From the NCBI GenBank assembly GCA_030612365.1, contig JAUWOA010000004.1, forward strand, positions 1 to 55,161: a stretch of DNA of 55,161 nt, in the 5' to 3' direction. This document shows, piece after piece, positions 1 to 55,161 of the stretch (positions are counted from its first letter, which is position 1; every line of letters begins with the position of its first letter). The notes below the pieces were generated by a model. It worked only from the letters and a program-made list of their open reading frames with translations, did no database searches and was not told where the DNA came from. This DNA is from Candidatus Thorarchaeota archaeon. Lineage in GTDB: Archaea > Asgardarchaeota > Thorarchaeia > Thorarchaeales > Thorarchaeaceae. Both the position numbers and the translations under genes were made by a program.

Positions 1-43
1 GAACAAGAATGGGAGTGAACTCGTCTGACCGGACTGGTCAGAG

Positions 44-51
44 TTTATATA
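44..51 (+). promoter_or_regulatory. TATA box of the tnpB gene
   Basis: The sequence TTTATATA lies 16-19 nt before the GTG/ATG start codons at 67 and 70. This is close to the usual archaeal TATA-to-start distance for leaderless or nearly leaderless transcripts. Position and composition are seen; promoter activity is inferred. Confidence 0.45.
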
Positions 52-66
52 TCCTCGAAGGCGAAC

Positions 67-1746
67 GTGATGGTTCAATCCCAAACCCCAGTAATCAGTG
101 TCAAGATTCCCATCAACTGGGAAGCTATGACCAAACGGTCACGCCAAAGACTGACGCAGATTATGGGTCGGGATACCAGAGTGATTCGAGCGCTTGTTGG
201 CATTATCGAAGCGAATGAACTTGACCTTCTGCGAGGAAGGAATAGGAAACGCATCGACGAAAGCAAACTTCATGCCATGACTATGACAGCAGTGAGGACT
301 ACATGTGACACAAATCAGAGATTGGTTGTCAAGTACGATCTCAAAGCTCGCTTTCCAAGAGCTTCAGCAAACGAATTAACTGAGTGTCGGAGGGCTGCAG
401 TTGCGAATTATGAGAGCTACTTGGCTCTTCGTGCGAAAAAGTGGCGTCGTGCATCGAGGCCCTGCGAAATAAACCGCTCTCGGAGAATTCCTCGGTGGGT
501 ATATATCCCCTACAGAGCGAAGCTCGTCGAGCATAGAACGAGAGCTGCCCGTTGGTGGATCAATCTGAGGGACTCTCTGGACTCAACCCCTGAGGGTCGA
601 AAAACCCACGACAGACTGTTAGTACCTCTGAAGACGTCGCCATTCCATCTTAGCCAGCTTCGGCGGGGAAATCCAAAGGCACTGCAAGTCTTCAAAGACC
701 GAGAAGGCAAATGGTGGACTACAGTTGCAGTGAGATTATCAACTGTTGAAACTAGCCCTTCAAACCAACAATCTGCAGCTGTTCTGGGAATTGACCTTGG
801 TATCAACCGAGCAGTCTGCACCACACTACTTACGCCCAAGAAAGTGTCTGAAACTCGGTACTTCTACCAAGAAGATAAAGCCAAGCTGATGGTCAAGTAT
901 GATGAACTGGTCGCACAACTACAACAAGAATTCGACACTCGTAAGAACAAAGGACTGCACTACGAAGGAGTGTTAACCAAGCTCAAGACTCTCCGATTGA
1001 AGAGAGAGAAGGTCGCCAAGGAGCATGATCGGCTTCTTGTAAGTCAGCTCCTTGCCTACATCAAGACTCTCAATGAAGAGTTCGAACTCTATATCGCCCT
1101 CGGTAGACTGAAGGGGATTAGAGGTAGCGCTCGAAAGGGAAACTACAAGGGTCGGAAGTTCCGCGGGATGGTCCATAGGTGGTCCTTCTCCCGCATTACT
1201 CTCTCTCTCAAACACGGACTATCTCAGCTTGGGTGGAAGGTTGAGGGGAAGAGTGCTAGATTCCAAACGGTGCCTGAAGCTTGGACCTCCATCCTATGCT
1301 GGAAATGTGGTCGCAAGGGAATCCGACCTAAGCAGTCAATTTTCGTATGTCATACTTGCGGCTTTCGCACGAATGCAGACCGCAATGGCTCGCTAAATAT
1401 CGCGCGTCGCCTAATTAAGCTCACTCCCGCACTTCGGGATGAGAAAGGACTAGGGCGTTGGGCTCTCCCCGAGAGAGCTCCAGCCCCGAAGGCCGCGAGG
1501 AAGATTCGTTCTTCTAAACGGAAGTCCCCACTCCCCTCTAAGGATGATACATCACATCTTGGGGAGTCCGCGGCTATTCACTCTGCTCAATTGAGCCTTC
1601 TTGACTTCGGCGACGGAGTTCAGAAGAGTGATGATGACCTTGCCGTGGTAAGAACTGTGGAAAAACTCTCTGCCACTGGAGATGATGCAATCAGGATAGG
1701 GCAGAAGAGAGAAGCCAGGACTACAGGAGGGATTCAATCCCGATGA
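67..1746 (+). CDS. tnpB: TnpB-family RNA-guided endonuclease (IS200/IS605-type OrfB)
   Basis: Predicted RuvC-like, omega-RNA-guided DNA nuclease of the TnpB/IS1341 class, 559 aa. The RuvC-I aspartate is D243 in the LGIDLG motif. A four-cysteine zinc finger (CWKCG and CHTCG) follows around residues 411-431, and the RuvC-III aspartate is D438 in NADRNGSLNIA. At the canonical RuvC-II glutamate position (about residue 346, in IALGRLKG) there is no glutamate; instead an acidic residue, E404, sits three residues before the TS of the zinc-finger lead-in, as described for Fanzor and related TnpBs. About 115 residues follow RuvC-III, longer than many TnpBs, and this tail probably overlaps the omega-RNA-coding DNA. 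Start may be GTG 67 or ATG 70. No TnpA is visible, so it is either a stand-alone tnpB or its partner lies left of the window. Confidence 0.93.
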   Translation: MMVQSQTPVISVKIPINWEAMTKRSRQRLTQIMGRDTRVIRALVGIIEANELDLLRGRNRKRIDESKLHAMTMTAVRTTCDTNQRLVVKYDLKARFPRASANELTECRRAAVANYESYLALRAKKWRRASRPCEINRSRRIPRWVYIPYRAKLVEHRTRAARWWINLRDSLDSTPEGRKTHDRLLVPLKTSPFHLSQLRRGNPKALQVFKDREGKWWTTVAVRLSTVETSPSNQQSAAVLGIDLGINRAVCTTLLTPKKVSETRYFYQEDKAKLMVKYDELVAQLQQEFDTRKNKGLHYEGVLTKLKTLRLKREKVAKEHDRLLVSQLLAYIKTLNEEFELYIALGRLKGIRGSARKGNYKGRKFRGMVHRWSFSRITLSLKHGLSQLGWKVEGKSARFQTVPEAWTSILCWKCGRKGIRPKQSIFVCHTCGFRTNADRNGSLNIARRLIKLTPALRDEKGLGRWALPERAPAPKAARKIRSSKRKSPLPSKDDTSHLGESAAIHSAQLSLLDFGDGVQKSDDDLAVVRTVEKLSATGDDAIRIGQKREARTTGGIQSR

Positions 1747-1847
1747 TGGTTGTCAAAGACCCTGCTTGCCTTCAGGTAGCACTGAAGGTTCGCGGTGACG
1801 CTGGGCGGGGTAAGGGTGGAACACAGAAGTCCGTAGACGCGGTTCAC
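1700..1847 (+). ncRNA. Candidate omega RNA (reRNA) scaffold at the tnpB 3' end
   Basis: TnpB guide RNAs are normally made from the 3' end of tnpB and the adjoining right end of the element. Just after the tnpB stop there is a 7-bp hairpin, CCTTCAG (1769-1775) with CTGAAGG (1782-1788), a GC-rich purine tract, and then a short stem CCGT/GCGG (1831-1834 with 1839-1842) followed directly by TTCAC (1843-1847). A terminal stem followed by a UUCAC-like end is, from memory, common in archaeal omega RNAs. If the scaffold ends at 1847, the guide would begin at 1848 and run toward the tRNA gene. The 5' boundary is arbitrary; function is inferred. Confidence 0.4.
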
Positions 1848-1870
1848 TCACTGTTTAGGAAAGGAATGGT

Positions 1871-1941
1871 GCGCCTGCCGGGAATCGAACCCGGGTCACC
1901 ACCTTGGAAGGGTGGAATCATTGCCCCTAGACTACAGGCGC
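1871..1941 (-). tRNA. tRNA-Gly (anticodon TCC)
   Basis: Read on the minus strand the 71-nt sequence folds as a complete cloverleaf. The 7-bp acceptor stem is GCGCCTG with CAGGCGC, the D arm contains GTCTAGGGG, and the anticodon stem CCACC/GGTGG encloses the loop CTTCCAA, giving anticodon TCC. The T arm is CCGGG-TTCGATT-CCCGG. No intron is present and CCA is not encoded. Its 3' end is about 24 nt from the proposed end of the TnpB element, and its 5' flank carries the short repeat array. Confidence 0.96.
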
Positions 1942-1948
1942 GATTGTC

Positions 1949-2182
1949 CGCACGCGGACGGTCAGTGGAAGGCTTGGATCATATTGGACTATGATGCGAT
2001 CTCACGGGCGGTCAGTGGAAGGCTGCCGTCCCAAACCAGACTACACAAGGCTGTGTTTCGGATGGCTCACTACTCCTTCGCGTTTTAAGGATGTTGTTGA
2101 AGTGGGTCTATCAGGACGGTCAGTGGAAGGCTCGAGTCATGTTGAAGCAGAAAGCGCTATCATGGATGGTCAGTGGAAGGGT
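1949..2182 (+). repeat. Array of four short direct repeats, about 50-nt spacing
   Basis: A 19-nt core, GGACGGTCAGTGGAAGGCT, occurs at 1956-1974, 2006-2024 (one change), 2114-2132 (exact) and 2164-2182 (two changes). Up to 7 nt upstream (CTATCAY or TCTCAC) is also partly shared, giving a 26-nt unit in the later copies. Start-to-start distances are 50, 108 and 50 nt, so a degenerate unit may lie near 2060 (GGATGG-TCA-like). A palindrome GTCCGC-AC-GCGGAC (1946-1959) overlaps the first copy. The array lies directly upstream of tRNA-Gly, and a fifth copy lies at 9432. No cas genes are present. Function unknown. Confidence 0.8.
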
Positions 2183-2428
2183 GAATCCTGGTGGGCAAAG
2201 CGCGTAATTTCGAACTGTCAGCAATGGTGTTGTCGCAGACTACGGACTAGTAGGGCGCAACGTGCTTGAAGGAGGTCTTTGGGTTCTTTATGACTGTCAA
2301 TTGCACATCATGGCGCAACAAAAAGCGGATACTGAGCCCATCATACTGTATTGCCTGCTGGAATGCGTCAGGGACCTTGGGAACCCCACAGGAGGATTCT
2401 AGATGGAATCTACAGGCCATTCATAGTA
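2183..2428. other. Gene-free stretch after the repeat array
   Basis: No reading frame with convincing coding character, RNA fold or further copy of the repeat was seen here. Only very short frames of about 30 codons occur, without a supporting ribosome binding site. Confidence 0.5.
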
Positions 2429-2905
2429 TCAGTCGGCGGAAGCTCCTGCGCTATTGAGATAAAGAATTGCATGACTCCACACAGCGAGAATCGATGGAAC
2501 CGGAATGGGGATGATAAACCTAATGAAGAACGAAGGGGCCATCGCAAGGGAGAAGACTATGATAGGGAGAATTGTCTGAAACACAAGGACCGCACAGGCA
2601 ATACACAGCCCAATGCCTGAATCTTCTGGATTCATTATTGTGTGGCGAATGTTCATGGTCAGGCCCAAGCCCAGCACTATCCATGTCACAGTCAACGTGA
2701 CGAGTGCCAGAGAATCAAAAGCGTGACCTCCCACGAGACCCAGTCCAATTCGGTAGTTCCACACGCTGATATAGCCCCATACAAAGACAAAGACTTGGTC
2801 AAAGGATTCCAACCATACACTGTCCCAATACATAATAGACATGGGCATGGCGAATGTAGAGATTACAATCAGGCACCATGTCTTTGAGTTCATTGGTTCA
2901 TCCAT
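2429..2905 (-). CDS. Small integral membrane protein, unknown function
   Basis: 158 aa with about four hydrophobic segments, at roughly residues 9-30, 60-82, 94-116 and 118-150, separated by short polar loops; it has no recognisable motif. The start ATG at 2905 has a purine-rich GGTGAAA about 8 nt upstream; a second ATG follows four codons later. The gene stands alone between the repeat array and an unassigned stretch. I do not recognise the family. Long hydrophobic segments in an open frame favour a real gene over a chance frame, but conservation cannot be judged here. Confidence 0.5.
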   Translation of the reverse strand: MDEPMNSKTWCLIVISTFAMPMSIMYWDSVWLESFDQVFVFVWGYISVWNYRIGLGLVGGHAFDSLALVTLTVTWIVLGLGLTMNIRHTIMNPEDSGIGLCIACAVLVFQTILPIIVFSLAMAPSFFIRFIIPIPVPSILAVWSHAILYLNSAGASAD

Positions 2906-3292
2906 TGTCTTTCACCGCACCCACGCCACAAACACTGTGCATCCCTTATCGATCGCGAGAGGAGGTCATGTAACTTCGATGGAACGGAAACAGGAATCTA
3001 TTGAGTCCAAGAAGCGAAAGCATGAAGCATTATGCCTTGCCAACCACGGACTGGCACTCCCAAGATATTGATACTCATACCTTTGAGAAAAGCCTTTCTG
3101 GATGAGCCCTACTTTCACTCCCGCGGCTCGCTGGGCCGAACCACCAGACACCACCATAGCTCCCAGATCATAGAGGATGACCTAAATGCTCATCAGTTGT
3201 TGTCTAGATACGGCGTTAATAAACAAATGAAAAAAGGTTTGCAGCAATCAATTACGATGGAAGATACTCAATGTCCAAACAGGTAATGAAGC
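2906..3292. other. Intergenic stretch without a convincing gene
   Basis: Several frames of 60-85 codons overlap here on both strands, but none has a good ribosome binding site, a recognisable motif or sensible hydrophobicity. An AT-rich segment around 3210-3240 may carry the promoter of the membrane protein that begins at 3293. Confidence 0.4.
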
Positions 3293-4030
3293 ATGACTGA
3301 AAGCAAACTGGGTGTCGATACTCACAGGAGCTCCCGGGTTATTCATTACTTCGCATTCACATTGGCGTATTGTGTGAGTATAGTCTTCGCAGTCATACTA
3401 GGAGCCACTCTTGGCCTAGTCCCGCCTATCGACTTCTGGTTACGAATTGCAGGGCCTTTTTTCATTCATGTTTCGATTATAGGACTGTGGCTCTTCATCG
3501 TATTTCTGCCTATCTTGTTCGTGACTAACCTGAACGTTATATGGTTCGGACGGGTTCTCCAGCAGAGATTCGTTTCTACTTCCGATGCCATCAGGACCGT
3601 ACTCGGGGTGATTGTTGCGGCTCCTTTGCTCATTATCGCCGTGTGTATCTATATCCTTATGGGCCACATATTCATCTGGCCGGTCGTAATACTTGTCTTA
3701 GGCCCGATTCTATCTGGGTTCCCGCTCGTCTATGTACTCGTCATCATTGGGATTATGACCAAAGACACAAAGCAACTCATCTCAGACTGTGCAAAGAACC
3801 CTCGTTTTTGGTTTGTGTCCCTCTTGTTGATTGCCATTCTTCTCTTCCCCCTGGCCGCCCTAGGTCTCCCATTACAAAAGGCCTATTTCCAGTACTTCCA
3901 GTCAGAAGAGCTCTTCCTAATGAACATCCCTGGCCTCGTTGTCAGGGCACTGATGATAGCATCTGTCTTACCCGCCATACCATTTGCATTCCTTCGGCTC
4001 AGAGATGAAATTCTCTTTGCCGAAAAATAA
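3293..4030 (+). CDS. Polytopic membrane protein, unknown function
   Basis: 245 aa with about six hydrophobic segments: residues about 18-42, 50-80, 98-125, 128-150, 172-200 and 215-235. It starts at ATG 3293, with AGGTAATG about 6 nt upstream. It has no conserved charged motif inside the membrane that would point to a transporter or enzyme. It ends 12 nt before the start of a broken surface-protein gene on the same strand, so the two may have been co-transcribed. Family not recognised. Confidence 0.65.
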   Translation: MTESKLGVDTHRSSRVIHYFAFTLAYCVSIVFAVILGATLGLVPPIDFWLRIAGPFFIHVSIIGLWLFIVFLPILFVTNLNVIWFGRVLQQRFVSTSDAIRTVLGVIVAAPLLIIAVCIYILMGHIFIWPVVILVLGPILSGFPLVYVLVIIGIMTKDTKQLISDCAKNPRFWFVSLLLIAILLFPLAALGLPLQKAYFQYFQSEELFLMNIPGLVVRALMIASVLPAIPFAFLRLRDEILFAEK

Positions 4031-4042
4031 CCAGCAAGGAAC

Positions 4043-4726
4043 ATGAAGACCATGACTGGACGAAAGCGTCGATTAGCAGTACTCCTGGTTAGCTTACTCG
4101 TAATGTCAGTGGTATTTGCAGTATACATACTCGAGTTTAGCTCCAAGGTAGACTCTTCTCGATTGTGATGGGGGGTGAGCGAAGGGGTCCAATATGTGTA
4201 CGTGGTCAATGTCTGTGGCTTCAACATGACGGGCATCAGTAATGACAGCGTTGAGTGTCCTCTATCATTCGCACCGCTAAACAACACAAGAATCATCACG
4301 ACAGTATCATGCCTCCCAGACCTTCCCGGCCTCACAGATGCTAACTCATTCGCTACTGACGTAATTATCCAGACTAAGACTGAAGTCAGTTTGGAGAATG
4401 GAACAGAACTATCTGAACGGTATGATGACGCATTGGTGTCACTAATTTCCTTGACTTTGCTTCCCGTCGGTGACTGGTCACTGATTGATTCGTTATACGA
4501 AGATGAGGATCCAGAACCGCCATTCATGAAGACTTGGTATATCGCCAAGCAACATACTAGCTCCTTCGAGATTGGTTACACGTCGTATGGACCAGACTAT
4601 GCAAGTGGTTGGAATGGAAACCTATCTCTGACAACCGGACTGCCATACTCAGCCAATCTGTGGGCGTGGAATGCTGTTGAGTCCTTCTCATGGATACTCA
4701 CAATCACACTTCTATTGAATGATTGA
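4043..4726 (+). pseudogene. Surface protein gene interrupted by an in-frame TGA
   Basis: From ATG 4043 (AAGGA 3-7 nt upstream) the frame encodes an N-terminal membrane segment, then meets TGA at 4166-4168. It resumes in the same frame without a shift through 4726, about 227 codons in all. The downstream part is paralogous to the intact gene at 8669-9343: both have WG-V-EG about 43 residues in, the block LLPVGDW-L-DSLY, and the block SGW/SRW-GN-SLTTG-P. The TGA falls directly before the conserved Trp-Gly, where the paralogue has Thr. The simplest reading is a nonsense mutation; recoding or a reading error cannot be excluded. The C-terminus has a short hydrophobic stretch. The encoded protein would be membrane-anchored and extracellular. 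Confidence 0.7.
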
Positions 4727-4895
4727 GCGTGACCGGGTCTACATGCTTAGCATTGCTTCTCGAGTTTCCTAATCTTCTCCATGATCAGAACGTACCTTTG
4801 GATACCCCAAGCCCATTCAAGGCTAGAAGGAATAGCCTACATTGTTTCATCTCATCCTTCGTTAATAACTAAATTGTTCAAACGGCCCTATCCAG

Positions 4896-4922
4896 TAATA
4901 CAAGAATTCAGAGGTGAACCAG
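4896..4922 (+). repeat. 27-nt dispersed repeat I, copy 1
   Basis: The 27-nt sequence beginning TAATACAAGAATTCAGAGGT matches 8551-8577 with one change (A/G). Weaker similarity extends about 12 nt further left (GGCCC...). It lies in a gap between two broken genes. Confidence 0.75.
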
Positions 4923-4972
4923 CCACATCGTCCGATTCACATGTAATGTCCATCTGCTAGTCTTCAGACTAT

Positions 4973-5286
4973 ATGCTTAATACGAAGCGTACCAAGAGAA
5001 AGTGGGTATGTTTGTTGAAACAGTGGCATAGTGGACTGCTATTAATGCTCAGTAGCTTTGTAATCTGGAGTCTAGCTAACTCACTTCTTTTTCATTATAT
5101 TGTGAGCGTGTGGCATCCTGATTAGCATTTGGGGAACCAATATGGGTGATAGACCCTATTGGATTCATGATAATCTCAGTTCCAACAGGACTTGTGTTCT
5201 TTCTAGGAGTAATAGCATTCTTTGGGGATATGTTACCAAGAATAACGAACAAGAATGATGAGGGGAAAACAGCAGGTGTGGTATGA
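4973..5286 (+). pseudogene. Frameshifted relic of a two-helix membrane protein
   Basis: From ATG 4973 a frame of 50 codons encodes a basic N-terminus and a hydrophobic helix, ending at TAG 5123-5125. The plus-one-related frame from 5122 to TGA 5284-5286 then encodes a second hydrophobic helix (FMIISVPTGLVFFLGVIAFF) and a polar tail. Joining the two gives a protein of about 104 aa with two membrane segments. I infer a single gene broken by an indel near 5110-5122. The family is not recognised, and the join rests only on hydrophobicity and adjacency. Confidence 0.35.
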
Positions 5287-5384
5287 ATGGGAAGCAGCTT
5301 CGCTGGATGGATTCTCTATGCCTGCAGCGCGTTGCTTCCGGAAATGAAACACTGATTCAAGCAATCCTAAGGATGTGAAGTACA

Positions 5385-6713
5385 ATGATGAACAATATGC
5401 GCGTTCTCAAGAGAGTACTTGCTGGTCTTCTTGCCGTCCTCATCACAACGACCGCTTTCTTCTGGGTCATTCCTTATGTTGCCACCAACGTTGATAGAAA
5501 CACTTACAGCCAGCTCTCTATCGACCTGATACCTGAACATGTCTATCGGGACATGTATGTTGGAGACTTGAACTCCGATCAGCTGGATGACGTGGTTCTA
5601 ACTGGCTTTCAATCACTGCAGATTGCCATGCAGAACCAGTCTGGCGAATTCCAGCTGAGCACGTTGCTCGGCGCCAGGGAAACATATGGAGGACTGGTAG
5701 TCACAGACCTTGATGGAGATGCAGACCCCGATATATGCTGCAGGAATAGTACGAGCTCCTTCGTAGTTCTCTACAATGATGGGTCTGCCGATTTCGCGAA
5801 CCGGTCATTCTACAGTGTTGACTCAGCACAAAATATCCGTTCTCTGTTTCCGTTTCATCTTGAATACGAAAATAGAACGGACATCGGATTGACTCTCAGT
5901 GGTGATGATTACAGAATATGCCTTTACTCCAACAACGGACATGGGGACTTTTCTCTCAATCTCACAATTTCTTGCTCAAGTATTCCTGTCGCCGTAACAG
6001 GAGTTGATCCCGACCAGAATGGTCGTGGAGAGATAGCAATGCTTCATAACGACGGAAACTTCACAGTGGTTTCGAGTGTCTACCCCAGCAATGCCAGTCT
6101 GTTCATAAACATAGGGCAATGGATTGGCTATATCGACAATGCATGGATTTTGCCAGTGGACCTTGATGATGATTCAACTAAGGACTTCCTAGTGGTCGTC
6201 AATGACGGACCAAGATCCAGTCGAATTGTTTTCCTGAGAACATCAGCTACGGGATTCTCAGGAAGTCCGGTAGTGTGGTCATTTGCTTCTGCGTTCTTAG
6301 GCGCCAGTCTTGCAGACCTAGATAATGATGGCGATAGTGATTTTATTTTCACTCAGCTCTCAGGAGTCACAACTGTCTTTGAGAATGACCAAAATGGAAT
6401 ACCCAATCGCCACATGATTCTTCCAAGCCAGTCGTTACCACATTCACCAACCACAATGAGAACGAACCTTTCGGAATACCCCTCAGTAGCTGTCATAAAC
6501 CAGGTGGACGAATACTTGGTGGACTACAACCACATGGAGATAACAGTGGTTTCCAGGGAAACAGGAGTTCTTGCTGAATCCATATGGTTTGCCAGCCATT
6601 TCATGCACAATCCGATCCTGCTGGCTGGAAGAGTCGCCTCCGCCGTAACAGGTATTGCCTTGATTATCATAGTGGTCAAGCTTCTATCGCTAACCAAGCG
6701 ACCAGATAGCTAG
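5385..6713 (+). CDS. Membrane-anchored FG-GAP/VCBS repeat surface protein
   Basis: 442 aa. An N-terminal signal or membrane segment spans about residues 9-32 and a C-terminal transmembrane helix about 412-432, followed by a short basic tail. The ectodomain carries repeated calcium-binding-like DxDxDGxxD blocks: GDLNSDQLDDVV near residue 57, TDLDGDADPDI near 107, VDLDDDSTKDFLV near 260 and ADLDNDGDSDFI near 312. These are typical of the integrin-alpha-type FG-GAP beta-propeller. Likely role is extracellular adhesion or ligand binding; the ligand is unknown. ATG codons at 5385 and 5388 are both possible starts, with AAGGA about 13 nt upstream. The fold is established for the family; the role is inferred. 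Confidence 0.8.
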   Translation: MMNNMRVLKRVLAGLLAVLITTTAFFWVIPYVATNVDRNTYSQLSIDLIPEHVYRDMYVGDLNSDQLDDVVLTGFQSLQIAMQNQSGEFQLSTLLGARETYGGLVVTDLDGDADPDICCRNSTSSFVVLYNDGSADFANRSFYSVDSAQNIRSLFPFHLEYENRTDIGLTLSGDDYRICLYSNNGHGDFSLNLTISCSSIPVAVTGVDPDQNGRGEIAMLHNDGNFTVVSSVYPSNASLFINIGQWIGYIDNAWILPVDLDDDSTKDFLVVVNDGPRSSRIVFLRTSATGFSGSPVVWSFASAFLGASLADLDNDGDSDFIFTQLSGVTTVFENDQNGIPNRHMILPSQSLPHSPTTMRTNLSEYPSVAVINQVDEYLVDYNHMEITVVSRETGVLAESIWFASHFMHNPILLAGRVASAVTGIALIIIVVKLLSLTKRPDS

Positions 6714-6877
6714 GAAACCATGCCAAACACGTTCATTGCAATCCGGCCAGAGTTGGACGCTTTGTCTGTCCAGAAACGACACTGAACCTTGATCGAACGT
6801 GAACGATGTTCCTCACTGCGTTGATGTCAGCATGAATTTTATGCACAACAATCCTCCTTGATTTTGCAGGATTGCAT

Positions 6878-7312
6878 ATGTCAACGGGAAAAAAGCATTC
6901 ATCGACTGGTCGACTTGTCATACTGATAGCCAAGCACAAGACCACCCCGATAAGGAGCATCCTTGTTCTAGTTGTGTTTGTGATCTATCTTCCTTTTGTG
7001 TACCAGATTCATCTGGATATTCTTGCTCAATATGTCATCAATGGTGCTTTGTGGCCAAGCAGTGGTCATTGCCTTTTTCCTATTCCATTTAGCATCACGT
7101 GGACTCCGTTGGCAACTAACATTTCGATGCCTATTGCTCCTCAGCTTAGTGCTGGAGACCGTTTCATCTACGATTATTTCATCCCGAACGTGGGATTGAG
7201 GCTGCTGTGGTCAGCGCTATGGTTACTGTTGGGGCTCGCTTACATCTTCCGCCCCATAATCCCCAGTTTGAGGTCCAGAGATTCCCAAAGCAATCGAGCG
7301 GATGCAGACTAG
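6878..7312 (+). CDS. Small membrane protein with two helices flanking an outside loop
   Basis: 144 aa from ATG 6878; a TTG two codons upstream is an alternative start. A basic N-terminus is followed by a membrane helix at about residues 25-45. Next comes a loop of about 65 residues including AGDRFIYDYF, then a second helix at about 110-130 and a polar tail rich in Ser/Arg/Asp. The GD-F-Y pattern of the loop faintly recalls the GDEFVY of the paralogous surface proteins in this region, but too little is shared to claim homology. Function unknown. Confidence 0.5.
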   Translation: MSTGKKHSSTGRLVILIAKHKTTPIRSILVLVVFVIYLPFVYQIHLDILAQYVINGALWPSSGHCLFPIPFSITWTPLATNISMPIAPQLSAGDRFIYDYFIPNVGLRLLWSALWLLLGLAYIFRPIIPSLRSRDSQSNRADAD

Positions 7313-7326
7313 TCCTCTTGCTTTTG

Positions 7327-7887
7327 TCAACTCTTTGGCCGCAATACACCTCGTTTCATAACAGCACCAATTACCACCATCAATGTTACCACTCCAATGA
7401 TGGCCAGAACGATTACGGGAGTCGGGTCAGGGTCTGGCCAGTTCCATGCGTAGGAGTGCTGAATGACATCAGAAACACTACTATAACCGAGTGTGTCGTT
7501 GGCCACGTACCGGATATCCCAGATATAGACTCCGGGTTCAGGGACTTCGACATGAAGGTATGCCGCATAACGAGACCTTGTTGAGTTCTCATCCATGTCC
7601 TGCATGGTGATGTTAGACCATTGATCCTCAGTCCGGTTTCTGTATGAGGCTATGACAGTTTCGATTCCATCTGGATCTTCAACTGTGACTGTGAAGGTGA
7701 TAATGGTTTCAGGATCATATCCATTTGCATAGGAATCGCTATAGCTTAAGAATATGGGTCCCTGACCGTTGCTCAGTGCATGGCAGCACCTGAGAAAGCA
7801 TTGTGGCTCTTTGGTCCACGCAGGAGAAACACACATCAGGATGACCCAAGTGAGAACGGTCATCCTCAACAAGGAGATCCTTGCCAT
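7327..7887 (-). CDS. Secreted, C-terminally anchored beta-sandwich-like protein
   Basis: 186 aa from ATG 7887, preceded by GGTGGA 4-5 nt upstream; an upstream start at 7923 would put 12 residues ahead of the signal peptide and is less likely. A signal peptide covers about residues 1-25. The middle has alternating beta-strand character, with TITFTVTVEDPDGIETVIASY and NRTEDQW segments like Ig/PKD/cadherin-type surface domains. A transmembrane helix (about 155-178) and basic tail (KRGVLRPKS) end the protein. N-glycosylation sequons (NRT, NIT, NST, NDT) fit an extracellular location. Converges on the gene ending at 7312. Family not recognised. Confidence 0.65.
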   Translation of the reverse strand: MARISLLRMTVLTWVILMCVSPAWTKEPQCFLRCCHALSNGQGPIFLSYSDSYANGYDPETIITFTVTVEDPDGIETVIASYRNRTEDQWSNITMQDMDENSTRSRYAAYLHVEVPEPGVYIWDIRYVANDTLGYSSVSDVIQHSYAWNWPDPDPTPVIVLAIIGVVTLMVVIGAVMKRGVLRPKS

Positions 7888-8179
7888 CACTTCCACCATT
7901 CTAAAGTATGTGTGACTCTCCATTTAACCTCGTGGTCTTGCAATAGTGAGCGAAACTGAGGGATGGACTTGTTTCTTGGATTAGTCCTAGCTTCGGGCAT
8001 CGCACATCGAATCAGCAGGTTTGAGTAGTACATTGGCAAGCCGAAGCAATGTGTGCTCAGAGCTTGGTTTCTCATTCTTTGGATAATTCAAGGGAAGATG
8101 GAAGCACAGACGATGAGATTGGGAAGGAACCTACCAATGTACTTTAGGGAGAACTACATATTAATTCAGGGGGTCATTC

Positions 8180-8386
8180 ATGAAACAATCAGAACGTTGC
8201 CCCAAGTGTGGAAGTACACGGATTTGGAATGATGAGCATAGTTCGCGGAACAGGCGGGGAGCAATTATTATCTCTACGTGGAGAGTCGCAAGACAAGTCA
8301 CTTACGTTTGCACTAATTGTGGATACTCCGAGTATTATGTGGACACCAAAGGACTCCAGACCATCGAAAAACATGGAAGTTCATGA
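8180..8386 (+). CDS. Small zinc-ribbon protein
   Basis: 68 aa. CPKCG near residue 7 and CTNCG near residue 46 form a two-knuckle zinc ribbon of the kind found in many small archaeal transcription- or RNA-associated proteins. Between them is a basic, Arg-rich strand region. It starts at ATG 8180 with GGGGG about 7 nt upstream. It stands alone between two surface-protein genes of opposite orientation. The zinc ligands are seen; nucleic-acid binding is inferred. Confidence 0.7.
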   Translation: MKQSERCPKCGSTRIWNDEHSSRNRRGAIIISTWRVARQVTYVCTNCGYSEYYVDTKGLQTIEKHGSS

Positions 8387-8550
8387 AACAGCTCTATTGA
8401 TGTGTGACATGACATCTGCCGCCACTAAATAGCTCTCTATTGTCCAGTGACTGATATCATAATCATCACTGTTCTCCAAACTAAACCTTCTCCACGCTAG
8501 GCAGGAGCCAAGTCCATCTTAAGTACTGTGCACCCTAGGGCCCCGTCAGA

Positions 8551-8609
8551 TAATACAAGAATTCAGAGGTGAGCCAGATACGCCCTCTTCGAGGGTCTTA
8601 TGGGCTCCC
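8551..8609 (+). repeat. Composite of dispersed repeats I and II
   Basis: 8551-8577 is copy 2 of repeat I (copy 1 at 4896-4922). It is joined, with a 3-nt overlap (CAG), to copy 1 of repeat II at 8575-8609, which matches 9473-9507 in 32 of 35 positions. Repeat II contains the hairpin CCCTC-TTC-GAGGG. Elsewhere in the window the two repeats occur apart, so this looks like a junction. Confidence 0.75.
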
Positions 8610-8668
8610 GGTGAACAACACGATATCCGAATTCGGAGCTTGTCAATAGCTGTTTTATCTCGCTCCTA

Positions 8669-9343
8669 CTAGGTCACGAGTACTAGCCTGTCATTGTGAC
8701 GAGTGCCCGCGGCGCGGTATTTGGATACGGTCACTATGGGAATACCAGTGGTGAGAGACACATTTCCGCTCCATCTGGAAACGGTGTCAGTTCCGTATAA
8801 CAGATATCCGATGGAAAAGGAGTCCGCATAGGTCCTTGAGAGATACACTCCAGGATAGTACGCCATTTCCGTTTCGTTTGGATAGAGTGAGTCAAGAAGT
8901 GGCCAATCACCAACGGGAAGTAGGCATCGATACAATAATCTGTTGATGTAGTCCCTGAATATCGAAGGAATCTCCGACCCGTTCTCGAATCTACACTCAG
9001 TCTTGGGATAATTGAGGACTTCTTCTGCGAAGATATCACCATTTATGACCAACGGTAGAGATGGGAAACTGGTTACGTTGAACCTTACAAGGGTGTTGTT
9101 CATCGGAGCCAAGTAGGGTGGTCCCAAGATCATGTTTGAGCTGTTCTCGGGGTCTATCGATGTCATATAGCCGCCTATAACAACCAAGTAGACAAATTCG
9201 TCACCCTCGTTGACACCCCAGGTTAGACTGGATGCGTCTCTCAGACCAGATGAATTCCAGATCGAGAGAAGGCAGAAAGCAAGCACGACGATTGTAGCAA
9301 TCGTGGCAGCAGTCACCAGTGCGACACGGTTGCGTCTTGCCAT
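8669..9343 (-). CDS. Membrane-anchored surface protein, paralogue of the broken gene at 4043
   Basis: 224 aa. A basic N-terminus and signal/anchor helix span about residues 8-30, followed by an extracellular domain rich in Asn-X-Ser/Thr. Blocks shared with the interrupted gene at 4043-4726 are TWGVNEGDEFVYLV, the LAPMNNT region, LLPVGDWPLLDSLY, and the SFSIGYLLYGTD...SGNVSLTTGIP stretch. The end differs: it closes with a short basic tail instead of a hydrophobic helix, so the C-terminus may itself be altered. The gene is bracketed by 35-nt direct repeats at 8575-8609 and 9473-9507. Family not recognised; location at the cell surface is inferred. Confidence 0.75.
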   Translation of the reverse strand: MARRNRVALVTAATIATIVVLAFCLLSIWNSSGLRDASSLTWGVNEGDEFVYLVVIGGYMTSIDPENSSNMILGPPYLAPMNNTLVRFNVTSFPSLPLVINGDIFAEEVLNYPKTECRFENGSEIPSIFRDYINRLLYRCLLPVGDWPLLDSLYPNETEMAYYPGVYLSRTYADSFSIGYLLYGTDTVSRWSGNVSLTTGIPIVTVSKYRAAGTRHNDRLVLVT

Positions 9344-9431
9344 AAGCCTGTCCCCGTAGTGGTTATGCGGGTATGCAGAAGAACATTCCTTTCCACGTAC
9401 GAGATGGTTTGCGCAGAGAACACAATCTCAC

Positions 9432-9450
9432 GGACGGCCAGTGGAAGGCT
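9432..9450 (+). repeat. Fifth, distant copy of the tRNA-flanking repeat
   Basis: GGACGGCCAGTGGAAGGCT, one change from the core of the array at 1949-2182. The preceding TCTCAC also matches copy 2 of that array (1999-2005). It lies 23 nt before repeat II copy 2. Confidence 0.75.
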
Positions 9451-9472
9451 GAGGTCCGTGAAGGCGTTCTAA

Positions 9473-9507
9473 CAGACACGCCCTCTTCGAGGGTCTTGTG
9501 GGTTCCC
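9473..9507 (+). repeat. Dispersed repeat II, copy 2
   Basis: Matches 8575-8609 in 32 of 35 positions and has the same CCCTC-TTC-GAGGG hairpin. The two copies bracket the intact surface-protein gene 8669-9343 in direct orientation, about 0.9 kb apart. Confidence 0.75.
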
Positions 9508-9640
9508 TGCTACAAACTAAGTAGTGAAGTAGCATATCATTGGTCCAACCTACAATGAACGGTTGAGATAGGTGCACGCAAAGAAACGTAATCTACGACA
9601 TCAGTCTCGTTAACGGAGTATCAACTAACAGCGCGAGGCG

Positions 9641-9656
9641 GTGTCCCGAAGGACAC
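9641..9656 (-). terminator. UUCG-capped hairpin at the stop of the zinc-ribbon regulator
   Basis: On the minus strand GTGTCC-TTCG-GGACAC forms a 6-bp stem with a C(UUCG)G tetraloop, touching the last base of the TAG stop at 9656-9658. No T-tract follows, so it may be a processing or stability element instead of a terminator. Confidence 0.35.
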
Positions 9657-10015
9657 TAATAGCCCCATTCCTGTCCGAGTCTCTGCCTGTACCAGCGTTG
9701 ACCGCGTTTGGTCAATGCGTACTTACCACCTATGTCTTGGATCAAGCCCATATTTTCCATGTTCTCAATCACACCGAAGAGCTTGTCATCAGAGGCACCA
9801 GTGACCTCCCTCAACATCGGGAAGGTCATCTTTCCATTTCGCTTCAAGTGCTGAGCAACTTCGTATTTGCCGACCGCTCTGGTATCCCTTCGAGTCATTA
9901 TATTGCCACAGTTGGTGCAGAGAAGATCGCCCTTGGAATCATCCCTGGCGACTTCCTTACTCCCGCATATCGGGCAGGTTGTCTTTGCAAATCTTAGACC
10001 GCGTCGATGTGACAT
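9656..10015 (-). CDS. Zinc-ribbon plus winged-helix protein
   Basis: 119 aa. The N-terminal TFIIB-like zinc ribbon has CPICG near residue 14 and CTNCG near residue 33. A winged-helix domain follows (about 50-110): VAQHLKRNGKMTFPMLREV looks like the first helices, then GVIENMENMGLIQDI and GKYALTKRGQRW as recognition helix and wing. Small archaeal proteins of this build are putative transcription factors. Its stop lies by a UUCG hairpin. It is upstream of nothing on its own strand, and the next minus-strand genes (the redox operon) end 105 nt behind it. DNA binding is inferred from the fold. Confidence 0.75.
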   Translation of the reverse strand: MSHRRGLRFAKTTCPICGSKEVARDDSKGDLLCTNCGNIMTRRDTRAVGKYEVAQHLKRNGKMTFPMLREVTGASDDKLFGVIENMENMGLIQDIGGKYALTKRGQRWYRQRLGQEWGY

Positions 10016-10120
10016 ATGTACGACCGAGTGAAGGGATTCCTAACCGTTGATAAAACTAGTGGCGTGACATGACCTTTGAGTCGTACCAATGACCGCAATT
10101 AAGGTGCGGATTTCGATTCT

Positions 10121-11557
10121 TTACGACTCCTCAGTTCCTGGTTGCGGTAGTCCCATGAGTTCTGCGTGCATTGAATTGGCCGCGATTCGACCAGCTCCCA
10201 TGGCCAAGATTACTGTTGCTGCCCCTGTCACGATATCGCCGCCTGCCCAGACCATTGGCATACTGGTGCGATTGTTCTCGTCCACCTCGATGTATCCCCA
10301 GCGGTTGAGTTCCAGGTCTTTCATGGTCTTCGTCAAGACTGGATTGGCTCCTGAACCAATGGCCATTATTACCTGGTCACACTCTATCTTGAAGAACGCA
10401 CCCTCTATCGGTATTGGCCGCCGGCGACCACTGTCGTCGGGTTCTCCAAGTTCCATCCGAATGCACTCCATACCAGTAACTCTGCCATTCTCTCCGAAAA
10501 GCCTGACGGGGTTTGAGAGCAGTTTGAATTCAATGCCCTCTTCTTCAGCATGGTGAACTTCCGCACTTCTTGCGGGTAGTTGTTCTCTGGCACGACGATA
10601 GACTATGGTGACGTCCGCACCTAGGCGTTTCGCTGTTCGTGCTGAGTCCATTGCTACATTTCCTCCACCAACGACGCAGACGCGCCTGCCTGGCGGAAGT
10701 GGTGAATCATACTCGGGGAACAGATATCCCTTCATTAGGTTCGATCTGGTGAGATACTCGTTGGCTGAGAAGACACCGTTCATGTCTTCGCCATCGATTC
10801 GCATGAATCTTGGAAGGCCCGCGCCAACGCCGATATAGACGGCATCGTATCCGAGTTCATCAAACAACTCGTCAATGGTCATGGTCAATCCTACAACAAC
10901 GTTCATCACGAACTTGACACCTAGGCTTTCCATGTAACCAACTTCAGCCTTCACTATCTCCTTCGGAAGCCTGAATTCCGGAATACCGTAAATGAGGACA
11001 CCCCCAGCTTCATGCAGTGCTTCATAGACTGTGACCTCATGCCCCTTGAGAACGAGGTCTCCTGCAACAGTAAGTCCTGATGGTCCTGATCCGATGACTG
11101 CTACCTTCTTGCCGGTGGATGAGTCTTTCTTTGGAATCTTGACTAGGTTATTGTTTCTCTCGTAGTCTGCTACAAATCTTTCGAGAGCACCAATAGAAAC
11201 TCCTCCAAAGCGCTTCCACAATGTGCAGGCTTCCTCACATTGAATTTCTTGTGGACAGACACGACCGCAAACTGCAGGAAGAACATTGGTTTCCTTAATC
11301 TCCCTGGCTGCTTCTGCGAATTTGCCTTCAGCTACAAGTGCGATGAACTCAGGAATGTGGACGCCAACGGGGCATCCAGCAACGCATGGCATATTCCTGC
11401 AACTTATGCATCTCTGAGCCTCCAGCATAGCCTGCTCAGCTGTCAATCCGAATGGAACTTCTTCAAAATTGGCTGCACGTGCAGCAGGATTCTGCTCTGG
11501 CATCTTCGCTCTGGGGATTGCCATCCTCTCTTTTGCTGTTAGAGTCTTGCCGCCCAT
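10121..11557 (-). CDS. NfnB/GltD-like FAD- and Fe-S-containing NADPH oxidoreductase subunit
   Basis: 478 aa. The N-terminal Fe-S region has CISCRNMPCVAGCPVG (about residues 51-66) and CGRVCPQEIQCEEAC (about 96-110). It continues with an FAD-binding GSGPSGLTVAGDL Rossmann motif (about 155) and an NADPH-binding VVGGGNVAMDSA motif with following YRR (about 295-320), ending in the GxxA-GGDIVTG FAD motif. This is the build of glutamate synthase small subunit and of NfnB, the large subunit of NADH-dependent ferredoxin:NADP reductase. ATG 11557 overlaps the upstream stop (TGATG) with AAGGAGG upstream, so the longer start at 11578 is rejected. No glutamate synthase large subunit is nearby, and the neighbour is NfnA-like; an Nfn role is therefore favoured. 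Confidence 0.88.
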   Translation of the reverse strand: MGGKTLTAKERMAIPRAKMPEQNPAARAANFEEVPFGLTAEQAMLEAQRCISCRNMPCVAGCPVGVHIPEFIALVAEGKFAEAAREIKETNVLPAVCGRVCPQEIQCEEACTLWKRFGGVSIGALERFVADYERNNNLVKIPKKDSSTGKKVAVIGSGPSGLTVAGDLVLKGHEVTVYEALHEAGGVLIYGIPEFRLPKEIVKAEVGYMESLGVKFVMNVVVGLTMTIDELFDELGYDAVYIGVGAGLPRFMRIDGEDMNGVFSANEYLTRSNLMKGYLFPEYDSPLPPGRRVCVVGGGNVAMDSARTAKRLGADVTIVYRRAREQLPARSAEVHHAEEEGIEFKLLSNPVRLFGENGRVTGMECIRMELGEPDDSGRRRPIPIEGAFFKIECDQVIMAIGSGANPVLTKTMKDLELNRWGYIEVDENNRTSMPMVWAGGDIVTGAATVILAMGAGRIAANSMHAELMGLPQPGTEES

Positions 11558-12438
11558 CAGATCGCCTCCTTGCCGCAATTCTTACATCCGTCGTCTTTGA
11601 TTGCTCCGTCAGCTCTGCTTTGGTGGAACTGATATGCCAAGTTCTCTTCACCAACGTAAGCACCTGCCCTAGCGAATACATTATCCCAGTCCACCAAATG
11701 ACCATTGAAATCGGGCCCGTCAACGCAAGCGAATTTAGTTTCGCCTCCTACAAGAACTCTGCAACATCCACACATCCCGGTGCCATCGACCATGAGCGAA
11801 TTAAGGCTAACAATTGTGGGGATCCCTGCCGGTTCTGTCGCTCTTGAGGAAGTCATCATCATGTACGTGCACCCAACGAAGTGTGCATGGTCGATCTTCT
11901 CGCCCCTCTCCTCCAAGATCTTTATGGCCTCCCAGACATGGCCTCGCACTCCACGAGAGCCATCCGCAGTGGCGATGATGACTTCGTCTGCCTCCTCTCC
12001 AATCTTGTCTTCGTTATAGATGAGGTAGGACGTGCGAGCCTCCAGAAGAGCAATGACTTTGTTCCCCTGTTCCTTGAACGCCCTAGCCAGTGGGTAGATT
12101 CCTCCAAGACCGTAGCATCCACCCCCAAGGAGAACAGTTCCAACCTTCTCAATCTCTGTGGGTTTGCCAAGAGGCCCCACGAGTGTATAGACAGCTTCAC
12201 CCGGCTTCAAGCGAGAGAGTTTCATGGTTGAAACGCCAGCTTCCAAGTAGAATATCGTGATTGTTCCTTCTGAAGCGTCCCAATCGGAGAGTGTGAAGGG
12301 AATTCTCTCACCCTCTGCATCTGGAATCAAAATCACAAATTGCCCAGGCTTTGCATGACGAGCGATGGCTGGGGCTTCAAGTACAAGGCGCCTTACATTT
12401 GGAACTACTTGTTCGTTGATTACTATTGTGCCCTTCAT
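11557..12438 (-). CDS. NfnA-like FAD/NAD(P)-binding, 2Fe-2S subunit
   Basis: 293 aa. It resembles ferredoxin-NADP reductase-type subunits (dihydroorotate dehydrogenase electron-transfer subunit PyrK / NfnA / sulfide dehydrogenase beta). A beta-barrel FAD domain contains KPGQFVIL and RIPFTLSDWD, then comes the nucleotide-binding GGGCYGLGGIYPLARAF (about residue 106). A C-terminal 2Fe-2S motif, GTGMCGCCRVLVGGETKFAC, is seen at about 220-240. It overlaps its upstream and downstream genes by 1-3 nt. Together with the NfnB-like gene it forms an NfnAB pair, whose characterised members couple NADH and ferredoxin oxidation to NADP reduction by flavin-based bifurcation. Confidence 0.88.
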   Translation of the reverse strand: MKGTIVINEQVVPNVRRLVLEAPAIARHAKPGQFVILIPDAEGERIPFTLSDWDASEGTITIFYLEAGVSTMKLSRLKPGEAVYTLVGPLGKPTEIEKVGTVLLGGGCYGLGGIYPLARAFKEQGNKVIALLEARTSYLIYNEDKIGEEADEVIIATADGSRGVRGHVWEAIKILEERGEKIDHAHFVGCTYMMMTSSRATEPAGIPTIVSLNSLMVDGTGMCGCCRVLVGGETKFACVDGPDFNGHLVDWDNVFARAGAYVGEENLAYQFHQSRADGAIKDDGCKNCGKEAI

Positions 12439-14735
12439 CAGGCCACCTCCTTCACCTGGGTGTCTGCGCTCTCTTGTTCTGATAACCTCTTAACGAAATC
12501 ATCCATAGATTCGGTAGACAATGGACGTTCTCTTTCTGGCAAGGCGTCAATGAATGTCTTCAGATCCCGTATTCTCTCAGCAATGATTGCGCCCCTGTAC
12601 GCGGGGTTCCAGTCAGGAGCCTTCCGAACCGGCTCAACTTCTACCATGGCGCCAGAACCTAGTTCCTTAGCAAACTCCCTTAGCTCCTTCGCCACCTTCT
12701 TCGGGCTCTTGTATTTGAAGCCCTCCGATCCAAATTGCCTGCCAAGCTCGGTTAGTATTAGCCAATCCTGTTTCGAATTTCCTATAGGCGGAGTAACCTG
12801 TTTCAGTTTAAGCTGCTTCATCTCCATGTTGACAACTGTTCCAGAGTCCTCCACAAAGCCTGCTGCGGGAAGAATCACGGACGCGCGATCGATCCATTCC
12901 GAGGGGAATGGGGATTGGTAGATCACATGCTTAACTTTCTTGAAACCTTTTACGGGCAGTGAGCCATCAGTCACATAGAGGACATCAAGTTCACCTTTGG
13001 AGGCCGCCATACGCATCTGTTCTAAGCTTAGGCCCGCCTTGATTTTCTTTCCCCAGAGGGCTTCGAATTTTTTCCTGACACTCGATGCGGTCACTGATGT
13101 GAGTCCTGGCAGCAGGTCCGGCTGCAGTCCAGCCATTATCGCTCCCACCTCATTGCCATAATCGAATGTGGGGTAGATTCGACCCTTGTCACCAATCATT
13201 TTCAGAAGGGCTGTCATTGCTTCTTCCGGATTTCTCGCTAGAAGAATACCAGAGCCGAATACGATAGCTCCCTTCCCCTTTGAAACAATTGATTTGATAT
13301 GCTCAACGTGCTGCTTCTTCACTCCCTTAAGCTTCTCATCATCTTCTGCTAGCTGTGAGAGTATTGTTGAGAAATCCTTAGCCTTGAGTGTGATGTGTTC
13401 TGTTGCCCATCTCTTCAAGTTCACGCCGGCCGCTCCAATGAGTATCAGTGGTGCACCTCTTGCCACTGCTTGATAACACGATTTGGCGACAACTTGGTGG
13501 GTCTTTGCAAAGTCGCCTCCCACTGCAATAATCCAATCTGCCTTCTCAAGATCTCGAAGTGTCCCAACCTTTGCAAAGCTGTCAGTGTCCGCAAGTGTTC
13601 TGACAACAAGTGAAGCAAAACCTGAGCCTCTGAAGTCAACATTCGGGGTTCCTATTGCACTACGAGCCAGCTTCTGAAGAAGATATGCAGCCTCTGACGT
13701 GAGGTGAGGTCCTCCTACAAAACCGATTCTTTCTGGAGCGGTTTCGTTGAGAATTTCCGCTATGCGCTCATATGCCTCATCCCATGAAACGGGGATGCTG
13801 ACTCCTTCCCGTCTAACAGTGGGAATCTTGAGTCTGTCGGGGGCATTCATCAATGATGGGATGCAGAACCTGCCCAGAACGCATGTGTGGCCCCGGTTTG
13901 GCTCGGAGTTTTCAGAACCCGGATGAGATGCCATTATCTTATTCCACTTCACGTCAAACTCTATCTGACATCCAGTGCCACAAAGCATGCAGGTTGTTTC
14001 GACTGTTTCATCAGGTGTTCCGTGCCATTTCATCATTCGAGGTGATAGTGCGCCGGTTGGGCAAACGTCGATGCAAGCTCCGCAGAACCAGCAACCACTA
14101 TCCAAGTGTGAGTTACCGAAGGCGGTATCCACTCTTGTTTCATGACCACGCTTGGCAAAGCTGATAGCTCCTGTGCCTCTTATCTCATCGCAGACTCTGA
14201 CACACCTTGCGCATAGAATGCAGATGTTGTAGTCTCTATCAAAGAATGGATCATCTTTCTCAACAGGCATTTCCTTATACCTTGGAATGAAACCTAAATC
14301 ATCAAGTCCTACGTATTCGACTACATCGCGAAGCTCACAAGACGCCTTGCTTGGACAAGTACTACACCCTGTGATCAAACCTGACTTGAAGGGCTGACTG
14401 CGATACTCATTGCAAGTGTTCCACTCGGCGCAAACGACGCATGCAGATGGATGCTCTATAAGCAACAGCTGAAGGATATTGCGCTTCAGCTTCATTAGGG
14501 CATCATTGGTTGTGTCCACTATCATGCTATCCTTCGCAGGAGTTGTGCATGCTGTGACAAAGCCCTTCATTCCTTCGACCTCAACAAGACACATTCTGCA
14601 TCCGCCGTGTGGAGGAAGGTCCGGATGGTCGCATAGCGTGGGGATATAGATTCCCTCTTCACGAGCAATATCCAATATTGTGCGGCCATCTTCCTTGAAC
14701 TGAATCCGCTTTCCGTCTATCGTCAGGCTCGGCAT
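12438..14735 (-). CDS. NuoG-like Fe-S / molybdopterin-fold subunit
   Basis: 765 aa. The N-terminal 2Fe-2S domain contains CDHPDLPPHGGCRMC and a later Cys in TACTTP; a complex I-type His/Cys region follows (HPSACVVC, CNEY). Two 4Fe-4S motifs follow: CILCARCVRVC (about 172) and CWFCGACIDVC (about 217). The molybdopterin-oxidoreductase fold begins with a 4Fe-4S motif CMLCGTGC and GHTCVLGRF (about 248-290). The formate dehydrogenase active-site Cys/Sec is absent (NVDFRGSG instead), and the Lys of the C-x-x-GRF motif is Leu, so formate oxidation is unlikely. It best fits the NuoG/HydA-like electron-wiring subunit of soluble NADH-ferredoxin enzymes. Overlaps neighbours by 1 nt on each side. Confidence 0.88.
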   Translation of the reverse strand: MPSLTIDGKRIQFKEDGRTILDIAREEGIYIPTLCDHPDLPPHGGCRMCLVEVEGMKGFVTACTTPAKDSMIVDTTNDALMKLKRNILQLLLIEHPSACVVCAEWNTCNEYRSQPFKSGLITGCSTCPSKASCELRDVVEYVGLDDLGFIPRYKEMPVEKDDPFFDRDYNICILCARCVRVCDEIRGTGAISFAKRGHETRVDTAFGNSHLDSGCWFCGACIDVCPTGALSPRMMKWHGTPDETVETTCMLCGTGCQIEFDVKWNKIMASHPGSENSEPNRGHTCVLGRFCIPSLMNAPDRLKIPTVRREGVSIPVSWDEAYERIAEILNETAPERIGFVGGPHLTSEAAYLLQKLARSAIGTPNVDFRGSGFASLVVRTLADTDSFAKVGTLRDLEKADWIIAVGGDFAKTHQVVAKSCYQAVARGAPLILIGAAGVNLKRWATEHITLKAKDFSTILSQLAEDDEKLKGVKKQHVEHIKSIVSKGKGAIVFGSGILLARNPEEAMTALLKMIGDKGRIYPTFDYGNEVGAIMAGLQPDLLPGLTSVTASSVRKKFEALWGKKIKAGLSLEQMRMAASKGELDVLYVTDGSLPVKGFKKVKHVIYQSPFPSEWIDRASVILPAAGFVEDSGTVVNMEMKQLKLKQVTPPIGNSKQDWLILTELGRQFGSEGFKYKSPKKVAKELREFAKELGSGAMVEVEPVRKAPDWNPAYRGAIIAERIRDLKTFIDALPERERPLSTESMDDFVKRLSEQESADTQVKEVA

Positions 14736-16576
14736 TAGTGCCCACCTCCATGGTGTGCAGGTATCTTGTCAATAGCGCTCGCCTTGGGTGGACACACCTC
14801 GAAACAAGCCCCGCATTTGATGCATAGTTCATCTGAGATTACATGCACCTCGTTCTTCTTTCCAGTAATCGCATTAGCAGGGCAGATTCGTAAACACGCC
14901 CCGCAACCTATGCACTTCTCAGGCACTACTACATACTTTATGAGGGCCTTGCAGACTTCAGCAGGACAAAATTTGTCACGAATATGCGCTTCATACTCAT
15001 CGCGGAAGTATCGAATCGTGGTAAGTACTGGATTGGGGGCAGTTTGTCCCAGTCCGCAGAGGGAGCCCTCCTTCACCGTGATTGCTATCTCCTGAAGCTT
15101 CTCTATGTCGCCTTCTTCTCCGTTTCCCGATTTGATTTTGTCAAGTATCCTAAGCATTTCTAGTGTACCCATTCTGCATGGCGTGCATTTACCGCAGGAC
15201 TCTGCTTGTGTAAACGAAAGGAAATACCGAGCCACATCTACCATGCAAGTGGTTTCGTCCATTACGATCATCCCACCGGAGCCCATGATCGTTCCTGCTT
15301 GTGTCAGAGAGTCATAATCAACTGGGAGGTCTAGCTTATCGGCGGGAAGGCATCCACCAGAGGGCCCTCCTGTCTGCACAGCTTTAAACTTGGCATCCCC
15401 TTGGATTCCACCTCCTACGTTGAATATGATATGACGCAAAGTTGTCCCCATCGGCACTTCCACAAGTCCTGTGTTCTTCACCTTGCCAGTCAGCGAGAAT
15501 ATGGCTGTGCCTTTGCTCTTCTCAGTACCAATCGATGCGAACCATTCAGCCCCCTTTCGCAAAATGATAGGGATTGTCGCAAGTGTCTTCACATTGTTGA
15601 TGCAGGTGGGTTTTCCCCAGAGTCCTGAATCAGTTGGGAATGGTGGTCTTGGACGCGGCGTTCCACGGTTTCCCTCGATTGAGGTCATTAGCGCAGTTTC
15701 TTCACCACACACAAATGCGCCTGCACCTTCTTTGACAGACAAATCGAAGCTAAAGCCGCTGCCGAGTATGTCCTTACCCAGGAATCCTCTTTTCCGTGAG
15801 TCGATAATCGCCTTCTTGATGCTATCTACAGCTTGCGGGTATTCATGACGGACGTAAACGAAACCCTCGTCAGCTCCAATGCTGTAAGCTGCAGCGATCA
15901 GTCCTTCTAACACTGCGTGAGGATCTGCCACAAGTATCGCTCCATCCATGAACGCGCCCGGATCACCCTCGTCTGCGTTGCAGATAACGTATTTCTTGTC
16001 GCTCTTACTCCCACGCCCAAATTTCCATTTCAGCCCTGTTGGGAAGCCTGCACCACCTCGCCCCCGTAGACCTGACTTGAGCACTTGATTGATAACCTGC
16101 TCTGGTTTCATCTCAAGGAGTGCCTTCTTCAAACCGTCGTAACCGCCCTTCTCGATGTATTCATCAATACTACCTGGGTCTATCTCCCCGCAGTTGCGGA
16201 GCACTACCTTCTTTTGTCCCTTGTAGAAAGGAATATCCTCGTACTTGGAGATTATCTCTCCAGTTGCAGGTTCTGTATAGAAGAGCCTCTCCACTGGCTT
16301 TCCACCAATGATGTGTGATTCTACAATCTCCTTGATGTCCTTCTCGTCAACTTTACAGTAGAACAATCCCTCAGGTTCCACCGTAATAACCGGGCCCTGT
16401 TCGCAGAAACCATGGCACCCGATTGTCTTGATACGCACTTTATCCTCCAATCCCTTGTCGGCAACTTCCTTATTCAGGGCTTCTAGGAGTTGATTCGCCC
16501 TTGCGGACTCACAACCAGTCCCTCGGCATACTCGTATCTCAAGGATACTCTGCTCAGACTCAATGCCGGGATTCAT
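14735..16576 (-). CDS. NuoF/HydB-like FMN, NADH-binding subunit with extra ferredoxin domain
   Basis: 613 aa. Thioredoxin-like 2Fe-2S domain at the N-terminus (CRGTGC near residue 18, GCHGFC near 55). The NADH/FMN domain carries GLRGRGGAGFPTGLKW (about 170) and DEGDPGAFMD (about 202), and SCGKCTPCRMG (about 462) holds the 4Fe-4S cluster. A C-terminal bacterial-type ferredoxin has CIGCGACLRICP and CIKCGACFEVCP (about 555-600). Respiratory NuoF (about 450 aa) lacks the two end domains; the extended form is typical of flavin-based electron-bifurcating enzymes (HydB/BfuB type). Start ATG 16576 overlaps the NuoE stop by 4 nt. Likely site of NADH and ferredoxin exchange. Confidence 0.92.
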   Translation of the reverse strand: MNPGIESEQSILEIRVCRGTGCESARANQLLEALNKEVADKGLEDKVRIKTIGCHGFCEQGPVITVEPEGLFYCKVDEKDIKEIVESHIIGGKPVERLFYTEPATGEIISKYEDIPFYKGQKKVVLRNCGEIDPGSIDEYIEKGGYDGLKKALLEMKPEQVINQVLKSGLRGRGGAGFPTGLKWKFGRGSKSDKKYVICNADEGDPGAFMDGAILVADPHAVLEGLIAAAYSIGADEGFVYVRHEYPQAVDSIKKAIIDSRKRGFLGKDILGSGFSFDLSVKEGAGAFVCGEETALMTSIEGNRGTPRPRPPFPTDSGLWGKPTCINNVKTLATIPIILRKGAEWFASIGTEKSKGTAIFSLTGKVKNTGLVEVPMGTTLRHIIFNVGGGIQGDAKFKAVQTGGPSGGCLPADKLDLPVDYDSLTQAGTIMGSGGMIVMDETTCMVDVARYFLSFTQAESCGKCTPCRMGTLEMLRILDKIKSGNGEEGDIEKLQEIAITVKEGSLCGLGQTAPNPVLTTIRYFRDEYEAHIRDKFCPAEVCKALIKYVVVPEKCIGCGACLRICPANAITGKKNEVHVISDELCIKCGACFEVCPPKASAIDKIPAHHGGGH

Positions 16577-17046
16577 TGTGAACCACCCTCTGACTTCTTT
16601 GCCTTTCTGTCCTCTCGGTCAATGCTGTCTAGTAGCCGCTTCAACGATCGCTGTGTCGTCCGGCCGTGTACTACATCGTCAAGAACTACGGCGGGTGCAA
16701 GCGCGCAACAGCCAACACACGCAACTCTTTCCAGACTGTATCTCCCATCAGAAGTTGTGTCTCCGGGCTTGATACCCAGCTTTTCGCTTGTCGCAGCTAG
16801 CAGGCGGTCACCACCCTGAACATGACAAGCTGTACCAAGACAGATTCTTAGGTGATGTTTGCCAGGTGGGGTGAATCTGAAGTTATTGTAGAAACTAGCT
16901 ACGCCATAGATTTCTTGCTCGCTGAGGTGAAGTTTGTCAGCCAACCAAGTGATAGCTTCGCGCGGTATATACCCGAGGCGTTCTTGGATTTCCTGAAGAG
17001 AGGGAATGACCTGTTCAGCCAAGTCCGCACGAGAAAGGTCCTGCAT
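16573..17046 (-). CDS. NuoE/HydC-like thioredoxin-fold 2Fe-2S subunit
   Basis: 157 aa. An N-terminal helical bundle (LGYIPREAITWLADKL, VASFYNNF) is followed by a thioredoxin-like 2Fe-2S domain with CLGTACHVQGG (first Cys pair, about 82-87) and CVGCCALAP (second pair, about 123-127). ATG 17046 is chosen because it gives the usual family length; the frame is open further to a TTG at 17103. It is the first gene of a five-gene minus-strand operon in which every junction overlaps. Partner of the NuoF-like subunit in transferring electrons from NADH. Confidence 0.88.
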   Translation of the reverse strand: MQDLSRADLAEQVIPSLQEIQERLGYIPREAITWLADKLHLSEQEIYGVASFYNNFRFTPPGKHHLRICLGTACHVQGGDRLLAATSEKLGIKPGDTTSDGRYSLERVACVGCCALAPAVVLDDVVHGRTTQRSLKRLLDSIDREDRKAKKSEGGSQ

Positions 17047-17120
17047 GTTTTTGGCCTCGTCGGAAGGGAAGTTAAAAGTTGTTTGGAATGACAACTCCCG
17101 CAAGAAGGCTAGCGGCCGGC

Positions 17121-17801
17121 CTAAACACGTATTTCGCAGAAGATACTGGATTCATCAACTTCATCTATTGTTGCTGTGACGCCAATCCCGGACACCAACT
17201 CGGAGAAGTCTTCACGACGGAGAGTTGTGGCTTGAAACCCGTCCTTGCAAACAATGCTACCATTTCCTGTTTTTTCCAAGTCTATCGCTCCGATGAAACC
17301 CTCTGAGGCTTGGAGGTGAAACCACTCGAGTCGGTGCTCCCAGAAGCTATCGGAGTAGCTAGAGAACAGGCATGTTCCGCCCTCTCGTGTGACACGTAGA
17401 CTTTCGATGAGGAGATTCTCCTGATTGATCCTAAACGCAGATATCCCATTCTGGATGCAGATCACAACATCGAAACATCCGTCAATAAACCCAAGATTGA
17501 CAGCATTCATCTGAGCAAGATCCAGATTTGAATGATCCCGAAGGTTCTTCTTCGCTTGATCAAGACTCGCCTTCGATGTATCGATCCCTACAACCTTTCG
17601 GGTCTTTCCTAGCAGTCCTCCAAGAACTCGACCGTAGCCGCATCCTAGTTCCAGCACAGTATCTGAAGGCTTGATTTTCGCTAGAACGTGTTCTATCTCT
17701 GCTTGCAGGTATCGAGCGACTCTTGGAGGCGCAATCTCGTAGCATCTCCGGAGCCTTTCTGCTGAAAGGGAATCTGAGTAGTATTGACTCAATAGAATCA
17801 T
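17121..17801 (-). CDS. Class I SAM-dependent methyltransferase
   Basis: 226 aa. Motif I is VLELGCGYGRVLGGL (about residues 49-63), and motif II is VVGIDTSKASLDQA (acidic Asp binding the ribose, about 71). FDVVICIQNGISAF (about 110-123) is the post-I/IV region. The middle is typical of Methyltransf_11/25 small-molecule enzymes; the substrate cannot be told. It lies 74 nt upstream of the NuoE-like gene on the same strand and diverges from the NAD(P)HX repair gene at 17904, with about 100 nt between them for both promoters. Confidence 0.82.
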   Translation of the reverse strand: MILLSQYYSDSLSAERLRRCYEIAPPRVARYLQAEIEHVLAKIKPSDTVLELGCGYGRVLGGLLGKTRKVVGIDTSKASLDQAKKNLRDHSNLDLAQMNAVNLGFIDGCFDVVICIQNGISAFRINQENLLIESLRVTREGGTCLFSSYSDSFWEHRLEWFHLQASEGFIGAIDLEKTGNGSIVCKDGFQATTLRREDFSELVSGIGVTATIDEVDESSIFCEIRV

Positions 17802-17903
17802 AGTGCCAATAATGAAGCTATGTCATGAATGTTATCCCTCTTGCCTTGAAGCGGGTATGATTGAAATAGCAGGATTCCTCCAGTTGCAGCGTCGTGATTC
17901 CTT

Positions 17904-19424
17904 ATGCAGGATACACCTATCGACACAACTGAGATGCGCATTCTTGAGCTGAACACGCAATATCTGGGCGTAAGCCTTGGCATGTTGATGCAGGGCGCTG
18001 GGCGCGAAGTCGCTCGAACTATCATCCAGAAAGAGAAGGTGAAGAGGAAGCGCATTGCCATTCTTTGTGGCCCGGGAGGGAACGGGGGCGATGGCATGGT
18101 GGCGGCTCGGCATCTCCACGAGGCTGGGGCACATGTTGCAGTTGCTTATGTTGGCGCAGAACAGACAATTTCGAGCACTGATACTCTGTTCAACTGGGAA
18201 ATCCTGAAGAATCTGCACAGCATTGAGAGAACCGTCCTCAAGACTGAATCTTCGCTAAAGCGTTGGACCCCCCTTCAGGATTCGGACATCGTTGTTGATG
18301 CAATCCTTGGTTTTGGAGTTAAGAGCAAACTGAGAGAGCCAATCCTTGCTGCAGTGAAGTCATTCAACAAATCTAGCTCAATCAAGTATGCCATAGATGT
18401 TCCCACAGGCATTGATGCAGATACCGGCGAAATCCATGGGGCTGCTGTCAAAGCCGACTACACTATTACCTTGCATGCGCCGAAGCCAGGTCTTCTTAAA
18501 GCCAAAGATTACGTGGGCAGACTCTACATCGTGCCGATTGGAATCCCTCGTGAAGCGGAATGCATCTGTGGTCCGGGTGACGTGTGGCTGTTCAATCGAC
18601 CTCGCGCTGCAGGCGCTCATAAGGGTGACTTTGGTAGAATACTCGTCGTGGGGGGAAGCGACTTCTATTCAGGTGCTCCTGCCTTAGCGGGACTTGCAGC
18701 CCTGCGAACTGGTGCGGATCTTGTAAGCGTCTTGGCTCCTGAATCAGTGGTTACGGCAATCCGGTCCTACAGTCCCAATCTGATGGTTAGCAGTATGGGT
18801 ACAAGAATTCTCATGCGCGAATCGGCTGCAGCTGTGCTTGATGCAGCACAAGATGCGGATGTCCTCGCTCTAGGCCCGGGGCTTGGCCTTGACAAGGAAA
18901 CTGGGGCCGCTGTAATCTCCATCGTGGCGGAGCTGGCAGCCATAGGGAAACCCATGGTGATTGACGCTGACGGAATCAAGAGTCTATCCTCATCGGGCGT
19001 GAAATTTGACCCAGCGAGAAGCATCTTGACACCCCATTGGGGCGAATTGGAAGTTCTTTTGGGTGAGGATCTGGGCGATTCCACCAGTCTGGAAAACCAA
19101 ATTCAACATTCCATCAAAGCTGCATTAGAGTTCAACACTGTGATTCTGCTTAAGGGTCCGGTCGACGTAGTAGTCCATCCCGATGGCCGATACAAATTGA
19201 ATCGTACTGGTGTTCCAGCCATGACCGTGGGCGGAACAGGAGATGTGCTAACTGGCATTGCGGCAGCTCTATTGGCTCGTGGACATTCAGCCTTTCATGC
19301 GGCTTCAGCGGCGGCCTACATCTCTGGTTCGGCCGGCGAGAAGGCGTATAGCGAGCTTGGAAATCATATCACTGCAACTGACTGCATAGCTAACATCCCT
19401 TGTGCCATGGATGAATACGACTAA
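17904..19424 (+). CDS. nnr: Bifunctional NAD(P)H-hydrate epimerase / ADP-dependent dehydratase
   Basis: 506 aa. The N-terminal YjeF_N epimerase domain has CGPGGNGGDGMVAARHL (about residues 54-70). The C-terminal ribokinase-like dehydratase domain has GAHKGDFGRILVVGGS (about 238-253), the TPHWGE motif (about 375) and GGTGDVLTGIAAALLARG (about 445-462). The enzyme repairs hydrated NADH and NADPH formed spontaneously or by heat. Length and domain order match the fused bacterial and archaeal Nnr. ATG 17904 is used; an in-frame ATG at 17934 is an alternative. It converges on the next gene with a 4-nt overlap of the two stops. Confidence 0.94.
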   Translation: MQDTPIDTTEMRILELNTQYLGVSLGMLMQGAGREVARTIIQKEKVKRKRIAILCGPGGNGGDGMVAARHLHEAGAHVAVAYVGAEQTISSTDTLFNWEILKNLHSIERTVLKTESSLKRWTPLQDSDIVVDAILGFGVKSKLREPILAAVKSFNKSSSIKYAIDVPTGIDADTGEIHGAAVKADYTITLHAPKPGLLKAKDYVGRLYIVPIGIPREAECICGPGDVWLFNRPRAAGAHKGDFGRILVVGGSDFYSGAPALAGLAALRTGADLVSVLAPESVVTAIRSYSPNLMVSSMGTRILMRESAAAVLDAAQDADVLALGPGLGLDKETGAAVISIVAELAAIGKPMVIDADGIKSLSSSGVKFDPARSILTPHWGELEVLLGEDLGDSTSLENQIQHSIKAALEFNTVILLKGPVDVVVHPDGRYKLNRTGVPAMTVGGTGDVLTGIAAALLARGHSAFHAASAAAYISGSAGEKAYSELGNHITATDCIANIPCAMDEYD

Positions 19425-20419
19425 GTGATCAAGGGCATCGCGTTCAGGTACTCTCGCGCTAACGCGATATTCTGTTTGTTCACGGGTACCCACACAACTC
19501 CAACATCCGGTTGGCCGTATAGCATGACTGAACCTTCTGGAGCCAAGAGAACTGCTGGGAATCCCATCAAATCCTCTTCTCCTTCCACGAAAATCAACGA
19601 CTTTGCACTATCATGAATTGCGGTATTCATTACTGACCAAGCTTCGGGAAAAATCATGGCGGCAGGATTGTAGATGCGATACTCAATCTCACCCGAGAAG
19701 CTGCCCTCAAATACACCTCGCTTTGTTATGCCATCCACTACACAGACATCTGGTGTGAAACCTTTCGCGATGAGAGATGCACTGGTCACATCGCCTACCG
19801 CAATCACCAGTTCAGGCTCCTCTTCTTGAATCCGAGCAACGATCCTCTGTTCAGGATTGCTCTCCTTTGTATCGTATACTTCGCCCTTCGGTGTCTGCAA
19901 TCCAGCTCGATGCTTGTCAGGAAGGCGTCTGGGAGGTTCTGATGTTTTCCTAAGCGGACGGCCCTGACGATCTACTTCTCCAAGCCTTATCCTAGCGGAG
20001 GACATCTTATCCCCATCTTGCGCTTGGACTGGCTTTAAAGGCTCCATTCTATCTGAAAAAGCAAGCCGTTCCCTACGCATATCGAGACCTTTAGCTTCTA
20101 TTTCCACGCAGCAAGGCCCCTCGAATATCATAAACGTGGTTGGTCCCACTATCGAGATCAAGTCCTCATACGTCGAGATAACTTCAATACGTATCGTATC
20201 TTCCAGTTGAATTGATCTCAGATATGCTCGAAGGTTCTCTACCCGGAGACTCTCGGGTTGAATCAGATTATCAAGTTCCAGTCCTTTCTCGACGAGCTCT
20301 CCACATGTCACTGCGGCCACTGGTTCTGGCATATCTGATAGTCTGTCGATTAGCACATGATGTCCAACATGTAGCCTATCGAACAAGTTGAGAGCCCAAG
20401 TACCGGCCATGCGACTCAC
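19421..20419 (-). CDS. Fused phosphopantetheine adenylyltransferase and GTP-dependent dephospho-CoA kinase
   Basis: 332 aa from GTG 20419 (ATG 20410 is an alternative). The N-terminal half is an archaeal nucleotidyltransferase: FDRLHVGHHVLI with the HxGH signature (about residues 13-24) and MSSARIRLGEVDRQG (about 139-153). The C-terminal part from about 185 is the DUF359 family: VGDVTSASLIAKG and VVDGITKRG (about 215-245). DUF359 is the archaeal GTP-dependent dephospho-CoA kinase. The protein would catalyse the last two steps of coenzyme A synthesis, a convergent counterpart of eukaryotic CoA synthase, which uses an unrelated kinase. Both domains keep their signature residues. Confidence 0.9.
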   Translation of the reverse strand: MSRMAGTWALNLFDRLHVGHHVLIDRLSDMPEPVAAVTCGELVEKGLELDNLIQPESLRVENLRAYLRSIQLEDTIRIEVISTYEDLISIVGPTTFMIFEGPCCVEIEAKGLDMRRERLAFSDRMEPLKPVQAQDGDKMSSARIRLGEVDRQGRPLRKTSEPPRRLPDKHRAGLQTPKGEVYDTKESNPEQRIVARIQEEEPELVIAVGDVTSASLIAKGFTPDVCVVDGITKRGVFEGSFSGEIEYRIYNPAAMIFPEAWSVMNTAIHDSAKSLIFVEGEEDLMGFPAVLLAPEGSVMLYGQPDVGVVWVPVNKQNIALAREYLNAMPLIT

Positions 20420-20478
20420 GTTTCGACACCTTTGCTTGAACTTTAATATGTGTGCATCCTATCTTTGCGTAGTCAAAT

Positions 20479-21186
20479 ATGAGCAGGGCATACACGATGA
20501 GGATACTTGCAGTTGCAGATGTTCATAGTCCGCGGTTTCTTGATGAATTCATAACGAGCCTAGATAATCAATCTACACCTGACCTATTCCTAATGGCAGG
20601 GGACATGATAAACAGAGGAGCCGCCAATGAGTTTCCTCGGATTCTCGATGTGATAGAGGACAAAATTGGATGTGGCTTTCCTATTATTTCGTGTTTTGGG
20701 AACGAAGAATACTCTGAGATTAGAAGAGACTTGATTTCACAGCTACGTGACAGGATCACTTTCCTAGATGAGAAGTCAACAACGCTCGAAGTTGATGGAA
20801 CTATTTTGGGCATCGTGGGCACGCAAGGGTCTCTCGACAAACCCACGGACTGGCAGAGAATAAACGTACCCAATGTGAAGCGAGTTTTTGAGCGGAGAGC
20901 CGAACGCGCGGAAGCGCTCCTCAGGAAGACCTTGCCAAGCGTTGATTACACGATTCTGCTAATGCACTATAGTCCCTGCACTGAAACATGCGTAGGCGAA
21001 GGCAATCGGTCTTTTGCCTGGCTCGGAAGCAGAAAGTTCTACACACTCATCTCAAATTTGCAGCCTGACTTTGTGATTCACGGTCACGTGCATAATTCAA
21101 CAACACACAATGCATCCATTGGAACGACCGTTGTGCGAAATGTAGCTCTTCCAGCAGTCGGTTCCATTACTCAACTACAGCTATAG
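20479..21186 (+). CDS. Calcineurin-like metallophosphoesterase
   Basis: 235 aa. The metal-binding signature is complete: DVH (about residues 13-15), GDM (about 40-42), GNE (about 74-76), LMHYSP (about 160) and GHVH (about 200-203). The E in GNE replaces the usual H/D variants of the family. An N-terminal start at ATG 20479 gives six residues before the alternative MRILAVADVH start at 20497. An AT-rich TTTAATATG near 20440 fits a TATA box. It diverges from the CoA synthesis gene. The substrate (nucleotide, phosphoprotein or phosphodiester) cannot be told. Confidence 0.85.
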   Translation: MSRAYTMRILAVADVHSPRFLDEFITSLDNQSTPDLFLMAGDMINRGAANEFPRILDVIEDKIGCGFPIISCFGNEEYSEIRRDLISQLRDRITFLDEKSTTLEVDGTILGIVGTQGSLDKPTDWQRINVPNVKRVFERRAERAEALLRKTLPSVDYTILLMHYSPCTETCVGEGNRSFAWLGSRKFYTLISNLQPDFVIHGHVHNSTTHNASIGTTVVRNVALPAVGSITQLQL

Positions 21187-21196
21187 ATGCAGCCGC

Positions 21197-21619
21197 TCAC
21201 TCGTGGCCAGTAACTTTCATCGTTGGCTCGAACTTGTAACCGTAGACGATTATCCCGCTTTCTCCGTATTCGGTGATTTTTCTAAAGCAAGACCGGACAC
21301 GCATGTCGATATGAACGTCTTCGATGTCGCAATTTACAATCTGAGCTGTGAGCCTAGCTCCTTCATCTAATTCCACCTGCGCAACAATATATGGGATCTG
21401 TCTCTTGAACGTGTCAGGTGCTTGTCTTACAATAGCAAAAGTGTGTATTTTGCCTAGCCCTTTGAATGTATACTTCTCAAGTTGTCCTTTTCTGCGGCAC
21501 TGGGGGCACACTACACGCGGGGGGAAGTAGTAGGTGTCACAGGTTGTGCAATGGTCTCCCTGAATCGTGTAGATTGCTTTTATCTTACGCCACAATTGTG
21601 CTACGCCTTTCTCTGCCAT
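21197..21619 (-). CDS. DUF35 zinc-ribbon/OB-fold acyl-CoA-binding protein
   Basis: 140 aa. A rubredoxin-like zinc ribbon (CTTCDTYYFPPRVVCPQC, about residues 24-41) is followed by an OB-fold (TFKGLGKIHTFAIV, RLTAQIVNCD). In archaea DUF35 proteins bridge acetoacetyl-CoA thiolase and HMG-CoA synthase in one complex that channels acetoacetyl-CoA. Its place as the third gene after HMG-CoA synthase and thiolase, 7 nt from the thiolase stop, matches that established arrangement. Confidence 0.92.
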   Translation of the reverse strand: MAEKGVAQLWRKIKAIYTIQGDHCTTCDTYYFPPRVVCPQCRRKGQLEKYTFKGLGKIHTFAIVRQAPDTFKRQIPYIVAQVELDEGARLTAQIVNCDIEDVHIDMRVRSCFRKITEYGESGIIVYGYKFEPTMKVTGHE

Positions 21620-21625
21620 CTCGGA

Positions 21626-22786
21626 TCATCTCCCTAGTACATGTACTATCGATGTAGCACCTGTTCCTCCAATATTGACAGACATCGCTTTCTCAACGCC
21701 ATCCACTTGCCGCTTTTCTGCATCACCCCTAAGCTGTAGTGCTAGCTCGACTATCTGAGCAACGCCGGTAGCCCCGATGGGGTGACCTCTTGCTTTGAGG
21801 CCTCCTGATGCATTGACGGGGGATTTGCCGTCGATTTCTGTCAGGCCTTCCTCTATGGCTTTGCCTCCCTCTCCCTTTTTCACAATCCCTATGTCCTCAG
21901 TTATTATTATCTCGCTGATTGTGAAGCTGTCGTGGAGTTCGAAAACATCAATATCTTTGATTGCTAGTCCCGCTACCTTCAGAGCGTTTCTTGATGAACT
22001 GACGACTGCGTTCATGCTGCAGATGTCAGCTCGGTCGTGCAGTGCGAGAGTATCGCTGGCTTGGCTAGATGCCTCTATGTACACTGGTGTGTCAGTAAAC
22101 TCCTTCGCTCTTTCTGCAGAACACATGACCAATCCTGCCGCACCATCACTAATCGGTGACGAATGAAGGACACGAATGGGGTCCGCCAGCAGTCCCGATT
22201 TCATGACTACTTCAAGTGGAACCGGTTTCTGGAATTGAGCCCAAGGATTGTGTACTGCATTCTTGTGGTTCTTGACGGTCACCAAACTCATCTGTTCTTC
22301 AGTGGTGCCGTACTCCATCATGTGACGCCTTGCCATGAACGCGTAAAGCGCAGGAAAGGTTGCGCCGAACATGCCCTCCCATTCCCAGTCAGAAGCTACA
22401 CTGATAGTATCCATTGCCATAGACTGATTGACATCACTCATCTTCTCAGTGCCAAGCACAAGCATAATGTCGTGTTCGCCAGACAGAATTGCCATGTACG
22501 CTTGACGTACTGCCGCTCCCCCACTGGCACATGCGGCTTCAACACTGTATGCAGGAAGGTCACCAAGACCTCCCCAGTCCGCTGCCTGTGCACCCAAATG
22601 CTCCTGTCCGGTGAATCGTCCAGCACTCATGTTGCCGATGATCAGGCCGTCTATATCTTTTCCTTTCACTTGAGCATCGAATATGGCGTACATTCCCGCT
22701 TCAAGCGATATCTCAGCCAAGCTCTTGTTCCAAAGCTCTCCGAACTTGCTCATCCCTACTCCAATAATTGCAACTCTCTTGCTCAT
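21626..22786 (-). CDS. Acetyl-CoA C-acetyltransferase (thiolase)
   Basis: 386 aa from ATG 22786, with GAGGTGG 5 nt upstream; the frame stays open to 22915 inside the previous gene, but MSKRVAIIGVGMSKFG is the family N-terminus. The nucleophile region is YSVEAACASGGAAVRQA (Cys near residue 88), and the C-terminal catalytic motifs are NASGGLKARGHPIGATG (His near 338) and the final GGTGAT. It condenses two acetyl-CoA to acetoacetyl-CoA for the mevalonate pathway. It starts just after the HMG-CoA synthase stop and is followed by DUF35. Confidence 0.93.
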   Translation of the reverse strand: MSKRVAIIGVGMSKFGELWNKSLAEISLEAGMYAIFDAQVKGKDIDGLIIGNMSAGRFTGQEHLGAQAADWGGLGDLPAYSVEAACASGGAAVRQAYMAILSGEHDIMLVLGTEKMSDVNQSMAMDTISVASDWEWEGMFGATFPALYAFMARRHMMEYGTTEEQMSLVTVKNHKNAVHNPWAQFQKPVPLEVVMKSGLLADPIRVLHSSPISDGAAGLVMCSAERAKEFTDTPVYIEASSQASDTLALHDRADICSMNAVVSSSRNALKVAGLAIKDIDVFELHDSFTISEIIITEDIGIVKKGEGGKAIEEGLTEIDGKSPVNASGGLKARGHPIGATGVAQIVELALQLRGDAEKRQVDGVEKAMSVNIGGTGATSIVHVLGR

Positions 22787-22796
22787 TGTTTCCACC

Positions 22797-23840
22797 TCAT
22801 CCGAGAGCCTTGAGCTTCCTCCTGTACTTAGCGTAAGTCGCGTAATTGACATACGTCTTCCTTTCAATGTAGTCTTGAACTGTGGGTACTTCTCCGCGAC
22901 GTTCGACAATCTCATCTTCTACGCGTATAACAAATGAGTCACTCCCTGCCCCTGAACCATAAGCGACCATGAATATCTTTGAACCTGGACCTGCTACATC
23001 GAGCACATTGGCCAAACCCATCATTGCAGAGCCGGAGTATGTATTTCCAATCTGACGTACTACTAGGCTGTCTTCAAGCTTCTCTTTGGGCACACCAAGC
23101 TGCCTGCCCATAGCTACTGGGAATTTTCCATTGGGGGAATGAAAGACAAAGTAATCATAATCATCCACAGTTGTGTTCGTTTTCTTGAGAAGTGCCCGCG
23201 CCCCCTCTCCGACGTGACGGAAATATGCTGGTTCACCTGTGAATCGTGCACCATGACTCGGGAATGTTTGTCCTTCTCTGCGCCAAAAATCTGGAGTGTC
23301 TGTCGTGAACGAGCTTGTATGCTCAATGGTGGCAATCACTTTCTTGTTGCCAACGAGTATCGCAACGCCTCCTGCAGCGGCAGAATATTCCAGGGCGTCA
23401 CCTGGGCGTCCTTGGGCTGTGTCCGAGCCTATGGCCAGACCGATTTTTATCATTTTGGACTTGACTAGCCCCATGCATACTTGTATTGCTGCTGTTCCCG
23501 CCTTGCATGCAAACTCGAGATCTGCACAGGTCATGTGTGGGGAACATCCTATTGCCTCGGCTACCATGGTTCCGGTTGGCTTGACGGCGTAGGGGTGTGA
23601 CTCGGAACCGACGTAGATTGCGCCGATGTTTATTGGGTCAATCTGTGCACGTTTGACAGCATTTCTTGCTGCTTCGACGCTTATGGTTGCAACATCTTCG
23701 TCAGGTCCTGGAACTGACTTCTCGAAGACGCCAAGGCCCTTGGCCAGTTTTTCTCCGTCTTCGCCCCAGACAGCCGCGATCTTCTCTGTCTTAATTCTGT
23801 ATCTAGGGATGTACACACCATAACCGATAATGCCTACCAT
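22797..23840 (-). CDS. Hydroxymethylglutaryl-CoA synthase (archaeal type)
   Basis: 347 aa. [15 protein letters not shown] at the N-terminus, [16 protein letters not shown] with the nucleophilic Cys (about residue 111), FHSPNGKFP with the catalytic His (about 233), and [15 protein letters not shown] near 270 are the archaeal HMG-CoA synthase landmarks. It makes HMG-CoA from acetoacetyl-CoA and acetyl-CoA for isoprenoid lipids. First gene of the operon with thiolase and DUF35. RBS GAGGAGAG lies 6 nt before ATG 23840; the nearest good TATA box is about 175 nt upstream, implying a long leader. Confidence 0.95.
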
Positions 23841-24022
23841 TCGTTTCTCTCCTCGCTTGATTCGGTGAATGTCGAATCATTGAACGGCACTCTTCGATGG
23901 GTCCGCTTAGGGCCTCTTATCAAGGTTGTCGTCTGGTTTCTTGCTCTCGACGGCTTCCGCCGAAGGCTAGTCCAGTCTTGTTGTGTCACCGACTAGTTTG
24001 TGAGATTGCATGCACTATATAT
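23841..24022 (-). promoter_or_regulatory. TATA box and long leader of the HMG-CoA synthase operon
   Basis: On the minus strand ATATATAG at 24015-24022 is the best TATA box, about 175 nt from the start codon. Directly upstream of the RBS is a hairpin, GATTCG (23873-23878 arm) with CGAATC (23859-23864 arm) and an 8-nt loop. Most archaeal leaders are short, so a leader of about 150 nt suggests a post-transcriptional control element or a small RNA; neither is proven. Confidence 0.4.
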
Positions 24023-24063
24023 CCCTAGCGACTGAGCAAGCGAAGCCCTGCGTGTCCTGAAGG

Positions 24064-25575
24064 TTATCCAGTAGTTAAGGAATTCAATTTCACATCGAAA
24101 TTGTAACTATGCGTAACATCGTTTCGAATCGGCATCTCAAGTTGTTTCCCGATGTAATTCAAGACATCTTGCACTCTCAGGCCCAATTGCCTCTTGGTTA
24201 GATCTCGACATTCTGGTACATGTTCACTAATGGCTTTACTCAACATCCTTGCTGCCCCAGAGCTGTACTGAGTAGCTTTCTTCGGGGCTTGAGCCAACTC
24301 CATGGGTAGGCCCAATTCAATGGCTAGCTCTCGGAAGATGACCTTGCGTTCAGGGGTTTTGCCCACTGCAATCTTTCGGTTGGCTGGGATGCTAAGTGCC
24401 AGTCTCACGAACTCATGGTCAAAATACGGGAACCATGCATCAACACCGCAAAATGAGATTACTCGTTCGTCACGTTCGATATTGGTTTCATGAGTGATTG
24501 AAACCTCTTTCCTCAGTTGGACTTCGAGAGCTTCTTCGCCTCTATTCTCGTAGAGTCTAACATGTTTTGCATACCCCGCAAACAATTCATCAGGCCCCTG
24601 CCCTGAAATCACAAGTGGTATCCCCTGTCGCCTAGCTTCCCTTGCTGCAATGAAGAACGGGAGTGCAATCTCTATATCCATCCTGCGCGTGCATTCAGTA
24701 GCATAGATAACTTCAGGCAATAGATTCCACACCATCTTGTCGCTCATTGGCACCTCAATGACATCAAGAGCCAGCAAGTCTGCGGCGTGCTGAACGACAG
24801 ATGCGTCACGCGAACCTTTTGCATGTGTACTAATCAGCACAGTGTTCGTGCAATGCTTGCTCGCCAGCAATCCAGCGAGAGAGCTGTCAACGCCACCTGA
24901 GAAGAGCACAGCACACTTCGCACAATCTTCGAGCCTGGAAAATGAGCTGAGCAATGTTTGCTTCAATGACTGAATCAACTGCTCCTGAGGGATTCCTCTG
25001 ACAACGAGGGTTTCATCCATTGATAGACTCTCCTCAAGCGTGATGGTTCCTGTCCATGATACCCTCAATTCATATCCAGGATGTAAGGAATGCACATTGC
25101 TAGCACCCCCGGCCCAAAGATTCCTCTTGTCAGTGGCGAGCAGAACGGAGCCATCCACTCTGCCGTAATGAAATGGTCTGGTTCCATCAATGGATCTGAG
25201 AACCTTCAATCCTCCCGCGCCTATGACTACTACGATTGAGTTGAATATGCGCGGTAGAGAATCCTTGTCAGGGGTCCTACTCTCAAGCAAATCTCGAATA
25301 CCCGTCTTTGGAGTGGCAGTATCAACCATGGTTAACGAATCTGTCTGCAGGTCAATCAGGTCTTTGATTTTCCCGTGCGTGAAAAGTGACAGCATCATAT
25401 GGGGGCTCTGAGGGATTTCAGCTTCAGAAGACACAACCCTAATGCCTGCTTCCGTGCTCATGACCATAAAACGTTCTTCTCTGCCTCTGTGGCTGGCAGA
25501 TTCGGCCATCAGGTTAAGAATGCGCAGGCTATTTTCCGATGAAATGCTCCCTACTACGCTCGCAATGCCTGCCAT
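24064..25575 (-). CDS. Asparagine-synthetase-like protein with inactivated glutaminase domain
   Basis: 503 aa from ATG 25575 (GTG 25584 would add three residues). The C-terminal synthetase domain has the pyrophosphate loop LFSGGVDSSLAG (about residues 222-233) and SGQGPDELFAGYAKH (about 325-340), as in AsnB. The N-terminal class II glutaminase domain starts MAGI: the catalytic Cys2 of MCGI is Ala, and the HRGPD-like motif reads HRGRE. Glutamine hydrolysis is therefore not expected, so it may use free ammonia or act on another substrate. Stands about 220 nt downstream of the mevalonate operon promoter and follows the AbrB-ACT-like regulator on the same strand. Confidence 0.82.
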   Translation of the reverse strand: MAGIASVVGSISSENSLRILNLMAESASHRGREERFMVMSTEAGIRVVSSEAEIPQSPHMMLSLFTHGKIKDLIDLQTDSLTMVDTATPKTGIRDLLESRTPDKDSLPRIFNSIVVVIGAGGLKVLRSIDGTRPFHYGRVDGSVLLATDKRNLWAGGASNVHSLHPGYELRVSWTGTITLEESLSMDETLVVRGIPQEQLIQSLKQTLLSSFSRLEDCAKCAVLFSGGVDSSLAGLLASKHCTNTVLISTHAKGSRDASVVQHAADLLALDVIEVPMSDKMVWNLLPEVIYATECTRRMDIEIALPFFIAAREARRQGIPLVISGQGPDELFAGYAKHVRLYENRGEEALEVQLRKEVSITHETNIERDERVISFCGVDAWFPYFDHEFVRLALSIPANRKIAVGKTPERKVIFRELAIELGLPMELAQAPKKATQYSSGAARMLSKAISEHVPECRDLTKRQLGLRVQDVLNYIGKQLEMPIRNDVTHSYNFDVKLNSLTTG

Positions 25576-25702
25576 CCTAATCACAGCTCTCTCAAGTTAT
25601 CCCTTCACATATCACGCAGTTTGAATAATCCGCGAATTTGAGCTGGAGGAACGTTGAACTTGGAACCTGATGCAGAGTCTATCGGAGCAGTACGATGATA
25701 AC

Positions 25703-26122
25703 TCAATCGCCCTTCTGAACATCCTCAAGGACAACCATCTGCACGCCGGTTATGCCCTTGAGATGTTTGTTAAGTTCTTGAACTGACATTGAAAGCTGTT
25801 TGGGAGTGAAGTAACACTCGTAAAAGCAACGGTTTGCCGCTTGACAAATTCCGCTAGTGAAGAGGATGTCCTCAAGTCCAGCCTTCTCAAAGATCATTGT
25901 AAGTTCTTCAAGGAAGCTCTTACTTAGCTTCTCAATCTCCAATCTAAGATAGAGAACTCTGTCACTGTCTACTGGATAGAGCTTCACATTCTTGTCTTTA
26001 ATTACAAGAATCACGAGGCCGTAGGAGTGACCGATTTTTCCAACGAATTCAGCTGGCAGGGTGATGGCATTCCCTTCTTTTATCTCAAGAACGCGTGCTT
26101 GTGTCATATTACCGTTACTCAA
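25703..26122 (-). CDS. AbrB-like plus ACT-like regulator
   Basis: 139 aa. The first 50 residues resemble a SpoVT/AbrB swapped-hairpin domain (ARVLEIKEGNAITLPAEF, VKLYPVD). Residues about 60-135 look like an ACT-type ligand-binding domain, with two helices and strands (FLEELTMIFEKAGLEDILFT, CFYECYF, ITGVQMVVLEDV). Such proteins are probable transcription regulators responding to a small molecule. GGAGGA lies 8-9 nt before TTG 26122; ATG 26107 is an alternative start. It sits 127 nt before the asparagine-synthetase-like gene, so amino-acid sensing is a reasonable guess only. Confidence 0.55.
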   Translation of the reverse strand: MSNGNMTQARVLEIKEGNAITLPAEFVGKIGHSYGLVILVIKDKNVKLYPVDSDRVLYLRLEIEKLSKSFLEELTMIFEKAGLEDILFTSGICQAANRCFYECYFTPKQLSMSVQELNKHLKGITGVQMVVLEDVQKGD

Positions 26123-26202
26123 TGTTCGTTCCTCCGGGCTGAGGGTTAATGGCAGGAAGGTGGCTCAAGATTATAATTCTTGCGGGAGAACGGATAAACG
26201 CT

Positions 26203-27780
26203 CTAGTTTCCTCTTCGGAACCAACTTCGTATCTCTCTGAGGACTCCTATGTCCGGTTTCTCCACGCTACGAAGCACCCATTGCACCTTTGAAGGTCTGT
26301 AATACTCAAGGAATGCGACTCCTCCCTCTGACCGCAGCTTCTCCATTTCCTGCAATTGCATTTGAAGCCACGCCTTCTTCGAAACTGGCATGTTTGCCGT
26401 CACGAGATCGAAGAGTCCTGGTTGTAAATCGAAGACCAAAGCTCTTTCACTCATGTAATCAAGGATGCCTTCTGCCAGAGCTTTGCTAACGTTGTCACGG
26501 TCAGTGAAGAATGATGCTGCAACTATCATATTCGGAAATTTCTCTGGAATGTTGAGAGCGAATCTGCTTGAACGACGAAACTTTGTGAGATGCGTGGCCG
26601 CATCAAGAAACAGTATTGTTTCGGGTTTTCCTTCGAATTCATCCTTGGAGATTTCAATTTCAGTTCTGACTATCTCACCTTGCTTGTCGATTACGGTTTG
26701 AATGAGCTGATCTGTGACCGGTGGAAGCTCAATATCTTCGATTCGCTCTAGGTCCTCATAGGACATCGATGAGCCCTCCCATTCCTTTTCTAAATCGGCC
26801 TTCTTCAGCTCGGACTCCCGTCTAGGGCGACGATGCGGAGGTATGTAACCAATCTGCTCAACTAAGTGCTGCAGCACGAGTGGTAGGAATAGATCATATA
26901 ATGTTCCACGCGTTTCTGTGATGAGAAGCACGGATTTTAGGTTGGTTACTCCATCGAGGAATTCAGACATGCTTTCTGATTCGCGTTCGAAGAACTTAGT
27001 CAAGTTCTCTTCCGAGTAGCCACTGGTGACTCTCTCAGTCCATTCTTTGTAAACATCCTTGACTTCCTGCCTTCTTCTGTCTTTCACCAGGTCCATGAAC
27101 TTGCCTAAGTATTTCACACCACGAGTGACAGCTATGGCTGGATTAACGAATGCTACCATCAGGCCAGCTGCTTCTCCTGCATATTCACTTGCTTCGGCAC
27201 CTCGAATCTTTCTAATGACCTCTTCAGTTAGTGTCGGAGGCCCAAGCTTTTCCGTAAGAACCCCTATCATCCCAGTAAGATCCTCAAAGGAAGCGTCGCC
27301 CGGCCGGATAATTTCACCAATTGGTGATGCATCTGACAGAACTTCTGCAAACACGTTCGGTCGGCCCACTAGCCATTCAATAGGTATTTTCAGTGAAGGG
27401 TATTCATGCAGCCAAGTTCGCTCTGAGTCCTTAGAGCCGAAGTAGAATTTCTTGGAATCTGGGAAGAGTCCATCGAATATTTCGATGAACTGATCGAAAC
27501 CGGCTCTGGTGCTCAAGCCCATTTCACCCTCCTCCAGTGAGTCAACGACAAAGACAAGCGCATGATCTTTCGTCTTCGCTTGAGCTGCCATGGACACCAT
27601 GACCTGTTTCGGAGATAGATACAGACGTTCGCTTTCTGCATAGGGTGCGTCGTAGAATGAAATCAAACCCAGTCGTTTCCACGGTTTCTCAGACATTGTA
27701 GTTCTTGTCATATGAGAGAACCACTCGAAACCTCTCATGTATCTGGGGATGCTTTCTTCATCAAACTCGGGGTTCGGCAT
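26203..27780 (-). CDS. Conserved-looking cytoplasmic protein of unknown function
   Basis: 525 aa from ATG 27780, which has GGAGGTGG 7 nt upstream; an open frame to 27819 lacks such a signal. It has no signal peptide and only one weakly hydrophobic stretch (about residues 205-222, AAGLMVAFVNPAIAV). It has several alternating hydrophobic strand-like segments (HALVFVVDSL, SVLLITETR, TILFLDAATH, NMIVAASFF), suggesting an alpha/beta core, and a charged Arg/Glu/Lys region around 315-350. I found no Walker A, catalytic triad or metal motif. Same strand and close to the AbrB-ACT-like gene (80 nt) and the toroid surface protein (155 nt). Function unknown. Confidence 0.7.
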   Translation of the reverse strand: MPNPEFDEESIPRYMRGFEWFSHMTRTTMSEKPWKRLGLISFYDAPYAESERLYLSPKQVMVSMAAQAKTKDHALVFVVDSLEEGEMGLSTRAGFDQFIEIFDGLFPDSKKFYFGSKDSERTWLHEYPSLKIPIEWLVGRPNVFAEVLSDASPIGEIIRPGDASFEDLTGMIGVLTEKLGPPTLTEEVIRKIRGAEASEYAGEAAGLMVAFVNPAIAVTRGVKYLGKFMDLVKDRRRQEVKDVYKEWTERVTSGYSEENLTKFFERESESMSEFLDGVTNLKSVLLITETRGTLYDLFLPLVLQHLVEQIGYIPPHRRPRRESELKKADLEKEWEGSSMSYEDLERIEDIELPPVTDQLIQTVIDKQGEIVRTEIEISKDEFEGKPETILFLDAATHLTKFRRSSRFALNIPEKFPNMIVAASFFTDRDNVSKALAEGILDYMSERALVFDLQPGLFDLVTANMPVSKKAWLQMQLQEMEKLRSEGGVAFLEYYRPSKVQWVLRSVEKPDIGVLREIRSWFRRGN

Positions 27781-27934
27781 GCATTCCACCTCCAATATCC
27801 TCTGGAAGTGCAGGAACAAACACAGAGTCAGTTAGATGTGAGATAAACCTATGCAATCTTTCAGCACCAACAACTATTCCGTCTACTTGATGCTCTGAAT
27901 CCGTGGCATGTGAGTTGGAAACTGTAGTCCCAAT

Positions 27935-29125
27935 CTAATCAAGTCGGAGAGCTACAAAGCCAACAATCATCGCTGCAATGATGAATAGGACAACGAATAG
28001 GAGTCGCCAATCTATTAGGGGGACTGACGGCGTGCCAGGGTGCTCCAGTAGCAAGACGGTCAGATGATTCTCCTCAAGAAGAGTTAGGCATTGCATGGCA
28101 TTGGCAATGAACTGAATATACCCGACCTCGAATCCCGGGGCATTGGCCCAAGCGCCATTAGATGACTGGCAATTCAGAACAAACTGCGTCACTGTTTCAT
28201 TGACTTCCTCGATAGCGTTGAGCAAGTCCATGGCTTTTAGGGCATAGTACGTGCTCAGAAGATTCGTATCGTTGGTCAGAGCTCCTTCCTCAAAACCCCC
28301 AGTTAGCTCGATTATATCGGGGTCAAGATCCTGACGGTCCATTATCCATGCTTTTGTGGCTTGAATGACCGATGCGACTGGAAGGGCATCCAATAAGCTT
28401 AGCGAGAGGAGCGCCGCAGCACTTGGTGTCACTCCGGCTGTGGTTGATTCGGGGCTCAATTTGTAGGCATCGCCCTCTCTGCAGTTCATAATCCACGTGA
28501 TTGTGGCTGTTGTATTGAGAAGTAGACTATCCAGAGTCCATGGAGTTTCACTAGCGAGGATTTCGATGACCTCCAACGCGAGGTAGGTGGAAACGATATC
28601 TGCATTGCCTCCAACCTCATTGCTGAATCCTCCGCTCGTTGTCTGAGTCCTGTTGATGAACATCAATGCTGCCGTCGAATTAATTTCTACATCATCCAAA
28701 CCCGGAATGCCACTCTGCGCAGTAATAATCTTCCAGAGGGATATCGCTTTGTGGGTGGTTTCTACACTGACCAAACCTGCGATGAAGGAACCGAATCCTC
28801 CATAGCGTTCATTGGTTTCTCCACCGGTATCCCATTGCACCTTTTGAGTGAAGTTCGCCATCTTCAGAAGATCGACTATCGGGGGTCTTGCATCCAGATA
28901 CCCAATAACATCCCATAAGAGAGCAGCAGAATAAGTTGCCTCTATTCGCGAGGTTCCCTTTCCATCAAGATTGTAGCCCCCTTCGGCTGTGTCATACCTA
29001 TCAGTCAGATAAGTATTCAGGGATTCAAAACGGGTTGCTGGATTGGCCGCAGTTGGTATTGCTGTAAATGCCATCGCCAGAATGGCTACTGCTATCATTA
29101 AACCTGCTACTTGGACCTTCTTCAT
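27935..29125 (-). CDS. Secreted alpha/alpha-toroid (prenyltransferase-like repeat) protein
   Basis: 396 aa. A signal peptide spans about residues 1-27 and a C-terminal transmembrane helix about 373-392. Between them are repeats of the squalene-cyclase/protein-prenyltransferase beta type: EGGYNLDGKGTSRIEATYSAALL, YGGFGSF...SVETTHKAISLW, SGGFSNEVGGNADIVSTYLALEV, TGGFEEG...TNLLSTYYALKA and SNGAWANAP. Each gives a helix pair of an alpha/alpha barrel. The Cys/His/Asp zinc site of true prenyltransferases is not evident, so a binding or structural role outside the cell is more likely. Small archaeal surface proteins of this fold are known only by sequence. Confidence 0.75.
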   Translation of the reverse strand: MKKVQVAGLMIAVAILAMAFTAIPTAANPATRFESLNTYLTDRYDTAEGGYNLDGKGTSRIEATYSAALLWDVIGYLDARPPIVDLLKMANFTQKVQWDTGGETNERYGGFGSFIAGLVSVETTHKAISLWKIITAQSGIPGLDDVEINSTAALMFINRTQTTSGGFSNEVGGNADIVSTYLALEVIEILASETPWTLDSLLLNTTATITWIMNCREGDAYKLSPESTTAGVTPSAAALLSLSLLDALPVASVIQATKAWIMDRQDLDPDIIELTGGFEEGALTNDTNLLSTYYALKAMDLLNAIEEVNETVTQFVLNCQSSNGAWANAPGFEVGYIQFIANAMQCLTLLEENHLTVLLLEHPGTPSVPLIDWRLLFVVLFIIAAMIVGFVALRLD

Positions 29126-29231
29126 GCGGACACCACGGTCAAATAGGTGACACCGAATACACTGTTTCGGCGCGTTGTGCCTCGGACTGCTGAGGTGTTA
29201 TTAACATTTCCCCATGTTGAACGGTTGTACA

Positions 29232-30182
29232 CTAGCGGGGGCCCGTCTTTTCTTTGCGAATGTACTTGTATGCAGAATCTGCAGCAACTGCACCTTGACC
29301 AGCCGCCACAACGATTTGCTTCATCCCATCCACGACATCACCTGCCGCAAAGAGACCCGGCACGTTTGTCTTCTGTTCGCCATCTGCAAAAATCTCGCCG
29401 CGCTTGTTCATCTTCACTTCGAGCGGTTTCACAAGCTTGCTTTCAGGATCTGAACCAAGAGCCACAAAGACACCATCAATCTCTAAGGTTCGTGTTTCGC
29501 CACTCTTGACGTTCTCAATCAAGATGTCTGATATCAGCTGCTCACCGTGGAACTCCTTTACAATGTGGTCCCACACAATCTCTGCGTCAGTTCTGAACAA
29601 CATATCCTGTACCGCCTTTTCAGCCCTCAGAGCATCTCTTCGATGAATCACGTAGACCTTCCCTGCTAGTTCAGATAGATACAGTGCCTCGGTTACAGCG
29701 GTGTTGCCGCCCCCGATGACAGCCAATGTCTTCCCTCTGAAGAGCGGCCCGTCACAAGTAGCGCAGAAGGAAACCCCTCTTCCTGTGAACTCATCCTCTC
29801 CTGGTACACCCAGCTTTCTGTGGCCTCCGCCAGTGGCGATTACTATTGCCTTTGCTATGTACTCCCCACGCCTCGTTTCCAGAGCAAAGTCCCCTGAGTC
29901 CTCAAGTATCTTGATACTCTTTACTTCAGTGATTTCCTTGTACTCTGCTCCGCATTTCTTGAGCTGTTCTTTCATTTTGTTGGCCAAATCCATACCAACA
30001 ATGAAGTTGAAGCCTGGATAGTTTTCAATACCCGGGCTCGTGGCTTGCGCTCCTCCCAAGACTCTTGATTCTAGCAACATTGTCTTGAGCCCGTAACGCG
30101 CACCATACATGGCCGCAGTCATTCCTGCGGGTCCTCCGCCAATCACTATGAGTTCCCAGTTCAAGTCAATCTCGTCAGTCAT
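29232..30182 (-). CDS. trxB: Thioredoxin reductase
   Basis: 316 aa. FAD-binding GGGPAGMTAAMYGARYG (about residues 14-30), the redox-active CATC (about 140-143, SFCATCDGP), NAD(P)H-binding VIGGGNTAVTEA (about 155-166) and HRRDALRAEK (about 180-189, the HRRxxxR pattern typical of NADPH use), and the C-terminal GLFAAGDVVDG FAD motif. Length is normal for low-molecular-weight thioredoxin reductases. It reduces thioredoxin or glutaredoxin-like proteins. It stands between the toroid protein and the thermosome on the same strand; its TATA box and the thermosome terminator share the gap 30183-30326. Confidence 0.94.
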   Translation of the reverse strand: MTDEIDLNWELIVIGGGPAGMTAAMYGARYGLKTMLLESRVLGGAQATSPGIENYPGFNFIVGMDLANKMKEQLKKCGAEYKEITEVKSIKILEDSGDFALETRRGEYIAKAIVIATGGGHRKLGVPGEDEFTGRGVSFCATCDGPLFRGKTLAVIGGGNTAVTEALYLSELAGKVYVIHRRDALRAEKAVQDMLFRTDAEIVWDHIVKEFHGEQLISDILIENVKSGETRTLEIDGVFVALGSDPESKLVKPLEVKMNKRGEIFADGEQKTNVPGLFAAGDVVDGMKQIVVAAGQGAVAADSAYKYIRKEKTGPR

Positions 30183-30277
30183 CTGGATGTCATCCTGTAA
30201 GGCGGTCGAGTTGGGTTATACTCGTTTTTCATTGTTTCCTTAATCTAGCTTGCTGTCATATCCCTTTGGTTTGTTCA

Positions 30278-30312
30278 AGAAAAAGAAGGGTGATGGAGCG
30301 CTATGGCTCCAT
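30278..30312 (-). terminator. Terminator of the thermosome gene
   Basis: On the minus strand, 15 nt past the thermosome stop, ATGGAGC (30306-30312 side) pairs with GCTCCAT (30293-30299 side) around a 6-nt loop. It is followed by CACCCTTCTTTTTCTT, a pyrimidine/T-rich tract that can terminate archaeal transcription. Confidence 0.6.
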
Positions 30313-30326
30313 TACTCTGTTTTACG

Positions 30327-31982
30327 TTACATCATTCCGGGCATGCCGCCCATGCCACCCATTTCGCCCATACCGCCGCCTGGAGGTCCTGGTGGAGGAC
30401 CGGCCTTGGCTGCTATCACATCGTCAATCCTAAGGATCATCTGGGCAGTTTCTGACGCTGCACGAATGGCCTGAAGCTTAACGCGAGATGGCTCAATGAC
30501 ACCTGCCTTTAGCATGTCGACGCTCTTGCCCTTGAACACATCCACACCATACCAAATACCTGTTGCTTTGGAGTGATCTTTGTTCAGGTCGGCAATGATG
30601 TCAATTGGGTCGTGACCGCCATTCTCAGCAAGTGTTCTTGGGATAACTCTGAGAGCCTCTGCAAATGCCTCGATGGCTAGCTGCTCACGGCCACCAATTT
30701 GGGTGGCATAAGTTTCCAAGCGCTTGGCTATCTCTGCTTCAACGGAACCGCCGCCAGCAACGTATGTGTTGTCCTCGATGACATTCCTTACCACGGAGAG
30801 CGCATCATGCAGTGCCCTGTCAGCTTCGTCGACGACATGTTCAGTGCCGCCTCTGATGACGATTGATACCGCCTTCGGGTCCTTGCAGTCTCGAACGTAC
30901 AGGAGCTTATCATCAGCAATCCTGACTTCCTCAACAATGCCTGCTTTGCCTAGGTAATCCTTGGTGAGCTCATCTAGGTTTGTTGCTACGCTGGCACCTG
31001 TGGCCTTTGCTAGCTTCTCCAGAGTACTCTTCTTAGCCCTTCGGATGGCTAGGACTCCCGCCTTAGCCAAATAGTGCTGCGCTACATCATCGATGCCCTT
31101 CTGGCAGATGAGAACGGTCGCACCGGAGTCGATGACTTTGTCAACCATGCTCTTGAGCATACGCTCCTCCTCATCGAGGAAGGCTTTGATCTGGTCTGGG
31201 CTGTCAATCCGAATCTCAGCATCGAACTCGGTCTTGGTCACCTCTATCGCCGTATTAACCAGAGCGATTTTAGCAGCCTCAACTTTCCTTGGCATAGCAG
31301 CATGTACAATCTCCTTATCGATTACCATGCCCTTCACGAGCTCGGTCTCGTTGAGGCTCTTGCCTTGCTTCTTGATAATTTCAATCATATCGATGTCCGC
31401 CCTTTTCTTGCCGTTGATGTCTTCTGTAATCTGCAAGACTGCCTTGACAGCGATGTCAGAAAAGTGGTCCCTTGAACCAACTATAGACTTGCTATTCATA
31501 GACGTGTTGGCAATGCCTCTCAAGGTCTTCTTGTCCGGGCCTTCCATGGTGATGGATAGATCCGCCAGAATCTGTGTTGCCTTGTCCGTTGCTTTCTGAT
31601 ACCCACCAACAATAATCGTTGGGTGAATCTTCTTCTCAAGCAGGTTCTGTGCTCTCTTCAAGAGCTCGCCAGCGATGACAACTGAAGTGGTCGTGCCGTC
31701 ACCAGTCTCCTGGTCTTGGGTCTTTGCCACCTCAACAAGCATCTTCGCAGCTGGGTGCTGGACGTCAATCTCCTTCAGGATTGATGCACCATCGTTTGTG
31801 ATTGTGACATCTCCTAGAGAATCGACGAGCATCTTATCCATGCCGCGAGGTCCAAGTGTGGACTTGACTGCGTCGGCGATGACGATACCTGCCATAATGT
31901 TATTGGCTTGCGCGCTTCTACCGCGCTCGCGCTCTGTGCCCTCCTTCAGAATCAGGATGGGTGTTCCGGATAATTGTGCCAT
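30327..31982 (-). CDS. Thermosome subunit (group II chaperonin)
   Basis: 551 aa from ATG 31982 (an in-frame start at 32024 would precede the TATA box). ATP-binding motifs are [13 protein letters not shown] and [19 protein letters not shown], and GDGTTTSVV near residue 91 carries the catalytic Asp; another [13 protein letters not shown] follows near 405. The C-terminus is the Gly/Met-rich tail ([12 protein letters not shown]...) typical of archaeal thermosomes. It forms a two-ring complex that folds proteins in an ATP-driven cycle. Only one subunit gene is in the window. TATA TTTATAC lies 20-26 nt upstream, giving an almost leaderless mRNA; a T-tract terminator follows the stop. Confidence 0.97.
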
Positions 31983-31998
31983 TTTTTGTTCCCCTGAT

Positions 31999-32008
31999 AA
32001 TTTATACA
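31999..32008 (-). promoter_or_regulatory. TATA box of the thermosome gene
   Basis: Minus-strand GTATAAATT centred about 22 nt before ATG 31982; a GGGGAAC stretch lies between it and the start. This position supports the choice of the shorter N-terminus. Confidence 0.55.
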
Positions 32009-32211
32009 CCAGACTAGGCGTCAACTCAGTGTAACCTAACCCAGCTTACCAATGGTAAAACTGTACATGGACTTCGGGCTTCATGATATAAAGATTGAGT
32101 TTGAGCTACAGATTGCTGGCTTCATCATCCGTGTAGTTCACCAAACAAAGGAATTAAGAATAACGTCCGAGCTCGTGAATTGATACGATTTCATTTGGAG
32201 TAGTTCCATTC

Positions 32212-33930
32212 ATGGATTTTACAATAAACACAGGTGGCCAAGCCGGGCAAGGAATAGACACCATTGGCGACCTGATAAGTCAGGTCTTCATTAAGACAGG
32301 ATTCTATGTTCATGTCTTGAAGGATTTCGAATCAAGAATCAGAGGGGGATACAACTTCAATCAAATCCGAGTGAGTGATTCGCCAATCTACGCTGCTACT
32401 GACAAGGTCGACCTCATTATAGCAATGACCAAGGATGCGATTATAGAACAGCGCAGCCGGTTGACTGAGGGTGGTGTGATAATTTTCGATGACAGGATTG
32501 AGTTTGATGATTTAGAATCATGTCATCTCTCAGTACCTTTAGAGAAGACGGCAAAAGAAGTGGGTGGAAGTACGCGAATGACGAATGCTGCAGCTCTTGG
32601 TGCTGCTCTCGCAGTGCTGCAATTCCCATTCAAGCTAGTCGTAAACGCTCTCACAGCCAAGTTTGAGAGGAAAGGTGAGAAGGTTGTCGCCAGCAATGTC
32701 GCAGTCGCAAAAGCTCTGTACGACCTAACCACTGAACAATTCTCAGGAACCTGTAGTCAGAACCTTAGTTCTGTCAAGAAAGGGCCGTCCAAAGATCTCC
32801 TCTTCATCAATGGGAACCGTGCTCTAGCCCTTGGGGCAATGGCCTCCAATGTGAAATGGATTTCTGCTTACCCCATGAGCCCCTCCACACAGGTCTTTCA
32901 GGACATCGTGTCACAGGCTCACAAGCTAAGAATAGGGACCCTGCAGGCAGAAGATGAGCTGTCAGCGATAACGATGGGTCTCGGAGCATCATTCGCTGGT
33001 GCTAGATCTTTTGTGACAACCTCAGGCGGCGGGTTCTCCCTCATGGTCGAGGCGCTCGGACTTGCAGCAATTACAGAAACTCCGATTGTAATATACAATG
33101 CTCAACGACCTGGCCCCGCCACGGGACTGCCCACGCGAACTGAACAATCGGACCTTCTCTTCATGGCACACGCGAGTCAAGGCGAATTTCCACGCATCTT
33201 GCTAGCACCAAAGGATCCAGTGGAAGGCTTCGAAGTTGCCACGCGAGCCTTTAACCTGGCTGACAAGTTTCAGGTTCCTGTGATGATACTTGGAGACCAG
33301 TACTATGCTGATTCGATGATGAATATCCCTCGCCTCGATGTTACGGGCGTTAACGTGGACCGCGGTTCAATTGCTACTGAAGGGCCGGACCCAGAGTATC
33401 TCAGATACAAACTCACCAAGGACGGCGTATCCCCCAGAGCCTTCCCGGGTGACGCTGGCAAGACAGTTGTCAATTCCGGTAACGTGCACTTGGAGAACGG
33501 TCACATTACTGAGAACCCTGACTTGCGCAATGCAATGGTTGAGAAGCTGATGAAGAAGGTGCCTCACATACTCAAGACTCTAAATCCACCCACAATCTAT
33601 GGCAAGAAAATCGCCGACATTACATTGCTGACTTGGGGGTCAACTTGGGGTTCGGTCTATGAAGTCGTCAACCTTCTCAATGCTGAGGGGGTGTCAATCA
33701 ATCAACTGCACTTCTGTGACGTATACCCATTGAGGACTACAACATTGAAGACGGTCTTCAAGAAGGCCAAGAAGGTCGTAGCCGTGGAGCAGAACGCAAC
33801 CTCGCAGTTCGCAAGATTGGTCCGGATGGAAACTGGCCTCAGCGTGGGTCATCACATCAACAAGTACGACGGGCGACAGATGACTGCGCAGTGGGTCATG
33901 ACGCAGTTAAAGGAGGCTGGTATCGCATGA
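32212..33930 (+). CDS. korA: 2-oxoacid:ferredoxin oxidoreductase, fused gamma-alpha subunit
   Basis: 572 aa. The gamma domain comes first (GGQAGQGIDTIGDLISQ, residues 7-23; SRIRGGYNFNQIRVSD about 42-57). The alpha (pyrimidine-binding) domain starts about residue 195, with the signature YPMSPSTQ near 223 and later EDELSAITMGLGASFAG and PGPATGLPT. The TPP-dependent enzyme oxidises a 2-oxoacid with CoA to acyl-CoA, CO2 and reduced ferredoxin. A 2-oxoglutarate specificity is suggested only by the fumarase and succinate dehydrogenase genes that follow; pyruvate or branched-chain oxoacids are possible. The stop overlaps the start of the beta subunit. Confidence 0.9.
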   Translation: MDFTINTGGQAGQGIDTIGDLISQVFIKTGFYVHVLKDFESRIRGGYNFNQIRVSDSPIYAATDKVDLIIAMTKDAIIEQRSRLTEGGVIIFDDRIEFDDLESCHLSVPLEKTAKEVGGSTRMTNAAALGAALAVLQFPFKLVVNALTAKFERKGEKVVASNVAVAKALYDLTTEQFSGTCSQNLSSVKKGPSKDLLFINGNRALALGAMASNVKWISAYPMSPSTQVFQDIVSQAHKLRIGTLQAEDELSAITMGLGASFAGARSFVTTSGGGFSLMVEALGLAAITETPIVIYNAQRPGPATGLPTRTEQSDLLFMAHASQGEFPRILLAPKDPVEGFEVATRAFNLADKFQVPVMILGDQYYADSMMNIPRLDVTGVNVDRGSIATEGPDPEYLRYKLTKDGVSPRAFPGDAGKTVVNSGNVHLENGHITENPDLRNAMVEKLMKKVPHILKTLNPPTIYGKKIADITLLTWGSTWGSVYEVVNLLNAEGVSINQLHFCDVYPLRTTTLKTVFKKAKKVVAVEQNATSQFARLVRMETGLSVGHHINKYDGRQMTAQWVMTQLKEAGIA

Positions 33931-34790
33931 TTACGGTTGAAGAGCTTGAAGGAAAACAAGCGATAACTTGGTGTACTGGGTGCGGCAACTTCGGAATATT
34001 GGCTGCTCTCAAGAAAGCAGTGATTGAGCTAGATGTTCCCCGTCATGAGATTCTTTTGGTTTCCGGGATTGGGTGCTCTAGCAAGGCTCCGCATTACATC
34101 AATCTGAATATGTTCCATACCCTTCACGGAAGAGCTATTCCTGTTGCGACTGGCGCTCACCTTGTTAATCCGGACCTCAAAGTCATTGTGAACACTGGGG
34201 ATGGAGATGGTTTAGGTGAGGGCTTTTCCCATTACATACATGCTGCCCGCCGCAACGTTAACCTAGCGGTCTTCATTCACAACAATGGTGTAATGGGTCT
34301 CACGAAGGGTCAGTTCTCACCTGCGGCACAGCGAGGATATGTATCGATTACTTCTCCTCCTCCGGGAGCTCCGATGTGGCCAATCAATCCTGTCGCTCTT
34401 GCAATTGCCGGCGGCGCAACCTACGTGGCACGTGGATTCTCAGGAAATCAGAAGGATCTTGTGACGCTCATGGTCGAAGCCGTACAGCACAGGGGTTTCG
34501 CAGTTGTAGATATTCTCCAGCCCTGTCAGACATGGAATCGAAAGCTCACATGGAAGTTCTACAATGAACGGGCGTATTCACTGCAGGAGGAAGGACACGA
34601 CCCGACGAATAAGATGCTTGCTCTGGAGAAATCGTTCGAGTTTGGAGATAGGATACCAGTCGGTCTGTTTTACAGGTCAAAACTTCCCGACCTAGCATCC
34701 GGCTTGGCATTGCCCAAGGACAGTAGACTCAGAGACCACGAAACGGATAGAGCGTTGCTCCAGCAAGTTGTGAATGACTTGATATTGTAA
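33927..34790 (+). CDS. korB: 2-oxoacid:ferredoxin oxidoreductase, beta subunit
   Basis: 287 aa from ATG 33927, in an ATGA overlap with the alpha-subunit stop and with AGGAGG 10 nt upstream; the frame is open 12 codons further up but lacks that support. Thiamine-diphosphate and Fe-S landmarks are WCTGCGNFGIL (about residues 14-24), SGIGCSSKAPHYIN (about 47-60), GDGDGLGEGFSHYIH (Mg/TPP motif, about 92) and NNGVMGLTKGQFSPA (about 118). It pairs with the gamma-alpha subunit to form an alpha-beta enzyme without a separate ferredoxin-like delta subunit, as in KorAB-type oxidoreductases. Confidence 0.93.
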   Translation: MITVEELEGKQAITWCTGCGNFGILAALKKAVIELDVPRHEILLVSGIGCSSKAPHYINLNMFHTLHGRAIPVATGAHLVNPDLKVIVNTGDGDGLGEGFSHYIHAARRNVNLAVFIHNNGVMGLTKGQFSPAAQRGYVSITSPPPGAPMWPINPVALAIAGGATYVARGFSGNQKDLVTLMVEAVQHRGFAVVDILQPCQTWNRKLTWKFYNERAYSLQEEGHDPTNKMLALEKSFEFGDRIPVGLFYRSKLPDLASGLALPKDSRLRDHETDRALLQQVVNDLIL

Positions 34791-34826
34791 TGGCTCTACA
34801 GGATAACACAACAGGAAGGACATTGG

Positions 34827-36215
34827 ATGAAAAAGACACGCACAGAGAAGGATGTGCTTGGAGAACTTGATGTTCCTGCGGATGCCTACTGGGGAATCAA
34901 TACACAACGCGCAATTGAGAATTTCCAGATAAGCGGTCTGCGATTCTCCCAGAGATTCATCCTGTCACTCGCCAAGGTGAAGAAGGCGTGCGTATTGTCA
35001 AACATGGAGAGTGCTGACCTGGATGAGGATCTGGGGAATGCTATTCTTCATTCTGTAGACGAAATGCTGGATGAGGGACGGTTCCTAGATCAGTTTCCTG
35101 TCGATGTATTTCAGACTGGTTCCGGAACTCAGACTAACATGAATATGAATGAAGTTCTCGCAAACCGGGCGAATGAAATCCTGGGGCATCCCAAAGGAAT
35201 GAACTCACCCGTTCATCCAAATGATCACGTCAACAAGGGTCAGTCTTCAAATGACGTCATTCCCACAGCGATGCATCTAGCGGCGATGGATGCAATCACT
35301 GTTAATCTATTGCCTTCCATAGAAAAACTGATTCAAGCGCTTGAACGGAAAATAAAACAATTCGAAGGCATCGTAAAAGTTGGACGGACTCATCTTCAGG
35401 ATGCAGTACCTATCCCTCTCTCCACGGAGTTTGAGGTCTATCGTCAACAGTTCAGTGAGGTCAGCAAGGCATTGCACAGCATCCTTGGCGAACTTGCTGT
35501 GGTTCCCGTTGGTGGAACTGCCCTTGGAACAGGGCTCAACGCACCCAAAGGATTCGCAGAGAGAGTGACAAAACATCTCATCGACCTCGCAGACCAACCA
35601 ATCGAAATCAATCCAGTCAAGGCTGAAGGGATTGCTTCACACAGCAAACTTGTATCTACCAGTGGGATTCTTCGTCAGTTGGCATTAGCATGCATCAAAA
35701 TGGCCAATGATATCCGTTGGATGGGGAGCGGTCCACGTGCTGGCTTGGGCGAACTGCTACTGCCGCAGAACGAACCAGGCTCATCGATAATGCCCGGAAA
35801 AATCAACCCCACTCAGGCAGAGGCTTTGATCCAGGTTTCCCTGCAGGTTATGGGAAATGATTCTACGATTGCTTTGGCAGAAGGATTCGGAAGCATGCTC
35901 GACTTGAATGTCGCAAAGCCTGTGATGATTGTGAACCTTCTCCACTCGATTCGCATCCTATCTAATGGCATCAACTCCTTCGTGGAACACTGCCTTGAAG
36001 GTTTGAAAGCGAACACTAACCACATCGAACTTCAATTGGAACGGACTCTTATGATTGTGACACGTTTGACGCCCATCATAGGATATGACAAGGCTTCAGA
36101 GGTGGCGAAAGCAGCTCATTCATCAGGAAAGACGATTAGAGAGACCTTACTTGACATGAAACTAGAGATTGATGGCAATTTGGATGAGCTACTTGACCCG
36201 AAGAGGATGGTGTAG
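34827..36215 (+). CDS. fumC: Fumarate hydratase, class II
   Basis: 462 aa. Interconverts fumarate and malate. The superfamily signature GSSIMPGKINPTQAE lies near residues 315-330, GSGTQTNMNMNEVLANRA near 98-115, and GRTHLQDAVPIPL (catalytic His) near 187-199. The length equals bacterial FumC. ATG 34827 has GGAAGG about 10 nt upstream and lies 36 nt after the korB stop. The iron-sulfur-free class II enzyme is close in sequence to bacterial forms, and lateral acquisition is possible but not tested. Context with SdhAB supports a TCA-type role over aspartase, which shares the fold. Confidence 0.94.
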   Translation: MKKTRTEKDVLGELDVPADAYWGINTQRAIENFQISGLRFSQRFILSLAKVKKACVLSNMESADLDEDLGNAILHSVDEMLDEGRFLDQFPVDVFQTGSGTQTNMNMNEVLANRANEILGHPKGMNSPVHPNDHVNKGQSSNDVIPTAMHLAAMDAITVNLLPSIEKLIQALERKIKQFEGIVKVGRTHLQDAVPIPLSTEFEVYRQQFSEVSKALHSILGELAVVPVGGTALGTGLNAPKGFAERVTKHLIDLADQPIEINPVKAEGIASHSKLVSTSGILRQLALACIKMANDIRWMGSGPRAGLGELLLPQNEPGSSIMPGKINPTQAEALIQVSLQVMGNDSTIALAEGFGSMLDLNVAKPVMIVNLLHSIRILSNGINSFVEHCLEGLKANTNHIELQLERTLMIVTRLTPIIGYDKASEVAKAAHSSGKTIRETLLDMKLEIDGNLDELLDPKRMV

Positions 36216-36301
36216 TCTAGCTCCGACAGAAAAAGCTCCTTATACTAGGACTGCACTTGAATTGCATTGCTCGGAGTGATTCCGAGGCGAGGAGAGACGC
36301 A

Positions 36302-37984
36302 TTGGTGGACCTCAAGCACGATGTATTGATCGTAGGCGCAGGGCTCTCTGGCTTGAGAGCTGCAATCGAGATTATTGACACTCACGATGTTGCAGTCGTG
36401 ACAAAGGTACATTCTCTCAGGTCACACTCCGTAGCCGCACAAGGTGGAATCAATGCTGCCATGAGTATCGAGGATTCGTGGGAGTCACACGCTTTTGACA
36501 CTGTCAAGGGGTCCGACTATCTGGCTGACCAGGATGTCGTGGAGGTTCTTACCAAGAATGCTCCGTCAGTTGTCATCGAGAACGAGCTGTGGGGTACAGC
36601 TTTCTCAAGAACTGAGGACGGAACGATTGCACAGAGACCCTTTGGTGGAGCAGCGTATCCCCGAACATGCTACGCTGCTGACCGCACAGGGCATAACCTT
36701 CTCCATACAACTTTCGAGCAAGCTATGAGAAAGGGCGTGAAGTTCTATGACGAATGGTTTGTAACTTCGCTTGTTAGGTCCGATGACCGAATTGTGGGGG
36801 TTACCGCCCTTGAGATTGCCACAGGCAAGGTGCTTGGCATCGGGGCCAAGGCTGTGATACTCGCTACAGGCGGCTTTGGTCAGGTCTATGGACGCTCAAC
36901 AAATGCGCTCATCAACACCGGTGATGGCTGTGGTTTAGCGTTAAGAGCTGGAGTGCCATTGAAAGACATGGAGTTCATTCAGTTCCATCCGACTGGATTG
37001 AAAGGCTCTAACATCCTGATAACAGAAGGTGCAAGAGGTGAGGGTGGATATCTTCTCAACTCCAAGGGAGAGCGGTTCATGAAGGAATATGCTCCTGAGA
37101 AGATGGAACTTGCGCCTCGCGACATAGTTGCCCGAGCGATACAGACCGAGGTCGATGAGGGTCGAGGCTTTGAAGGTGGGTACGTCCACCTAGACCTGAT
37201 CCATTTGGGCGCAGCTAAGATCAAAGATCGTCTTCCTGGAATTAGAGAAATTAGCATGGACTTTGCTGGAGTTGACCCAATCGAAGCGCCCATCCCGGTG
37301 GTGCCAACTCAGCACTACTCCATGGGCGGAATCGATTGTGACAAGAATGGAACAACGCCTCTGAACGGCCTGTTTGCTGTGGGCGAAACCGCATGCATGA
37401 GCGTCCATGGAGCGAATAGGCTTGGCGGCAACTCTCTCCTTGAAACCCTAGTTTTTGGACGCATAGTTGGCAAGAATGCGAGTGAATACTCCGCCAATGC
37501 GAAAGACCCTGATGCAGAAGCCTTGGATAATGCAACCTTCGCAATGCGAGAGAGGATTCAAGCAATCCTGATGAATGAATCTGGAGAGTTGTGCGCTGAA
37601 CTCAGAGAACTAATGGGGGCCACCATGGATAACGACGTGGGGGTCTTCAGAGACCCAAGGAGGATGGAAGGAGCTCTCAAGGTCATCGAGATGATTCAAG
37701 AGCGGTTCGAAAACGTTTCAATACCTCGAAGCGATGACCGCTTCAACTACGCTCTAATCCGAACTCTTGAGCTTGAGAATATGCTCCAGTTAGCTTACGC
37801 CATCACAGCAGGAGCCATCTGGCGAGAGGAGAGCCGAGGCGCTCACTGGAGGATTGACCATCCAAAAAGGGATGATGACAGGTTCCTAAAACACACCTTG
37901 ATAACACTCATCGATGGCGAAATGAAAATTGGCACCAAGGATGTCAATCTTGGCAAGTTTGAAGTGAAGGAGCGGACCTACTGA
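36302..37984 (+). CDS. sdhA: Succinate dehydrogenase / fumarate reductase flavoprotein subunit
   Basis: 560 aa if it starts at TTG 36302 (7 nt after GGAG); GTG 36305 is equally possible, while an open frame from 36257 lacks a ribosome site. FAD-binding [13 protein letters not shown] (about residues 13-25), [14 protein letters not shown] containing the His that carries covalent FAD (about 42-55), [23 protein letters not shown] (active site, about 340) and [13 protein letters not shown] (about 375) are all present. Interconverts succinate and fumarate. Stop overlaps the iron-sulfur subunit start by 1 nt. Direction in the cell (oxidation or fumarate reduction) cannot be told. Confidence 0.93.
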
Positions 37985-38718
37985 TGTTATTCAGAGTGGC
38001 TAGAAGCAGAGATGGCGGAACGGTGTCACACTACGACCTCTACAAGGTCGATGTCAAGAAGGGCATGACAGTTCTAGATGCTCTATTTCAAATCCAAGAC
38101 AAGATGGATCCCTCGATCTCTTTCAGGTATTCATGCCGCGGTGCTGTTTGCGGCAGCTGCGCCATGCTCATCAACAAGGAACCTCGACTAGCCTGCAAGA
38201 CCCAAGTCTCTGACCTCAATGATTTGAATATGAACCTCAAGCCTTTCCCAGCCATAACTGACCTGCCTCCTGGCTGGAATTCCAATGAAGAGGTGTTAGT
38301 TGAGCCATTGCCGAACCTCCCTATCCTGAAGGATCTTATTGTTGACATGACTAGGTTCTACAATGCACTTGAGAGTCTGAAACTGTGGGCCGAACCTGCG
38401 GAAGGAGAAAAGGCACGGATACAGTCCCCATCTGATCGGAGGAAGATGGAGCGCTATGTCAATTGCATTATGTGTGCGCTATGTTTTGGTTCCTGTCCAG
38501 TCAACGCGGAGAAGAAGGAGTATGTTGGGCCATCAGCTCTCGCAAAGGCGTGGAGGTTTCACGAGGACTCGCGGACGGCCGACAAGGACCGTTACCTTAA
38601 GGCTGCAATAGCCCCTGAAGGAGCACCTCTCTGCGATTTGATAATGAACTGTGTGAAAGCGTGTCCCAAGGGTGTTGCGCCTGGCGGAGTAATAAGGAAG
38701 ATCAAGAAGGCCAGCTAG
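37984..38718 (+). CDS. sdhB: Succinate dehydrogenase / fumarate reductase iron-sulfur subunit
   Basis: 244 aa. The 2Fe-2S motif is SCRGAVCGSCAMLIN plus the fourth Cys in LACKT (about residues 54-78). The 4Fe-4S motif is CIMCALCFGSCPV (about 161-173), and the last cluster is formed by CDLIMNC and CPKG (about 218-235). All ligands expected for three clusters are present and the length is that of ordinary SdhB; there is no CCG (HdrB-type) extension as in thiol:fumarate reductase. No SdhC/SdhD cytochrome b subunits follow; the next gene is a different membrane protein with its own TATA-like sequence. Confidence 0.93.
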   Translation: MLFRVARSRDGGTVSHYDLYKVDVKKGMTVLDALFQIQDKMDPSISFRYSCRGAVCGSCAMLINKEPRLACKTQVSDLNDLNMNLKPFPAITDLPPGWNSNEEVLVEPLPNLPILKDLIVDMTRFYNALESLKLWAEPAEGEKARIQSPSDRRKMERYVNCIMCALCFGSCPVNAEKKEYVGPSALAKAWRFHEDSRTADKDRYLKAAIAPEGAPLCDLIMNCVKACPKGVAPGGVIRKIKKAS

Positions 38719-38809
38719 CTCGCCAGATGGCTTCGATTGCTCTCCCAAGGCTTGGACTATCTTTGCGTTTCCGAACAGACTTAATAGCAATGATAGCATC
38801 ACTCCGTAT

Positions 38810-39862
38810 GTGGTTGGGGGTATGAACATTGCCAAAGAGCTAATTCAACGGCTCTTTGATGGGCCTGTACCATTACTCACCAAGAAAGCTTTGTACCTGC
38901 TTCTTTATGTGATATCTGTTTTTTGTGCGCTTTTTACCATAGACCCTCTATATGGAGTCTTCGGACTAATCGAGTTGAGCTTCCTGGTAGCTGTCATTGG
39001 ATTTGCAATTCAGTATCTCTTCTTCAAGTTCCAGTACTCCAGCTTTGCACATCTGGAGCAGGAGAACGTATCGGATGGTGTCTTCGACAACGCAATGGAT
39101 AATACGACCCCGAATCCTTTCTGTCGGATATGGATATGTCCGGCGGAAGAGCCATTCATCATTTCGGTTTCTAACATTGCCTTCCGCGCAATTCTGATTT
39201 CTAATCCATTGGCTGAGAAGATGCGTGTAGATGCCAAGAGAACAACGATTGTACTAGCCAAAAAGATGCTTGATGTAGAACACGCCAAAGTCAGAGTGCA
39301 CGCAATTCTTGGCGTTGTCTTCTTCGTTGGGGTCTGGCTGTTTCATGCTCTATGGTTCTTTCCCTACATTCATTATCCTGCAAGTTTCCCTTACTATTAT
39401 TGGGGGCCCCATTTGACTATCCTTGTGTTCTATCCCGTTGGTGCTTCATTTTTCAAAGGGACGCTAAGAGCGCTTTCTTGTAAACGAGATCGGTCGATGG
39501 TCGAAACGTATAGGACCTACGGTGTCTTGCCTCAAATAGCATACATCGAGCTGCTGCAAGAAGGTCCGATCTCTGTGGAGAGGAAGTCAAAGCTCTTGAG
39601 AACCTATGAGAAACAGGAGGTGCAAGCGCGTGCAGAGCGCAGATCTATGGCCTTGATTGCGCTCTTTACGTTGGGTGGCTTTGTCTCGATCTCATCAATT
39701 ATGTCCAGGCGTGATCTTGACTTATTCCTGCAATCAACATTCTTCACGCTCTTGCTTCTCTCTCTCATGACTGTATGCCTTTTCGAGAGATACGATACGA
39801 GAGCTGTTTCTGAATTTTGGAGCCCGTTGATTGACGATCTTGAACCCGTCTGGCCGCTTTAG
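38810..39862 (+). CDS. Membrane protein with six helices, unknown function
   Basis: 350 aa from GTG 38810 (ATG 38822 is the alternative). Three hydrophobic helix pairs lie at about residues 22-70, 160-215 and 282-335. A soluble loop of about 90 residues after the first pair and a charged, helical stretch (VERKSKLLRTYEKQEVQARAE, near 255-275) come between. No conserved His pattern for haem is seen, so it is not an obvious SdhC/SdhD replacement. TTAATAG about 25 nt before GTG may be a TATA box, suggesting separate transcription from sdhAB. Family not recognised. Confidence 0.65.
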   Translation: MVGGMNIAKELIQRLFDGPVPLLTKKALYLLLYVISVFCALFTIDPLYGVFGLIELSFLVAVIGFAIQYLFFKFQYSSFAHLEQENVSDGVFDNAMDNTTPNPFCRIWICPAEEPFIISVSNIAFRAILISNPLAEKMRVDAKRTTIVLAKKMLDVEHAKVRVHAILGVVFFVGVWLFHALWFFPYIHYPASFPYYYWGPHLTILVFYPVGASFFKGTLRALSCKRDRSMVETYRTYGVLPQIAYIELLQEGPISVERKSKLLRTYEKQEVQARAERRSMALIALFTLGGFVSISSIMSRRDLDLFLQSTFFTLLLLSLMTVCLFERYDTRAVSEFWSPLIDDLEPVWPL

Positions 39863-39884
39863 CCATTTCACAATCTGTGTAAAT

Positions 39885-41153
39885 CTAGTGCTGCTTGAAC
39901 TCTGTGATTCGCTCTAATTCACCCTGGATAAATGACTCGATGATGGATTCAACATCAGACACGCCTTCCGGTAGTTCATAGACTGCAACCAACTCTGACC
40001 GAAACACACTGAATGCGCCCCTCCCGATGTCAGCCGCAATCACGGAGTTAACTCCTTTTCCCGCAATCAAGCTTTCTACAGCGAGAAGACCGCGCTTTTT
40101 GTCTGCCGTAGATCCGGGATTTTCTATAGACTTGACTGTCATCACTGTCTTCTCTGCGATTTCGACGACACAGAAATATGATGCTTTCGCGAAATGTTGA
40201 CTCACTCGGGAAGAGATTCCCTCGTAGGTGCTGACTGGTATTGCCACTCTCAGAATCTCCTTTTTCTCAGGTTCTATATGGATCATAACGCTCTCGAGTT
40301 CAGGAATCATCTGCTTGAGGAGTGCTTCCATCTCATCAGTGAGCGCATGCGCATGGTCCAATGGCATTTCCTTACTCATTGTTGCATGCATCTCACAGAA
40401 GTAAACCGAACCGGCCACTCTTACTTTGATGTCGTGGACATCCACAACTCCATGGACTCCCTCAGCTACCCTCCGTATCTCTGCATGCCTTTCAGGAATC
40501 GGAGATGCGTCCATCAGACTCAAGCCTGAATCTCTCATCAGCACGACTCCCTCCCTCATGATATATGCAGCAAGCATTAGTGCCACGAAGATCTCAATGA
40601 TTGGATAACCAATGATAGAAAATATCACGCCTGCAAGTACGAGAACTCCTGCGTAAACATCCAGCATGGAGTGTTTGCTGTCAGCAATCAAGCTCGGGCT
40701 GCCAATTTCTTTGCCCACCCTACGCTTGTACTTTGAAAGAATGAAGTATATGATTGCAGAAGTCAAGGCAGCTGCAATCGGCAGAAACGTCCCGACAATG
40801 GGGGTGGGATCAGTGATACTACTAGCTGACTGCCAAGCGATTCCAGCTCCTGCAACGATAATCATGATAGCGACTACAAAGGAGGCCAAGGTTTCTCCCC
40901 TATAGTAACCGTAGGGGAATCGCTCATTGGGATGCCTACCTGCGAGCCGCAATCCTGACCACACCATAATCGAAGCGAAAATGTCCGCTAAGGAGTTGAT
41001 GGCATCAGCCATCAGAGCGACACTACCACTCAGCAGAGCAATGCTGCCCTTCATTATTGCCAGGAACACCATCAGCAGAGCAGAGGTCTTCTCCACTTTT
41101 TCTCCTTTGACATACTTGCTTCTGTCAGGTCCCGCATAATCATCAATCGACAT
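39885..41153 (-). CDS. CDF-family metal cation transporter fused to a NifX/NifB-like domain
   Basis: 422 aa. The first 200 residues are a six-helix cation diffusion facilitator, with metal-site residues in ADAINSLAD (helix II) and ADSKHSMLD (helix V). Residues about 205-290 are the cytoplasmic metal-binding domain, with EVHATM-type histidines (CEMHATM, DHAHALTDEM, MIHIEP). From about 300 to the end a dinitrogenase-iron-molybdenum-cofactor (NifX/NifY/NifB C-terminal) domain follows: LRVAIPVST...SRVSQHFAKASYFCVVEI...VIAADIGRGAF. CDF proteins export Zn, Fe or Mn; the added domain suggests an Fe-S- or metal-cofactor-linked control or chaperone function, which is inference. Confidence 0.88.
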   Translation of the reverse strand: MSIDDYAGPDRSKYVKGEKVEKTSALLMVFLAIMKGSIALLSGSVALMADAINSLADIFASIMVWSGLRLAGRHPNERFPYGYYRGETLASFVVAIMIIVAGAGIAWQSASSITDPTPIVGTFLPIAAALTSAIIYFILSKYKRRVGKEIGSPSLIADSKHSMLDVYAGVLVLAGVIFSIIGYPIIEIFVALMLAAYIMREGVVLMRDSGLSLMDASPIPERHAEIRRVAEGVHGVVDVHDIKVRVAGSVYFCEMHATMSKEMPLDHAHALTDEMEALLKQMIPELESVMIHIEPEKKEILRVAIPVSTYEGISSRVSQHFAKASYFCVVEIAEKTVMTVKSIENPGSTADKKRGLLAVESLIAGKGVNSVIAADIGRGAFSVFRSELVAVYELPEGVSDVESIIESFIQGELERITEFKQH

Positions 41154-41186
41154 CGAGAGTCGCCATTTCTCGATTTGGATATTGTA

Positions 41187-42221
41187 CTAGTTGAAGGTTG
41201 TCCTCTGGTACTTAGCTTCGAACTTAATCAACCTGGATTCCGCAAGATCAATGGCAACTTCAGAGGAATCACAGATTATCCATCGTCTACGTGTTCTCTC
41301 AGCCGCAACCGCTGTAGTTCCTGATCCTGCGAAGAAGTCTGCGACAATCTCTCCTGGCTCAGTTGCAGCTTCTATCATCCTCTCTACAAGCGCCATAGGC
41401 TTTTGCGTCAGGAATCCCGTGAATTCCTTTGAGGCTCCTTGGATTGGTGGGATATCCATCCACAAATCAGAAACAACAACGCCTGGTATATCAGACAAGT
41501 ACTGCTTCTTTGAATAGCGGCCATTCTTGCTCCTGTAGATGATGCCTTCATTTTTCCACTTATCCAGTGTTTCTCTCTTGTACAGGTAAGGAGCAGTTCT
41601 CCCTTCCCACTCAAACTGCCCTCTCGCTTCGGACCGCTGGATCCCGTGAGCCTCGATCTCGATGAGCCGGAATCTGCCTCTTTCATCATTGTAGCTGTAA
41701 GGTTTCAAGGACTTCTCGTCATGTTTTCGGTAGATTGATTGAGTCTTGAACTCTGAAGCATTCTTCGCGTAGAGGAGGATTACGTCATGTTGGCTGCCAA
41801 AGCCTCTGCTCTGTGACTTGGGACTATTCGTACGCTTCCACACCAGCTCGTTAACGAAGTTGGAATATCCGAAGAGGTCGTCGAGGATAATCTTGACATA
41901 ATGAGAAACGTGCCAGTCAAGATGAACCCAGAGACTTCCATTCTCGTTGAGCAGGCCTATCATTGCTCCAAGTCGTTCCTTCATGAAACGTAGATACTCT
42001 TCAAGCCCACCATCCCATCGGTCGCTGTACGTACTCGTATCCCGCAACGTTGGGGCGCTTGATGCGTCGCCGATGCCCTTCTTTTTCAGAGTATACTCTG
42101 TGCCCGAAAAGAAAGGGGGGTCGACATAGATGAGTCGGATTTTCTCATCGAGATCAATGCTAAGATGCTTCATTGCAGCAAGGCAGTCGCCGTGAAGGAT
42201 GAGGTTGCACCATCTGTCCAT
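41187..42221 (-). CDS. Site-specific DNA methyltransferase, beta class (adenine N6 or cytosine N4)
   Basis: 344 aa. The catalytic motif IV DPPFFSGTEY (about residues 35-44) precedes the SAM-binding motif I, ADFFAGSGTTAVAAE (about 293-307). This IV-before-I order defines beta-class amino-methyltransferases, with a target-recognition region between. No restriction endonuclease or specificity subunit is adjacent: the neighbours are a metal transporter and S17e. This is therefore an orphan methyltransferase in this window, possibly for replication, repair marking or self-protection. Sequence target cannot be read from the gene. Confidence 0.88.
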   Translation of the reverse strand: MDRWCNLILHGDCLAAMKHLSIDLDEKIRLIYVDPPFFSGTEYTLKKKGIGDASSAPTLRDTSTYSDRWDGGLEEYLRFMKERLGAMIGLLNENGSLWVHLDWHVSHYVKIILDDLFGYSNFVNELVWKRTNSPKSQSRGFGSQHDVILLYAKNASEFKTQSIYRKHDEKSLKPYSYNDERGRFRLIEIEAHGIQRSEARGQFEWEGRTAPYLYKRETLDKWKNEGIIYRSKNGRYSKKQYLSDIPGVVVSDLWMDIPPIQGASKEFTGFLTQKPMALVERMIEAATEPGEIVADFFAGSGTTAVAAERTRRRWIICDSSEVAIDLAESRLIKFEAKYQRTTFN

Positions 42222-42334
42222 AGACTGCCATGTGGAATCGCAGCCTTATGACATCTTTCACGGCCCTTATGCCGCTTCCATATTCAAGTATCAGAAACAG
42301 ACGGGAGCGCAAGAAACGAGATCAGGAGATGAAT

Positions 42335-42586
42335 CTACATCTCGGTGTCGCTCTCAGAAAAGACTTCTCCTTCTTCATCAATCTCAGCTCGATCGCGAGC
42401 ATGTTGAATCTTAACGAGTGTGACACAGTAGCCTGCAATGCGGTTCCGAACCTTCTTTGTCTTGGCGTCAGTGTACTGTTGAACGAGTCTCTTGTTGGTT
42501 TCAAAATCATCCGTGAACTCGTCTGGATACCAATGGAGAAGACGCCTCGCTGCACCCTTGATGTATTTAGGTCTGATGTTACCCAA
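42335..42586 (-). CDS. rps17e: Ribosomal protein S17e
   Basis: 83 aa. The N-terminus (GNIRPKYIKGAARRLL), the middle (YPDEFTDDFETNKRLV) and KKVRNRIAGYCVTLVKI match the archaeal/eukaryotic S17e small-subunit protein, which has no bacterial counterpart. The start is TTG 42586, with GGTGA about 8 nt upstream. An acidic C-terminal tail (DEEGEVFSESD) extends past the usual archaeal end. Divergent from the DNA ligase gene, with about 100 nt for both promoters. Confidence 0.93.
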   Translation of the reverse strand: MGNIRPKYIKGAARRLLHWYPDEFTDDFETNKRLVQQYTDAKTKKVRNRIAGYCVTLVKIQHARDRAEIDEEGEVFSESDTEM

Positions 42587-42636
42587 TTAACAATCACCGC
42601 ATCTAGTTGTCAATTTCGGCAGTCCCTCTGGCTGTG

Positions 42637-42644
42637 TTTATAAA
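42637..42644 (+). promoter_or_regulatory. TATA box of the DNA ligase gene
   Basis: TTTATAAA lies about 40 nt before GTG 42684. Expected transcription start is near 42666, leaving room for CAGGGGT as ribosome binding site. Confidence 0.55.
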
Positions 42645-42683
42645 GCATACGGTGTCCGATTGATTATCAGGGGTCATCTGGAC

Positions 42684-44435
42684 GTGCTCTACGAACGTGT
42701 CGCCCAAGCATTCGAGCTTGTTGAGTCTACTTCGGGTTCTCTTGCGAAAATCGACATTTTTGCAGAACTCCTGAAAGAGGCTAGCCCAGAAGAGGTCAGT
42801 GAACTTATTGCCCTCAGCGTCGCGAAGCTGCATCCAGACTGGATGGAGCAGCCGGAAATTGGGATTGCCGAAAAGATGGCGGTCCAGGTTATTGCCAGTG
42901 CCGCATCGGTTTCTGAGAGCACTGTTGAAGATAAGCTCAACGAAACTGGGGACATAGGTGCCGCTGCTGATGCTCTTCTTGAGGGGAGTGTGCAATCCTC
43001 GCTCTTCGCAGAGGAGCTCACCGTCAATTCCGTTTTTCGGACCTTGGACGCAATCTCTAGGATGTCAGGGCGAGGGAGCAACAGGGTGAAGATTGCGAAA
43101 CTATCCGGATTGCTCACGGACGCGAAACCTATTGAGGCAAAGTATCTCCTGCGAACAGTAACTGGACGCCTTCGTTTGGGTCTTGCGTCCATGAGCATTC
43201 TTGATGCTCTCTCAACTGCTTTCACAGGCGACCGAGATGCCAGAGCTGAACTTGAGCATGCATTCAATGTGTGCAGTGATCTTGGCCGCGTCGCACGTGT
43301 ACTTGCGACCGACGGACTTGCCGCTGTGAAGACAATCAAAGCGAGGGTTGGAACGCCAATCCGGATGATGGCAGCCAAGAAGCTCTCAGACGCAACGGAG
43401 ATACTTCAGAAAGTCGGAGCAAAAGCTCTCGTTGAGTACAAATACGATGGTGAACGTGTTCAAGTTCACAAGGACGGTGACGAGGTTGTGCTCTTCTCTC
43501 GAAGACAAGAGAAAATCACCACACAATATCCTGACGTAGCTGAACTTGTACGCAAGAACATCAAAGCTGAAACCTGCGTTATTGAGGGCGAAATCGTCGC
43601 AGTTGATTCGTCCACAGGGAAGATGCGACCGTTCCAAGAACTCATGCGCAGAAGAAGGAAGACAGATATCAAAGCTATGAGCCAAGAAGTTCCGGTTGCA
43701 TTATTCTTCTTTGATATCCTTTTTCTCAACGGAGAAGATGTGTCTTCGATTCCCATGTTGAAACGTCGCAAACTCTTGGATAAGATAGTCACGACGGTTG
43801 ATAGAGTGTCTTTAACGATTGGAGAGGTCACTGAAGATCCAGAACGCCTTGATGCGATATTCATGGAGGCCATCAACTCGGGGTATGAAGGAGTAATCGC
43901 GAAAGCTGTTCATGAGAAATCAGGCTACAAAGCAGGGTCTCGAAGCTGGCTTTGGATTAAGCTGAAGGCATCCTATAAGGATGGAATGTCTGATTCCGTT
44001 GACCTAGTTATTGTAGGGGCGATTCACGGAAGAGGGAAACGGACTGGGCTCTATGGGGCGATACTCGCTTCCGCCTATGACGAAGAAACTGACACATTTC
44101 CCACTGTCTGCAAGATTGGAACCGGTTTCACAGATGAGATGCTTGAGGAGTTCAAGAGCCGCTTGGAAACACACGTATTGGAACGACAAAACCCCAAGGT
44201 CCTTTCAGATGTTAAAGCTGATGTCTGGTTTGAGCCTGTTGAGGTCATTGAGGTTCTTGGCGATGAGCTCACTGTAAGCCAAACACACTTGGCTGGAAAG
44301 GATCGAATGAGCGGCGGAGGTCTTGCCATACGTTTCCCGCGTTTCACAGGCAAGTGGAGAGAAGACAAGAGTGCCAAGCAAGCGACAACTGTGGGTGAAC
44401 TAATTGAGTCCTTCGAGCGCCAGAGGGGCTCATAG
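42684..44435 (+). CDS. lig: ATP-dependent DNA ligase
   Basis: 583 aa. GTG 42684 is chosen: AGGGG lies 9-10 nt upstream and the protein then begins LYERVAQAFELVESTSGSL, as archaeal ligases do; the frame is open to a TTG at 42660. An N-terminal DNA-binding helical domain is followed by nucleotidyltransferase motif I VEYKYDGERVQVHKDG (adenylated Lys near residue 252) and motif III EGEIVAVD. SGYEGVIAKA is motif IV, and LWIKLKASYKDGM is motif V with its lysines. The OB-fold ends with motif VI-like RFPRFTGKWREDK. Seals nicks in replication and repair. Length fits archaeal/eukaryotic-like family B ligases. Confidence 0.95.
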   Translation: MLYERVAQAFELVESTSGSLAKIDIFAELLKEASPEEVSELIALSVAKLHPDWMEQPEIGIAEKMAVQVIASAASVSESTVEDKLNETGDIGAAADALLEGSVQSSLFAEELTVNSVFRTLDAISRMSGRGSNRVKIAKLSGLLTDAKPIEAKYLLRTVTGRLRLGLASMSILDALSTAFTGDRDARAELEHAFNVCSDLGRVARVLATDGLAAVKTIKARVGTPIRMMAAKKLSDATEILQKVGAKALVEYKYDGERVQVHKDGDEVVLFSRRQEKITTQYPDVAELVRKNIKAETCVIEGEIVAVDSSTGKMRPFQELMRRRRKTDIKAMSQEVPVALFFFDILFLNGEDVSSIPMLKRRKLLDKIVTTVDRVSLTIGEVTEDPERLDAIFMEAINSGYEGVIAKAVHEKSGYKAGSRSWLWIKLKASYKDGMSDSVDLVIVGAIHGRGKRTGLYGAILASAYDEETDTFPTVCKIGTGFTDEMLEEFKSRLETHVLERQNPKVLSDVKADVWFEPVEVIEVLGDELTVSQTHLAGKDRMSGGGLAIRFPRFTGKWREDKSAKQATTVGELIESFERQRGS

Positions 44436-44521
44436 TTTGGCAATGCACACTGCAGGGGTTTCTTCCGACAGTTTTACATGAGGACGAGATTGTAACGGGG
44501 ACAGTATCTGGAGTTACTCCC

Positions 44522-44980
44522 ATGTTTAGCATTCGTGTTAGCGACCAGAAGCTTCACTTCAGTTCGTCACACTTCGTTCTTGGAAGCGATGGTTGTGAAA
44601 ATCTTCACGGTCACAACTACACTGTCGAGATAATCATAGAAGGCGCACTCAACAAGTATGGAATGGTCATCGATTTCCGTGACGTGAAAAAGAAGGCTCT
44701 TGAGGTGTGCAAGCAACTGGACCATAAGGTGCTGTTACCAGGTAAGTCCCGCACGGTTCAAGTTCACGAAACAGATGACTCCATCAATGTAGCGGTTGGC
44801 GGCAAGAAGTATGTCTTTCCTGCGGAGGATTGTGTAGTCTTGCCAGCTACAGCGACTACTGCAGAACTGCTTGCAGAACACATATACCAGCATTTAGAAT
44901 TCCCAGATGGCTACAGACTGAAGGTCTGCATTGGCGAGAATGTTGGAACCTTTGGCTGCTATGAAGACAGTCATGGATGA
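44522..44980 (+). CDS. 6-pyruvoyl-tetrahydropterin synthase / 6-carboxytetrahydropterin synthase (QueD-like)
   Basis: 152 aa. Zinc ligands come from FSSSHF (His near residue 17) and LHGHNY (His near 32 and 34). The catalytic Cys is in CENLHGH (C-x3-HGH), and the second catalytic region is LDHKVLL. The fold family converts dihydroneopterin triphosphate to a pterin or to the 7-deazaguanine precursor of archaeosine. It lies 25 nt before an MptA/FolE2-type GTP cyclohydrolase on the same strand, so the two probably supply a shared pathway; which product is made cannot be decided from sequence alone. Confidence 0.85.
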   Translation: MFSIRVSDQKLHFSSSHFVLGSDGCENLHGHNYTVEIIIEGALNKYGMVIDFRDVKKKALEVCKQLDHKVLLPGKSRTVQVHETDDSINVAVGGKKYVFPAEDCVVLPATATTAELLAEHIYQHLEFPDGYRLKVCIGENVGTFGCYEDSHG

Positions 44981-45005
44981 TCGGAACTTGAAGTGGTGAA
45001 GAACG

Positions 45006-45818
45006 ATGGTTGTAGATACACAAGACGAACAACCGAAGCACAATATCCAGCTCAACAAGGTTGGAGTACGGAATCTGAAGACTTTCGTCATCATTGATAG
45101 AAGCGGTGTTCGGCATCACTTGATTCCGAAGGTCGAAATCACTATTGACCTCCCTGCCATGTATAAGGGCATCCACATGTCGCGGCTGATTGAAACCATG
45201 ACTGAAGTAATCAGTGATGAATTCAGCGTTTACAAGTCAGTTGAGGAGGCTCATATACGCTACCTAGAGGCTCTGGCCAAGAAGCACAGCTTTAGCCGCA
45301 GCGAGATCAGATTCGATTTTGAGTTCGGCTATGCAAGCAAGACACCGGTTTCGAAGAAGAGAACATGGGAGGTCTGCGAAGTGTCAGTGGTTACAACAAA
45401 GGAAATAGAACGCCCGTATATTCATAGTGTGGAGGTTAAGGTCATTGGCAACACTGTGTGTCCACACTGCATGGCCAACAACAAAGGGATTACCCACATG
45501 CAAAGAGCCCTTGGAGCATTGCGTGTCGTTGGCGAAACCAATCAGATACCCAGCTTCGGGCAGATGATTGAGGTGATCGAGAAGTCCTTCTCGAGCAAGA
45601 CATACTCCCTCCTTAAGCTAGGCGATGAGATGCATGTAACCAAAGAGATGTATGACAATCCACAATTCGTTGAGGATCTATGCCGCAATATGCTCCAGCA
45701 TGCGGGAGATGCGTTCAAGGATAGGGACCTGGAGATGTTTGCAGAAGCGATATCTCAGGAGAGCATCCACAAGCATGACGTGATCGCGCAAGGTCAAGTT
45801 GCGACAAATGGTAATTAG
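45006..45818 (+). CDS. mptA: GTP cyclohydrolase MptA/FolE2 (type IB)
   Basis: 270 aa. The N-terminal part (KVGVRNLKTFVIIDRSG-like) and the middle (ITIDLPAMYKGIHMSRLIE) are the metal/GTP-binding landmarks of the tunnelling-fold type IB enzymes. The Cys-containing motif reads VCPHCMANNKGITHMQRA, where many FolE2 proteins have CPC. It opens GTP to dihydroneopterin triphosphate or cyclic phosphate, the first step of archaeal tetrahydropterin and archaeosine synthesis. GGTGAAG lies 5-11 nt before ATG 45006. Downstream partner of the QueD-like gene. Confidence 0.88.
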   Translation: MVVDTQDEQPKHNIQLNKVGVRNLKTFVIIDRSGVRHHLIPKVEITIDLPAMYKGIHMSRLIETMTEVISDEFSVYKSVEEAHIRYLEALAKKHSFSRSEIRFDFEFGYASKTPVSKKRTWEVCEVSVVTTKEIERPYIHSVEVKVIGNTVCPHCMANNKGITHMQRALGALRVVGETNQIPSFGQMIEVIEKSFSSKTYSLLKLGDEMHVTKEMYDNPQFVEDLCRNMLQHAGDAFKDRDLEMFAEAISQESIHKHDVIAQGQVATNGN

Positions 45819-46049
45819 ATATCTTCCATTCGGGCAGTAAAATGCCGGTAACCATGTTTCCGTCATGTTGCTAGGTATGAGCATCCCCCAAAAATATCCT
45901 TAAAAGGTTCCGCCCCAAGTGAAAATAGCTTCAGATTGCATTGGCAGAAAATGATGCCCGTACCTGCTAATGCATTTGCTATGCACAGAAGCTGTATCAA
46001 ACGTTGTGTATTGAATCATGCTTCGGGGCAAGCTTGCAAGGTGAATAAG

Positions 46050-49000
46050 ATGCGAGGGAATTGGCGGCCCGCTGCGGCTCTCTTGTTGGTTCTAATTGGC
46101 CAAGTAATCCTATTTGGGTCGCTTGGCAATCAAAACATTGCACGCCATAACAGTGGCGACCTATCACCCAAGCAAAGCCCAGTTGAGCCTCCTTTCATCG
46201 GTGATTTTCCAAGTCCATTCAGAAACCACGACGATGACATTGAATTCACACCTTACAGGGCATTCTCTTCATCAGAGGAACCAATCACTGGAGTTCTTGA
46301 CCCTGCAATTGTTGAGCAAAGTGGATATGCTTCATCCGGGAACATCAGCGCACGCACTGACACAATGAGCAATCTCGCCTATGACTTACCTCTGGATGAA
46401 GTACACAATTGGGTTGCGAGCGAAGCTGAAGTGAGCATTTGGAATCTCACGAAGGTATACGCAATAAACGGCACCTTCGAAGAGGGCGTTTCAGGCATCA
46501 ACGTGAACCCGAACGGCACAGTTGCGTATCATCCCCTTGGATGGGATGTCTACAGTAATAACACAAACGTAAACCAGGTGCAGATGGCAGCATTCGATTC
46601 GACAGGACGCAGCTATATCACAGCAGACAATTGGGGCGGAAAAGTAGGACAGAATGAACACGGACATTACCAAGACACGAGGATTCTCTGGACGCAGTTT
46701 GTTGATAATGCACCTTATACTGAAGATTTTATTCTCAGTTTCGATTACTTCTATTTGAGAGGTCCTATTGACAAGAATACAACTTATCCAATCACAGGGA
46801 ACTGCTCCATCACGGTGTTCGCTGATGGTAACCCCATATGGAACATGAGTCTTCTCACACTAGATAGGAGGGGAGTCTGGGAGAGCTCCGGGGAGCTGCC
46901 CATTACCGTGGCTGGGATTTCTGGCGCTTTTGATTTTGAGATCGGCTTGGTGATTGATGAAACTCTGGTTCTTGACAAAAGGTGGGATTACGACACCGAT
47001 GGCGCTCCTGATGGCATAGGTAACGCCGCATATATTACCGCATACCTAGATGATGTTTCATTCATTAAGGCAACCCCACCTACTCCTTCACAGGTAGATC
47101 TAGAATTCACAAGGGGGACTGAAGCCGTCGCAGTTACGGGCACTTCTGGCTCTGGAAGCGCAGTCATCACCAATGAGAGCTACTGGCAGATAAATCCGGT
47201 ATCGGTTGTTCTCTCCTCGAACACTAGTGTCTCCTTTGACTACAAGACCCGTTTGCTTTCGCACAGGTTTACTAACTCCAACTCGGAAACCGATATCTCA
47301 CATGAAGGAGTTGCGTATACTACGCAGTTTGGACTCAGTCCGGACCTAACATTATTCACTTACATCGGATTCCTTGGCGACTATGAGAATCCTAGCTTGA
47401 GGGTGGCGTATCCTATAGATTGGGAGAATGCAACAGTGCTTGATCCGTTTCTCTCTGACGTGACTTCTCAGTGTTCTTTGGGCTTGGGTTTCTTTGATGT
47501 ACCGGGGCATCTACTGGACCTACTTGGATGGTGGAAATTCATGCTCCAGTCACCCAATTATGCTAAGTCATTAACTCCGCAGATAGATGATGATGATGAC
47601 TGGCTGAATGAAACTCTCTATCGAAGCGGTAACAAGACACGGGCCCTGATTGAAATAGGAACTCCGTTAACAACTCCCGAAAGCTTTGACTTGGTGAATG
47701 TGTCTTGGATCCTACCCAATGGTACGTTCTGGTTCGATGAAACTCTAAATGGTGGGGAAGATGGTGAGATTTTCAGTTCTACACTTGAACTTGATTCATT
47801 GAATACAACTGCAGGGGTGTGGAGCGTAGAGGTCTTGTGGACAAATGGGACGGAGGTTGCTTACGACATTGCAGTATTCGAGGTTCACCATGTGGCTGAG
47901 CTGATTGCACTAGAGAGCCATATCGTGACTGAAAGCGGCTCAACAGTGATGAATTACGTCTACTATCGTGATGCTGAGAATGGCGAATATCTAATGGATC
48001 CATCTGCAACCATTCTGGCTAATTGGTCTGGAAGCACAAAGGAACTCCAGCCAAACAACATCCACCTCTACTGGGAACCGACTACTCCATTTGATACATC
48101 ATTGGTTGGTCCAGGTAATTCTTCAGTTCTTGTGGAGGCAAGTTGGGACTTCTTTGATAGTGCATCTTGTATCTTTATAGTGGAAGTTACCTACACAGAT
48201 AATGAACTCATCATCTATGACCTCGCAGTGGATGCTGGTCTCTTTGACACCTATGTATGCGAATTTCACTTTGAGGACAGATATGGCAACTACTTGGAGG
48301 GTGCATCAATTGTTGATGTGGTCGTATCCGGACCAACGGGCGGACTGATAGTCAATTGGGGCTCGTTCACTGATCTGGGATTCGGCAACTACTCGATCTC
48401 TTTCACATCTCAACTATCTGGCACATATCAGACAACGATAACTGCCGAAGCTGACTTCTACGAAGCTGCAGGAGCAACACTGCTTCTATACGTCGGAGAG
48501 ATTTCGACTGGCTTGGAGATACTGAACGGAACTGTCGGTCTTATCCCGTTTGGTCAAGACTTCCGCTTGGCAGTACGGTACTCGAACAGCACAGGTTATG
48601 GAATCGAGAATGCGAACATCACAATGACTAGTGTCAGCCCTGAAGGTGGTGTGACAGCCGGTACGACAATCGATGAGGGTGAAGGCGTCTATTCTCTCGT
48701 ACTAACCCCGCTTGAGTCAGATGACTTCACGATTCTAGTAAGCGCCAATATCACGAATTACCAAACACAGATTGAGCGCTTCACTCTATCCGTGGCGCCT
48801 ATCGCGACCGATCTGTATACTGCTTCAGGTAATTCATCTGCTTCGACTGTGTTTGAAACCATCTACGAGCTTGATTTGTATTATGTGAATACACAGGATG
48901 GCCTCAACATCAGTTTGGCTTCAATCCAAGTCGAGTTCACGTCAAATGAGACATTGAATTGGACTATCGAACCCTATGGTGACGGCTACATCTTGCGAAT

Positions 49001-51119
49001 TGAAGCTTATGAGCTGGGACGATGGGAACTAACTATTACTGCTCAGAAAGCGTTGCATCAAAAAGGTGTGATTCAATTCATCTTGTTCGTTACTGAAAAC
49101 CCGACCTCCCTTGATGTCCCAGTCATCCCTCCGTCGGTCTACATCGATGATATCTCCAGCTATGTTTTCACGTATCGCATTGAAGGCGGAGCGGGGGTTG
49201 TTGATGCCGACGTTAATTTTTCAGGCATTAATCCAGATTGGGTATCATTCACCCCAATCGGGGCTGGCAACTACAATATCACCTTTGAGGCGAATCAAAC
49301 TGGAACCTTTTCTTTTAACGTGATCTTTACGAAATACGGTTATCAGATGATCAATCAGCCAGTCACTTTATCCGTGAGGCTAATCGATACCGACCTGTAC
49401 ACAGCCTCAGGTAGTTCATCTGCTTCGGTTGTGTTTGGGACTGTCTATGAAATTGAGATGTATTATGAGAATTCATTGGAAGGCTTCAACATCAGTTCGG
49501 CCTCAATCCAAGTTGAGTTTACGTCTATTGAAGCATTGAATTGGACTGTCGAACCCCATAATGACGGTTACATCCTACGAATTGAAGCTGATGAGCTGGG
49601 ACGATGGGAACTAACTATTACTGCTCAGAAAGCGAATCATCAAACAGGATCTGTTCAATTCGTCTTGTTCGTTACTGAAAATCCAACTCTCCTTGATGTG
49701 CCAGTCATCCCGTCGACGGTCTACATCGGCAATATCTCCAGCTATGTTTTCACCTATCACATTGAAGGCGGAGTCGGGGTTGTTGATGCAAACGTTAGCT
49801 TTTCAGGTATTGACCCGGATTGGGTGTCATTCACTCCAATCGGGAACGGCAACTACAGCATCACCATTGAGGCGAATCAAACTGGAACGTTTTCTTTCAA
49901 CGTGATCTTTGCGAAGTACGGCTATCAGATGATCAATCAGCCAGTCGCGTTCCAAGTTAACAGAATCCCGTTGACGATTGAAATGGCCGCTCCATCTTGG
50001 ATTATCACTTCAGACCTTACCTTTAACCTCACCCTTATGGATGACACCGGCAAGCCGGTTTCGGGCGCTTTTGTCAATTATACAATTACACAAGGCGACG
50101 TAGAACTGTACCTCGGTTTGATGACAGAGGATCCAGATTCAAACGGCACCTACAAAGCAGCGATATCCCAGACTCGGGTGCCATGGACAGGCAATCAACT
50201 ATACAGCATCAAGATTTCCGTATCAAAAGAAAATTACCAGGTTGTGAATCAGGGACTTCTGGTTAACGTCCACGAATACATGCCTCCAGGTTATGAAGTG
50301 CAGATATTTGTCCAGACCGTTGTGCCTCAGGTTGCCTTTGTCATTGTTGCTCTTGTTTCTCTCGTCATTGGCCGACGCATGTATCGGACCAACAGGAGGA
50401 AGAAAGACCTTGCGATACTTGCTGTAAAGCGTCGGTTCGAGGACATACGTGGAATCCTCGGGATTATAGTTATCCACAAGGTAAGCGGCATAGCTGTATA
50501 CTCTAAGATTCTGAAAGGCGGGTTTGACGAGGGGATGATGTCCGCCTTCATCACAGCAATAACTCATTTCAGGGCTGAGTTCGAGGTGGAGAAACAACAC
50601 TGGGAATTCAACGTTGTTCCAATATCGGACATCATTAGCATTGTTCCCACAAGGAATCTACTATGTGCCTTCATAGTCGGTGCGAGACCCACAATGACTC
50701 TGGAGGACCGGATGGTCGGGTTTGCCCGATCCGTCGGCGCAATGTTCGACGAAACCATGGCGGCCGCACCCCGGGCAGTCATAGATGATGCAACCCAAGG
50801 GTTGTTTGACTATCTTTTCGATGACGTCATGGATGGTGCTCTGCTTCGCCAATACAGGGTCAAGAAAGATGTCCCCTACCCACGAAATCAGAAGTGTCTT
50901 CAGACATACCTTAAGGCGTATCCTCCTCAAGATGGATTCGGACTGGATTCGCTTGCTGATGGCATGGCCATGTGCGGGATTCAAGAAGGGAATATCTACC
51001 AGCAGATCATCGATGCAATTGAAAATGGCATCCTAGAGAGTATCGATCCTGAGGAGGAATATCCCGGTTTCCTGAAAGACAACGTTGAATCTGCTAATAG
51101 TGAATCCGCTGACCTCTAG
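46050..51119 (+). CDS. Giant surface protein with Ig-like repeats, one membrane helix and a cytoplasmic longin/roadblock-like domain
   Basis: 1,689 aa from ATG 46050, with AAGGTGA 6 nt upstream and a signal peptide directly after (RPAAALLLVLIGQVILFGSL); the open frame from 45936 would add 38 residues ahead of the signal. The ectodomain (to about 1415) is rich in beta-strands and N-glycosylation sequons. It ends in Ig/invasin-like modules, two of them a near-identical 194-residue duplication. A transmembrane helix (about 1420-1441, AFVIVALVSLVIG) and basic stop-transfer (RRMYRTNRRKK) follow. The cytoplasmic 248 residues begin with a longin/roadblock-like alpha-beta unit: ILGIIVIHKVSGIAVYSKIL and a helix GGFDEGMMSAFITAITHF (about 1461-1570). 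A further helical part follows. Such tails are typical of Asgard archaea. It could relay surface signals to small GTPases; that is inference. Confidence 0.8.
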   Translation: MRGNWRPAAALLLVLIGQVILFGSLGNQNIARHNSGDLSPKQSPVEPPFIGDFPSPFRNHDDDIEFTPYRAFSSSEEPITGVLDPAIVEQSGYASSGNISARTDTMSNLAYDLPLDEVHNWVASEAEVSIWNLTKVYAINGTFEEGVSGINVNPNGTVAYHPLGWDVYSNNTNVNQVQMAAFDSTGRSYITADNWGGKVGQNEHGHYQDTRILWTQFVDNAPYTEDFILSFDYFYLRGPIDKNTTYPITGNCSITVFADGNPIWNMSLLTLDRRGVWESSGELPITVAGISGAFDFEIGLVIDETLVLDKRWDYDTDGAPDGIGNAAYITAYLDDVSFIKATPPTPSQVDLEFTRGTEAVAVTGTSGSGSAVITNESYWQINPVSVVLSSNTSVSFDYKTRLLSHRFTNSNSETDISHEGVAYTTQFGLSPDLTLFTYIGFLGDYENPSLRVAYPIDWENATVLDPFLSDVTSQCSLGLGFFDVPGHLLDLLGWWKFMLQSPNYAKSLTPQIDDDDDWLNETLYRSGNKTRALIEIGTPLTTPESFDLVNVSWILPNGTFWFDETLNGGEDGEIFSSTLELDSLNTTAGVWSVEVLWTNGTEVAYDIAVFEVHHVAELIALESHIVTESGSTVMNYVYYRDAENGEYLMDPSATILANWSGSTKELQPNNIHLYWEPTTPFDTSLVGPGNSSVLVEASWDFFDSASCIFIVEVTYTDNELIIYDLAVDAGLFDTYVCEFHFEDRYGNYLEGASIVDVVVSGPTGGLIVNWGSFTDLGFGNYSISFTSQLSGTYQTTITAEADFYEAAGATLLLYVGEISTGLEILNGTVGLIPFGQDFRLAVRYSNSTGYGIENANITMTSVSPEGGVTAGTTIDEGEGVYSLVLTPLESDDFTILVSANITNYQTQIERFTLSVAPIATDLYTASGNSSASTVFETIYELDLYYVNTQDGLNISLASIQVEFTSNETLNWTIEPYGDGYILRIEAYELGRWELTITAQKALHQKGVIQFILFVTENPTSLDVPVIPPSVYIDDISSYVFTYRIEGGAGVVDADVNFSGINPDWVSFTPIGAGNYNITFEANQTGTFSFNVIFTKYGYQMINQPVTLSVRLIDTDLYTASGSSSASVVFGTVYEIEMYYENSLEGFNISSASIQVEFTSIEALNWTVEPHNDGYILRIEADELGRWELTITAQKANHQTGSVQFVLFVTENPTLLDVPVIPSTVYIGNISSYVFTYHIEGGVGVVDANVSFSGIDPDWVSFTPIGNGNYSITIEANQTGTFSFNVIFAKYGYQMINQPVAFQVNRIPLTIEMAAPSWIITSDLTFNLTLMDDTGKPVSGAFVNYTITQGDVELYLGLMTEDPDSNGTYKAAISQTRVPWTGNQLYSIKISVSKENYQVVNQGLLVNVHEYMPPGYEVQIFVQTVVPQVAFVIVALVSLVIGRRMYRTNRRKKDLAILAVKRRFEDIRGILGIIVIHKVSGIAVYSKILKGGFDEGMMSAFITAITHFRAEFEVEKQHWEFNVVPISDIISIVPTRNLLCAFIVGARPTMTLEDRMVGFARSVGAMFDETMAAAPRAVIDDATQGLFDYLFDDVMDGALLRQYRVKKDVPYPRNQKCLQTYLKAYPPQDGFGLDSLADGMAMCGIQEGNIYQQIIDAIENGILESIDPEEEYPGFLKDNVESANSESADL
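48803..49966 (+). repeat. Tandem 582-bp duplication inside the giant surface gene
   Basis: Units 48803-49384 and 49385-49966 are collinear and in frame, each 194 codons. They begin with TDLYTASG-SSAS and end in KYGYQMINQPV. Several stretches are unchanged at DNA level (for example the codons for GRWELTITAQKA), so the duplication is recent or kept similar by recombination. Confidence 0.92.
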
Positions 51120-51359
51120 CCGAACTCAACGATAGAATCTCATTCGGTCACCTGATTTCATCTAAAACGGAGTGACCCCCTCTCCCCTTCTTTGCGTATG
51201 GAACCGCCTTTGATACCCCTTGCAGAGTGCTCTATTCTTGCTTCTGCCCTAGGTTTGAGAATGTGCTTTCCAAGTGATACCTCCGTATCACCCTGATATT
51301 ACCAACGAAGTATCGACATTGCACATAGCCTTATTATCTTTCCATACGCACTTGACGTC
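51120..51359. other. Gene-free stretch after the giant surface gene
   Basis: No supported gene. A pyrimidine-rich run (CCCCCTCTCCCCTTCTTTG) at about 51176-51194 could end transcription of the surface gene. A frame from 51274 into the next small gene lacks a ribosome binding site at its first start. Confidence 0.4.
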
Positions 51360-51413
51360 AGTTGTACCACAAAAACTGAATAAATATGAGTTGTACCATG
51401 GAAAGCGAATAAA
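51360..51413 (+). repeat. Tandem 25-nt repeats directly upstream of a 47-aa gene
   Basis: Units 51360-51384 and 51389-51413 both start AGTTGTACCA and end GAATAAA. They match at 20 of 25 positions, with 29 nt between starts. The second ends in the ribosome binding site of the 47-aa gene. Placement is that of an operator or TATA-overlapping regulatory site; function is inferred. Confidence 0.7.
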
Positions 51414-51423
51414 GGAGAAACGA

Positions 51424-51567
51424 ATGATGACCACTCAAACTCGACCGACCTCAACCCTCCAGAAGAATGCAGAAGTTCTTCACACGCTTTACGGACTGCT
51501 TGATAGCGATCGCGAGCCTACCGACTCGGACGCCATGAGCCTGCGTTATCTTTACGCGAGTTCGTAG
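51424..51567 (+). CDS. Small 47-aa protein, unknown
   Basis: AAAGGAG sits 6 nt before ATG 51424 (a second ATG follows immediately), the best ribosome binding site nearby. The product is hydrophilic, with a predicted helix (TLQKNAEVLHTLYGLLDSD) and an acidic/Ser-rich second half; there is no membrane segment or motif. Preceded by two tandem 25-nt repeats and followed 177 nt later by a ribbon-helix-helix-like frame. A toxin-antitoxin or autoregulated pair is conceivable but not supported by homology. Confidence 0.45.
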   Translation: MMTTQTRPTSTLQKNAEVLHTLYGLLDSDREPTDSDAMSLRYLYASS

Positions 51568-51650
51568 ATGCATTACGATCCTCATTTTACATGAGGTCTA
51601 CATTCGCTGTCTCCTGTGCACTCCCGGCAAAAGAGATAGAGAAACCGTGG

Positions 51651-51674
51651 GGGCGGAATGCTCAATTCCCGCCC
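51651..51674 (+). terminator. Hairpin downstream of the 47-aa gene
   Basis: GGGCGGAA (51651-51658) pairs with TTCCCGCCC (51666-51674) with one bulged base and a 7-nt loop. A pyrimidine-rich stretch but no T-run follows. Possible terminator or leader structure. Confidence 0.35.
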
Positions 51675-51743
51675 TCACACCTTTCCAACAATTTTCTTGG
51701 CGTTAGCTCATTCTGCCGTTAGAGTTATATCCCTCCACCGCGC

Positions 51744-51923
51744 ATTGCTGATAGTTTACAGTTTCAGGCGGGAAAAAAACTCACAATAAAATTCACTAGA
51801 ACACGTGTTCCAAGAGAGGTGGCAAGATGTGCCGCCGATTGGGCTTACGCCCATGATTCATTTAGCACAATTCTCAAGCGTTATCTAGGTGAGTTAACTG
51901 CCTGCTGTGGACCAGGAGTGTGA
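51744..51923 (+). pseudogene. Ribbon-helix-helix-like reading frame lacking a normal start
   Basis: The frame closed by TGA 51921-51923 encodes, over its last 45 codons, a pattern like MetJ/Arc/CopG-type DNA-binding proteins. A short basic beta-strand (KKLTIKFTRTRV) is followed by helix A (PREVARCAADWAYAH), a turn and helix B (SFSTILKRYLGEL). The frame is open from 51723, but no ATG, GTG or TTG precedes the strand; the first ones would be ATT 51744 or ATA 51786, and GTG 51819 would cut the strand off. It ends 6 nt before metG. Either a start-less relic or a gene with an unusual start. Confidence 0.3.
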
Positions 51924-51929
51924 CAAACG

Positions 51930-53972
51930 ATGAATAAGTATCCAAGTAAAGACCCCGTTCTGGTAACATGTGGTCTTCCCTATGCCAGCGGGGAGATGCA
52001 CATAGGTCATCTTCGCACCTATGTTCCTGCTGACGTGTTTGTTAGACTTCTGAAGAAAATGCAGACTGAGGTTGTTTTCATATGCGGGTCTGACACGCAC
52101 GGGACTCCGGTGGTCACCACAGCTGAGAAACTAGGAGTTTCGCCAAAAGAGGTCTACGAGAAGTATCACAAGCACTACCTTGAGACCTTCCCCCGCTTGG
52201 GAATAGAGTTCGACAATTACTCCACGACCAACGACCCGGAAAACCGCCACAGGACCCGCCAACTGGTTTCAGCTCTCCAGGAGAATGGCCATATCTACGC
52301 CAAGGACTTGGAGTCACCCTTCTGCGACCAATGCGGCAGGTCTCTGCCGGACCGATTCGTACGGGGTACATGCCCACACTGTGGTGCGGACGCCAGAGGC
52401 GACGAGTGCGATCAAGGCTGTGGTCGGTACTTGGAGCCTGGAGAAATACTCAATCCACGGTGTGCAATCTGTGACTCTCCCACTCGACCTGTGACGCGTG
52501 AACACTACTACTTCAAATTGAGTGCGTTTGAGGACTTCCTGAAAGACTTCCTCACCAACATGGATGGCACCAAGAATGCTCGGAACTACGCTCTGGGCTG
52601 GGTTAAGGAAGGGCTCAGGGACTGGTGCATAACACGTGATTTGAACTGGGGATTCAAGTTTCCTGGTGATGAAAGTCTAACTCTCTACGTTTGGGTGGAT
52701 GCGCCAATCGGTTACATGTCGGGCACTGAAATCTGGTCCAAGAAGATTGGCAAGCCCAAGGAATGGGAAAAATACTGGAAGCCAGGAAACGGTCGCCTTG
52801 TTCACTACATCGGTCAGGATATCGTGTACCATCACTGCATCTTCTGGCCCGCCATGTTGAAGGGCAGTGGCTACAACTTACCCGATGCCATAGTGGCGTC
52901 TGGAATGCTCAAGATTGAAGGTCACAACTTCAGCAGGGGTAGGGGCTATGTCGTCTGGATAAAAGAGGATTATCTAGACAAGGGGCTCGATCCGGATTAT
53001 CTCCGCTACTTCATGGTGTCAGGCACTTCGCAAACAAAGGATTTGGATTTCTCTTGGCAGAACTTGGCAGACAAGGTGAATAACGAGCTAGTGGCGACCT
53101 TTGGCAACTTCATCTACAGGGGTCTTCACTTCACCAAGAAGCACTTTGGCGAAGTCCCGAAAGGAGAGCTCGACCCGAACCTGAGGAAGGAAATAGAAAA
53201 GACAATCGAAACCATCATCTCTGCTACAAATGAGTATGAGCTCAAGAAGGTGAGTGATGCAATCTTGCGTCTCGCATCAGTTGGTAATGAGTACTTCCAA
53301 TCGAATGCACCTTGGAAGTCGGTGAAGACAGACAAAGACAAAGCAGGTGTGATTCTCTACAATGCTATCGCCCTTGCCAAAGCCCTCGCAATTCTTATTG
53401 AACCAATCATGCCGACTGTGGCTGAGAAGATTTGGAGCCAGTTGGGGCTTGAAGGCTCTAAGGTCCATGAGGTACCGCTCGAAGAGGCACTTAAGCCTCC
53501 GCAGGTCGGTGCCAAGCTGGGCACGCCGGTTCCAGTTATCTCAAAGATAGATGACAAGGTATTGGCTGACCTCAAAGAATCAATCTCAAAAAGAGTGAAG
53601 GCTGCTGAAGCGGCTGAACGAGGTGAAACGGAAGTGGAAGAGGAGTTGGTGTCGTTTGATGATTTCAAGCGAATGGATATACGCGCAGGGAAAATACTGG
53701 ATGCAACCAAGGTGCCTAAGACAAAGAAGCTGCTAGAGCTCAAAGTTGATCTCGGGTCTGAGGTAAGGGTCATTGTTACAGGACTCGCGGATCAGTACAA
53801 GCCTGAAGATCTCAAGGGTTTGACTGCGTTGTTCTTAACGAATCTCGAATCGAAGAAGATTGGCGGCATCGAGAGCAAGGGAATGATTCTGGCTGTTGAG
53901 AAGGCTGACGAACTTGGTCGCTGGATTCCTGTGACAATCGAAGGCGTACCTCCTGGCAGTAAGGCGGCCTGA
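51930..53972 (+). CDS. metG: Methionyl-tRNA synthetase with C-terminal tRNA-binding domain
   Basis: 680 aa. HIGH is intact (MHIGH, residues 23-27). Two zinc knuckles (CDQCG, CPHCG, CDQGC, CAIC) lie at about 127-180, as in the two-knuckle MetRS type. The KMSKS loop is degenerate: NFSRGRG at about 333-339 replaces KMSKSRG, losing the first Lys and changing the second to Arg. From about 570 an EMAPII/Arc1p-like OB domain follows (FKRMDIRAGKIL...VTGLADQY...SKGMILAVE), giving an elongated, possibly dimer-forming enzyme. Charges tRNA-Met for initiation and elongation. Start ATG 51930 is clear from MNKYPSKDPVLVTCGLPYASG. Confidence 0.95.
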   Translation: MNKYPSKDPVLVTCGLPYASGEMHIGHLRTYVPADVFVRLLKKMQTEVVFICGSDTHGTPVVTTAEKLGVSPKEVYEKYHKHYLETFPRLGIEFDNYSTTNDPENRHRTRQLVSALQENGHIYAKDLESPFCDQCGRSLPDRFVRGTCPHCGADARGDECDQGCGRYLEPGEILNPRCAICDSPTRPVTREHYYFKLSAFEDFLKDFLTNMDGTKNARNYALGWVKEGLRDWCITRDLNWGFKFPGDESLTLYVWVDAPIGYMSGTEIWSKKIGKPKEWEKYWKPGNGRLVHYIGQDIVYHHCIFWPAMLKGSGYNLPDAIVASGMLKIEGHNFSRGRGYVVWIKEDYLDKGLDPDYLRYFMVSGTSQTKDLDFSWQNLADKVNNELVATFGNFIYRGLHFTKKHFGEVPKGELDPNLRKEIEKTIETIISATNEYELKKVSDAILRLASVGNEYFQSNAPWKSVKTDKDKAGVILYNAIALAKALAILIEPIMPTVAEKIWSQLGLEGSKVHEVPLEEALKPPQVGAKLGTPVPVISKIDDKVLADLKESISKRVKAAEAAERGETEVEEELVSFDDFKRMDIRAGKILDATKVPKTKKLLELKVDLGSEVRVIVTGLADQYKPEDLKGLTALFLTNLESKKIGGIESKGMILAVEKADELGRWIPVTIEGVPPGSKAA

Positions 53973-54069
53973 ATCATCAAGTTGTGGACACAAGAAGCAA
54001 TTGACAATTGCGGGTCCGATGTCGGGAAGGCGCTACTACAGTATCATGGACACACAGCATATATGAATA

Positions 54070-54096
54070 GCAGGAGGGGTAGGAAACCCCTCTGCC
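54070..54096. terminator. Stem-loop between metG and the histidine kinase gene
   Basis: GCAGGAGGGGT and ACCCCTCTGC pair over 10 bp with one bulged G and a 5-nt loop, in the gap between two convergent genes. No T-run follows on either strand. Possible shared end-of-transcript element. Confidence 0.35.
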
Positions 54097-54182
54097 ACTA
54101 TCTGTTCATCGTCACTCCGCCGAACATATACTGCGTGTTCTTCCCTGCCTTGAGAATGCTAAAGGCATCTTGTGCTCAAGCG

Positions 54183-55161
54183 TCAGTTACACTCATTTTC
54201 TACCACATCAATTGGGAACGAGATGACTGCCCGGGTTCCCTTTCCTTTCTCACTTTGAAGAGAAATATCGCCGCCATGATCTTCCATGATTCTTCGAGAA
54301 ACTGCAAGCCCCAATCCAGTCCCCTTCTTCTTGGTCGTGAAGAAAGGATTGAATATTTTCTCAGCGATTTTGGTCGACATGCCAACGCCACTGTCAGCAA
54401 ATGAAACCTTAACATATCCCTCCTTACGCCAAGATGAAATGACAAGCTTGCCGCCATCGGGCATGGCTTCTGCGGCGTTCTTCAAGAGATTGATTAGCAC
54501 CTGTTTGATCTGCTCTGGATCGAAGGATATGATAGGTAGATCACTATCCAAAGACTGTTCATGGTTGATTTTCCTATTCTGCAAGTCGTTTTCCATGAGT
54601 GCCATTGCATTCCTGATTGTTGAATTTATGTTTAGTAGCTCTCTTTTGAGTCTAGATGAGCGCGTGAAATCAGTAACATTCGTCAGCATCGATTCCAAGC
54701 GTCTAATTTCCCTCTGTATGACTTCCAAATTCACGCGGTTGGAATCATTATCGGAAAGGGACTCTTCTATCAGGCCAGCCAGTCCACCAATGACCATTAG
54801 GGGATTTCTGATTTCATGTGAGAGATAAGCTGCAGCTTCTCCTATAGCCGCAAAACGCTCAGACCGGATAAGTTTGTCTTGCATATCAACAAGATTCTGT
54901 ATGCTTACCTTGACTCTATCTCTTTCTAATCGTACTTCAGCTTCAGAACGCTTCAAATCGGTGATGTCACGAGCTGCGGCAAAGGCGGCTATCACTTCTC
55001 CTGTCTGGCCCCTGTAGAGCGACGCATTGTAGGCGACAATGGTTTCAGTCCCGTCGCGGGCCTTCATGACCAGCTCGTAGTCGCGGACCTCTCCCTTCTT
55101 GAAGACCATCATGACGCCCTTGCGTGCCTTCTCCGGGTCTGTGAAGTAGTCAGCAAACGGA
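54183..55161 (-). CDS. PAS-domain sensor histidine kinase, 5' part beyond the window
   Basis: At least 325 codons; the frame is open to the window edge and the PAS/PAC module (FTDPEKARKGVMMVF, YNASLYRG, AAARDITDLKRSE) is still under way there, so the true start is outside. It continues with a coiled-coil linker and the phospho-acceptor H-box LSHEIRNPL. The ATPase domain carries N-box LINLLKNAAEAMPDGG, G1 DSGVGM, F-box NPFFTTKK and G2 GTGLGLA. The kinase would autophosphorylate in response to a signal sensed by PAS; no transmembrane segment is in the visible part. No response regulator is adjacent. Confidence 0.9.
   Translation of the reverse strand, partial: PFADYFTDPEKARKGVMMVFKKGEVRDYELVMKARDGTETIVAYNASLYRGQTGEVIAAFAAARDITDLKRSEAEVRLERDRVKVSIQNLVDMQDKLIRSERFAAIGEAAAYLSHEIRNPLMVIGGLAGLIEESLSDNDSNRVNLEVIQREIRRLESMLTNVTDFTRSSRLKRELLNINSTIRNAMALMENDLQNRKINHEQSLDSDLPIISFDPEQIKQVLINLLKNAAEAMPDGGKLVISSWRKEGYVKVSFADSGVGMSTKIAEKIFNPFFTTKKKGTGLGLAVSRRIMEDHGGDISLQSEKGKGTRAVISFPIDVVENECN

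What the first reader, a model, noticed from the sequence alone, without database searches (positions are those of the whole stretch)
1949..2182. Short repeat array with about 50-nt periodicity upstream of tRNA-Gly
Four copies of a 19-26-nt unit occur at 50-, 108- and 50-nt steps, with a possible decayed unit in the middle. A further copy lies 7.2 kb away. The spacing is regular like a CRISPR but no cas genes, leader or exact repeats are seen. The array covers the region where the tRNA promoter should lie, and a 14-bp palindrome overlaps its first unit.
Basis: seen in the sequence. Interest (0 to 1): 0.6.

Follow-up and report, generated by a model that had tools for sequence, protein, structure and literature searches.

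The report
tRNA-Gly-matching guide-like array beside TnpB
The short repeats in front of this Thorarchaeota glycine-tRNA gene look like ends of a TnpB (CRISPR-ancestor nuclease) element, each joined to a guide-sized piece of the glycine-tRNA gene, which suggests that a selfish element keeps cutting into and replacing this tRNA gene.

Summary
The repeats are real: GGTCAGTGGAAGG occurs four times exactly (steps 50, 108, 50), with a one-mismatch copy at 9436. The genome (Candidatus Thorarchaeota) holds 7 exact copies, against 0.07 expected, and related genera have them too, next to the same tRNA-Gly(UCC). It is not a CRISPR. Each unit is GGTCAG followed by 17-18 nt antisense to the D-stem/anticodon arm of tRNA-Gly(UCC), starting at position 37. 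The 108-nt module is no decayed unit: it is a TATA promoter, a leader and tRNA-Gly nucleotides 1-37. A TnpB gene lies 210 bp away. In this genome and relatives, some TnpB right ends finish in ACAGGTCAG, and one is joined to tRNA-Arg at its anticodon loop. So the units are best read as TnpB right-end/guide junctions at tRNA-Gly. Units match tRNA-Gly alleles of other genomes (19 of 33 within one mismatch) but rarely their own (2 of 33). Genomes with units have 1.2-7.9 kb between Nep1 and tRNA-Gly, others 0.1-0.7 kb; in two, an older tRNA-Gly copy is split around a replacement. A working guide array ('cleave and rescue') is possible but unproven. Rival: integrase attachment scars.

The parts
67..1746 (+). 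TnpB-family RNA-guided nuclease gene (559 aa); RuvC-I Asp and RuvC-III Asp present, usual RuvC-II Glu absent in the whole local clade
   Evidence: Pfam Cas12f1-like_TNB 1.7e-11, NCBIfam guided_TnpB 5.6e-23, below its curated cut-off, alignment
1747..1866 (+). TnpB right end, with conserved GGAACACAGAAG (1818-1829) and GGTTCACTCAC (1841-1851), reaching the 3' CCA end of tRNA-Gly; in this copy the putative guide would be antisense to the tRNA 3' end
   Evidence: multi-copy 3' region; conserved motifs at nearly fixed distance from tRNA-Gly in relatives
1867..1941 (-). complete tRNA-Gly(UCC) gene
   Evidence: ARAGORN, Rfam RF00005 63.1 bits
1942..1959 (-). tRNA leader with hairpin GTCCGC-AC-GCGGAC (1946-1959)
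   Evidence: sequence; homologous leader in G006
1960..1983 (+). unit 1: GGTCAG + TGGAAGGCTTGGATCATA (guide-like, antisense to tRNA-Gly D-stem/anticodon arm up to nt 37; 17/18 to the allele of G035)
2010..2117 (+). unit 2, 108-nt module: GGTCAG (2010-2015) + antisense tRNA-Gly 5' half ending at nt 37 (2016-2051) + leader + TATA box (2082-2089)
   Evidence: score 52 against the G006 promoter+tRNA, shuffle maximum 18
2118..2141 (+). unit 3: GGTCAG + TGGAAGGCTCGAGTCATG (16/17 to tRNA-Gly of G063)
2168..2191 (+). unit 4: GGTCAG + TGGAAGGGTGAATCCTGG
2205..2240 (+). diverged downstream unit (AACTGTCAGCAATGGTGTTGTCG), homologous to the third module in other loci
9436..9459 (+). distal unit, GGCCAG + TGGAAGGCTGAGGTCCGT, beside a gene (8669-9343) whose relatives are flanked by units in two other species
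2429..9343 (.). variable segment of small membrane-protein genes between the tRNA array and the distal unit; several of its genes occur in other order between units in G006
   Evidence: BLASTP families FAM4, 12, 19, 20

Best explanation
The units are the right-end tips of a TnpB element family (...ACAGGTCAG) together with the adjoining target, which in OMEGA systems doubles as the guide; here the target is the anticodon/D arm of tRNA-Gly(UCC). TnpB elements entered tRNA-Gly copies at the anticodon loop (position 37/38). Each entry left [promoter + tRNA nt 1-37]-CTGACC (in tRNA sense) upstream, and the locus survived because the arriving DNA carried a complete, slightly different tRNA-Gly with its own promoter. 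Repetition and recombination built the 50-nt array and spread it with small cargo genes to other loci. Shown: the tRNA-derived segment, the exact 37/38 junction, the promoter+half-tRNA module, conservation over at least five genera, larger inserts where units occur, split older tRNA-Gly copies in G029 and G010, GGTCAG at some TnpB right ends, one of them joined to tRNA-Arg. Inferred: that GGTCAG in the units descends from TnpB right ends, and that TnpB cutting drove the insertions.
For: Unit-tRNA match 14-18 nt, p at the floor of the shuffle test for 5 of 9 units. Module 2 = promoter+leader+tRNA nt 1-37. In own genome G000:C91 an intact TnpB of the same clade (57% identical) has right end ..TATGGAAACAGGTCAG followed by the tRNA-Arg(UCG) 3' half from its anticodon loop, 38/43 identical; further right ends with the same motifs in G005, G006, G007, G010 and G027 also run on to GGTCAG. 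TnpB right-end motifs lie within about 50 nt 3' of tRNA-Gly in 8 of 11 unit-bearing but 1 of 19 unit-free loci, p=2e-4. Nep1-tRNA-Gly gap 1166-7892 nt with units (n=6), 100-727 nt without (n=19), p=1.6e-4; within one genus p=0.001. Units track tRNA-Gly alleles of other genomes rather than their own. The 5' remnants of older tRNA-Gly copies break 13-23 nt from the guide start, near the 15-21 bp cut window of ISDra2 TnpB (PMC8612924).
Against: Upstream of GGTCAG most units are not significantly like TnpB right ends (combined p=0.35; only L043_9372 p=0.013 and G061u4 p=0.023), so the link rests on a hexamer to nonamer plus context. Of 11 TnpB right ends inspected without preselection only 4 showed GGTCAG. 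Unit-bearing loci in G010, G021 and G034 have no TnpB right end at the tRNA. The usual RuvC-II Glu is missing, so activity is uncertain. The break-point window partly reflects what my search could detect. Tandem arrays are not explained by simple TnpB insertion.
Confidence: 0.5

Rival explanations
1. [quoted passage not shown] the tandem units are accreted att sites and CTGACC is the element's attP arm.
For: Junction at the anticodon loop, 5'-half fragments with promoters left upstream and restored tRNA downstream fit pTN3-like integration (PMC8371274 sections 17-18) and the Caldiarchaeum tRNA-Thr case (PMC3293823). Family-wide hot spot.
Against: No integrase in the window segment or in the G029/G010 inserts among the proteins scanned; PF00589 loci of the genus show no unit or tRNA-Gly piece; no PF16795 in 14 genomes; 5' break points are scattered; tandem 50-nt spacing is too short for whole elements; does not explain GGTCAG at TnpB right ends.
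Confidence: 0.2
2. A working, CRISPR-like guide array: each unit supplies a TnpB guide against one tRNA-Gly(UCC) allele, while the complete tRNA-Gly next to it is a resistant replacement, a natural cleave-and-rescue system.
For: Guide-sized match (16-18 nt) to several different alleles in one array (G029: four units, two of them exact over 17 nt to alleles of other genomes); own tRNA mismatched at 2 or more positions for 31 of 33 units; split older tRNA-Gly with the target region lost.
Against: Own tRNA ranks no worse than a random allele (mean rank 0.47), so avoidance of self is not shown. Unit backbone is not clearly omega-RNA-like. No transcription data; several g1 units no longer match any allele.
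Confidence: 0.2
3. Ordinary tandem duplication and decay of the tRNA-Gly 5' region, spread by homologous recombination, without any element-specific process.
For: Units contain tRNA and in some genomes leader-like sequence (CACTGACAATCGA); mosaic arrangement.
Against: Units match other genomes' alleles better than the adjacent tRNA; same 37/38 junction in five genera; split tRNA copies and large inserts.
Confidence: 0.1

Closest known systems
IS200/IS605 and IS607 TnpB (OMEGA) elements with right-end-derived guide RNA (PMC8612924)
   Same: TnpB gene, conserved right end, guide = flanking target, cut 15-21 bp from the TAM
   Different: Targets are tRNA genes; the right-end tip plus target is repeated in tandem without TnpB; no TnpA (Y1) in 7 of 8 genomes; RuvC-II Glu displaced or lost
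pTN3-like archaeal integration into the 5' half of a tRNA gene (PMC8371274)
   Same: 5' half left upstream, restored tRNA driven by element promoter, anticodon-loop crossover
   Different: No integrase found; multiple tandem 50-nt units; replacement tRNA is a different allele
Caldiarchaeum tRNA-Thr disruption (PMC3293823)
   Same: 5' tRNA fragment 1.8 kb upstream of a new tRNA copy after a mobile-element insertion
   Different: Single fragment, recombinase gene present, no array
CRISPR array
   Same: Regular spacing, guide-sized segments, Cas12-family relative nearby
   Different: Spacers conserved across loci and species and derived from a host tRNA; no cas1/cas2 nearby, no leader, no identical repeats of 25 nt or more

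Membership tests
TnpB/OMEGA element | TnpB nuclease gene with RuvC and zinc-finger domain | tested here: met
   score below the NCBIfam cut-off; usual RuvC-II Glu not at its place
TnpB/OMEGA element | conserved right end directly followed by variable guide/target | tested here: inconclusive
   GGTCAG tip in 7 TnpB right ends but only 4 of 11 unselected ones; unit backbone mostly not alignable to right ends
TnpB/OMEGA element | Y1 TnpA transposase in the IS200/IS605 family | tested here: not met
   PF01797 absent from 7 of 8 genomes; TnpB copies are stand-alone, so it is not filed as an IS200/IS605 member
TnpB/OMEGA element | guide RNA bound to TnpB and TAM-dependent cleavage | not testable with these tools
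   needs RNA and biochemistry
CRISPR-Cas | near-identical repeats with unique spacers | tested here: not met
   inter-unit sequence conserved between loci and species
CRISPR-Cas | cas1/cas2 and leader nearby | tested here: not met
   none among the main ORFs scanned in window 1-12438; not searched genome-wide
tyrosine-recombinase integrative element (pTN3/pNOB8-like) | tRNA fragments at element borders | tested here: met
   G029, G010
tyrosine-recombinase integrative element (pTN3/pNOB8-like) | integrase gene in the element | tested here: not met
tyrosine-recombinase integrative element (pTN3/pNOB8-like) | one precise crossover site | tested here: inconclusive
   37/38 precise in units and module 2, 5' remnants scattered
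integron | attC sites with inverted repeats and IntI | not tested
   only gene order and direct repeats examined; no attC model run
structured RNA family | Rfam match or covarying structure | tested here: not met
   only the tRNA scores above threshold; consensus fold -1.7 kcal/mol, one compensatory pair

The most novel reading that the evidence does not exclude
A natural cleave-and-rescue system: a tandem array of TnpB guides, each matching a different tRNA-Gly(UCC) allele, destroys the essential host tRNA gene of recipients, while the same mobile segment supplies a mismatched, resistant tRNA-Gly; a CRISPR-like array that arose from TnpB right ends.
Probability: 0.2. Interest if true: 0.93.

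Novelty: new variant of a known kind. Interest (0 to 1): 0.68.

Why it matters
If the units are TnpB right-end/guide junctions, this is a TnpB family that hits tRNA genes at the anticodon loop and leaves guide arrays: a possible intermediate between single-guide TnpB elements and CRISPR arrays, in Asgard archaea. It would also explain how tRNA genes are split and replaced in archaea. If the array is active it would be a natural counterpart of engineered cleave-and-rescue gene drives. Even as scars it shows a recurrent tRNA-Gly(UCC) insertion hot spot in Thorarchaeota.

Tried and rejected
CRISPR: spacers conserved, no cas nearby. C/D-box sRNA array (AUGA...CUGA motifs seen by eye): no terminal stem, no Rfam support. 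Conserved RNA structure: none. Tandem duplication of the adjacent tRNA: own allele is not the best match. Unit = leader + full 5' half: only CACTGACNATCGA resembles the leader; the rest is not significant. Viral or free form: no match in viral contigs with two patterns of 18-19 letters. Integrase in cis: none. Whole unit backbone from TnpB right ends: not significant for most units.

Full report
What is there. The four exact copies of GGTCAGTGGAAGG at 1960, 2010, 2118 and 2168 and the one-mismatch copy at 9436 are confirmed. The genome has 7 exact copies, the reversed control none. The genome belongs to Candidatus Thorarchaeota by its relatives: of 14 contigs in the GTDB set carrying GATNNNAGCCTTCCACTGACC, 10 are Thorarchaeota and the other four fall within the roughly seven expected by chance (the chance figure is my estimate). 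Two same-genus genomes hold 10 and 11 exact copies, mostly as pairs 49-50 nt apart, same strand within a contig, between genes. Sister genera have the unit at about 56-64 nt spacing.

The place. In the window, in same-genus G006 and in sister genera the units lie just upstream of a tRNA-Gly(UCC), antisense to it. In many family members without units this tRNA follows the Nep1/EMG1 gene at 100-200 nt with a TATA box CTTAAATC. The Nep1-tRNA gap is 100-727 nt in 19 unit-free genomes and 1166-7892 nt in 6 unit-bearing ones (p=1.6e-4; genus g5 alone p=0.001). In G000 the Nep1 contig ends 20 nt after the gene, so the gap is unknown there.

What a unit is. Read in tRNA sense, a unit ends ...GATCCGAGCCTTCCA|CTGACC. 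The part before the bar is tRNA-Gly(UCC) from the D-stem to position 37 (17/18, 16/17, 18/18 for the best units). Different units of one array carry different alleles of the anticodon stem, known from tRNA-Gly genes of other genomes: 5 of 33 exact or nearly so, 19 of 33 within one mismatch over 17 nt, against 2 of 33 within one mismatch of the own tRNA. The comparison is uneven (best of many against one), and the own allele ranks like a random allele (mean rank 0.47), so the data reject derivation from the adjacent tRNA but do not prove avoidance of it.

The 108-nt module. It aligns along its length to the promoter, leader and first 37 nucleotides of tRNA-Gly of G006 (score 52, shuffle maximum 18) and again ends at position 37 before CTGACC; G006 contig C49 has a homologous module. 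The intact tRNA of the window has no TATA box at the usual distance; the nearest is 2082-2089 inside this module, about 140 nt upstream. Whether the tRNA is transcribed from there is inference.

Insertions. In G029 the older tRNA-Gly (G060 type) is split: its promoter and first part are at L045 8662, its 3' part at L045 11389, and between them lie a 207-aa gene, four units, a promoter, a complete tRNA-Gly of another allele and a BNR-repeat gene. G010 has the same layout (L143 5593, L050 11326) plus a second, older 5' remnant. Further 5' or 3' remnants lie in G001, G008, G021, G022, G061 and G062 and in G000:C53. The 5' remnants break 13-23 nt from the guide start.

Link to TnpB. A TnpB gene lies at 67-1746. 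Its 3' region is repeated dozens of times in the genus. The right end carries GGAACACAGAAG...GTTCACTCAC; these motifs lie at a nearly fixed distance (often 21 nt) from the 3' end of tRNA-Gly in 8 of 11 unit-bearing and 1 of 19 unit-free loci (p=2e-4). Seven right ends with the motifs run on to GGTCAG 40-45 nt later. In own contig C91 an intact TnpB (57% identical) with tip TATGGAAACAGGTCAG is joined to the 3' half of tRNA-Arg(UCG) beginning in the anticodon loop, 38/43 identical. The same tip joined to two different tRNAs at the same loop is the main reason to read GGTCAG as an element tip. The sequence further upstream in the units is mostly not alignable to right ends, and only 4 of 11 unselected right ends had GGTCAG; this is the weakest link. 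The clade lacks the usual RuvC-II Glu, a Glu in VPE(N/S/A)WTS being invariant instead; Y1 TnpA is absent from 7 of 8 genomes, while serine recombinases of the IS607 kind occur in some.

Mechanism. TnpB guide RNAs end with about 16 nt copied from the flank, and TnpB cuts 15-21 bp from the TAM (PMC8612924). If the tip is right, each unit is tip + guide against tRNA-Gly. Entry at the anticodon loop would yield exactly the [promoter + tRNA 1-37]-CTGACC module. Recipients survive because the arriving segment brings a complete tRNA-Gly. The tandem array could be repeated scars or a guide array; I cannot decide. The rival is integrase-mediated integration into the 5' half, for which pTN3-like elements and the Caldiarchaeum tRNA-Thr locus are precedents (PMC8371274, PMC3293823), but no integrase was found near the units.

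Spread in this genus. The same genes occur between units with different neighbours in different genomes: window 8669-9343, L039 7623-8303 and L040 4213-4890 are 81-83% identical and have a unit on the start side, the latter two on both sides; other families also change neighbours at the arrays. Homologous recombination between arrays suffices to explain this.

Verdict. A real, conserved and unusual array; a new variant of the TnpB/tRNA-insertion theme, with an unproven but testable chance of being a guide array with a rescue tRNA. In the library searched I found no report of TnpB guide arrays against tRNA genes; the library omits most subscription papers.

Noticed in passing
L159 946, L165 869, L166 265 (genus g4); L161 5701, L162 1047 (genus g8): tRNA-Gly(UCC) genes that ARAGORN misses seem to carry non-canonical introns, in the T-loop in g4 and in the D-loop region in g8.
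   Followed up: no
window 67-1746 and TnpB copies L058, L059, L060, L069, L157, L190, L191: TnpB clade in which the RuvC-II Glu is replaced (LYVAIGRLKNIR) while a Glu in VPE(N/S/A)WTS before the zinc finger is invariant; possibly a rearranged catalytic site.
   Followed up: partly
G000:C91 (L069 2380-2500): Intact TnpB element whose right end is joined to the 3' half of tRNA-Arg(UCG) from the anticodon loop; no 5' half found in the stretch.
   Followed up: partly
G000:C53 (L067 1341-1390 and 1780-1870): Two tRNA-Gly 3' remnants, the first with a foreign acceptor stem (GGTCGC), the second followed by a TnpB right end.
   Followed up: partly
L049 7644-9089, L157 10656-11423, L043 12379-13776, L144 1868-3418, L040 1869-3284, L171 3686-5074: A membrane protein family of about 470 aa without Pfam or NCBIfam match that recurs next to the units in several genera.
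   Followed up: no
G031:C124 (L051): Contig in a genome of another genus with near-identical genes to the window's genus; probably a binning error.
   Followed up: no
genus genomes: Dozens of stand-alone TnpB copies or remnants with no Y1 transposase in most genomes.
   Followed up: partly

Follow-up and report, generated by a model that had tools for sequence, protein, structure and literature searches.

The window analysed here, that is, the whole stretch of 55,161 nucleotides from a Candidatus Thorarchaeota contig, contains a long frame that is open up to a TAG stop codon and matches its own genome at 100% with no internal stops (Table 1). Eight bases 5' of the ATG at 46050 lies the sequence AAGGTG and, further upstream, a TATA-like element (CCTTAAAAGG) is found near 45900; a longer product, starting from a TTG at 45936, is possible. 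The surrounding genes have housekeeping functions, with DNA ligase, 6-pyruvoyl tetrahydropterin synthase (PTPS), and folE2 upstream and MetRS downstream. In the intergenic stretch ahead of MetRS (51360-51413), a 25-base repeat (AGTTGTACCA...GAATAAA) occurs twice, 29 bases apart. Elsewhere in the window, positions 39888-41153 encode a cation efflux transporter and a dinitrogenase iron-molybdenum cofactor-type domain in one fusion protein.

Table 1. Features of the gene and of the encoded protein, in window coordinates
Feature	Position	Strand	Basis
Entire gene for a single-pass surface protein of 1,689 aa with a longin tail in the cytoplasm	46050..51119	+	Open frame
Signal-peptide-like N-terminal helix, residues 1-27	46050..46130	+	Hydropathy; hydrophobic N-terminus in full-length relatives
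Conserved head of the ectodomain, in two blocks, residues 78-720	46281..48209	+	Identity among Thorarchaeal relatives
Stalk of Ig-like repeats, residues 721-1415	48210..50294	+	Pfam Invasin_D3, Filamin, Big_1
Stalk repeat copy A, residues 904-1090	48759..49319	+	141/187 residues same as copy B
Stalk repeat copy B, residues 1098-1284	49341..49901	+	Repeat of copy A
Transmembrane helix, residues 1421-1441	50310..50372	+	Hydropathy 2.39; K/R 0 outside, 9 inside
Basic juxtamembrane helix MYRTNRRKKDLAILAVKRRFEDIRGI, residues 1444-1469	50379..50456	+	Longin spacing in membrane members; K14/D19 invariance
Longin domain, MON1/FUZ/HPS1 first-longin type by profile, residues 1470-1600	50457..50849	+	HMM, hhalign, secondary-structure order; Foldseek (weak model)
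Putative C-terminal winged-helix-like segment, residues 1610-1667	50877..51050	+	Low-confidence model; alignment pattern; weak MCM_C match

Membrane topology and ectodomain

A first-pass annotation of this DNA described the protein as a giant ectodomain joined through one helix to a cytoplasmic tail, and this arrangement is borne out by several lines of evidence. The hydropathy profile shows hydrophobic stretches at residues 7-27 and about 1421-1441 and none convincing in between, while two weaker hydrophobic segments beyond the membrane helix fall on the first strand and on later strands of the tail domain. There are 40 N-x-S/T sequons before the helix, where shuffling the same residues gives 14.3 (none of 2,000 shuffles reaches 40), and none in the tail. 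Within 20 residues of the helix, Lys and Arg number zero outside and nine inside, and all membrane members examined, which come from several Asgard families, show the same bias (0-3 outside, 4-10 inside). A signal peptide, one membrane helix, a positive inside flank, and sequons outside together make up the picture of a single-pass exported surface protein. Nearly every full-length membrane member that was read has a signal peptide, a large ectodomain, one helix, and a longin, with 46-61 residues between the start of the helix and the start of the longin in all membrane members; the hydrophobic N-terminus is generally kept among the full-length ones, the Thorarchaeal member L054 being without one in the frame as called. 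In the case of the soluble relatives of about 300 residues, the longin lies right at the start of the protein, and in two proteins without a membrane helix the longin is fused either to an FG-GAP/BBS-type propeller and winged helices (L137) or to zinc-finger-like and winged-helix/UFL1-like parts (L140). Given the sequons and charge flanks, together with the soluble relatives and these two cytosolic fusions, the tail is cytoplasmic; no relative with the tail on the outer side was found among the members examined for topology. The winged helices of the cytosolic fusions (L140:724-2895, L137:1365-4424) match PCI, DDRGK, and E3 UFM1 ligase models.

The ectodomain spans about 1,390 residues, very close to the 1,400 or so proposed in the first-pass annotation, and its adhesin-like character, also proposed there, is suggested by the Ig-like, invasin- and filamin-type repeats recognized in the sequence of the stalk. 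In the window protein these repeats match Pfam Invasin_D3, Filamin, and Big_1 below the curated cut-off (E 5e-6 to 1e-3), and Ig-like repeat families are over the curated cut-off in the relatives L042 and L045; a stalk unit of 187 residues is duplicated with 75% identity. The head is 30-93% identical in Thorarchaeal relatives, with many invariant W, N, G, and P residues; it is common to all Thorarchaeal members and extends to two further Asgard families (L135, a member of f25, E 2.6e-33; L055, of a non-Thorarchaeal family, with a match over residues 315-674). Searches with the head found no PDB relative and assigned no fold to it. Outside the Thorarchaeal and head-sharing members the ectodomain differs, and the helix and the longin are kept. 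Surface adhesins with invasin, Big_1, or filamin repeats share the Ig-like stalk with the window protein, but are not known to have a cytoplasmic longin.

Identity of the cytoplasmic tail

The tail comprises residues 1447-1689, slightly more than the 1455-1689 first delimited, and its 243 residues contain one longin. The sequence of the window tail gave nothing significant in Pfam, NCBIfam, or PDB sequence searches. A tail profile reaches distant members across the phylum, in whose alignment the strand-helix pattern is plain, and a few of these have weak matches to Pfam Fuz_longin_1 (best E 0.0077). Short longin proteins that exceed the curated cut-off of Fuz_longin_1 occur in 7 of 20 Asgard genomes. 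An Asgard longin HMM, built from 27 segments of which some are below the Fuz_longin_1 cut-off, matches all 58 of the 58 family members (E 1e-20 to 7e-4), including the window protein (E 6.7e-4 in a set of 330 sequences), and has few matches beyond the family, mostly to further longins next door. Profile-to-profile comparison by hhalign gave values of 96.1% for the Thorarchaeal tails and 99.4% for the other members against Asgard MON1-type longins, compared with 0.3 and 0.9% against reversed longin profiles as a control. The PF19036 cut-off is passed only by other Asgard longins, the soluble relatives scoring 12-18 bits against 26.1 and the window tail also remaining below it. Residues K14 and D19 of the tail are invariant in Thorarchaeota.

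Structure prediction agrees with this relationship at low confidence. Two AlphaFold runs, with the window protein and three close relatives as the alignment, reached a pLDDT of 42 and 38, with elements in the order strand, strand, helix, strand, strand, helix, helix; compared with a longin, where two strands are followed by a helix, three strands, and two helices, one strand is missing in the pLDDT 38 model, and the expected order is also visible as a pattern in the alignment. The 50 best Foldseek matches of the weak model are almost all chains of the roadblock/longin class, among them LAMTOR, TRAPP sedlin, and AP2 small chains, none of them significant (E at least 0.027, TM 0.2-0.3), so that the modelling would support a longin fold without proving it. 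Judged by profile comparison, on which the fold assignment rests, the tail belongs with longin domains and specifically with the first longin of MON1/FUZ/HPS1; of the longin/roadblock-like module suggested in the first-pass annotation, the longin half is retained. That the tail is instead a roadblock/LC7 domain is very improbable, since the roadblock-like placing of a helix ahead of the first strand, the LAMTOR roadblocks near the top of the Foldseek list for the weak model, and a weak MAPKK1_Int match in one member (E 0.036) are outweighed by hhalign values of only 9.9% (Thorarchaeal tails) and 36.1% (other members) against Asgard roadblocks, by two helices following the sheet, as in the longin layout (PMC10933270), and by Pfam searches without a Robl_LC7 (PF03259) match. 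Two further identities were set aside: an R-SNARE longin, as PF13774 is never above its cut-off in 20 Asgard genomes, and the NPR2 family, as PF06218 has no real match.

Behind the longin there seems to be a winged-helix-like segment, which appears as helix-helix-helix-strand in the low-confidence model and as a conserved pattern in the alignment, with a weak match to the MCM_C winged helix in a single member.

Distribution of the family and known longin proteins

Searching the Asgard genomes with the tail gave matches in 194 of 228 genomes and 54 of 62 genera, counts that take in soluble relatives and weak matches; none was found in viral contigs. The closest tail relatives in the genome collection are Candidatus Thorarchaeota contigs, with 84-90% identity over the tail. 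Several Thorarchaeal genomes contain three to four full copies, which are sometimes arranged in tandem. Relatives show the same architecture, which excludes both a fusion by chance and a false join in the assembly. Giant single-pass surface proteins of this kind form a family spread across the Asgard archaea, to which the window protein belongs. A tree of 85 longins groups the receptors together, the two cytosolic fusions falling among them, and the soluble forms and the MON1-type longins make separate groups; with a short domain and several long branches, this grouping is indicative.

The best sequence relationship to a known system, reached through Asgard intermediates, is that with the first longin of MON1/FUZ/HPS1 (PF19036; tri-longin Rab exchange factors), with which the tail shares the helix motif D-x-x-L-x-S-G-F-x-x-A-I-x-x-F. 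These factors are soluble and heterodimeric with three longins per chain, whereas here one longin is carried by a giant membrane protein. The longin R-SNAREs (VAMP7, Sec22, Ykt6; PF13774) also have a membrane-attached longin on the cytoplasmic side, but in the order N-terminal longin, SNARE motif, and C-terminal anchor, and with no ectodomain, instead of ectodomain, helix, and longin. In NPRL2 and NPRL3 of GATOR1, the longin is followed by winged helices, a similar combination to the one that seems to occur here, but these are soluble regulators of Rag GTPases, unlike the window protein. An Asgard category of "NPRL2-like longin" has been described (PMC9834061). Short and paired Asgard longins (asCOG longins, and the Asgard longin modelled in PMC10933270) are of the same phylum and longin subtype, but they are cytosolic proteins of 130-450 residues with neither ectodomain nor membrane helix; fusions of Asgard GTPases with longin and roadblock domains have been reported as well (PMC10933270). 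A further paper (PMC10936438) describes Asgard multidomain proteins with Vps28-C, in which a similar mix of longin, Ig-like, and HTH/PCI domains occurs and whose longins are suggested to be able to activate small GTPases; these proteins are ESCRT-linked by description, and the passage on them gives no giant-ectodomain single-pass layout. In the literature searched, a library with few subscription papers, we found no report of a giant single-pass surface protein with a longin tail: the longin domain is known, and the architecture is apparently new.

Gene context and proposed role

Small GTPases are encoded by the dozen in Asgard genomes, and longin and roadblock proteins are numerous there too. 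In genome G105, a longin gene and then a Ras-family GTPase gene (Pfam Ras 5.9e-47) come after the receptor gene on its strand, these two overlapping; in G188 (L187) the GTPase gene comes next to the receptor gene and the longin gene after it, and in G130, G126, and G127, all of one genus, a GTPase gene follows the receptor gene. Among same-strand downstream genes, 6 of 60 encode GTPases, compared with 9 of 435 (2%) for other genes (p = 0.005), in a comparison that was framed post hoc and in which one genus contributes three of the six cases; over all six flanking genes (7/290) there is no enrichment. No GTPase, longin, or roadblock gene adjoins the window gene or most of its Thorarchaeal relatives, and among other Asgard lineages only a few have a GTPase gene next to a relative. 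These neighbourhoods lend limited support to a GTPase link, which we infer for the receptor family.

We lean somewhat towards a giant surface receptor family whose longin would pair with another longin, the pair then binding or regulating a GTPase at the contact site. The head and the Ig-like stalk are exported and lie outside the membrane, where the ectodomain probably binds a neighbour, a polymer, or another copy, and the membrane helix and the basic juxtamembrane helix keep the longin near the inner membrane face. There, by analogy with MON1-CCZ1, the receptor longin would most likely pair with another, soluble longin through its central helix and sheet edge, and the pair may bind or regulate a Ras/Rab/Arf-type GTPase, with the winged-helix-like end possibly contributing a further protein contact. 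In MON1-CCZ1 and Fuzzy-Inturned, the Rab is contacted by the first longins of both subunits, which form the Rab-opening site (PMC12383261). The receptor reading is plausible. The gene, the topology signals, the relationship to longins, and the conservation in several Asgard families are established here; that a ligand is bound, that longins pair, that a GTPase is bound, and that there is any exchange or activation are steps that we infer. More tentatively, the receptor longin and soluble MON1/CCZ1-like longins might act throughout the Asgard archaea as transmembrane GTPase regulators, switching Ras/Rab-type GTPases upon contact outside the cell, as a forerunner, in surface signalling, of the longin exchange factors of eukaryotes; this wider proposal is possible rather than probable.

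The proteins may, on the other hand, be surface adhesins in which the longin tail serves as a passive anchor or as a tag for sorting, tying them to trafficking, ESCRT, or cytoskeletal partners and conveying no contact signal inward. The likeness of the stalk to invasin, Big_1, and filamin repeats would suit such a role, and eukaryotic longins, as in VAMP7 and Ykt6, often serve in sorting or autoinhibition instead of nucleotide exchange. The ESCRT-related Asgard proteins that combine longins with Ig-like and HTH/PCI domains, as described in PMC10936438, point the same way. We consider a passive tail rather unlikely, as in several lineages the GTPase and longin genes found downstream suggest a GTPase partner and the longin varies among many paralogs, unlike one uniform tag. 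It is more doubtful still that the receptor acts through its C-terminal segment, for instance in scaffolding or nucleic acid binding, with the longin as a mere dimer platform: models and alignments do place a helical segment with a wing-like strand behind the longin, and cytosolic relatives with the same longin have several winged-helix, PCI-like domains, but the segment is far less conserved in sequence than the longin, and the tails have no match above cut-off to any winged-helix family. As a receptor family, widespread and in multiple copies, these giant ectodomains with a MON1-type longin would be a concrete candidate for the input side of GTPase switches, and they are relevant to the prominent surface proteins that Lokiarchaeal cells and their protrusions display (PMC9834061).

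Several further gene arrangements were observed in the genome collection. In Thorarchaeota, adjoining genes of about 303-319 and 409-450 residues (L168:17000-22000 of G000:C114; L166, L167, L164, L170, L176, L179) both start with MON1-type longins, the larger seeming to contain a further longin/roadblock-like part, and this conserved pair is similar to a MON1-CCZ1-like couple in minimal form. Asgard proteins of 130-140 residues that stand alone (L156, L157, L159, L161, L163, L175) match Fuz_longin_1, several of them over the curated cut-off, and tandem soluble proteins of about 300 residues (L147:1223-3003 and L148) have the longin of the present family followed by a second conserved domain. 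In several members of the Asgard family f2 (L182:8223-10306, L200:1678-3862), the receptor gene adjoins the same two genes, of about 420-449 and 270-276 residues, the shorter of which encodes a putative fructose-bisphosphatase. Two or three roadblock genes clustered with an Arf-family GTPase gene (G000:C24, G006:C34, G010:C205, G013:C2, G016:C68) are conserved across Thorarchaeal genomes and are Ragulator-like by position.
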